Of a DNA stretch of 35,614 bases, positions 1-35,614 are shown piece after piece. How positions within the stretch are numbered: position 1 is the first letter of the stretch; every line of letters starts with the position of its first letter. The stretch comes from an uncultured Pelagibacteraceae bacterium (GTDB taxonomy: Bacteria; Pseudomonadota; Alphaproteobacteria; Pelagibacterales; Pelagibacteraceae): positions 1-35,614 of the forward strand of contig CACGAV010000010.1 in NCBI GenBank assembly GCA_902571095.1, written 5' to 3'. The position numbers were made by a program, and so were the translations under genes. Below the pieces are notes generated by a model, which was not told the origin of the DNA, made no database searches, and saw nothing but the letters and a program-made list of their open reading frames with translations.

Positions 1-120
1 TCCTGATGATAAGAATTTTATACCATATTTTTTTGAAATTAATCTAGCACCAGTAGTTTTACCACTAGCAGCTGAACCATCTGCAGCAATTGTTATTTTA
101 TAATTTTTTTTTAATTTCAA
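1..120 (-). CDS. cmk: Cytidylate kinase, N-terminal fragment (cut by window edge)
   Basis: This is the first 40 codons of a gene that continues past the left edge of the window. The protein would phosphorylate CMP and dCMP in the cytoplasm. It shows the family's N-terminal beta strand (KITIAADGSAASGKTT) with a P-loop (GSAASGKT), and the last visible residues, LSSG, fit the place where cytidylate kinases carry a (D/S)(T/S)G substrate-binding turn. The likely start is a TTG at 118-120, which overlaps the 3' end of aroA by 23 bases; another in-frame TTG lies four codons upstream. The order aroA-cmk is common in proteobacteria, often followed by rpsA. The family call is good from the P-loop context, but the exact start is uncertain. 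Confidence 0.8.
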   Translation of the reverse strand, partial: MKLKKNYKITIAADGSAASGKTTGARLISKKYGIKFLSSG

Positions 121-1447
121 ATTTACCGCCAAGTAATTTTATAATTTTTAAAAAGGAAGGGGATGAAGTATTTACGGTTTCAAAATTTTTTATCAAAAGT
201 CTAGTTCCTGTGCTCATAGCCAATATGGCAGTAGACATTGCAATTCTGTGATCATTTTTACTATCTATTTTTATCAAACTATTTTTTTTCTTAAAAGTGT
301 TTTTTCCAAATATAGTTAAAGAATTTTTCGAGGAAACAGATCTTACTCCAACTTTTTTTAAAATATTTTTCATTTCCAAAATTCTATTTGATTCTTTATT
401 TGAAAGTTCACTTATTCCCTTAAATTTAGAGGTTCCTTTTGTAAGGGCTGCCATCACAAACAATATTGGATATTCGTCCGTTGCGGAAAGATAATAATCA
501 GAACCACTAATAATTGGTTTCAATTTGCTACCATTAATAACAATATCTCCCACTAATTCATTATTTTCTTTTTTAATATTTTGCATCTTTATCTTTGCCC
601 CATGTGCTTTTAATAATTTATAAAAACCTATTCTTCTATTATTGAGGCATACTTTTTTAATTTTCAGCTTTGATCCTTTATTTAAAATACAAATAGCAGC
701 AAAAAAGGCTGCAGACGATGGATCAGATGGAACTTTAATATCTATACTATTTAAATTATTTTTTCCAAAAACTTTTAAAATATTATTTTCTTTTTCAATT
801 TTAAGACTATTTGAATTACTAATTAAAATATTTTCTGTATGATCTCTTGTTTTTTGCTTTTCTATAATATTTGTAGTTCCAAAAGAATTAATCCCAGCTA
901 AAATGATAGCACTTTTGATTTGAGCGGAATTTCCAGGATTATAATTAATACCAACAGGCATTTCAGAAGATATAAGTTTAAGTGGTAAAAAATTTTTATT
1001 ACTTGGAAAAAACCTAGCACCAAATTCGTTCATCGGTTTTAGAAGTCTAGACATATTTCTTTTTTTTAAGGATTTATCTCCTGTTATTTTAACGGATATA
1101 TTCGGAGTGGTAGAAAGTATTCCAATCAGTAAGCGAGCCAATGTTCCTGAATTTCCGCAATCAAGAACTTGGTTTTTTTTTGAATACAGTGATCCCAAAC
1201 CTTTGCCAAAAACTAAATAGTCGCTTTCATTTTTTTTTTTTATTTTTACACCTAAAATTTGCAAACACCTAATACATGACTTTACATCATCTGAATTAAG
1301 AGCATTACTAATTTTGGAGATATTGTTACTTATTGCGCTTATTAAAAAAGACCTAATTGATATGGATTTATCAGGATCAACATCTACAATTTTATTAAAA
1401 ACTTTTATTTTATCATTGAAAAGAACAGAAAAACTTTTCTTTGGCAT
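98..1447 (-). CDS. aroA: 3-phosphoshikimate 1-carboxyvinyltransferase (EPSP synthase)
   Basis: The enzyme joins phosphoenolpyruvate to shikimate-3-phosphate, the sixth step of the cytoplasmic shikimate pathway. At 449 residues it has normal family length. Visible motifs are DKSISIRS (about 26-33), DCGNSGT (96-102), SAQIK (174-178), RDHTE (201-205), a TDEYP catalytic segment, a KES(D/N)R-like segment and NDHRIAM near the C-terminus. RDHTE and SAQIK resemble class II enzymes. The class II GDKX and NXTR positions instead read PDKS and NNRR, and the loop is GNSGT rather than GNAAT, so class and inhibitor sensitivity cannot be assigned safely. It starts two bases after the lptB stop with a weak GGAAAA ribosome site and overlaps cmk. 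A 12-adenine run (coding sense, 1230-1241) lies in the codons for KIKKKN. Confidence 0.95.
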   Translation of the reverse strand: MPKKSFSVLFNDKIKVFNKIVDVDPDKSISIRSFLISAISNNISKISNALNSDDVKSCIRCLQILGVKIKKKNESDYLVFGKGLGSLYSKKNQVLDCGNSGTLARLLIGILSTTPNISVKITGDKSLKKRNMSRLLKPMNEFGARFFPSNKNFLPLKLISSEMPVGINYNPGNSAQIKSAIILAGINSFGTTNIIEKQKTRDHTENILISNSNSLKIEKENNILKVFGKNNLNSIDIKVPSDPSSAAFFAAICILNKGSKLKIKKVCLNNRRIGFYKLLKAHGAKIKMQNIKKENNELVGDIVINGSKLKPIISGSDYYLSATDEYPILFVMAALTKGTSKFKGISELSNKESNRILEMKNILKKVGVRSVSSKNSLTIFGKNTFKKKNSLIKIDSKNDHRIAMSTAILAMSTGTRLLIKNFETVNTSSPSFLKIIKLLGGKFEIKKKL

Positions 1448-1449
1448 AC

Positions 1450-2205
1450 TTAATTTTCCAAAGATCCAAAATACAATTCTCTTGCTTTAGTAGATTTTAA
1501 AATATCTTTAGGTTTTCCAGATGCAACAATTGTTTGTTCGCCGATAACGTAAGCTCTGTCAACTATTTCAAAAAGGTTTTGGACTTGGTGATCCGTTATT
1601 ATGATTCCACAACCATAAGATTGGAGTTTTAAAATAAATTTTTGTATGTCTTGAACAATTATAGGATCTAATGCAGCCATAGGTTCGTCCAATAAAATAA
1701 CTTTTGGACTATTTATTAGAGTTCTTGCAATTTGAAGCCTTCTTACCTCACCACCCGAAAGAGAGTTTGCATTTATATTTCTTAGATGCTGCAGATTGAA
1801 TTCTGTTAAAAGTTTTTCAACCATCAGACGTTGTTGTTCACTGTCTTTAATAGCAATTTGACATACACCAAGTAAGTTATCAAATACGCTCATATTAAAA
1901 ATACTTCTGTATTGGCTCAAATAACCGATCCCAAGTTTTGCCCTTTCATGAATAGGTTTTGAAGTTATATCTTTTTGATTTAAAAAAATATTTCCATTGT
2001 CAATTTTATATTGTCCAATAATTGCTCCATAAAGAGTTGATTTTCCAGAACCATTTGGTCCAATAAGGCCAACTATTTCACCGGGATAAAGATCCAGATT
2101 AATTTTTTTTAATATTGGTCTTCCATCAAAGGACTTGCTGACCCCTTTAACTTGTAATACAGGTTTATTTTTTTTAAATTTTATAATTCTAAAGCTTTTT
2201 TTCAT
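1450..2205 (-). CDS. lptB: LPS export ABC transporter ATP-binding protein LptB
   Basis: This is the cytoplasmic ATPase that powers lipopolysaccharide extraction from the inner membrane with LptF, LptG and LptC. All ABC motifs are intact: Walker A GPNGSGKST (49-57), signature LSGGE (149-153), Walker B VILLDEP (169-175) and the switch histidine in ITDHQ (H206). The 251 residues are slightly longer than the enterobacterial protein because of about 15 extra N-terminal residues. It begins directly after the lptC stop, so the two are probably translationally coupled. The subfamily is set mainly by overall similarity to LptB/LivF-type ATPases plus its place after kdsD-lptC. Confidence 0.94.
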   Translation of the reverse strand: MKKSFRIIKFKKNKPVLQVKGVSKSFDGRPILKKINLDLYPGEIVGLIGPNGSGKSTLYGAIIGQYKIDNGNIFLNQKDITSKPIHERAKLGIGYLSQYRSIFNMSVFDNLLGVCQIAIKDSEQQRLMVEKLLTEFNLQHLRNINANSLSGGEVRRLQIARTLINSPKVILLDEPMAALDPIIVQDIQKFILKLQSYGCGIIITDHQVQNLFEIVDRAYVIGEQTIVASGKPKDILKSTKARELYFGSLEN

Positions 2206-2808
2206 TTAATAATTTACTTTTATATTAACTTTATCATCATTGTACATAGAAATTCTAAGTTTTTTTTCATTTAGGTCAAAATTAAGTTTATCAGCCACTA
2301 AATTTCCTTCAGGAGCCTCAGCCACAACATTATTTTCAACAAAAAGATAATTTTCTGAATTAATAAAATTTGCTTTTTCTGCAAAAATTTTATTTTCTAG
2401 ATAGAACATTTTAACATTATTCTCGAACTCCATGTCATTTGTAATATTATCATATAATCCCTTATCACTAATAATTTCTAATATAGTTCCGTCTTTAAAA
2501 AAAAATCTACAATATACTTGTTTCATATAAATAAGGTTTGGTTGAGTATTGGTAAATTCAGCATTATCAGAATTTATTATAAATTTATTTTCATTGGCAT
2601 CAAACCCAGTATATTCTACATCCTCAAAAGTACTTACTTCATCAACAGAACTATCTTTTTCAGATGTAACTTTCTTATCTTGTTTTTTTGATGGTGAACC
2701 TTGTTTTTCATTATTAAAATAAGTAAAAAAAATTATTAAAATTCCTAAACTAATTAGAAAAAGTTGGAAAAGGGCTCTTTTATTTATTTTTTTCTTATTT
2801 AATTCCAT
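2206..2808 (-). CDS. lptC: LPS export periplasmic protein LptC (bitopic)
   Basis: This 200-residue protein has a short basic N-terminus, one membrane helix (about 12-31), a charged Lys/Ser linker (about 37-62) and a region of alternating short strands with FENNVKM and VENNVVAEAPEGN repeats, typical of the OstA/LptC beta-jellyroll. LptC passes LPS from LptBFG towards the periplasmic bridge. It overlaps the end of kdsD by 14 bases and abuts lptB. In many proteobacteria lptA lies between lptC and lptB; here nothing fits between them. The single membrane anchor favours LptC over LptA, although the two folds are alike and sequence conservation is low. Confidence 0.82.
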   Translation of the reverse strand: MELNKKKINKRALFQLFLISLGILIIFFTYFNNEKQGSPSKKQDKKVTSEKDSSVDEVSTFEDVEYTGFDANENKFIINSDNAEFTNTQPNLIYMKQVYCRFFFKDGTILEIISDKGLYDNITNDMEFENNVKMFYLENKIFAEKANFINSENYLFVENNVVAEAPEGNLVADKLNFDLNEKKLRISMYNDDKVNIKVNY

Positions 2809-3778
2809 ATTTTAATAAGGAATGAATATGTAGTATTCCAATTGGTTTAAATAAAACTTTATTTTTCTTATAATCTTTTTCAGAGGATACTAAAAGACTA
2901 GTTATTTTTTTTTCGCTCATAATTGCAAGAGCTTTCGCAGCAGACATGTTTTCACTTACATATAGAGGTTTTTTACTCATAAGCGTTGTAACCTTATTTT
3001 TCTTAAAAAACTTTTTTGCACCTCTCCTTATATCTCCGTCAGTTACTATACCTATAGCGTTTTTATTTTTAATAACAATTCCTAAACCTAAATTTTTTTT
3101 ACTAATTATTTGAATAGCTTTTAAAATGTTATCGTTATAGTTTATCAAAGGGAGTTTATTTCCCTTTATCATAAGATCTTTAACTAACAGAAGTGCTTGA
3201 CCTATACTTCCTCCTGGATGAAATATTTTGAAACGTTCTTTTGAAAAATTAAATTTGTACATCAGAGCAGAACATAAACAATCTCCAAAAAGCAATGTTA
3301 TGCTAGTTGATGTAGTAGGGACAATTCCGGTTGGATCTGACTCCCTCACTTTTGGTAAAACTATTGACACGTCACTTGCTTTTAGAAGCAAACTATCTTT
3401 CTTAGATGAAACTCCAATTATTTTGATATTAAAACGATTAGCATACTTAAGCATATTTATAAGTTCAGGTGTATTCCCAGAATATGAAAATATTAAAAGT
3501 ATGTCTCTTTTGTCTATTTGACCCAAGTCACCATGATTAGCTTCTCCGGGGTTTAAATAAAAAGATGGGAAGCCAACAGAGGATAGTGTTGCTGACACTT
3601 TTCGAGCAATCAAACCACTTTTACCAATGCCAGCCACAATAATTTTACCTCTGCAGTTTGAAATTACATCTATAGCTTTTAAAAAAATACTATTAAATAT
3701 TTTATTAATTTTTTTTAATTCAGAAATTTGAATTGACGAAGTTTTCTTTGCGATTTTTATAAAATTTATCTTTTTCAT
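2795..3778 (-). CDS. kdsD: Arabinose-5-phosphate isomerase (KpsF/GutQ family)
   Basis: It converts ribulose-5-phosphate to arabinose-5-phosphate, the first step towards Kdo for LPS. The 327 residues show an N-terminal SIS sugar-isomerase domain (about 35-175, with AGIGKSGLIARK at 49-60 and NPGEANHGD at 76-84) followed by two CBS domains (from about 205 to the end, with VTDGDIRR and a second ITSLLV-type segment). This is the normal architecture and length. Its ATG shares one base with the rnd stop (TAATG) and its end overlaps lptC by 14 bases, so rnd-kdsD-lptC-lptB looks like one transcript. kdsB, a later enzyme of the same pathway, lies at 20994. Confidence 0.94.
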   Translation of the reverse strand: MKKINFIKIAKKTSSIQISELKKINKIFNSIFLKAIDVISNCRGKIIVAGIGKSGLIARKVSATLSSVGFPSFYLNPGEANHGDLGQIDKRDILLIFSYSGNTPELINMLKYANRFNIKIIGVSSKKDSLLLKASDVSIVLPKVRESDPTGIVPTTSTSITLLFGDCLCSALMYKFNFSKERFKIFHPGGSIGQALLLVKDLMIKGNKLPLINYNDNILKAIQIISKKNLGLGIVIKNKNAIGIVTDGDIRRGAKKFFKKNKVTTLMSKKPLYVSENMSAAKALAIMSEKKITSLLVSSEKDYKKNKVLFKPIGILHIHSLLKYGIK

Positions 3779-4401
3779 TAATGCTCAAAAATATCAAATT
3801 TAAAACCAGATTGATCTAGCTTAATTCTTGTATCTAAAAATGTTATACAACTATTATATAGCTCCATTCTATTTTCCCTTTTAAGCATCTTCATTAATTC
3901 CTCTTTTATTTTGTGCAGAAAAACAACATCATTAGCCGCATATTCTAATTGTTTGCTACTCAATTCATTAATATCTTTATTCCAATCACTACTGCTAGTT
4001 CTTTTATCTAAATTTTTATTACAAAATTCATATACCAAATTTTTTAGTCCATGCTGGTCTGTATAAGTTCTAACTACTTTGCTAGCTATTTTAGTGTCGA
4101 AAATATTTCTTACTTTACACTTCAAAAAAAATTCTAATGCATTTTTGTCAAACCTCAAAAAATGACCAATTTTTAAAATTTTTTCATTTTCAAGGATTGA
4201 TACTAAATTTGGTGCTTTATAAGTTTTTCTATCAGGTTGAATCACATAGACATTTCCAGAGGAGTCACATAGTTGAATTAGGCTTAACTTATCTCTTTCA
4301 GGTATCTTCAAACCAGTTGCTTCAGTATCTATAGCTACACTATCTTTAATTTTTGCGACAATTTCCTTAGGCAAATCATTTGAAAATTTATTTATCTTCA
4401 T
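3778..4401 (-). CDS. rnd: Ribonuclease D-like 3'-5' exonuclease (short form)
   Basis: This is a DEDD-family 3'-5' exonuclease that trims structured RNAs such as tRNA precursors. The metal-binding residues are visible: Exo I AIDTEATG (D25, E27), Exo II IGHFLRFD (D85) and Exo III YAAND (Y154, D158), with FDTK (D102) between. At 207 residues it is the nuclease domain only; the HRDC domains of E. coli RNase D are absent, as is usual for alphaproteobacterial short forms. It heads the kdsD-lptC-lptB-aroA-cmk run. Its start is 18 bases from the divergent NDUFA9-like gene, so its promoter must overlap that gene's start region. Confidence 0.9.
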   Translation of the reverse strand: MKINKFSNDLPKEIVAKIKDSVAIDTEATGLKIPERDKLSLIQLCDSSGNVYVIQPDRKTYKAPNLVSILENEKILKIGHFLRFDKNALEFFLKCKVRNIFDTKIASKVVRTYTDQHGLKNLVYEFCNKNLDKRTSSSDWNKDINELSSKQLEYAANDVVFLHKIKEELMKMLKRENRMELYNSCITFLDTRIKLDQSGFKFDIFEH

Positions 4402-4419
4402 ATACTCATTCTAATTACC

Positions 4420-5364
4420 ATGAACAATTACCCGATAGCAACAATTCTAGGTGGTGGGGGTTTTATAGGCCGGTATCTTGTCAGAAATTTGACGAAGAAG
4501 AACTATAGATGCATTATTCCTACTCGTAACCCATTTACTAAGGTTTATTTGAAGACACAGGCGCCTCCGGGAGCAATAGAATTAATTAAATTTGGTCAAA
4601 ATAATTTTGAAGAAATTAAAAACGCTGTAGAAAATTCAGATGTAGTTATTAATCTTTGTGGAATATTATTTGAAAATAGAAAACAAAAATTTAATAGTAT
4701 TCACGGAGATATTCCTGAAAGCATCGCAAAACTATGCGCACAATCAAAAGTAAAAAAATTTATTCATGTTTCTGCTATTGGTGCTAGTAAAGACTCAAAA
4801 TCAAAATATCAGCAATCTAAATTTTTAGGTGAAGAAAAAGCTTTAAATAATTTTGATAAAACAGTTATTATAAGACCAAGTGTTGTAATTGGTAATGAAG
4901 ATAATTTTACAAATTTATTTGCTAAATTAAGCCTTTCGCCAATAATTCCCGTAGTGAATGTAAATTATAAATTTGAGCCTATTTTCGTAAATGATGTAGC
5001 AAGAGCAATTTTAAAAGCTATAGAGACAAAAAATAATGAAGGAAAAATTTATGAACTAGGTGGCGGCAGGGTGATTAGTTTTGGCGATATGATAAAACTA
5101 ATTTTAAGCACAATTGGAAAAAAAAGATTTGTTGCTGATGTGCCGATGACTTTAGCAAAAATTCAAAGTTCGCTTTTAGGTATTTTACCAATTGATCCAA
5201 TTATAACAAAAGATCAATGTCTAATACTTTCTGAAAAAGATAATGTGGTATCTGGAGATCACTTAACTTTAAAAGATTTAAATATCAAACCGACGGATAT
5301 TGAAAAAGAAATGGAAAAGTGGCTGTGGCGTTACCGATCAGGTGGAGAATTCGCAAAAGTCTAG
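4420..5364 (+). CDS. Complex I NDUFA9-family / NAD(P)-binding epimerase-like protein
   Basis: This is a 314-residue extended short-chain dehydrogenase-like protein. It begins with a strand and a glycine-rich nucleotide-binding loop (ILGGGGFIGRYL, about 9-20) and carries YQQSK (Y130, K134) at the position of the YxxxK motif. The VSAIGA and FVNDVARAI segments resemble the atypical SDR group that includes mitochondrial NDUFA9, an accessory subunit of NADH dehydrogenase. Alphaproteobacterial members are annotated as complex I NDUFA9 family; whether this one binds complex I is unknown. Its TAG stop interlocks with the TAG of the convergent lipid kinase in one CTAG palindrome (5361-5364). Confidence 0.8.
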   Translation: MNNYPIATILGGGGFIGRYLVRNLTKKNYRCIIPTRNPFTKVYLKTQAPPGAIELIKFGQNNFEEIKNAVENSDVVINLCGILFENRKQKFNSIHGDIPESIAKLCAQSKVKKFIHVSAIGASKDSKSKYQQSKFLGEEKALNNFDKTVIIRPSVVIGNEDNFTNLFAKLSLSPIIPVVNVNYKFEPIFVNDVARAILKAIETKNNEGKIYELGGGRVISFGDMIKLILSTIGKKRFVADVPMTLAKIQSSLLGILPIDPIITKDQCLILSEKDNVVSGDHLTLKDLNIKPTDIEKEMEKWLWRYRSGGEFAKV

Positions 5365-6260
5365 GGTACTAACAAGTTAAAAGATTTATCACTTTTTCTA
5401 ATTATTAATTTGTCTTCAAAACCAAAGTCCTCACCATCTATTTGTGAGAGAACTTTATTTTCAAGTTTATCAATTTCTAACTTATCAAGCTCTTTAGTAA
5501 TAATACTTTTTGCTCTACTTAAATCCCCTTTTGATAATATTAGCCAAAGGTAATATAAAATTTTAATTCTTGAAAGATCTTCAAATATATAAGCAATAAC
5601 TTTATTATCAAAAATATTTGTTTTTTTCGTAATAGAGTGTGGTCCTGCATAATATTTTGAATTTGTTACAAGTACCCAATCGGCTTTAATTATTTTTCCA
5701 TCGACATTAACTTTCATCTTTTTATTTTTTAGAAATATAAAATGTTGCAGACCTTTAAGCGCAAAAATTATCTTACCTAAATATTTTTTAATTTGAGAGT
5801 CTATTGAATGCACAATCTCTGAGTCAAAACCAATCCCAGCCATAAGAAAGAAATATTTATCATTAATTTTTGCAAGATTAATTTTTTTGGTGTTTTCTGA
5901 AACAAGTACTTTATAAATTTCTTTAGCTTTTTTTTCTATTTGTGTTTCAATCTGAAGTATATTTGCTGTTCCTGCAGGTATGTAACCGATAATAGGCTTA
6001 TCAATGTCTTTGTACTTATTTATGATCTGATTTATTCCAAAACATACTGAACCATCACCACCTGCAATTACGACTCTATCTGTGTTATTTTTTGATAATT
6101 CACTAAAAACTTTTTCAGCATCTTTTTCAGAGCTGGTTTTAAATAACTCTACCGAATGATCTATTTTAAGAAGCTCTATTACTTTGTTGATAAGCTTTAA
6201 TTTTCTTCCACCTGCTGCGTTAGCATTAAAAATGATGGAAAATTTTAATTTTTTAATCAT
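5361..6260 (-). CDS. Diacylglycerol kinase family lipid kinase
   Basis: This 299-residue protein has a DAGK catalytic domain: FNANAAGG (11-18), the nucleotide-binding GGDGS (67-71), PAGTAN (95-100), and MAGIGFDSE followed by a C-terminal beta-rich half as in YegS/DgkB/BmrU proteins. The family phosphorylates diacylglycerol or related lipids at the membrane. Its start lies 60 bases from the divergent plcP, and the plcP PhoB-box array begins only two bases upstream of its ATG. That placement suggests opposite control of a kinase that makes phosphatidate and a phospholipase that makes diacylglycerol. The exact substrate is not readable from sequence; a sphingoid or other lipid kinase is possible. 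Confidence 0.85.
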   Translation of the reverse strand: MIKKLKFSIIFNANAAGGRKLKLINKVIELLKIDHSVELFKTSSEKDAEKVFSELSKNNTDRVVIAGGDGSVCFGINQIINKYKDIDKPIIGYIPAGTANILQIETQIEKKAKEIYKVLVSENTKKINLAKINDKYFFLMAGIGFDSEIVHSIDSQIKKYLGKIIFALKGLQHFIFLKNKKMKVNVDGKIIKADWVLVTNSKYYAGPHSITKKTNIFDNKVIAYIFEDLSRIKILYYLWLILSKGDLSRAKSIITKELDKLEIDKLENKVLSQIDGEDFGFEDKLIIRKSDKSFNLLVP

Positions 6261-6261
6261 T

Positions 6262-6290
6262 TTTTAACATTTCTGTAACATATTTATGAT
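6262..6290 (+). promoter_or_regulatory. PhoB box array and -10 upstream of plcP-agt
   Basis: Three 7-base units start at exact 11-base steps: TTTTAAC (6262), CTGTAAC (6273) and TTATGAT (6284). The first two match the TTGTAAY units seen before pstC. A -10-like TATGAT (6285-6290) follows the second unit by five bases, the same geometry as before pstS and pstC. Transcription would start near 6297, giving a leader of about 24 bases. The array faces plcP but also lies directly upstream of the divergent lipid kinase start codon (6258-6260). Confidence 0.65.
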
Positions 6291-6320
6291 TCAACTAAAA
6301 GAAGAGATTCGTTTTATAAA

Positions 6321-7133
6321 ATGAAACAAATAAAATCTAGCGCCGAAGGAAAAATACTTACATTTAAAAGTATATTCATCTCAGATGTTCATCTAGGAAC
6401 AGTTGGTTGCCAAGCAAATAAACTCTTAGAATTTTATAAACACACAAGATCAGAAAATCTTTATTTGGTGGGAGACATCTTCGATATTTGGGCTCTCAAA
6501 AAAAGTTTTTTTTGGCCACAAGAACACAATGATGTCATTCAAAAAACTCTTAGAAAGGCAAGACACGGTACAAAAGTAAAATATATTACAGGAAACCACG
6601 ATGAGATTTTTAGAAAGTTTGTTCCAATAAATTTTGGTGATGTTGAGTTAATAAACAAATGTATACATGAAACAGTTGATAAAAAAAAATATGTGGTAAT
6701 TCATGGAGACCAGTGGGATGGTGTTATGAAATATGCACCCTGGTTATCTAAAGTGGGTGCCATCGCTTATAATTTCTTATTAAGATTAAATAATTTAGTA
6801 AATTTTATTAGAAACATTTTTGGCAAGGAGAAGTGGTCGCTTGCAAAATTTTTAAAAAATAAAGTAAAGAATGCAGTTAAATATATAGGTGATTATGAAA
6901 AAACTGTATCAAGCTACGGTAAAAAGAAAAATGTCGACGGAATTATTTGTGGACATATTCATAAAGCTTCAAATCAAAATTTTGATGGAGTGAACTATTT
7001 AAATTGTGGTGATTGGGTAGAGAACTGCACTGCTCTTGTAGAGCATCTAGATGGAAAAATGGAAATTATTAAGTGGGATGAAATTAGACAAGAAATAGTA
7101 AATTACAGAACTCAGCTTAAAGAGGTAGTTTAA
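6321..7133 (+). CDS. plcP: Metallophosphoesterase, probable phospholipase C PlcP
   Basis: This is a calcineurin-like metallophosphoesterase of 270 residues with the whole metal-ligand set: SDVHLG (D22, H24), GDIFDIW (D52), GNHDE (91-95), HGD (128-130) and GHIH (211-214). It belongs to the LpxH-like branch. In Sinorhizobium, other marine bacteria and SAR11, PlcP of this branch removes the phosphate-containing head group from phospholipids under phosphate starvation, leaving diacylglycerol. The call as PlcP rather than LpxH rests on the PhoB-box array just upstream, the glycosyltransferase five bases downstream and the neighbouring pst/pho genes. No signal peptide is seen, so it should act at the inner leaflet. 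The leader carries an AGAAGAGA ribosome site. Confidence 0.86.
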   Translation: MKQIKSSAEGKILTFKSIFISDVHLGTVGCQANKLLEFYKHTRSENLYLVGDIFDIWALKKSFFWPQEHNDVIQKTLRKARHGTKVKYITGNHDEIFRKFVPINFGDVELINKCIHETVDKKKYVVIHGDQWDGVMKYAPWLSKVGAIAYNFLLRLNNLVNFIRNIFGKEKWSLAKFLKNKVKNAVKYIGDYEKTVSSYGKKKNVDGIICGHIHKASNQNFDGVNYLNCGDWVENCTALVEHLDGKMEIIKWDEIRQEIVNYRTQLKEVV

Positions 7134-7138
7134 CATTT

Positions 7139-8173
7139 ATGAGAATATTAATTGTTACGGATGCTTGTCCGGAACATGTTTTAAATGGTGTGACCAGATC
7201 TTATTCAAGATTAGAAATTGAATTAAAAAAAATGGGTCACAAAGTTAGCTACATTAAACCTACTCAATTTTTCACAGTTCCAATGCCCAAATATAATGAA
7301 ATCAAATTAGCCATAAATGTATGGAAGGTTGGTAAATTAATTAAAAAAGAAATGATCGAAGCACAAAATAATAATGAACAGTTTAGAATACATATTGCTA
7401 CAGAGGGACCTATAGGACTATCAGCTAGAAGATATTTAGGTAGAAATAAGATAAAATTTACTACAAGTTTTCACACTAGATTTGATAAATATCTAAAATT
7501 ATATCTCCCTATAATACCCGAAAAAATATCCCAAAAATTTTTAAGTAACTTTCACAACAAAGCTGAAAGGGTATTAGTCACTACAGAGTCGATGAAAAAA
7601 GAATTAAGCGATATAGGGGTAATTAATGACAAAATGGTTGTTTGGACAAGAGGGGCAGATCATTTAGGAGAACCAAAGAAAATGACATTAAATTACAACA
7701 AACCAATTTTTGTTTATGTAGGAAGGATCGCATTGGAAAAAAATATTAAAGATTTTTTAGACCTTGATTTACCAGGTAAAAAAATATTAGTTGGTACAGG
7801 CCCCCATTTAAAAAAACTCACAAAAGAGTATCCCGATGCTAAGTTTGTTGGTCAAAAAACGAACGGTGAATTAGCTTCTTATTTTGCATCAGCTGACGTT
7901 TTTGTTTTTCCATCAAAAACGGAAACATTTGGAATTGTATGTATAGAGTCTTTGATGGCAGGAACACCCGTAGCAGGTTACGCTGATTGCCCAGGTACAA
8001 TGGATATTTTTAAATTAGCTAATGGAAAATCAATTGGTTGTCTTGATAAAGATTTAAAAAAAGCGGCTTTGACAGCTTTAAAAGCAGATAGAGACAACTG
8101 TAAAGAATTTGCTAAACAATTTACTTGGAAGAGATGTGCAGAGATATTTATCAATAACACTGCAGTAAACTAG
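7139..8173 (+). CDS. agt: GT4-family glycosyltransferase, probable glycolipid synthase Agt
   Basis: This 344-residue GT-B fold glycosyltransferase (family 4-like) starts five bases after plcP. It has an N-terminal Rossmann half with a gly-rich loop (VLNGVTRSYSRL), SFHTRFDKY around 110-118, the VGRIALEKN donor-domain segment (194-202) and an EX7E motif (E262 to E270) that binds the nucleotide-sugar. The closest known types are SqdX/MgtA-like lipid glycosyltransferases. Paired with plcP under a PhoB-type promoter, it should glycosylate the diacylglycerol left by PlcP to make phosphorus-free glycolipids, as described for Agt in SAR11 and other bacteria. Which sugar it uses cannot be told. No membrane helix is evident; peripheral inner-membrane attachment is likely. 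Confidence 0.83.
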   Translation: MRILIVTDACPEHVLNGVTRSYSRLEIELKKMGHKVSYIKPTQFFTVPMPKYNEIKLAINVWKVGKLIKKEMIEAQNNNEQFRIHIATEGPIGLSARRYLGRNKIKFTTSFHTRFDKYLKLYLPIIPEKISQKFLSNFHNKAERVLVTTESMKKELSDIGVINDKMVVWTRGADHLGEPKKMTLNYNKPIFVYVGRIALEKNIKDFLDLDLPGKKILVGTGPHLKKLTKEYPDAKFVGQKTNGELASYFASADVFVFPSKTETFGIVCIESLMAGTPVAGYADCPGTMDIFKLANGKSIGCLDKDLKKAALTALKADRDNCKEFAKQFTWKRCAEIFINNTAVN

Positions 8174-8186
8174 GACATATCTCCCC

Positions 8187-8214
8187 TTTAAATTAACCTT
8201 ACTTCAACTATAAT
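8187..8214 (+). promoter_or_regulatory. Candidate phoR promoter with consensus -10
   Basis: A perfect TATAAT lies at 8209-8214, with TTTAAA at 8187-8192 as a weak -35 after a 16-base spacer. The predicted transcription start would fall on or within a base or two of the phoR ATG at 8221, implying a leaderless message. No 11-base PhoB repeats are visible here, unlike the other promoters of the island. Confidence 0.5.
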
Positions 8215-8220
8215 TAATTA

Positions 8221-9411
8221 ATGGATTTACTCTTTATATTAATAGGTGCAGGTCTTGCTATATTTGTCATATTCGTATCTTTTAAAAGCATCGGAGCAGG
8301 TATAGCCGCAAAATCAGAAATAAATAGACAAAAAGACAAACTAAAATCAGATGAAATTGAAAAAGAAGAAGAAATTTTGGAAGAAGAAGAATTAAATGGT
8401 AATGAAAAAGGATTATCGAGCAATACTTTTAATCAAATAGATGATGTTTTATTTGAGATTGATAAATTTAAAAATATAAAATTTTTAAACACAGCAGCTA
8501 CAAAAAAATTTGGAAAAAAACTTCAAGGCAAACATATAGCTACAGTTTTAAGGGTTCCTGAAATTTTGCAAAATATTGATGTTGTCTTATCAACAAAAAA
8601 AAATAAAAAAATTGATATTGAACTTAATAATCCAACTTTTCAGTTCTTTTCTTCCTACATAATTTTAAATAATCAAAATTCAGTAGTAATTTTTCTAAAA
8701 GATTTAACAGAAATTATTAAGACGCAAAGGCTAAGATCTGACTTTGTTGCAAACGTATCTCATGAATTAAGAACACCTCTTCAAAGCATAAAATTAGGCC
8801 TAGAAACGATAAATAAAGGACATGCATCAAATGATTTTGAAAGCCAAAAGAAATTTTTACCTATACTTTTTCAACAGACGGTTAGAATGGAGAATATTGT
8901 TAGAGATCTACTCTCTTTATCTAAAATAGAATTACAAGAGCATATTAGACCTGAAAAAAAGGTAGATATTAAAAAAATTATATCTTCAGTTATTGAAATG
9001 AATAACGAGATACTCAAAAAAAATGAAATACAGGCTGAATTAAAAGCCCCAGATAATGAATATGAGATTTTAGGAGACCAAGATAGATTAACAGAAGTGT
9101 TTTCTAATTTGATCGATAATGCTGCAAAATATAGCAAAAAAGGTAAAAAAATATTTGTTAATGTTGAAAACAATGAAGAGTCCGTAATCGTTTCAATCAA
9201 AGATCAGGGAATTGGTATTCCAAAAGAATATATACACAGAGTCACTGAAAGATTTTTCAGGGTAAATCCGTCTAAAAGTAAAGATGTAGGCGGGACAGGT
9301 TTGGGTCTAGCAATTGTAAAACACATTATAAATCAACACAGAGCTGATATGGATATTAAAAGCGAAGAGGGTGTTGGTACCGAATTTATCCTTAAATTTC
9401 CTGCAATTTAA
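8221..9411 (+). CDS. phoR: Phosphate regulon sensor histidine kinase PhoR
   Basis: This 396-residue membrane histidine kinase has one N-terminal membrane helix (about 3-22), a glutamate-rich linker (about 42-60), a PAS-like region (about 70-165), HisKA with SHELRTPLQ (phospho-acceptor H181), and HATPase with N-box SNLIDNAAKYS (N296, N300), DQGIGIP (328-334) and GGTGLGLA (357-364). PhoR phosphorylates PhoB when phosphate is low, with inhibition relayed by PstB and PhoU. It is separated from phoB (14787) by the pst genes, and the absence of a large periplasmic domain fits PhoR. The start at 8221 is kept because it supplies the membrane helix, although no Shine-Dalgarno site precedes it. Confidence 0.9.
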   Translation: MDLLFILIGAGLAIFVIFVSFKSIGAGIAAKSEINRQKDKLKSDEIEKEEEILEEEELNGNEKGLSSNTFNQIDDVLFEIDKFKNIKFLNTAATKKFGKKLQGKHIATVLRVPEILQNIDVVLSTKKNKKIDIELNNPTFQFFSSYIILNNQNSVVIFLKDLTEIIKTQRLRSDFVANVSHELRTPLQSIKLGLETINKGHASNDFESQKKFLPILFQQTVRMENIVRDLLSLSKIELQEHIRPEKKVDIKKIISSVIEMNNEILKKNEIQAELKAPDNEYEILGDQDRLTEVFSNLIDNAAKYSKKGKKIFVNVENNEESVIVSIKDQGIGIPKEYIHRVTERFFRVNPSKSKDVGGTGLGLAIVKHIINQHRADMDIKSEEGVGTEFILKFPAI

Positions 9412-9437
9412 ATACTAACACAACTAAAAAGTTAGCT

Positions 9438-9478
9438 TTGTAACAAAACTTTCATATTACTGAAACATTTTTTAAATA
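9438..9478 (+). promoter_or_regulatory. PhoB box array upstream of pstS
   Basis: Units at exact 11-base steps read TTGTAAC (9438), CTTTCAT (9449) and CTGAAAC (9460), close to the classical CTGTCAT unit, followed by a weaker TTTAAAT (9471). A -10-like TAAATA (9473-9478) comes six bases after the third unit; TAATAG at 9485-9490 is an alternative. The periodicity matches head-to-tail PhoB binding. Confidence 0.7.
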
Positions 9479-9523
9479 CTTTTTTAATAGATTGATCATG
9501 TAAATAATAAAAAAGGAAAAAAT

Positions 9524-10549
9524 ATGAAAAAAATAAAAATAATTCTTTTAGCTTTTGCTGCTATGATTTTTGCATCGACAGCTCAAGCAAGAGATCAAAT
9601 TAAAATTGTAGGTTCATCTACAGTTTATCCGTACGCAACAGTTGTTGCTGAGAAATTCGGAAAGGGTGGTAAATTTAAAACTCCAGTTATTGAAAGTACT
9701 GGAACTGGTGGTGGAATGAAATTATTCTGCGCTGGTGTAGGAACTGGACATCCAGATATCACAAATGCTTCAAGAGCTATTAAATCAAAAGAAAAAGCAT
9801 TGTGTGAAAAAAATGGAGTTAAAGATATCGTCGAAATAGTTGTAGGAAATGACGGGATAACTTTCTCTCATTCAGTCAAAGCAAAAGATGCTAATTTTAC
9901 AAAAGAGCAACTTTGGAGAGCTTTAGCTGCTAAAGTAGATATAGACGGTAAATTAGTTGAAAATCCATACAAAAAATGGAGCGACATTGACAAAGGTCTA
10001 CCATCTGAAAAAATTGAAATCTTAATAGCACCGCCAACATCTGGAACTAGAGATGCTTGGAATTCATTAGTCATGGGTAAAGGATGCACAAAAACAGCAA
10101 AATCTCTTTACGAAGCTGATGGAAAAAAGGCTAAAAAAGAATGTGCTAAAATGAGAGAAGATGGTTATGCGGTAGAGGCTGGTGAAAACGATACACTTAT
10201 TGTACAAAAACTTGCTGCAAACCCATCAGCTTTTGGTTTTTTTGGTTACAGCTATTTAGTAGCTAACAAAGACAAAATTAAAGCTGCAGGTATCAATGGA
10301 GTTCAACCAAGCTTAGAAGGTATACAGGATTACTCTTACCCAATAGCTAGACCATTATTTTTCTATGTGAAAAAAGCACATATTGGAGTTGTTCCGGGCA
10401 TACAAGAATTTATGAAGGAATTTACTTCTAAAAAATCAATGGGATCTAGAGGATATTTAACAGATATTGGTCTAGTACCTTTGGCTTCAGACAAATACAA
10501 AACAGTAAGAACCGCTGCAACGGATCTTACAACAATTAAAATTAAGTAA
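9524..10549 (+). CDS. pstS: Phosphate ABC transporter substrate-binding protein PstS
   Basis: This is the periplasmic phosphate-binding protein, 341 residues. A signal peptide of about 22 residues ends STAQA, with cleavage before RDQ. The mature N-terminus IKIVGSSTVYPYA is the PstS phosphate-binding start, and GTGGGMKLFC and PPTSGTRDAWN supply further ligand-binding loops. An AGGA ribosome site sits 8-9 bases before the ATG. The gene has its own PhoB-box promoter and is closed by an intrinsic terminator at 10561-10590, so it forms a separate, probably very highly expressed unit from pstCAB. Confidence 0.96.
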   Translation: MKKIKIILLAFAAMIFASTAQARDQIKIVGSSTVYPYATVVAEKFGKGGKFKTPVIESTGTGGGMKLFCAGVGTGHPDITNASRAIKSKEKALCEKNGVKDIVEIVVGNDGITFSHSVKAKDANFTKEQLWRALAAKVDIDGKLVENPYKKWSDIDKGLPSEKIEILIAPPTSGTRDAWNSLVMGKGCTKTAKSLYEADGKKAKKECAKMREDGYAVEAGENDTLIVQKLAANPSAFGFFGYSYLVANKDKIKAAGINGVQPSLEGIQDYSYPIARPLFFYVKKAHIGVVPGIQEFMKEFTSKKSMGSRGYLTDIGLVPLASDKYKTVRTAATDLTTIKIK

Positions 10550-10560
10550 TTGTTCCCTCA

Positions 10561-10590
10561 AAAAAGGCCAGGTTTTCCCTGGCCTTTTTT
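10561..10590 (+). terminator. Intrinsic terminator after pstS
   Basis: A perfect hairpin AAAAAGGCCAGG / CCTGGCCTTTTT (10561-10572 with 10578-10589) has a five-base loop TTTTC and a six-T tail. It separates pstS from pstC and would also work, through its A-tract, on the opposite strand. Confidence 0.93.
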
Positions 10591-10622
10591 ATTTACCCAT
10601 AAATTCAATTCAAAGTTTTGTT

Positions 10623-10653
10623 TTGTAATAAAATTGTAACAGTTTTGTAATAC
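10623..10653 (+). promoter_or_regulatory. PhoB box array and -10 upstream of pstC
   Basis: Three nearly identical units TTGTAAT (10623), TTGTAAC (10634) and TTGTAAT (10645) are spaced exactly 11 bases apart. TAATAC (10648-10653) overlaps the third unit and lies seven bases after the second, fitting a PhoB-activated -10. The predicted start near 10660 leaves only about six bases before the pstC ATG. Confidence 0.78.
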
Positions 10654-10665
10654 CGTCTTTCTGCG

Positions 10666-12069
10666 ATGAATTTAGCAATTCTTTTACTTATAGTTTTATT
10701 TAGTACTTCCTGTTTTTTTTTCGGTAGAAAAAAGATCATAAATATTACAGCAGCAAACAAAATTAGAATGAATGCTTTGCCTGATTACTATGGCTATTAT
10801 TTAGCCTTATGGTGTGCAATTCCAGCTGTATTAATTTTAGCATTTTGGACAGTATTTGAACCCACAATAATTAAGGCTTTTATAATTAACAATATTACCT
10901 CAAGTAATTTAAAAGAATTCAATTCTGACGAATTAAACCTAATTTATCAGCAAATAAAGGCGCTTTACTTAGGTAATTTTACTGGAACTCTTACAGAGGA
11001 AATTAGACGAGGAGCCGAAAATTATAAATCTTTTTTATCTATCGCTGAGGGCTCGAAAATAGTGATCCTAATTAGTATTGTGATAGTTACTACCCTTTAT
11101 TCTTATAAGAAATTAATAAATAATAATAAAGCTAGAGAAGATGTTGAAAAAATTTTTAAAGCAGTCCTTTTTACATGTTCTTTAGTCGCAATACTTACGA
11201 CAATTGGTATTATTTTTTCACTTTTATTTGAGAGTATTAAATTTTTTACCACAATTAATATATTCGACTTTTTGTTTGGAACTTCATGGAGCCCACAAAG
11301 AGCGTTTGTTAGGGATGCCTCTACTATTACTCCAGAAGAATATAATGAACTTAAAGATGCCTTTGGATCTGTACCCTTATTTGCTGGTACAGCATTTATA
11401 GCTTTTATTGCAATGATAGTTGCTGTTCCGATAGGTCTTTTTTCAGGAATATATTTAGCAGAATATGCAAGTAAAAAAGTTAGAAAATATTCTAAACCAA
11501 TCATAGAAATATTAGCTGGAATACCAACCGTAGTTTACGGATTCTTCGCTGCATTAACCGTTGGTCCTTTCTTCAGGGAATTCGGCGAAAGGTTTGGTCT
11601 CGAAGTATCTTCTGAAAGTGCTTTAGCGGCTGGTTTAGTAATGGGTGTAATGATAATTCCGTACGTTTCCTCTTTATCAGATGATGTAATAAATGCAGTA
11701 CCTCAATCTTTGAGAGATGGCTCTTACGCAGTTGGTGCAACTAAGTCAGAGACAATAAAAAAAGTAGTTATACCTGCCGCGTTACCAGGAATTGTAGGTT
11801 CGGTTTTACTCGCTGTATCAAGAGCAATTGGCGAGACAATGATCGTAGTTATGGCAGCTGGACTAGCAGCAAGACTTACAATCAATCCTTTAGAGTCGAC
11901 CACAACGATTACCACACAAATAGTTATGATTTTAATTGGAGACCAAGAGTTTGATAGTCCAAAAACACAATCTGCTTTTGCTTTAGGTTTAACACTATTT
12001 TTTGCAACATTAATTCTAAACTACATTGCTCTAAGGTTTGTTAAAAAATATAGGGAAAAATATGAGTAA
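10666..12069 (+). CDS. pstC: Phosphate ABC transporter permease PstC
   Basis: This is an inner-membrane permease half of the PstSCAB importer. At 467 residues it is the long form usual in alphaproteobacteria (enterobacterial PstC is about 320): an N-terminal membrane segment, the DYYGYYLALW motif and an extra loop region precede the MetI-type permease domain. The EAA-type cytoplasmic loop is visible around residues 355-372 (VGATKSETIKKVVIPAALPG). It follows its own PhoB-box promoter with almost no leader and no Shine-Dalgarno site. The start is retained because the first membrane segment is conserved in long-form PstC. It overlaps pstA by eight bases. Confidence 0.94.
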   Translation: MNLAILLLIVLFSTSCFFFGRKKIINITAANKIRMNALPDYYGYYLALWCAIPAVLILAFWTVFEPTIIKAFIINNITSSNLKEFNSDELNLIYQQIKALYLGNFTGTLTEEIRRGAENYKSFLSIAEGSKIVILISIVIVTTLYSYKKLINNNKAREDVEKIFKAVLFTCSLVAILTTIGIIFSLLFESIKFFTTINIFDFLFGTSWSPQRAFVRDASTITPEEYNELKDAFGSVPLFAGTAFIAFIAMIVAVPIGLFSGIYLAEYASKKVRKYSKPIIEILAGIPTVVYGFFAALTVGPFFREFGERFGLEVSSESALAAGLVMGVMIIPYVSSLSDDVINAVPQSLRDGSYAVGATKSETIKKVVIPAALPGIVGSVLLAVSRAIGETMIVVMAAGLAARLTINPLESTTTITTQIVMILIGDQEFDSPKTQSAFALGLTLFFATLILNYIALRFVKKYREKYE

Positions 12070-13324
12070 AGAAGAATTATTAAAAAAAAGATACAGAGCT
12101 GAAAAAAGATTTAAATTTTATGGTCTTACCTCTGTAATTTTAGCAATATTATTTGTTCTCTTCTTAGTAAATGTTATTTTCTCAAAAGGAAAAGGTGCAT
12201 TTTCTAGAACAACAATATCTGTAGAGGTAGATTTCAATACAGAAAAACTTGAACTTAAAAACAACCCAACAAATGAAGAGATCCAAGACACAGACTTTTA
12301 TGATTTATCCATTGAAAGCTTGTTAAATGTTTACAAAACAAAAGGGCTTAAAGAAGAAAAGGACTTGATAAGAATATTTAGCCCTGATTATGAAATTGAA
12401 ATAAAGAATTTCATTATCGAAAATAAAGGATTTTTAAATAAAACAGCTATAATCGAACTCACAGCTTCAGATGATATAGATCAATTAAACAAGGGAAATT
12501 ATCCAAGGCACTTACCCGAAGAGAGGAGAAGAATCTCTGACTTTCAGCTTTTGATTTATGACAAACTTGTTGAGGATAATAAAATTCAAAAAACTTTTAA
12601 TACATTTTTATTTACAAACGGCGACTCCAGAGATCCAGAATTAGCAGGTGTCGGAGGTTCATTATTAGGTTCGTTTTTTACAATCATAGTAACTTTGCTT
12701 TTATCATTTCCTGTTGCGATACTTGCATCTATTTACTTAGAAGAATTTGCACCTAAAAATCGAATAACAGATTTTATTGAAATCAATATAAATAATCTTG
12801 CAGCAGTCCCATCTATTGTCTTTGGATTACTTGGATTGGGTATTTTACTAGGTACTTTTGATTTCCCTCGTTCAACACCGTTAGTTGCAGGTATTACTCT
12901 AGCTTTAATGACTTTGCCTAGAATAATTATTCCTTGCAGAGCATCTTTAAAAGCAGTGCCACCATCTATTAGAGAAGGTGCTTTAGCTGTTGGTGCATCT
13001 AAAGTTCAATCAGTTACACACCATGTTGTTCCGCTTGCTATTCCAGGAACACTTTCAGGAACAATAATAGGTTTAGCTCAAGCTTTAGGTGAAACTGCTC
13101 CTTTAATTTTAATTGGAATGGTCGCATTTGTTGTGGACTTACCTTCTAGTCCCGTTGATCCCTCAGCATCATTACCCGTTCAGGTCTATCTTTGGTCAGA
13201 ACAAGCAGAAAGAGGTTTTGTTGAAAAAACTTCGGCAACAATAATGATTTTGCTTACATTTTTAATTACAATGAATGCTTTTGCAGTATATTTAAGACAA
13301 AAATTTGAAAGAAGATGGTCATGA
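12062..13324 (+). CDS. pstA: Phosphate ABC transporter permease PstA
   Basis: This is the second permease of PstSCAB, 420 residues, again a long form with a periplasmic insertion of about 150 residues after the first membrane helix. The MetI-type domain contains the EAA loop around 310-330 ([20 protein letters not shown]). The start is taken as the ATG at 12062, preceded by AGGG with a six-base spacer and overlapping the pstC end by eight bases. An upstream ATG at 12038 in the same frame would add eight residues and lacks a better ribosome site. It overlaps pstB by a few bases. Confidence 0.93.
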
Positions 13325-14088
13325 CAAATAATAAAGTTAAAATAAAAACTGAAAAATTAGATGTTTTTTATGGGCAAAAACAAGCTCTTAAAAATGTTAA
13401 TTTAGAAATTTTTAATAGAGAAGTTACTGCCTTAATAGGACCTTCGGGTTGTGGTAAATCAACATATATAAGATGTATTAATAGAATGAACGACGTAATT
13501 GAAACATGCAAAATATCTGGCTCAATAAAAATTGATGGACAAGAAATAAATAATAAACAAATTGATGTAGTAAGACTAAGGGAAAGAATAGGTATGGTTT
13601 TCCAAAAGCCAAATCCTTTTCCAAAAAGTATTTATGATAATGTAGCTTATGGTCCACAAATTCATGGTTTAGCTGATCATAAAGATAAATTGGATCAGAT
13701 TGTTCAAACAAGTTTAAAAAAATCTGCACTTTGGGAAGAGGTTAAAGATCGTTTAGATGAACCAGGCACTTCTTTATCAGGAGGACAACAACAGAGACTT
13801 TGCATCGCCCGTGCTATATCTGTTAATCCAGAAGTAATTCTAATGGATGAACCATGTTCTGCATTAGATCCAATTGCTACAGCAAAAATAGAAGAACTTA
13901 TGGAGGAGCTTAAAAAAACTTTTACCATAGTAATCGTAACTCACTCTATGGCTCAAGCAGTAAGGGTCTCACAAAGAACTGGTTTTTTTCATTTAGGAAA
14001 TTTGATTGAAGTCGATACTACTGATAAGATGTTCAAAAATCCTAATAACAAGATGACACAAGATTATATTACAGGAAGGTTTGGTTAG
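13321..14088 (+). CDS. pstB: Phosphate ABC transporter ATP-binding protein PstB
   Basis: This is the cytoplasmic ATPase of the phosphate importer and part of the PhoR-inhibiting complex. It has Walker [10 protein letters not shown] (40-48), signature LSGGQQQR (152-159) and Walker B VILMDEP (172-178), with RCINRMND and [11 protein letters not shown] typical of PstB. The ATG at 13321 forms an ATGA overlap with the pstA stop and has GAAAGAAG six bases upstream; an ATG at 13315 would add two residues. 255 residues is normal length. phoU begins on the next base after its stop. Confidence 0.95.
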
Positions 14089-14790
14089 ATGTCTGAAGAA
14101 AAAAGAATAGTAAAATCTTACGAAGAAGAGATGCAAAGTTTAAACGATGATCTTGTGAAAATGGGAAGTCTAACCGAAAGTCAATTGTCAGATACTATTC
14201 AAGCAATTGTAAAAATTGATAAAGAGGCGGCGGAAAATATCATAAAAAATGATGCTCAAATAAATGAGCTTCGAGCAAAAATAGATGACCAAATTTCAAC
14301 TGTTTTAGTTAAAAGAGCACCCATGGCTATTGATTTGAGAACAACTATATCCTCACTTAAAATATCACACGATTTAGAAAGGATCGGAGATTTAGCTAAA
14401 AGCGTTGCCAAAAAAATTGAACCACTTCCTATAGATCTACCGCAAGAATTAACTGGCAGTTTAAAAAGATTAGGTGAGCTTGTACAAAAACAGCTCAATA
14501 ATGTTTTAGATGCTTATATAACAAAATCTAAAGATAAGGCCGTTGACGTATGGAGAAATGATGAACAAGTAGATGATTTAACTCATATTGCCATGAATGA
14601 GGTAGCAAACTTTTTAGGAAAAAATAAAAAAAATTTAGAATTAGCTACACATTTACTCTTTGTTACTAAAAATATTGAGAGGGCTGGTGATCACGTTACA
14701 AATATAGCTGAGTCACTTTATTATTTGATTGAGGGTGAATATTTAGAAGGCGCAAGGCCAAAAGGAAAAGAATTTGTAAAAGATAAATGA
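14089..14790 (+). CDS. phoU: Phosphate signalling protein PhoU
   Basis: This 233-residue, mostly helical protein has two PhoU repeats, each with the conserved DLERIGD / NIERAGDHVTNIAE metal-binding signature (about residues 91-97 and 203-217). PhoU links the PstB state to PhoR and limits phosphate uptake. It follows pstB with no gap and overlaps phoB through ATGA, so pstCAB-phoU-phoB is one transcript. Confidence 0.95.
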   Translation: MSEEKRIVKSYEEEMQSLNDDLVKMGSLTESQLSDTIQAIVKIDKEAAENIIKNDAQINELRAKIDDQISTVLVKRAPMAIDLRTTISSLKISHDLERIGDLAKSVAKKIEPLPIDLPQELTGSLKRLGELVQKQLNNVLDAYITKSKDKAVDVWRNDEQVDDLTHIAMNEVANFLGKNKKNLELATHLLFVTKNIERAGDHVTNIAESLYYLIEGEYLEGARPKGKEFVKDK

Positions 14791-15470
14791 ATGCAAATAT
14801 TCATATAGTTGAGGACGAACAATCAATAGTAACACTTGTAGAATACAACTTAAGCAAAGAAGGTTTTAAAGTAAACTCTTCAACTAATGGAGAAGATGGT
14901 TTCAAAGCAATTAAAGATACAAATCCAGATTTAGTTTTGATGGACTGGATGTTGCCTGATTTATCCGGAGTCGAAATTTGTAAGCTACTTAAGAAAAATG
15001 AAAAATATAAAAATATTCCTATTATAATGCTTACAGCAAAAGGTGAAGAAGAAGATAAAGTCAAAGCACTGAATATTGGTGCTGACGATTATATTACTAA
15101 ACCTTTTAGTTTCCCTGAACTATTAGCAAGAATAAAAGCTTTGCTGAGAAGATCAAAACCATCAGTCGCGCAGGATGTAATTACATTCGACAATTTAAAA
15201 ATAGATAGAATTACAAGAAAAGTTTATAGAGGAAATAAACAAATAGATTTAGGACCAATAGAGTACAAACTTATAGACTTTTTTATTAAGAACCCAAAAA
15301 GAGTTTATTCCAGAGAACAATTGTTAACCAATGTTTGGGGGGATAATATTAACGTTACAAGCAGAACAGTTGATGTTCACATAAGAAGACTTAGACAAGC
15401 GATTAATCTTGAAGGTACAAAAGATTTAATAAGAACTGTAAGGGCAGCCGGTTATTCTTTAGACAATTAG
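14787..15470 (+). CDS. phoB: Phosphate regulon response regulator PhoB
   Basis: This is an OmpR/PhoB-family DNA-binding response regulator, 227 residues. The receiver domain has the acidic pair E9/D10, phospho-acceptor D53 (LVLMDWMLPD), T83 and K105 (ITKPF). The C-terminal winged helix ends with TSRTVDVHIRRLRQAI, the recognition helix of PhoB-type proteins. It should bind the 11-base repeat arrays before plcP, pstS and pstC. As the last gene of an operon led by such an array, it is probably autoactivated. Its end overlaps the convergent aquaporin gene by four bases with no terminator between. Confidence 0.94.
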   Translation: MNANIHIVEDEQSIVTLVEYNLSKEGFKVNSSTNGEDGFKAIKDTNPDLVLMDWMLPDLSGVEICKLLKKNEKYKNIPIIMLTAKGEEEDKVKALNIGADDYITKPFSFPELLARIKALLRRSKPSVAQDVITFDNLKIDRITRKVYRGNKQIDLGPIEYKLIDFFIKNPKRVYSREQLLTNVWGDNINVTSRTVDVHIRRLRQAINLEGTKDLIRTVRAAGYSLDN

Positions 15471-16111
15471 TTCTTTAATTTCCTCAAAATATATATTGCA
15501 AGTATAGTACCGATTAACTCAGCAATTATAAAAAACGGTGTATTAAGATAATTTATTCCAGTAAAAGTATTGGTAAAAGTTCGTGCTATCGCAACCGCAG
15601 GATTTGCAAATGAAGTAGATGATGTAAACCAATAACCTGCGGTAATAAAAGTTGCCACTGATGTAGCTACAAGGACTTTACCTCCTTTTATTGTTCGAAA
15701 TATTATAAAAATTAATCCAAAAGTTGCTATTATTTCTGATACAAAAACATTTATTCCAGATCTACTTTTAGAAGATAATTCGATTAAGGAATAATCAAAG
15801 AAAAAATTTGCTAACATTACACCAGTTAAACAACCTAAAATTTGTGCAGTAAAATAAACTGGTAGCAGCTGGGATTTAATCCTTTTTGAGAGGTACATTG
15901 CAAGAGTTACAAAAGGATTAAAGTGTGCTCCTGAAATATCAGATATTGATACAATCAAAAAATATAAAGCCGCACCGGTTGCAACTGCATTAGCTAACAA
16001 CATCACAGCAGTATCATTTGTAAGACTCTCTGCCATAATACCTGAGCCTACTATTGCCATCACCAACAAGGTACTTCCTATAAATTCACCAACAAATATT
16101 TTATTCTTCAT
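15467..16111 (-). CDS. MIP-family channel, probable AqpS-like aquaglyceroporin
   Basis: This is a six-helix major intrinsic protein of 214 residues using the ATG at 16109-16111, which places MKNKIFVGEFIGS at the N-terminus as in the family; a longer reading frame to 16162 lies inside arsC. The first pore motif is NPF (65-67, GAHFNPFV) instead of NPA, the second is NPA (170-172). The residue after the second motif, normally the filter arginine, is valine (V173). Loss of that arginine suggests a wider pore. It overlaps the arsC end by 11 bases; a similar arsC-channel pairing is known in Sinorhizobium, where AqpS lets arsenite out. Water, glycerol or another solute remain possible. Confidence 0.83.
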   Translation of the reverse strand: MKNKIFVGEFIGSTLLVMAIVGSGIMAESLTNDTAVMLLANAVATGAALYFLIVSISDISGAHFNPFVTLAMYLSKRIKSQLLPVYFTAQILGCLTGVMLANFFFDYSLIELSSKSRSGINVFVSEIIATFGLIFIIFRTIKGGKVLVATSVATFITAGYWFTSSTSFANPAVAIARTFTNTFTGINYLNTPFFIIAELIGTILAIYILRKLKN

Positions 16112-16535
16112 TTGCGACCCATTCTTTAATCTTATTAGATAATATTTCATAAGTTTCATCAATTACTTTTTCAATCTCTGTATCAGAAGTAGCAGATTTA
16201 ATTTTTTCAACTGGGTCTTCAATATCCCAATGAATTATATCTTTTTTTTCAGGCCAGACCGGACAGACCTCATTATGGGCATTGTTACAAACTGTTATAA
16301 CTTGATGAATTTTTATTTTATTTTTTAAAAACTGGTCAAAATTCTTTGAAGAATAATTTGATATATCGAAATTTTTTTTTTCTAAATATTTTTTTATATT
16401 AGGGTTTATTTTCCCTGTAGGATTGCTACCTGCGCTAAAAGCTTTAAATTTTAAACTATAATTTTTATTGACCAAAGCTTCCGCAAGAATACTTCTTGCT
16501 GAATTGCCTGTGCACACAAACAAAATATTCCTCAT
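16101..16535 (-). CDS. arsC: Arsenate reductase, low-molecular-weight phosphatase type
   Basis: This 144-residue protein has the LMW-PTP P-loop CTGNSARS (CX5R, C8 to R14) and two later cysteines, C83 and C91, in VCNNAHNEVCPVWP, followed by HWDIEDP. This triple-cysteine pattern is that of thioredoxin-coupled ArsC, which reduces arsenate to arsenite, rather than a plain tyrosine phosphatase. The cysteine spacing is eight, one more than in the plasmid pI258 enzyme. It lies between a small membrane protein (four bases upstream) and the aquaporin (overlapping). Being next to the phosphate importer fits, as arsenate enters through phosphate transport. Confidence 0.9.
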   Translation of the reverse strand: MRNILFVCTGNSARSILAEALVNKNYSLKFKAFSAGSNPTGKINPNIKKYLEKKNFDISNYSSKNFDQFLKNKIKIHQVITVCNNAHNEVCPVWPEKKDIIHWDIEDPVEKIKSATSDTEIEKVIDETYEILSNKIKEWVANEE

Positions 16536-16539
16536 AAAT

Positions 16540-16767
16540 CTATATCGAATACTTTATTATACCCGCAAACATTATAGGTATTTGCAATGCAAAGTTTGTA
16601 AGTAACGGTTTATCCTTTGTTATGGTTCCTACAACTGTCCATCCAATAATACCAAGTCCGTGAGGTATCATGCTGTAAGGATAGTAATCTAAATAGAATG
16701 CTAATATTCCAAACAAGGTTAAAAACGTACTTGTCCATTTAAGATATTTTATAGTTATTTTATTCAT
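16540..16767 (-). CDS. Small membrane protein of unknown function
   Basis: This 75-residue protein is rich in Ile, Leu, Tyr and Phe, with hydrophobic segments at about 10-27, 34-48 and 56-72, so it probably crosses the membrane two or three times. It has a strong ribosome site (AGGAG, seven bases before the ATG) and a TATAAT just upstream, making it the first gene of a small operon with arsC and the aquaporin. I do not recognise the family. Its place suggests a role with them, but nothing in the sequence shows it. Confidence 0.7.
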   Translation of the reverse strand: MNKITIKYLKWTSTFLTLFGILAFYLDYYPYSMIPHGLGIIGWTVVGTITKDKPLLTNFALQIPIMFAGIIKYSI

Positions 16768-16783
16768 ATTTTTTCTCCTGATT

Positions 16784-16789
16784 ATTATA
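16784..16789 (-). promoter_or_regulatory. -10 box of the arsC operon
   Basis: Read on the minus strand this is TATAAT. It lies four bases upstream of the AGGAG ribosome site of the small membrane protein, so the leader would be about ten bases. No clear -35 was found. Confidence 0.45.
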
Positions 16790-16819
16790 TTAAAGTATTG
16801 TTAAGGTTTTATTAAAGGA

Positions 16820-17320
16820 TTACTTAGAAGCTTTAACTTTTTTTTCTATAAATTCTGGAACATCATCTTCTTTATCGATGAGCTCCTCTTTAGGGTTTTT
16901 AGGTTGAAAAGCATACAAAACATGAAGTTTACAATATGAAAATCCCTCTACAGGAGATCTACCACAGAAGTAAAAACTTTCTTGATCAGGATGCCCGATT
17001 GGCCATCTACAGTTTTGATCATCGAGTTCCTCCAATTTTTTTGGATTTTCTGGCTCAAAATTTTTATCCAAAAGCAGAGATCTAAATCTATTTCTTCTGC
17101 TTATGTGTTTCTCATCTTTATTTTCTCCACTTACTGCTTGTTTTTTGACAATTTTTGTTTGCTTGGTTGAGGAAGCTCTACCTGCAAGCTTTAATCTATG
17201 TGCCTTTCCAATTACTGCATTTCTTGTTGTTCCACCCAAGATTTCGGCAATTTGACTAGCTGTATGACCTTTAGCCCACAGCTCTTTCAGTTTACTTTCT
17301 CTTTCGTCGGTCCAGCTCAT
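16820..17320 (-). CDS. gcrA: GcrA cell-cycle regulator
   Basis: GcrA is an alphaproteobacterial regulator that binds sigma70-RNA polymerase and acts at CcrM-methylated GANTC sites. The N-terminal MSWTDERESKLKELW start, the helix-turn-helix with GHTASQIAEILGG and TRNAVIGKAHRL, and the C-terminal CRWPIGHP...FCGR...YCKLH segment are family hallmarks. The ATG at 17318-17320 is chosen because it gives the conserved MSWT start (166 residues); a longer frame to 17425 would add 35 residues unlike the family. A perfect inverted repeat lies ten bases upstream of this start and no Shine-Dalgarno site is seen. Confidence 0.94.
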   Translation of the reverse strand: MSWTDERESKLKELWAKGHTASQIAEILGGTTRNAVIGKAHRLKLAGRASSTKQTKIVKKQAVSGENKDEKHISRRNRFRSLLLDKNFEPENPKKLEELDDQNCRWPIGHPDQESFYFCGRSPVEGFSYCKLHVLYAFQPKNPKEELIDKEDDVPEFIEKKVKASK

Positions 17321-17329
17321 TTTAGTTTT

Positions 17330-17349
17330 GAAAACTATATGTAGTTTTC
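17330..17349. repeat. Perfect 8-base inverted repeat before gcrA
   Basis: GAAAACTA (17330-17337) and TAGTTTTC (17342-17349) flank TATG. It ends ten bases from the gcrA ATG and could be a leader hairpin or an operator for a dimeric regulator. Confidence 0.5.
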
Positions 17350-17457
17350 TTACTGAACGTATTACATTATTTAGTAGTGTTAAATTAAAAAAGTGATACT
17401 TTTGCTTAAAACGAAAGTTTTTCACAGAAAATTAATTTTAAAGTTATAAGACTACGT

Positions 17458-18270
17458 ATGGTTGAAGTTGGAAAAAAATACAAATTGGGAAAAAGAAGAT
17501 TTGGTGCAATTAACTGGATTGGTTTTTGGACTTTATATGAAAAAGAAGTTCTTAGATTTTTAGTTGTGTGGATACAAACTCTTTTGTCCCCAATAATCAC
17601 GTCATTGTTGTTTTTAATGGTTTTATCAGTTGCAATTGGATCAGAAAGATCAGATATGCTTGGTGTTCCATTTATTGTTTTTCTCGCGCCAGGATTGATT
17701 GCTATGCAAATAATCCAACAAGCTTTTTCTCATTCCTCTTCTTCCTTTATGATTTCAAAGATTCAAGGAAATATTGTGGATATTCTTTACGCCCCACTTT
17801 CAGCTGGAGAGGTTACATTTGCAGTAACATTAGCAGCTACAACGAGAAGTTTTATGATTGGAATTGTTTCAATTTTCATATTTTATTTCCTTGTAGATAT
17901 AGAAATTAAAAATATTACTGTTTTAGTTTTTTACACATTTGTCTCTTCTTTCATCCTGGGTTCAATTGGAGTAATTGCCGGTTTATGGGCTGAAAAATTT
18001 GATCATATGGCGACTGTAACTAATTTTATAATTATACCGCTTTCATTTTTATCCGGGACTTTTTATTCAATAGATAATCTACCATTATTTCTTCAAACAG
18101 TAAGTAAGTGTAATCCATTCTTTTACATGATAGATGGAATCAGATATGGTTTTCTTGAAAAATCTGACGGATCAATTTTAGTTGGCTCAATTTACTTAAC
18201 CTTGTTATCAATAACTACATGGTTTATTTCTTATTTACTTTATAAAAAAGGGTATAAAATAAAATCATAA
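17458..18270 (+). CDS. ABC-2 type transporter permease
   Basis: This 270-residue membrane protein has about six hydrophobic helices and the ABC-2 exporter pattern: a cytoplasmic amphipathic start (GFWTLYEKEVLRFL), a QQAFSHSSSSFM...ILYAPLSAGEV loop after the second helix, and PLSFLSGTFYSIDNLP before the last helices. ABC-2 permeases export drugs, polysaccharides or lipids with a separate ATPase. No ATPase gene lies beside it in this window, so the partner and substrate are unknown. It is divergent from gcrA across 137 bases and three bases upstream of argD. Confidence 0.86.
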   Translation: MVEVGKKYKLGKRRFGAINWIGFWTLYEKEVLRFLVVWIQTLLSPIITSLLFLMVLSVAIGSERSDMLGVPFIVFLAPGLIAMQIIQQAFSHSSSSFMISKIQGNIVDILYAPLSAGEVTFAVTLAATTRSFMIGIVSIFIFYFLVDIEIKNITVLVFYTFVSSFILGSIGVIAGLWAEKFDHMATVTNFIIIPLSFLSGTFYSIDNLPLFLQTVSKCNPFFYMIDGIRYGFLEKSDGSILVGSIYLTLLSITTWFISYLLYKKGYKIKS

Positions 18271-18273
18271 TTT

Positions 18274-19446
18274 ATGAGTGCTTTAGCAAAAAACTATAAT
18301 AGAAGAAAAATTGCATTTAAAAAAGGCAAGGGTAGTTTTGTTTATTCTACGAAAGGTATAAAATATTTAGATTTTGTACAAGGAATAGCAGTAAACTCTC
18401 TAGGTCATTCAAATCCTTACTTAGCAAAAGCAATTAACAAACAATCCAAAAAACTTTGGCATGTATCAAATGCATTTATTATTCCAGAGGGAGAAAGACT
18501 TGCCAAAAGACTTGCCCAAAAAACTTTTGCAGATTATGTAATTTTTCAAAATAGTGGTGCCGAGGCCACAGAAGCCGCAATCAAAGCAGCCAGAAGATAT
18601 TTTTATTCAATTGGCAAACCAAAAAAAAATAGAATTTTATGTATAAGCAATTCATTTCATGGAAGGACTTTAGCTGCAATTTTTGCAAGTGGTTCAAAAA
18701 AAATGACAGAGGGGTTTGGACCAAAAGTACCAGGTTTTGACCATTTTAAATTTGGAGATCATGAGGGAATGGAAAAAGCTATAACGAAAAATACAGCGGC
18801 CATAATGGTTGAAACTGCCATGGGAGAGTCGGGTATTAAAGTTATTCCAAATTGGTGCTTACAAGGATTGAGAAAATTATGTAATAAAAAAAAAATTCTA
18901 CTAATATTAGATGAGGTACAGTGTGGAATAGGGAGATCTGGCAAATTTTTTGCATTTGAGCACGCAAAAATTAAACCTGATATAGTGCCTATTGCAAAAG
19001 GAATAGGCGGAGGTTTCCCGATTGGTGCTGTTTTAATGAATAAAAAAGTAGCTTCCGCAATGACACCAGGTTCCCATGGTAGTACTTTTGGGGGCAATCC
19101 TCTAGCAATGGCTGTGGGAAATGCAGTTCTCGATCAAATATTCAAAAAGGATTTTTTAAGAAATGTTCAAAAAACCTCGACGTATTTTATTAGTGAACTA
19201 AATAATATAAAGGATGAATATCCAAATATTATTAAAGAGGTAAGAGGAATTGGACTTTTAATAGGACTACAGTTATATACAGATCAAAATAAGTTTATAA
19301 ATAAATTAGACAAAAATAAACTTCTTACAATGAGAGCCGGTGAAAATGTTGTCAGAATCTTGCCTCCTTTAAATGTAAAAAGACAAGAAATAGATCTTGC
19401 CATAAATATAATAAGAAAGGTTTGTGATCAATTAAGCAATGAATAA
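18274..19446 (+). CDS. argD: Acetylornithine aminotransferase
   Basis: This is a PLP-dependent class III aminotransferase of arginine synthesis that makes N-acetylornithine. Of its 390 residues, NSGAEATEAAIKAAR binds PLP phosphate, LILDEVQCGIGRSGK carries the ring-binding aspartate, and PIAKGIGGGFP holds the Schiff-base lysine K242. STFGGNPLA and a C-terminal small domain complete the fold. It overlaps argF by eight bases. Such enzymes often also serve as succinyldiaminopimelate transaminase in lysine synthesis. Confidence 0.94.
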   Translation: MSALAKNYNRRKIAFKKGKGSFVYSTKGIKYLDFVQGIAVNSLGHSNPYLAKAINKQSKKLWHVSNAFIIPEGERLAKRLAQKTFADYVIFQNSGAEATEAAIKAARRYFYSIGKPKKNRILCISNSFHGRTLAAIFASGSKKMTEGFGPKVPGFDHFKFGDHEGMEKAITKNTAAIMVETAMGESGIKVIPNWCLQGLRKLCNKKKILLILDEVQCGIGRSGKFFAFEHAKIKPDIVPIAKGIGGGFPIGAVLMNKKVASAMTPGSHGSTFGGNPLAMAVGNAVLDQIFKKDFLRNVQKTSTYFISELNNIKDEYPNIIKEVRGIGLLIGLQLYTDQNKFINKLDKNKLLTMRAGENVVRILPPLNVKRQEIDLAINIIRKVCDQLSNE

Positions 19447-20362
19447 CTTTATAAATATTTCTGATTTGACTAAAAGCGAGTTGAGATCAATAATTAATAG
19501 CGCAAAAAAAAGAAAGTCTGAAAGAGGTAAAAAACCGAATTCTCAACCGGACATAGATCAGCCTTTTAAAGGAAAAACAATGATTATGTTTTTTTCAAAA
19601 CCCTCAACAAGAACAAGAATTTCTTTTGATTTAGCGGTCAGACAATTAGGTGGATCATCAATTATTTTAAATGAAGACGAAATTCATTATGGCAAAGGAG
19701 ATGAAACAATCAAAGATACTGCAAAAGTTTTATCTCAGTATGCGGATATACTTATGATAAGAACTGATTCACATGAGGATATAAACGAATTCAAAAAATA
19801 TTTAGAAATTCCTATTATAAATGGTTTAACCAATCTAAATCATCCATGCCAAATCATGTCTGATATTCTGACTTTTGAAGAGTCAAAAGGTGATATCGAA
19901 GGCAAAACCATCGCTTGGCTTGGGGATGGAAATAATGTAGCAAATTCATTTATTGAAGCGGCAACCAAATTTAAATTTGAACTAAAAATTGCATGTCCTA
20001 AAAAATATCAGCCTAATAAAAAAATAATTGAATTTGCAAAAAAAAATAATTGTAATCTCCTAATCACAGAGGATCCTTATAAGGCAGCTAAAGACGCAGA
20101 TTGTGTTATGACTGATAAATGGATCTCAATGGGTGATAAAGTTAATAAAAATAAAAAGAAGAAGGATTTAAAAAAATATCAGGTCAATAAAAAATTGATG
20201 AAAATTGCTAAACCAGACGCAATTTTTATGCACTGTCTTCCAGCAAGCAGAGAAGAGGAAGTTACTAATGAAATTATGGATGGCCCTCAGTCAGTTGTTT
20301 GGTTACAAGCATTTAATAGAATTCATGCTCAAAAAAGTATTATAGAATGGTGTACGAAGTAA
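19439..20362 (+). CDS. argF: Ornithine carbamoyltransferase
   Basis: It condenses carbamoyl phosphate with ornithine to give citrulline. The carbamoyl-phosphate loop SKPSTRTR (53-60), a NHPCQIMSD segment and the ornithine-binding MHCLPASR (264-271) are intact, and 307 residues is normal. It follows argD with an eight-base overlap, so the two are coupled. The gene ends one base from the convergent cytochrome c gene with no terminator between. Confidence 0.96.
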   Translation: MNNFINISDLTKSELRSIINSAKKRKSERGKKPNSQPDIDQPFKGKTMIMFFSKPSTRTRISFDLAVRQLGGSSIILNEDEIHYGKGDETIKDTAKVLSQYADILMIRTDSHEDINEFKKYLEIPIINGLTNLNHPCQIMSDILTFEESKGDIEGKTIAWLGDGNNVANSFIEAATKFKFELKIACPKKYQPNKKIIEFAKKNNCNLLITEDPYKAAKDADCVMTDKWISMGDKVNKNKKKKDLKKYQVNKKLMKIAKPDAIFMHCLPASREEEVTNEIMDGPQSVVWLQAFNRIHAQKSIIEWCTK

Positions 20363-20363
20363 A

Positions 20364-20897
20364 CTAAGGTTTTGGTAGAGGATTATCACTAAAGCTATTC
20401 ATATAAAGAATTACTGAGGCTCTATCTTTTTCTTTCTTTAAACCAGCAAAAGCCATTTTAGTTCCTTTTATATGTGCCTGTGGTTTTAATAAATATCCAT
20501 TCATTTCTTGATAGGACCAAATTTTTCCGTGAGCAATTAGTGCTTTTGAATATTTATAATCTGAAATTGAACCTGACTTTCTACCTAGTACGCCGTACAA
20601 TACTGGGCCGATCTTATTTTTTCCACCTTTTGCGATTACATGGCAAGCTGTGCATTTTTTAAATACTTTCTCTCCATGCTCTATTGTGCCCATAGCAAGA
20701 AGTGTCTTTATATCCACACTTTTATCACCTGATGACCCAGAGCTTGTAGTTTGAATAATTGGAGCCTCAACTTTATATGCAGCTTCAGATGGCTTTTTAA
20801 CAAAAAATAAATAATCACTTATTTTTTCAATACCAAAAACTACCAATACAGTAAAAATTATAGCAGCAACAATTTTATTTATTTCAAAACCGTTCAT
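20364..20897 (-). CDS. Membrane-anchored class I cytochrome c (CycM/c552-like)
   Basis: This 177-residue protein has an uncleaved N-terminal membrane helix (about 9-31), a linker, and one heme-binding CTACH (C82, C85, H86). The sixth ligand is probably M148 in GTKMAFAGL. This layout matches alphaproteobacterial CycM-type cytochromes, which carry electrons from the bc1 complex to cytochrome oxidase on the periplasmic face of the membrane. No respiratory genes adjoin it apart from the distant NDUFA9-like gene. It starts 96 bases from the divergent kdsB. Confidence 0.9.
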   Translation of the reverse strand: MNGFEINKIVAAIIFTVLVVFGIEKISDYLFFVKKPSEAAYKVEAPIIQTTSSGSSGDKSVDIKTLLAMGTIEHGEKVFKKCTACHVIAKGGKNKIGPVLYGVLGRKSGSISDYKYSKALIAHGKIWSYQEMNGYLLKPQAHIKGTKMAFAGLKKEKDRASVILYMNSFSDNPLPKP

Positions 20898-20932
20898 AAA
20901 TTTGATAGTTAATATATGAAATATATCACGAG

Positions 20933-20956
20933 TTTACTTAAAAGACTTTAAGTAAA
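20933..20956. repeat. Perfect 10-base inverted repeat between the cytochrome c gene and kdsB
   Basis: TTTACTTAAA (20933-20942) and TTTAAGTAAA (20947-20956) flank AGAC. The element sits 37 bases before the kdsB start and 35 bases before the cytochrome start, in a shared divergent promoter region. It has no T-tail, so it is not an intrinsic terminator. Confidence 0.6.
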
Positions 20957-20993
20957 TTAGAAAAAATTGCGTCTTTGAGCCGCATAAAAATTT

Positions 20994-21734
20994 ATGAGCA
21001 ATACAGTTGTGATTATCCCCTCACGTTTAAAAGCAAGAAGACTTCCTAACAAACCACTGAAAACTATTATGGGAGTTGAGATGATACTGCACGTTTATAA
21101 TTTGGCTAAAAATTCAAATATTGGTGAAGTTTTAGTTGCAACTCCTGACCAGGATATTGCTCAATTGATAAAAAAGAATGGAGGTAAAGCATTTATCTCA
21201 GGCAAAAAACATGAAACTGGAACCGATAGAATATTTGAGGCTTTTGAAAAATATTTTTCTTCTGAGCCTAAAATAATTATAAATTTACAAGGTGATTTGC
21301 CAAATTTAAATCCAGATGCCTTAATACAAATAAACAAACATATGAGCAATAATTTATGCGATATAGCTACACTTGCATCTAAAATCAAAAATAAAGATGA
21401 ATTAATAGATAAAAATGTTGTTAAAGTTATCACTCGAGATAATATTGAAAAATCAGGTTTTTCGTTTGCACTCGATTTTCAAAGAAATTTATCTAATATA
21501 GAAAATAAATTTATTTATCATCATATTGGAATTTATGCCTTTACTAATGAAGCTTTAATGCGGTATGTAAATTTAAAAAGAAGTAAATTGGAATTAGAGA
21601 GAAATTTGGAACAGATGAGAGCTTTAGAAAATAAATTAAATATTAATGTCGGTTTTTCATCTTCTTATCCATTAGGTGTTGATACTGAGGAAGATTTAGA
21701 ACAAGTAAAAAAATTGATGGAAAGAAATAAATGA
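20994..21734 (+). CDS. kdsB: 3-deoxy-manno-octulosonate cytidylyltransferase (CMP-Kdo synthetase)
   Basis: It activates Kdo with CTP for LPS core synthesis in the cytoplasm. The 246 residues begin VVIIPSRLKARRLPNKPL, the nucleotide-binding loop of this family, and include INLQGDLP, HIGIYAF and LGVDTEEDLE segments seen in KdsB. It overlaps pheA by four bases (ATGA). It works downstream of kdsD at 2795. Confidence 0.95.
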   Translation: MSNTVVIIPSRLKARRLPNKPLKTIMGVEMILHVYNLAKNSNIGEVLVATPDQDIAQLIKKNGGKAFISGKKHETGTDRIFEAFEKYFSSEPKIIINLQGDLPNLNPDALIQINKHMSNNLCDIATLASKIKNKDELIDKNVVKVITRDNIEKSGFSFALDFQRNLSNIENKFIYHHIGIYAFTNEALMRYVNLKRSKLELERNLEQMRALENKLNINVGFSSSYPLGVDTEEDLEQVKKLMERNK

Positions 21735-22573
21735 CAAAAAAAATTATTGCATTTCAAGGAGAGATGGGAGCTTATTCTCATATTGCATGTGAAGTGCTTT
21801 TTCCAGGTTCATCGATAAAAACCTGTCCAACATTTGAGGAAACATTTAAATCAGCTTACGAAAATGAAAACATTAATATAGTAATTCCCATAGAAAATTC
21901 TTTGGCTGGAAGAGTAGCTGATATTCATTATCTTTTACCAAAGTATAAGTTACAAATTTACGCTGAACACTTTCAAAAAGTTGAACACAATTTATTGGTT
22001 AAAGAAGGAGCTGATTTAAAAGATATAAAGTATATACGAAGTCATGCACAGGCCATTGACCAGTGTCAAAAAATTATTCAAAAAAATAATTTTAAAACAA
22101 TTATCTCTGCAGATACCGCGGGATCTGCAAAGGAACTTTCGAGAGGAAAAGATAAGTCAATTGGTGCAATAGCATCTACACTATCAGCAAAAATTTACAA
22201 ACTTAAAGTTTTAATGAAAAATATTGAAGACGAAAGTAATAATGTAACTAGATTTTTAATTATGGGGAAAAATATAAATCAACCAATATATGAAAAAAAT
22301 AAGAGTTATATTACTAGCTGCATATTTAGATTAAAGAGTATACCTGCTGCACTTTATAAATGCCTTGGAGGTTTTGCAACTAACCAAGTAAATCTAACTA
22401 AATTAGAAAGTTTTTCCGTAAAGAACACATTTGATCAAACTAATTTTTACTTAGATTTAGAGGGACACATTGAGGATATAAAGGTTCAAAAAGCCTTAGA
22501 GGAGCTTGGATTTCATACTCAAAGCCTTAATATTTTAGGAGTTTATGAAGCCTCTTTATCTAGAAAAAAATAG
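21731..22573 (+). CDS. pheA: Prephenate dehydratase (monofunctional)
   Basis: It converts prephenate to phenylpyruvate in phenylalanine synthesis. The 280 residues have a catalytic domain (FQGEMGAYSH at 8-17, IPIENSLAGRV at 52-62, NVTRFLIMG at 171-179 with the key T173-R174-F175) and a C-terminal ACT domain (about 195-280) with LTKLESF (222-228), the allosteric phenylalanine-binding region. No chorismate mutase domain is fused. It is coupled to kdsB and ends about 24 bases before the SRP RNA promoter. Confidence 0.95.
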   Translation: MTKKIIAFQGEMGAYSHIACEVLFPGSSIKTCPTFEETFKSAYENENINIVIPIENSLAGRVADIHYLLPKYKLQIYAEHFQKVEHNLLVKEGADLKDIKYIRSHAQAIDQCQKIIQKNNFKTIISADTAGSAKELSRGKDKSIGAIASTLSAKIYKLKVLMKNIEDESNNVTRFLIMGKNINQPIYEKNKSYITSCIFRLKSIPAALYKCLGGFATNQVNLTKLESFSVKNTFDQTNFYLDLEGHIEDIKVQKALEELGFHTQSLNILGVYEASLSRKK

Positions 22574-22596
22574 TCCACAAAAATAATAATAGAGAC

Positions 22597-22626
22597 TTGT
22601 AGAATTCATTTTTATATTGATATAAT
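22597..22626 (+). promoter_or_regulatory. Promoter of the SRP RNA gene
   Basis: TTGTAG (22597-22602), an 18-base spacer and a perfect TATAAT (22621-22626) put transcription start at about 22632-22633, the first base of the closing stem of the RNA. Confidence 0.65.
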
Positions 22627-22630
22627 AATC

Positions 22631-22722
22631 TGGAGGCCATTCAGGCGGTTTTAATGCGTTTAATGTGTCAGGGTGTAACAACAGCAGCACGAACTTTTGA
22701 AAGCGGGTTGTTTGGTCTCCTA
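22631..22722 (+). ncRNA. ffs: Signal recognition particle RNA (4.5S-like)
   Basis: The 157-base gap before dnaX holds a small structured RNA. GGAGGCCA (22632-22639) pairs with TGGTCTCC (22713-22720) as an eight-pair closing stem with one G-U. At the other end GTGTCAGG (22665-22672) faces AGCAGCAC (22683-22690), which reproduces the SRP helix 8 core (GUCAGG opposite AGCAG) that binds Ffh. The apical loop between them (GTGTAACAAC) is not the usual GGAA type. A good promoter precedes it, and ffs next to dnaX is a known gene order. It ends about ten bases before the dnaX start. Exact ends are approximate. Confidence 0.82.
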
Positions 22723-22730
22723 ACACTGGT

Positions 22731-24401
22731 ATGAACACAAAAAATAATACAAAAATATTAGCTTTAAAATATAGACCTAGAGTTTTTAAGGATCTGATTG
22801 GTCAAGAAATAATTGCCGAAACTATTTCCAATGCAATAAAAATTGGAAAAACTCCAAATGCCTATCTATTAACGGGGATACGAGGTGTTGGAAAAACAAC
22901 AACAGCTAGACTAATTGCAAAGGCAATGAATTGCACTAAAAATTTTGAAAAAGGAGAAATCTGCGGTGAAAAAGAAACTTGCCATTGCAAAGAAATTGAA
23001 AATTCAAATCATATTGATGTTCTAGAGATGGATGCAGCATCTAAAACTGGAATAGACGATATAAGAGAGCTAATAGAAAATGCGAAGTATAATCCTACGA
23101 GTGCAAAATTTAAAATATTTATAATTGATGAAATCCACATGTTGTCCAAACAGGCATTTAATGGACTGCTCAAAACTTTAGAGGAGCCACCAGAGAAGCT
23201 AAAATTTATTTTAGCAACAACTGAAGTTAGAAAAATTCCTGTAACTATTTTATCAAGATGTCAAAGATTTGATTTAAAAAGAGTTCCTCTTGAAGAAATT
23301 TTTAAACATATTAAAAAAATTTCAGAAATAGAAAATGGCAAAATTTCAGAATCAGCATTAAAATTATTAGCAAAGGCTTCCGAAGGATCTGTTAGGGATG
23401 CTTTATCTTTATTAGATAGAGCTATCATTTACCAAAATTTAAATAACGAAAAAACTTTAGAAAGCTCAGATGTAAGAAAAATGCTTGGCATTGCTGACAA
23501 ATCAAAACTCGTAGATTTGATTAATAATATTTTTTCTGGAGAACAAAAAAAATCACTCGATATTTTACGAGAACTTATCGAAAGCGGTCTAGACGCTAAA
23601 AATTTTCTTAATGATTTTCTAGAGCTCATTTATGTTTATGGAAGAAGAATAAGTCTTGGCAAAATTGAAAATGATTTGTTTATTTCCGACTCAGAATTGA
23701 ATTTAATTGAAAAAGGATCAAAAGACTTAAATATGCAAGACATTAGCCTTTTTTGGCAATTAACATTAAAGACAATTGAGGATATCAAGGTTGTTCCAAA
23801 TGATAATTTAGCACTTGAAATGTTCGTACTTCAACTTATCTATATGAAAAATATTGGCTCAGATCAACAGGATCTAATTTCCAGCAAAGAAAAAACATTT
23901 GACATTTCCGATGTAAAAAAAAAAATTGAAAATCAAAAAAATGACCTGAAGCCAATCAATTTTACTAAAAGCCAAATTAAAAATACAGAGCAGATTAAAA
24001 CCTTAACCAAACAAGAATCTGAAATCCAAAATAAAACTCAGATAAGGTCTTTTGCTGATCTCATAAATTTAACAGAAAAACTGAAAGAAATGGAGCTCAA
24101 GTATGACCTTGAGAGAAATGTTAAGTTAGCAAAATTTGAACATGGAAAAATTGAAATAAATTTTAATGAAAATATAAATAAAAATTTCATTAAAACACTC
24201 TCAAATTTTTTATTTAATTCAACTGGGAAGAGATGGATTATTAGTTTAACCAAAAATGAAACAAACAAAACTTTTCACCAACAAAAAGTAGAAGACAAAG
24301 AGAAAGCGCTAAACTTTGAAAAAAATTCACAAACATTTAAGGATTTTATAAATGCTTTCCCTGACGCAGAATTAATTAATGTGAGTGAGGAAAATGAATA
24401 A
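22731..24401 (+). CDS. dnaX: DNA polymerase III subunit tau (and possibly gamma)
   Basis: This is the clamp-loader ATPase of the replicase. The 556 residues show Walker A GIRGVGKTT (49-57), a zinc module with C68, C78, C84 and C86, the DEIH Walker B (133-136) and sensor 1 ATTEVRKIP. A charged linker runs from about 385 to 455, before a C-terminal domain resembling the polymerase-binding region. In the linker, 11 adenines (23915-23925) lie at codons 395-399, and a one-base backward slip gives Asn then TGA, which would make a 399-residue gamma-like form. dnaX-ybaB-recR is a classic cluster. Confidence 0.95.
   Translation: MNTKNNTKILALKYRPRVFKDLIGQEIIAETISNAIKIGKTPNAYLLTGIRGVGKTTTARLIAKAMNCTKNFEKGEICGEKETCHCKEIENSNHIDVLEMDAASKTGIDDIRELIENAKYNPTSAKFKIFIIDEIHMLSKQAFNGLLKTLEEPPEKLKFILATTEVRKIPVTILSRCQRFDLKRVPLEEIFKHIKKISEIENGKISESALKLLAKASEGSVRDALSLLDRAIIYQNLNNEKTLESSDVRKMLGIADKSKLVDLINNIFSGEQKKSLDILRELIESGLDAKNFLNDFLELIYVYGRRISLGKIENDLFISDSELNLIEKGSKDLNMQDISLFWQLTLKTIEDIKVVPNDNLALEMFVLQLIYMKNIGSDQQDLISSKEKTFDISDVKKKIENQKNDLKPINFTKSQIKNTEQIKTLTKQESEIQNKTQIRSFADLINLTEKLKEMELKYDLERNVKLAKFEHGKIEINFNENINKNFIKTLSNFLFNSTGKRWIISLTKNETNKTFHQQKVEDKEKALNFEKNSQTFKDFINAFPDAELINVSEENE
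23915..23925 (+). other. A11 slippery run in dnaX
   Basis: Eleven consecutive A residues span codons for VKKKI. A -1 ribosomal slip or an extra A in the transcript gives AAT TGA (399-residue product). A missing A gives a stop after 405 residues. Both leave the ATPase and collar domains and drop the tau-specific tail. Confidence 0.6.
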
Positions 24402-24714
24402 TTTTTCAGATATGCTTTCCCAGGCTAAAAAAATGCAAGAAAAAATGAGAGAAGTTCAAGAAAATTTAAAAAATATTGAAGTAGAGGGAATCGCTGGAGG
24501 AAATTTGGTAAGGGTTGTTTTAAAGGGCAACCATGAAATGAAATCGATTTATGTAGACGCAAAAGCAAAAAAAGAAAAAGACGAAATAATTAATGATTTA
24601 ATAATAGCCGCATATAATGACGCAAGAGATAAGTTAAAAAAAAAAACGTCAGAAGAGGTTGCGAAGGCAACCGGAATTCCAAACTTACCTTTTGATTTAA
24701 AAATGCCTTTCTAA
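24394..24714 (+). CDS. ybaB: YbaB/EbfC family nucleoid-associated protein
   Basis: This small DNA-binding protein of 106 residues has an N-terminal coiled coil (MLSQAKKMQEKMREVQENL) and the conserved ATGIPNLPFDLKMPF-like C-terminus. The ATG at 24394 is preferred because it gives the usual short N-terminus and has GAGG just before; a GTG at 24385 adds three residues. It overlaps dnaX by eight bases and shares one base with the recR start (TAATG). Confidence 0.92.
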   Translation: MNNFSDMLSQAKKMQEKMREVQENLKNIEVEGIAGGNLVRVVLKGNHEMKSIYVDAKAKKEKDEIINDLIIAAYNDARDKLKKKTSEEVAKATGIPNLPFDLKMPF

Positions 24715-25322
24715 TGAGCAATCAACTTCCAGAAATCGAAGATTTAATTAAACAATTTTCTAAACTACCTGGTTTAGGCCCTAAATCTGCAAAAAGAATA
24801 ATTTTAAAATTAATTAATAATAAAGAAAACATGATTAAACCTTTAGCGAAATCATTAGCAAATGTTTTTAAAAATATAGTTAGATGTAACGATTGTGGTA
24901 ATTTAAAATTATTAAATAAAAAATGTATTTGTGAAAATAATTTAAATAATTATGACAAGATTTGTATTGTAGAGAATTTAGCTGATATGTGGGTAATAGA
25001 ATCGTCAAATATATTTAAGGGACATTTTCATATTTTAGGAGGAACATTGAATCCAAACGATAATTTTCAACAAAAAAATTTATTGATTGATTCTTTAATA
25101 AAAAGAATAAAAAAGAATAGTTTGAAAGAAGTTATTATAGCCACAAGTGCTACAGTGGAGGGTCAAACCACAGCTCATTATATTGAAGATGCAATAAGGA
25201 ATGATAAAATTAAAATTTCCAAATTAGGACAAGGTCTGCCTGTCGGAGGGGAAATTGAGCAATTAGACGATGGAACTTTAATTTCTGCATTCAAGAATAG
25301 AGTGCCAGTTTCTACTGATTAG
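24714..25322 (+). CDS. recR: Recombination mediator protein RecR
   Basis: RecR works with RecO (and RecF) to load RecA on gapped DNA. The 202 residues have a helix-hairpin-helix (FSKLPGLGPKSAKRI, about 15-29), a four-cysteine zinc finger (C58, C61, C71, C73) and a Toprim domain (ICIVEN at 83-88, then ILGGTLNP). The last cysteine pair reads CIC, a CxC instead of the usual CxxC. TVEGQTTAHYIED is the conserved Toprim metal/DNA segment. Its end overlaps convergent glcB by 11 bases. Confidence 0.94.
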   Translation: MSNQLPEIEDLIKQFSKLPGLGPKSAKRIILKLINNKENMIKPLAKSLANVFKNIVRCNDCGNLKLLNKKCICENNLNNYDKICIVENLADMWVIESSNIFKGHFHILGGTLNPNDNFQQKNLLIDSLIKRIKKNSLKEVIIATSATVEGQTTAHYIEDAIRNDKIKISKLGQGLPVGGEIEQLDDGTLISAFKNRVPVSTD

Positions 25323-27456
25323 ATTTCTTTTCTAATCTCATTTTATGAAGCAAAGGTTCTGTATATCCAGATGGTTGCTCTCTTCCTTTAAATACAAGAT
25401 CACAAGCTGCTAAAAATGCTAAAGATTTTTGAAAATTTGGAGCCATTGGAACGTAATTTTTATCTGCAATATTTTGCTTATCTACTACAGCAGCCATTTT
25501 TTTCATAACATTTAAAACTTGTTCTTTGCTACATATTTTATGATGAAGCCAGTTTGCCATGTGTTGAGATGATATTCTCAAAGTTGCTCTGTCTTCCATC
25601 AAACCAATATTATTTATATCGGGGACCTTTGAACAACCCACTCCTTGATCAATCCATCTAACTACATAACCTAAAATCCCTTGTGCGTTATTCTCTAGTT
25701 CTTTGTTAATATCTTGAAGTGACCAGTTTGGTCTATCCGCCTTTGGAATTTTTAAAATATTTTCAATTCTAGCTTTTTTTCTAGTTTTGATTTCTTCGTG
25801 TTTTTTAAAAACATTAATTTGATGATAATGTAGTGCGTGAAGAATTGCAGCTGTTGGAGAAGGAACCCAGGCGCAGTTTGCCCCAGAATTTGGATGACCA
25901 ATTTTTTGAGACATCATATCGGCCATTCTATCTGGCATAGCCCACATACCTTTTCCAATTTGTGCTTTTCCTGAGAAGCCGCATTGCAATCCTATATCAA
26001 CATTCCAGTTTTCATATGTATTTAACCAAACAGATTTTTTCATATCTCCTTTAAAAATCATTGGTCCAGCTTCGAAAGAAGTATGCATTTCATCGCCTGT
26101 TCTATCCAGGAAACCTGTATTGATAAACACCACTCTATTTTTAACTTTGCGAATACACTCTTTAAGATTTACCGTTGTTCTTCTTTCCTCATCCATAATT
26201 CCAACTTTAATAAAAAATTTTTCTACACCCAAAACTTTTTCTACTCTTTCGAAAAGATCATTTGTAAATTCTACTTCTTCTGGACCATGCATTTTAGGTT
26301 TAACTATATAAAAAGAGCCAGTTCTAGAGTTTTTTTTATTTTTAATATCATGCATTGCGCATAGTGTTGAAATGAAAGCATCCAATATTCCCTCAGGTAT
26401 TTCAGATCCATCCTCAAGCAATATCCCTGGATTAGTCATCAGGTGACCTACATTCCTATTTAACAACAAAGATCTTCCGTGCAAAATAATTTCAGACCCA
26501 TTTATGCTAGTATATTTTCTATCTTCATTTAATTTACGAATAAGTTTTTTACCATTTTTATTAAATTCAGCCTGAAGAGTACCCTTCATAATACCAAGCC
26601 AATTTCTATAGCACTTTATCTTATCAACCGAGTCTACAGCAGCTACCGAGTCCTCATTATCAACGATAGTTGATAAGGCTGACTCAATTATTATATCGCT
26701 TATTTTTGCTTTATCTTTTTTTCCTACAGGAGAGTTTGGGTCAATAATTATATCAATATGAAGATTATTATTTATTAAAAGAATTGAATTTGGGTTACTT
26801 TTATTTCCTTTAAAACCAACAAATTGTTTTTTATTCTTTAAACTAAATTTTTTGCCACTAATAATTAATGATAAATTTTCCTCTCCAACTGTTATATTAG
26901 AAACCTCTTTCCAATCCCCATTACTGATTGGAAAAATTTTATTTAGAAAATCCCTTACGTAATTAACTACTTTATTTGCTTTATCTTGATCAAATTCATT
27001 AGATTTATTTTTTGATAATACATCTGTACCATAAAGAGCATCATATAAACTACCCCATCTAGCATTAGCTGCGTTAAGAGCATACCTCGCATTATCAACA
27101 GGAACAACTAGTTGTGGACCTGCTATTTTAGCAATTTCCTTATCCACTTTCGAAGTATCAATTTGAAAATCTTCTTTTTCTTCGACAATATAGTTTATAG
27201 ATTTTAAAAATTTTAAATATTCATTTTCATTAATCTTTACGTCTTTATTTGATAAATGCCATTGATCAATCTTTTTTTGAATTTCATCTCTTTTATTTAT
27301 TAGTTTTTTATTTCTTGGGGTTAACTCATGCACAGCCTGACTAAAGCCTGTCCAAAAATTTTCAGACTTAATATCTAAACCGGGGATCACTTCTGAATTA
27401 ACGAAATCAAACAAGATTTTGTCTACTTTTAAACCATTAACATTTATTTTACTCAT
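25312..27456 (-). CDS. glcB: Malate synthase G
   Basis: It condenses glyoxylate with acetyl-CoA to malate. The 714 residues fit the single-chain G isoform. Landmarks include ARWGSLYDALYGTD, RNVGHLMTNP, FINTGFLDRTGDEMHTSFEAGP and GANCAWVPSPTAAILHALHYH, all typical of the GlcB barrel and C-terminal plug. The ATG at 27454-27456 gives the normal MSKINVNGLKVD start; a longer frame to 27507 adds 17 residues not expected. In studied SAR11 strains malate synthase is under a glycine riboswitch; the 96 bases upstream here show none. Confidence 0.95.
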   Translation of the reverse strand: MSKINVNGLKVDKILFDFVNSEVIPGLDIKSENFWTGFSQAVHELTPRNKKLINKRDEIQKKIDQWHLSNKDVKINENEYLKFLKSINYIVEEKEDFQIDTSKVDKEIAKIAGPQLVVPVDNARYALNAANARWGSLYDALYGTDVLSKNKSNEFDQDKANKVVNYVRDFLNKIFPISNGDWKEVSNITVGEENLSLIISGKKFSLKNKKQFVGFKGNKSNPNSILLINNNLHIDIIIDPNSPVGKKDKAKISDIIIESALSTIVDNEDSVAAVDSVDKIKCYRNWLGIMKGTLQAEFNKNGKKLIRKLNEDRKYTSINGSEIILHGRSLLLNRNVGHLMTNPGILLEDGSEIPEGILDAFISTLCAMHDIKNKKNSRTGSFYIVKPKMHGPEEVEFTNDLFERVEKVLGVEKFFIKVGIMDEERRTTVNLKECIRKVKNRVVFINTGFLDRTGDEMHTSFEAGPMIFKGDMKKSVWLNTYENWNVDIGLQCGFSGKAQIGKGMWAMPDRMADMMSQKIGHPNSGANCAWVPSPTAAILHALHYHQINVFKKHEEIKTRKKARIENILKIPKADRPNWSLQDINKELENNAQGILGYVVRWIDQGVGCSKVPDINNIGLMEDRATLRISSQHMANWLHHKICSKEQVLNVMKKMAAVVDKQNIADKNYVPMAPNFQKSLAFLAACDLVFKGREQPSGYTEPLLHKMRLEKKSNQ

Positions 27457-27500
27457 AATGTAATAATACAACAAATATAAAGAGTTTTCACAACACTTTA

Positions 27501-27532
27501 TTGACACATTTGAATTTTAATTAAATTACTAA
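27501..27532 (+). promoter_or_regulatory. Candidate promoter of accA
   Basis: A consensus TTGACA lies at 27501-27506. The -10 is less clear: TAAATT (27522-27527, spacer 15) or TACTAA (27527-27532, spacer 20). The leader would be about 15-25 bases. Confidence 0.4.
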
Positions 27533-27552
27533 TACAATTTTTTTCAGTATTT

Positions 27553-28662
27553 ATGAAAAATTATTTAGAATTTGAGAAAGAAATTAAAAATTTAGAAGAT
27601 GATTTGGAATCATCAAAAAATCCATTTGAAAAAGATGGTATTTCTGAAGTTGATACAGTTAAGATACAAAAAATTCAAAACGAGATTAATGAAAAACTCA
27701 AATCAACATATTCAGAATTAAATAGCTGGCAAAAAACTTTAGTTGCTAGACACGAGGATAGACCAAGAGCAAATTTTTATATTAAAGAAATATTTTCTGA
27801 TTTTACACTTTTATCAGGCGATAGACTTTTTGGTGATGACAAATCTATAATTGCAGGTTTTGGTAGAATTGAAAACAAATCAGTTTTAATTTTGGGTCAG
27901 GAAAAAGGAGAAGACCTAAATAGTAGAATGGAAAGAAATTTTGGAATGATGAAGCCAGAAGGCTACAGAAAAAGCATTAGACTTATGAAACTTGCTGACC
28001 GTTTTAGAATTCCAGTAATAACTTTTATTGACACTCCTGGGGCATATCCTGGAATAGGAGCAGAGCAGAGGGGACAAGCAATTGCGATAGCCAACTCGAT
28101 AGAATGTTGTATGTCCCTTAAGGTACCAAACATCTCAATTATAATTGGTGAAGGTGGATCTGGAGGTGCAATTGCACTTGCATCTTCAAATAAAATAATA
28201 ATGTTAGAGCATTCTATATATTCGGTCATATCCCCAGAGGGTTGTGCATCTATTCTATGGAGAGATCCAAGCAAGTCTCTAGAGGCGGCTGATGCGATGA
28301 AGTTAACTTCAAAAGAATTATTGAAACTTGGTATAATCGATGAAATTATTGATGAGCCAATTGGCGGTGCACATAGAGATAATAAAGAAATGGCTTTGCA
28401 AATAAAAAAATCAATATTGGAAAATTTAAAAGTTTATGAAAATTTATCAGGAGATGAAATTTTTAATCTAAGAAAAGCCAGATTTTTAAAAATTGGAAGA
28501 GACAAAGGTTTTAAAAGACCATCTGATATAAATGGTCAAAATTTAGCCTATTCGGAGTCAACAATTTCAAGATTTATTGAATTTGTAAAAGATAGAAAAA
28601 AATTGTTATTAAGTTCACTGATTGGCTTAATAGCAATAATAATTTTAAGTGTTTTCCTGTAG
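27553..28662 (+). CDS. accA: Acetyl-CoA carboxylase carboxyltransferase subunit alpha with C-terminal membrane helix
   Basis: It transfers carboxyl from biotin to acetyl-CoA with AccD for fatty-acid synthesis. The core (about 1-318) is a standard alpha subunit with ARHEDRPRA, FIDTPGAYPGIGAE and the oxyanion loop GEGGSGGA (199-206). The protein is 369 residues, about 50 more than usual. The tail ends in a basic stretch (VKDRKK) and about 20 hydrophobic residues (LLLSSLIGLIAIIILSVFL, 351-369), a probable C-terminal membrane anchor. It stands alone between glcB and the cold-shock gene. The enzyme call is firm; membrane attachment is inference. Confidence 0.95.
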   Translation: MKNYLEFEKEIKNLEDDLESSKNPFEKDGISEVDTVKIQKIQNEINEKLKSTYSELNSWQKTLVARHEDRPRANFYIKEIFSDFTLLSGDRLFGDDKSIIAGFGRIENKSVLILGQEKGEDLNSRMERNFGMMKPEGYRKSIRLMKLADRFRIPVITFIDTPGAYPGIGAEQRGQAIAIANSIECCMSLKVPNISIIIGEGGSGGAIALASSNKIIMLEHSIYSVISPEGCASILWRDPSKSLEAADAMKLTSKELLKLGIIDEIIDEPIGGAHRDNKEMALQIKKSILENLKVYENLSGDEIFNLRKARFLKIGRDKGFKRPSDINGQNLAYSESTISRFIEFVKDRKKLLLSSLIGLIAIIILSVFL

Positions 28663-28710
28663 TAAAAAGGCAATTTTATTAATTTTTTCATTTAAAAAGC
28701 AATCATTCAC

Positions 28711-28739
28711 TTGACATTTAATCTCTAACTCTATTTAAG
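28711..28739 (+). promoter_or_regulatory. Candidate promoter of the cold-shock gene
   Basis: A consensus TTGACA at 28711-28716 is followed by AT-rich -10 candidates TATTTA (28732-28737) and TTTAAG (28734-28739). Transcription would start near 28745, leaving a leader of about 50 bases, long for this genome. Confidence 0.45.
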
Positions 28740-28743
28740 GGCA

Positions 28744-28766
28744 ATATTAGTAAATTTTACTAATAT
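28744..28766. repeat. Perfect 11-base inverted repeat in the cold-shock gene leader
   Basis: ATATTAGTAAA (28744-28754) and TTTACTAATAT (28756-28766) flank a single T. It could be a leader hairpin (stem ATATTAGT/ACTAATAT) or an operator near the transcription start. Confidence 0.55.
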
Positions 28767-28794
28767 AACGTTAATAACTAAGTAAGGAAAAACA

Positions 28795-29004
28795 ATGAGT
28801 CTAAAAGGCAAAGTAAAATGGTTCAATGGAACTAAAGGATACGGTTTTATTGAAAGAGAAGATAAGGAAAAGGACGTTTTCGTTCATTCTTCAGCAGTAA
28901 GAGCAGCTGGTTTAAAATATTTAAACGAAGGTGATGAGCTTACTTTTGATGTAGAGAACGGAGAAAAAGGACCTGCCGCGGTAAATCTACAGAAAACATC
29001 TTAA
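28795..29004 (+). CDS. Cold-shock domain protein (CspA family)
   Basis: This single cold-shock domain of 69 residues has RNP1 KGYGFI (about 14-19) and RNP2 VFVHSS (about 28-33), the aromatic RNA-binding strands of this family. Members act as RNA chaperones in the cytoplasm. A good ribosome site (AAGGA) precedes the ATG. It has a consensus TTGACA and a structured leader, features shared with cold-regulated csp messages, but cold induction itself cannot be read from sequence. Confidence 0.95.
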
Positions 29005-29026
29005 ATCTTATTACCAGCAACTATTA

Positions 29027-29064
29027 ATTGGGGCAAAGATTAAGATTCTAGTTTTTGTCCCAAT
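29027..29064 (+). other. Imperfect hairpin after the cold-shock gene
   Basis: A 13-pair stem (29027-29039 with 29052-29064, including two G-U pairs) encloses a 12-base loop. It lacks a T-tail, so it is more likely a 3' stabilising structure or part of a small RNA than an intrinsic terminator. Confidence 0.4.
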
Positions 29065-29144
29065 AATCAGGGGTTGTAATTATCATTTAATTTGTTAAAA
29101 GATCTTGAAATGTTTAATAGAAAAAATATTCTAATATCTCAAAC

Positions 29145-29181
29145 GCACTCTCACAGAGCGCACGCTAAGCTATTGCTTAGC
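29145..29181. other. Two adjacent hairpins of unknown role before tRNA-His
   Basis: GCACTCT/AGAGCGC (29145-29151 and 29155-29161, one mismatch) is followed three bases on by a perfect GCTAAGC-TATT-GCTTAGC (29164-29181). This GC-richer patch stands out in an AT-rich spacer of 235 bases (29005-29239) with no open reading frame. It could be a small RNA or the end of one. Confidence 0.4.
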
Positions 29182-29223
29182 TAAATCACTACATATTTAA
29201 AATACAAATTTATAAATAATTAA

Positions 29224-29229
29224 TATAAA
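29224..29229 (+). promoter_or_regulatory. -10 box of the tRNA-His gene
   Basis: TATAAA ends ten bases before the tRNA, placing transcription start near 29236. No clear -35 was found. Confidence 0.4.
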
Positions 29230-29239
29230 AAGGAGTTAT

Positions 29240-29316
29240 GCAGCAGTAGCTCAGTTGGTTAGAGCACTAGTTTGTGGAACTAGGGGTCGGTGGTTCGAAT
29301 CCACCCTGCTGTACCA
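29240..29316 (+). tRNA. tRNA-His (anticodon GTG), CCA encoded, no G-1
   Basis: This is a complete cloverleaf: acceptor GCAGCAG/CTGCTGT, D-stem GCTC/GAGC, anticodon stem CTAGT/ACTAG around TTGTGGA, variable GGGTC and T-arm GGTGG-TTCGAAT-CCACC, then discriminator A73 and encoded CCA. The base before G1 is T, so the usual histidine-specific G-1 is not encoded, and the discriminator is A rather than C. The first pair is G1-U72. This set is known for a group of alphaproteobacteria with a matching divergent histidyl-tRNA synthetase. hisS starts three bases after the CCA. Confidence 0.97.
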
Positions 29317-29319
29317 AAA

Positions 29320-30654
29320 ATGGTAAAAAATAAAAAAACAAAACCTTCTAAGGAGCTACCATTAGGTTTTGTAGATAGACAAGAAAAAGAATTATTAATC
29401 CGTGATTTTGTAATTTCTAATATTAAAGAAGTTATGATTAAGTACGGCTTTCGATATCTCGAAACACCTAGCTTCGAGTATACGGATAGTATTGGCAAAT
29501 TTTTACCTGATAAAGATAGACCAGATGCGGGAGTATTTTCTTTTAAAGATGAAAATAAATGGCTATCTCTTCGTTATGATCTTACCGCTCCGTTAGCAAG
29601 ATACGTAGCAAAAAATTATCTTGAAATACCAAAACCATTCAAGCGTTATCAGTTAGGATCTGTTTGGAGAAATGAGAAACCTGGACCGGGAAGATTTAGA
29701 GAATTTTTACAATTCGATGCTGACTACGTGGGAACAAAAAATTTACAAGCAGATGCAGAACTTTGTATATTAATTTCAGAAATATTAGAAAAATGCGGCT
29801 TAGATAAAAAAGATTATACTGTAAAAATTTCTTCTAGAAAATTAACAAATAAATTATTTCAAAATTTGAAAATCACATCGAAAGATCAAATTTTAACTAC
29901 ACTGCGAGCCTTAGACAAAATCGATAGGCTTGGCTGGGAGGAAGTAAAAAAACTTCTTGGAGAGGGTCGAAAAGATAAATCAGGGGATTATACAAAGGGA
30001 GCAAACCTTAGCAATGACCAGATCAAAATAATTGAGTCTACATTGCGAGGTAAAATTCCTGATAGCGAAGATATCTTAGAAATTCTAAAAATATTTGAGG
30101 CTTACAATTTTAAGAATTACAAATTTGATCCATCAGTTATTAGGGGACTAGAATATTACACTGGACCTATTTTTGAAGTTAATTTAAATTTTCAAGTAAA
30201 AAATTTAAAAGGACAGACTATTCAATTCGGATCAATCGGCGGTGGAGGAAGGTATGATAATCTTGTTAGTAATTTTGGAAATTTAGATTGTCCCGCAACT
30301 GGAATATCAATTGGTCTGGATAGACTAGTATTTGCTTTGATGCAGAAAAAAGATTTTAAAATAAAGTCTACACGACCTGTCATTATATGTGTTTTCGATC
30401 AAGATAAAATTAAGGAATATGTAGATATATTAAATAAACTTAGAGCTTCAAATATCAGTTCAGAAATTTATCCAGGAGAGGGCAAGTTAAAGAAGCAAAT
30501 GGAATATGCGAACAAGTTAGGGTCCCCAGCTGTTATTTTGTATGGTGACAATGAAATAAAATCAGGAAAAGTGACTTTAAAAAATTTAGAAAGTGGAAAT
30601 GAAAGTTTTGTTAAAATTGAGGAACTAGTAAATGAAATCAAAAAATTACTCTGA
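29320..30654 (+). CDS. hisS: Histidyl-tRNA synthetase
   Basis: This class II synthetase charges tRNA-His. The 444 residues have motif 2 GRFREFLQFDADYVG (124-138), the histidine-binding RGLEYYTG (275-282), GGGGRYDNL and motif 3 GISIGLDRL, followed by an anticodon-binding domain. The start is placed at the ATG 29320; an in-frame GTG at 29290 lies inside the tRNA gene and is rejected. Only AAA separates the tRNA CCA end from this ATG, so no Shine-Dalgarno site exists. After tRNA 3' processing the message would be nearly leaderless. It overlaps hisZ by 23 bases. Confidence 0.95.
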   Translation: MVKNKKTKPSKELPLGFVDRQEKELLIRDFVISNIKEVMIKYGFRYLETPSFEYTDSIGKFLPDKDRPDAGVFSFKDENKWLSLRYDLTAPLARYVAKNYLEIPKPFKRYQLGSVWRNEKPGPGRFREFLQFDADYVGTKNLQADAELCILISEILEKCGLDKKDYTVKISSRKLTNKLFQNLKITSKDQILTTLRALDKIDRLGWEEVKKLLGEGRKDKSGDYTKGANLSNDQIKIIESTLRGKIPDSEDILEILKIFEAYNFKNYKFDPSVIRGLEYYTGPIFEVNLNFQVKNLKGQTIQFGSIGGGGRYDNLVSNFGNLDCPATGISIGLDRLVFALMQKKDFKIKSTRPVIICVFDQDKIKEYVDILNKLRASNISSEIYPGEGKLKKQMEYANKLGSPAVILYGDNEIKSGKVTLKNLESGNESFVKIEELVNEIKKLL

Positions 30655-31681
30655 AAATATAATAAAAGTATTTAAGAAAGATGGTTTTGTTTTATCAGAG
30701 CCGGATGTACTTTTAGATTCAGATTATATTATCGAAAGATCTGGCGAGAATTTTAGGAAGATAATGCTTACTTTTGAGGATGACACTGGAAAAAATATGT
30801 GTTTGAGACCAGATTTGACAGTTGCTTCCTGCATTAAATATTTAAAAGATAACTCTCAAGCAAATTCAAAAATATATTATTCAGGTCAAGCTTACAGAAG
30901 ATCAAAAAGTTTAAACAAAGTTATTAATTATCAATTAGGTTTAGAGATTTTTGGATCAAAAAATAAATCCATCGATGATTTAAAAGTCTTAAAAACAATA
31001 ACTAATTCAATTAATAAAATAAAAATCAAAAATATATCGATTAAAGTAGGGGATGTAAGTTTATTCAAAAAGTTGATTGAGTCTTTAAAAATACCAGAAA
31101 GATGGAGATTGAGATTAAAAAGACACTTTTGGCGGCCACAATATTTTGAAGATTTACTTAATAGACTTGAAACAAACTCCGATGTTGATCCTTCTACAGT
31201 TGAACTAGATAAAAAAAAATTTTTCGAAATGAAGAATATTGATCAAAACAAAGAAATTGCAAATCGAAAAGTTTCAGAAATTATATCTAGATTCGATAGA
31301 AAAATCAAAGATCCAAGATCATTTAAAGAAAATAAAAAAACAGTAAAAATTATTAAAGACTTTTTAAAAATTAATTGCCCGCTAGATAAATTAGATAAAA
31401 CACTAAATAATTTTATTAATAAAAATCAGTTAAATAAAAGTGTTTTTAAAGACCTATCAAGTTTGAAAAATTTATCTAGGCTAAATTCTAAAATAACTTT
31501 TTCTACGAATTTTGGTAGAGACATCGAGTATTATTCTGGAGTAGTATTTGAAATATATAATTCTTCCAAAAAAGAAATAGCAAGAGGGGGCAGATATGAT
31601 GCTTTATTGAAGAACCTTGGATCTAAGAAAAATATTTCAGCAGTAGGTGCTGCAATTAATTTAAATAATTTAAAGACATGA
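30632..31681 (+). CDS. hisZ: ATP phosphoribosyltransferase regulatory subunit HisZ
   Basis: This HisS-like paralogue of 349 residues lacks the C-terminal anticodon-binding domain and assembles with short HisG to form active, feedback-controlled ATP phosphoribosyltransferase. It keeps the synthetase-like catalytic fold (LRPDLTVASC, DIEYYSGVVFEIY, ARGGRYDALL) but not the full tRNA-charging motif set. It overlaps hisS by 23 bases and hisG by four (ATGA), with GAGGAA before its start. Confidence 0.92.
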   Translation: MKSKNYSENIIKVFKKDGFVLSEPDVLLDSDYIIERSGENFRKIMLTFEDDTGKNMCLRPDLTVASCIKYLKDNSQANSKIYYSGQAYRRSKSLNKVINYQLGLEIFGSKNKSIDDLKVLKTITNSINKIKIKNISIKVGDVSLFKKLIESLKIPERWRLRLKRHFWRPQYFEDLLNRLETNSDVDPSTVELDKKKFFEMKNIDQNKEIANRKVSEIISRFDRKIKDPRSFKENKKTVKIIKDFLKINCPLDKLDKTLNNFINKNQLNKSVFKDLSSLKNLSRLNSKITFSTNFGRDIEYYSGVVFEIYNSSKKEIARGGRYDALLKNLGSKKNISAVGAAINLNNLKT

Positions 31682-32355
31682 AAAATTTAATAACAATTGG
31701 ATTACCAAGTAAAGGCAGATTGAAAGAGGGATCAATAGATTTCTTTGCTAGAAACAATTTAAAGTTAACCTCAAATGGAGGAGAGAGAAACTATTTTGCT
31801 GAGGTAAAAAACTTTCCTAATATTAAAATTATTTATTTGCATGCAAAAGAAATCATTCAAAGAATTGGTGATGGTACCCTTGATATAGGGATTTCGGGAT
31901 TAGATCTTTTAAATGAGTCAGCCGCAAACCTGAAACAAAAGATTGAAGTTAAGAAAAAATTAGATTTTGGCTCAGCGAATGTTGTAGTTGCCATTCCCAA
32001 TGATTGGATTGATGTACAAACTGTTGCTGATTTAGAGGAAGTATCTTTCGATTTTAGAGATAAAAAAAATACCAGATTGAGAGTTGCAACAAAGTACCCA
32101 AATTTAACTAATAATTTTTTAGTTTCAAAAGGTGTTACCCAATACAAATTAGTTGCAAGTCTTGGTGCAACGGAAACTTATCCTTTTATTGGTTCTTCAG
32201 AAATTATTACTGATATCACTTCGACTGGCAAAACTTTAAGAGATAATAACCTTAGAATTTTAAAAGACGGTTTGATTTTAAAGTCACAAGCTTGTGTATT
32301 ATACTCAAAAAAAAAGGCTGCAAAATTGCAGCCTTTTTTAAATTCTTTGAAGTGA
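31678..32355 (+). CDS. hisG: ATP phosphoribosyltransferase, short form
   Basis: It catalyses the first step of histidine synthesis, PRPP plus ATP. At 225 residues it is the short form that depends on HisZ, encoded just upstream with an ATGA overlap. GLPSKGRLKEGS at the start, DGTLDIGISGLDLL and the PRPP loop around EIITDITSTGKTLRDN are typical. The last 15-20 codons coincide with a hairpin and T/A tracts (32307-32339) that look like a terminator, ending 13 bases before the TGA stop. Confidence 0.95.
   Translation: MKNLITIGLPSKGRLKEGSIDFFARNNLKLTSNGGERNYFAEVKNFPNIKIIYLHAKEIIQRIGDGTLDIGISGLDLLNESAANLKQKIEVKKKLDFGSANVVVAIPNDWIDVQTVADLEEVSFDFRDKKNTRLRVATKYPNLTNNFLVSKGVTQYKLVASLGATETYPFIGSSEIITDITSTGKTLRDNNLRILKDGLILKSQACVLYSKKKAAKLQPFLNSLK
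32307..32339. terminator. Bidirectional intrinsic terminator inside the end of hisG
   Basis: GGCTGCA (32316-32322) pairs with TGCAGCC (32327-32333), flanked by nine A on the left and six T on the right. Read on the minus strand it is a hairpin followed by nine T, placed 29-55 bases after the groEL stop. On the plus strand it would release hisG RNA before the stop codon (32353-32355) unless translating ribosomes prevent folding. Confidence 0.8.
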
Positions 32356-32361
32356 TTGGGA

Positions 32362-34014
<1,653 letters not shown>

Positions 34015-34034
34015 TTAAATCTCCTTTGTTTTAA

Positions 34035-34328
34035 TTATTTTCCTTTTGTAATACCCATAATGTCAGACTCTTTCATTATACTGTATTCTTTGCCGTCAAT
34101 TTTAACCTCTGTTCCAGACCACTTTCCAAATAGTACACGATCCCCAACTTTAACATCCATTTTAACAATTTTTCCATCTTCTGTCTTAGCCCCATTTCCC
34201 ACAGCAACAACCTCACCCTCTTGAGGTTTTTCCTTTGCAGTATCTGGTATAATTATTCCGCCCTTGGTTTTTTCCTCACTATCAAGGACTTTAATGAGAA
34301 CTCTGTCGTGTAAAGGTCTAAATTTCAT
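34035..34328 (-). CDS. groES: Co-chaperonin GroES
   Basis: This is the 97-residue chaperonin lid. It starts [14 protein letters not shown] and carries the mobile loop [27 protein letters not shown] that contacts GroEL. AGGAG lies six bases before the ATG. An RpoH-like promoter is found 30-58 bases upstream; no CIRCE element is seen. Confidence 0.98.
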
Positions 34329-34358
34329 GAAATCTCCTATAATTTATAATAATGTGGA

Positions 34359-34386
34359 ATATGGTATGTATTTAGAAATTTGCAAG
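34359..34386 (-). promoter_or_regulatory. Heat-shock (RpoH-type) promoter of groES-groEL
   Basis: Read on the minus strand, CTTGCA (34381-34386), a 14-base spacer and TACCATAT (34359-34366) match the RpoH consensus CTTGAA-N13-15-CCCCATNT well. The leader would be about 20-25 bases, ending in AGGAG. Confidence 0.7.
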
Positions 34387-34429
34387 AGTATGATAATAAA
34401 AAATTTACCCAAAAAAGCTTGAATTTCCT

Positions 34430-35242
34430 ATGAAAATTAAAAAATTAGAGCATCTTTCTGAAATTTTTCATGAATATGATGCATTTATAATCGATTTGTG
34501 GGGAGTAATGCATAATGGGGTAAATTTATATAACTCTGCAGTTAGAGCAGTCAGAGAACTTCAATCAAAAGGAAAGAGAATTGTTTTTTTATCAAATGCT
34601 CCAAGACCAAAAAAGAAAGTTGTTGAGTTTTTAAAGAAAATGAAAATGGAGGACAAGTTCCTTGAAAATGTGTTTACTTCCGGTGAGGCAGCACTAAATT
34701 CACTTAAAAAAAATAAATTTGGTAACAAATTTTATCACCTTGGTCCTCAAAGAGACGACTCTTTATTTGCCGACATAAAAGAAAACAAAACTACTTTAGA
34801 AAAAAGTGACTTTATACTTTGCACAGGACTTTTTGATGAAGAAGGCGAAAATTTGCAATTCTACAAAAATTTATTAAAAAATTACATAAATAAAAAATTA
34901 GTCTGTACTAATCCTGACTTAATTGTACATAGAGGCGGTGAAGAAGAATATTGTGCCGGAAAAATAGCTGAAGTTTTTGAAAACCTTGGTGGTAAAGTAA
35001 TATATTTTGGCAAACCTCATAAAGAAGTTTATCTTTCTTGTTTAAAAATAAATGAAAAAACACTAGTAATTGGTGACAATCTTAGAACTGATATTAAAGG
35101 TGCAAATAATATGAAGATGGACTCGATATTTATAACTAGTGGTGTACACAAATCCAAAACAATTGATGAAAAACTAATAGAAAAATTATTGGTAGAACAC
35201 AATGTGACAGCTAATTACTTTCAAAAAGAACTGACCTGGTAA
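34430..35242 (+). CDS. HAD-superfamily class IIA protein (TIGR01459-like)
   Basis: This 270-residue HAD-family protein of the NagD-like subclass has motif I IIDLWGVMHNG (D22), motif II FLSNAPRP, FGKPHKEVY with the conserved lysine, and motif IV VIGDNLRTDIKGA. The second aspartate of motif I, which acts as acid/base in HAD phosphatases, is tryptophan (W24). The DLWGV form is characteristic of this uncharacterised alphaproteobacterial group, so the reaction is unknown. It ends directly at the ribF start, forming an operon. Confidence 0.85.
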   Translation: MKIKKLEHLSEIFHEYDAFIIDLWGVMHNGVNLYNSAVRAVRELQSKGKRIVFLSNAPRPKKKVVEFLKKMKMEDKFLENVFTSGEAALNSLKKNKFGNKFYHLGPQRDDSLFADIKENKTTLEKSDFILCTGLFDEEGENLQFYKNLLKNYINKKLVCTNPDLIVHRGGEEEYCAGKIAEVFENLGGKVIYFGKPHKEVYLSCLKINEKTLVIGDNLRTDIKGANNMKMDSIFITSGVHKSKTIDEKLIEKLLVEHNVTANYFQKELTW

Positions 35243-35614
35243 ATGAAAATTTATAAAAATTTTGATATCCCTAAAAAATTTATGAATTCAGCAATTGCAA
35301 TTGGTAATTTTGATGGATTTCATTTAGGCCACCGAAAAGTAATAAATTCAGGAAAATATTTAGCCAGAAAAAGCAAACTTAAATTTGGTTTATTAGTTTT
35401 TCACCCTTTACCAGTTATGTTTTTTAACAAAAAAATAAAAAATTTTAGAATTGATTCGTTAAAACAAAAAATTGAAACATCAAAAAAATTAGGTATTGAT
35501 TTTATAATTATTAAGAAGTTTGATAAAAATTTTTCAAAAACTAGTGCTGAGAATTTTATAGAATACATTCTTCATAAAAAATTAAAAGCAAAACTAATTT
35601 TTATAAGTCAAAAC
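35243..35614 (+). CDS. ribF: Riboflavin kinase/FAD synthetase, N-terminal fragment
   Basis: This is the first 124 codons of a gene cut by the right edge. The bifunctional enzyme makes FMN and FAD. The FAD synthetase domain is recognised by IAIGNFDGFHLGHRKVI (about 18-34), with the (F/H)xGH nucleotidyl-transfer motif, and VFHPLPVMFF. It begins on the base following the stop of the HAD protein. The riboflavin kinase domain would lie outside the window. Confidence 0.92.
   Translation, partial: MKIYKNFDIPKKFMNSAIAIGNFDGFHLGHRKVINSGKYLARKSKLKFGLLVFHPLPVMFFNKKIKNFRIDSLKQKIETSKKLGIDFIIIKKFDKNFSKTSAENFIEYILHKKLKAKLIFISQN

Follow-up and report, generated by a model that had tools for sequence, protein, structure and literature searches.

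A long adenine run between the clamp-loader and tau-specific domains of dnaX as a candidate slippage site in part of one Pelagibacteraceae genus

Does the dnaX gene of an uncultured Pelagibacteraceae bacterium encode, besides the full-length tau subunit of DNA polymerase III, a shorter gamma-like product that arises by slippage on a run of adenines? An earlier note on the stretch of DNA analysed here (the window, 35,614 nucleotides of contig CACGAV010000010.1) had proposed this for a run of eleven adenines followed by TTGA. The run is present as described (Table 1): it begins with the last base of codon 395 (GTA) and ends with the first of codon 399 (ATT), TTGA comes next and codon 400 is GAA. 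Reading of the frames likewise confirmed that a -1 slip or the addition of one A leads to AAT TGA and a protein of 399 residues with Asn as the last, and that 405 residues result if one A is lost. The placement of the run just past the clamp-loader domains holds too, as judged by the Pfam domains of the protein (DNA_pol3_delta2, DNA_pol3_gamma3 and DUF3646). Since the run lies between domain III and DUF3646, in both shifted products domains I-III would be followed by some 20-30 residues of linker. Immediately 5' of dnaX, at 22632-22723, there is a likely 4.5S SRP RNA (below-threshold Rfam match to RF00169, 22.8 bits, E 0.009); a 4.5S SRP RNA at the same position in Pelagibacter ubique is reported in PMC2704228.

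Table 1. dnaX and the elements of its proposed slippage site (positions in the window)
Feature	Position	Strand	Basis
dnaX, DNA polymerase III subunit tau/gamma, 556 aa	22731..24401	+	TIGR02397 dnaX_nterm E 2e-120; PRK09111 566 bits
Clamp-loader domains I-III, residues 1-377	22731..23861	+	PF13177, PF22608 and PF12169 matches, end at residue 377
Variable linker with the A run, residues 378-438	23862..24044	+	high column entropy, 19 lineages of the genus
A11, codons 395-399 (GTA AAA AAA AAA ATT), proposed slippage site	23915..23925	+	kept as A10-A11 in 8 lineages
TGA in the -1 frame, end of the 399-residue product	23927..23929	+	1 codon after the run
TGA in the +1 frame (codon 406), end of the 405-residue product	23947..23949	+	7 codons after the run
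tau-specific C-terminal domain DUF3646 (PF12362), residues 439-551	24045..24383	+	E 1.4e-24; missing from the slippage products

The mechanism that we consider is slippage of RNA polymerase on the A11 template, which would generate dnaX mRNAs with changed numbers of A's. Messages with 11 or 11+3n A's would be translated into full-length tau of 556 amino acids, with one additional lysine for each extra triplet, those with one A too many would end at the AAT TGA, and those with one too few would end at the stop in the other frame. Both short proteins would contain domains I-III without DUF3646 and would be gamma-like, comparable to the short subunit of Thermus thermophilus. We infer that such slippage would occur at a useful rate, that it would be transcriptional and that the short protein would be used by the cell. 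Two features of Thermus-type dnaX genes are found in the window: an uninterrupted in-frame A run of at least 9 between the gamma and the tau-only regions, and nearby stops in both non-zero frames, which are however also frequent by chance.

How much weight can the adjacent -1 stop bear, which the earlier note had put forward as a clue? The stop is there, but in four genomes a -1 stop occurs within one codon after 41 of the 160 runs of at least 10 A's (26%) and within three codons after 70 of them. The adjacent stop in dnaX is thus near background and we dismissed it as the main evidence; the weight of the case lies in the retention of a run that is otherwise avoided. The source genome has a G+C content of 29%, and because AAA makes up 87% of its Lys codons (435.6 kb), A runs of 8-9 are common in it. 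Longer ones are a different matter. When synonymous codons were shuffled within the coding sequence to obtain an expectation, coding runs of at least 11 A's numbered 10 in the source genome as compared to 32.6 expected, and 13, 9 and 10 in three related genomes as compared to 56.8, 29.1 and 28.0, which sums to 42 observed against 147 expected for the four genomes of the genus. This 3- to 4-fold depletion suggests that runs of this length do slip and that the effect is mostly detrimental, and the avoidance of runs of at least 10 A's is the effect that would be expected of active slippage, be it transcriptional or replicational. The source genome writes KKK as AAA AAA AAA in 71 of 149 cases (48%), so that KKK outside dnaX is often interrupted. 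The caution voiced in the earlier note, that an A12 in aroA speaks for long runs not being rare, is correct as to the run itself, which occupies 1230-1241 on the minus strand in an aroA-like ORF; it is broken in every relative compared. Similarly, an A11 in ybaB just 3' of dnaX (24636-24646) is broken by AAG in the genomes G030 and G009 and by AGA in G029.

The fate of all other long coding A runs, followed by reciprocal best hits among the source genome, G029, G030 and G009, served as control. Other runs of at least 11 A's were still at least 10 A's long in 3 of 43 ortholog comparisons and other runs of at least 10 in 18 of 167, whereas the dnaX A11 was kept in 12 of 12. As G029, G030 and G009 were chosen with their dnaX A11 already known, the fair figure is that for the whole genus, in which at least 10 A's are present at the dnaX site in 8 of 17 other lineages, near-identical genomes having been merged by hand (Fisher p = 0.0009 against 3/43 and 0.0006 against 18/167, values that are optimistic in that the long-run lineages share ancestry and are not fully independent). 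Where the three lysines are conserved, at least 10 A's are kept in 7 of the 8 dnaX lineages with KKK[I/F] and in 13 of 39 controls (p = 0.007, optimistic for the same reason). Chance does not easily explain the dnaX A11, because runs of at least 11 A's are depleted throughout the genome and rarely kept elsewhere, yet are kept here.

Across the relatives the picture is nevertheless uneven. A DnaX match was obtained in 59 of 61 relatives, two of the 59 being weak hits to a related gene only. Among 397 family genomes 346 had a match, and 94 family genes were read in detail. The site carries A11 in the source genome and in six further lineages (L011, L017, L022, L023, L031, L032), A10 in L018 and L033, A9 in L027-L030, A8 in L019 and L021 and, likewise within the genus, A14 in L036. 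Wherever an in-frame run of at least 8 occupies the site, a -1 TGA follows within three codons (11 of 11 lineages). Moreover, codons 390-399 hold 10 of the 26 runs of at least 10 A's in the 94 family dnaX genes, with at most 4 in any other ten-codon bin. No long A run was seen at the site in the sister clade L010/L012-L016, in L024, L025, L026 and L163, and the run is also missing from most other genera examined. In a tree of domains I-III the lineages are deep, run carriers stand on either side of the genus, and the fork that holds the source lineage and, next to it, the L010 clade without the run is not resolved. Conservation among SAR11 relatives, which the earlier note expected of a functional run, is therefore partial: eight lineages have at least 10 A's, well above the control runs, and several close lineages lack the run. 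The note had regarded interruption by a synonymous AAG in close relatives as telling against slippage; this occurs in L020 (A_AAA_AAG, -1 TGA two codons on), while 7 of the 8 KKK[I/F] lineages are uninterrupted. Given that close lineages do without the run, a short form made by slippage cannot be essential throughout the genus.

But is it the nucleotides that are kept, or do they merely follow from the peptide or from base composition? Within the variable linker, K396-E400 form a conserved island among the 19 lineages of the genus, with K397 in 18 of 19, and one might suppose that selection acts on a KK(K)[I/F][D/E] peptide, such as a short binding or degradation motif, with run and -1 stop resulting from the codons. 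The related genus g4 lends some substance to this idea. Its DnaX has LIGKKID at the same site, mostly written GGA AAA AAA ATT GAT (A8), and synonymous variants (GGT, ATC, ATA) disrupt run or stop while the GKKID motif stays, which indicates amino-acid selection in g4. The GKKID peptide, preceded mostly by L and I or V, is conserved in the g4 linker and is carried by L034, L066-L069, L071, L102, L108, L112, L115-L121, L123-L125, L129 and L131. In the window's genus, however, synonymous choices preserve the run more often than at KKK elsewhere (the 7 of 8 against 13 of 39 given above): the T, S or V codon preceding KKK has A as its last base in all 7 lineages (background 45%), and Ile ahead of the acidic residue is always ATT (background 70%). 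As far as codon choice can tell, this speaks with moderate strength for the run itself being under selection in the window's genus, and peptide selection seems to us a rather improbable explanation there. Somewhat better placed, though still unlikely in our estimate, is the view that the run is an unselected by-product of a lysine-rich, fast-evolving linker in an AT-rich genome and that any slippage products are noise. The high share of AAA among Lys codons, the 41 coding runs of at least 10 A's in 435 kb, the frequency of nearby -1 stops and the many relatives without the run would all agree with it. It does not fit the depletion of equally long runs in the same genomes and their retention in 3 of 43 cases, those in ybaB and aroA of the window included, as opposed to 8 of 17 for dnaX.

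If a short DnaX is made, it could also come about without slippage of RNA polymerase. The parallel drawn in the earlier note suggested programmed -1 frameshifting by the ribosome, of the E. coli dnaX type, here at A_AAA_AAA. One tRNA-Lys gene with anticodon TTT and none with CTT was found in the genome (80% complete), a situation like that in E. coli that makes some ribosomal slipping possible, and L020 has the A_AAA_AAG heptamer with its -1 TGA. At the site, L020 alone has that heptamer; in the window there are only A's and then ATT, and in E. coli A_AAA_AAA shifts less readily than A_AAA_AAG (PMC5009743). Nor are the stimulators of the E. coli system found. The 40 nt upstream of the window run contain no Shine-Dalgarno-like site, with weak candidates among the relatives in L019 and L027 only, and no significant stem-loop lies downstream of it (MFE -0.1 kcal/mol, z +1.6) or in most relatives. 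A hairpin ACAT..ATGT just 5' of the window run was discarded, as it is no better than in shuffled sequences and is not common to relatives. The lack of both elements makes Thermus-type transcriptional slippage the better fit, and we regard E. coli-type frameshifting as very improbable and its parallel as not upheld. Alternatively, a short DnaX might stem from partial proteolysis of tau by ClpXP as in Caulobacter, independently of the run. This has alphaproteobacterial precedent (PMC5422525, PMC5009743) and would apply equally to relatives without a run, but it leaves the retention of the run unexplained, and we would grant it hardly any likelihood.

Other members of the order have dnaX genes of unusual form. 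With an A14 (L036:2678-2691), the dnaX of the genome G016 has a zero frame of 401 residues, and its tau part reads on intact in another frame up to the contig end. This may be a two-ORF dnaX like the genes of PMC3711429 or a homopolymer assembly error near the contig end; other A or T runs of at least 12 that lie in aligned coding sequence of G016 were all in frame in a partial check. An A9 in an alphaproteobacterial metagenome-assembled genome (L169) was set aside as a candidate frame-broken case, its contig ending 30 bases past the start of the A9 codon. The DnaX of a sister family in the same order (f2, L041-L064) is naturally gamma-like, with only 415-429 residues in frame; it retains the extreme C-terminal motif IIDFFPGTEVE without DUF3646, and DUF3646 was not found anywhere in the nine f2 genomes searched. 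It is tempting, though we hold it to be improbable, to see within this order of ocean bacteria with minimal genomes a short DnaX obtained by switchable means: by single-ORF A11 slippage in the window lineage, by two ORFs with gamma as default and tau by slippage in G016, with no site in the sister clade, and permanently short without the tau C-terminal domain in f2.

Taken together, position, retention of the run, avoidance of runs of at least 10 A's and the analogy to Thermus favour the earlier proposal of a slippage-made gamma, whereas the loss of the run in a close clade and the commonness of nearby stops detract from it. We estimate a probability of about 0.5 that transcriptional slippage at the A11 gives rise to a gamma-like DnaX, a trait that would be confined to part of one genus, with several lineages lacking it. 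On the genomic comparisons presented it is thus plausible for a subset of lineages, rather than a trait fixed across SAR11 dnaX. If true, it would mean programmed slippage of a replication gene in SAR11, where such A runs are otherwise avoided. Related genomes that carry or lack the run would then also form a natural series in which to test whether gamma matters; even in E. coli the need for gamma has been disputed (PMC5009743). Among publications on SAR11 and dnaX screened by title and abstract, and in the text of PMC2704228, we found no report of SAR11 dnaX recoding, and no literature joining Pelagibacter with slippage and homopolymers.

How does the window gene compare with known systems? 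Caulobacter DnaX is processed by ClpXP (PMC5422525), the ClpX-dependent fragments being gamma1 and gamma2. In Blochmannia, which shares with our source genome AT-richness and a poly-A in dnaX, a poly-A frameshift lies in the tau region and transcriptional slippage has been proposed (PMC3017870); there, however, the frame break falls inside the part unique to tau, and it is tau that slippage would recover. The two-ORF dnaX genes with A7-A10 runs of a GeneTack cluster (PMC3711429) also have poly-A at the gamma/tau junction, but in the window the entire tau ORF is in frame. With E. coli dnaX the window gene has in common a -1 shift ending at TGA after one extra residue and the single tRNA-Lys (TTT) found; it differs in having no Shine-Dalgarno-like stimulator or stem-loop and in its homopolymer A11 in place of the AAG heptamer. 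Closest is Thermus thermophilus, in which RNA polymerase slips on an A9 and each of the other two frames has a stop (PMC1088944, PMC5009743). Both genes encode tau in one ORF with an uninterrupted in-frame A run and early stops in both other frames, and the predicted short form of the window DnaX retains the clamp-loader domains as well. Different from Thermus, the window has A11 instead of A9, its run lies near 71% of the gene rather than at seven-eighths (PMC1088944), it is lineage-restricted, and slippage and gamma are predicted here from sequence. The window dnaX is probably a further, lineage-restricted case of the already known dnaX slippage.
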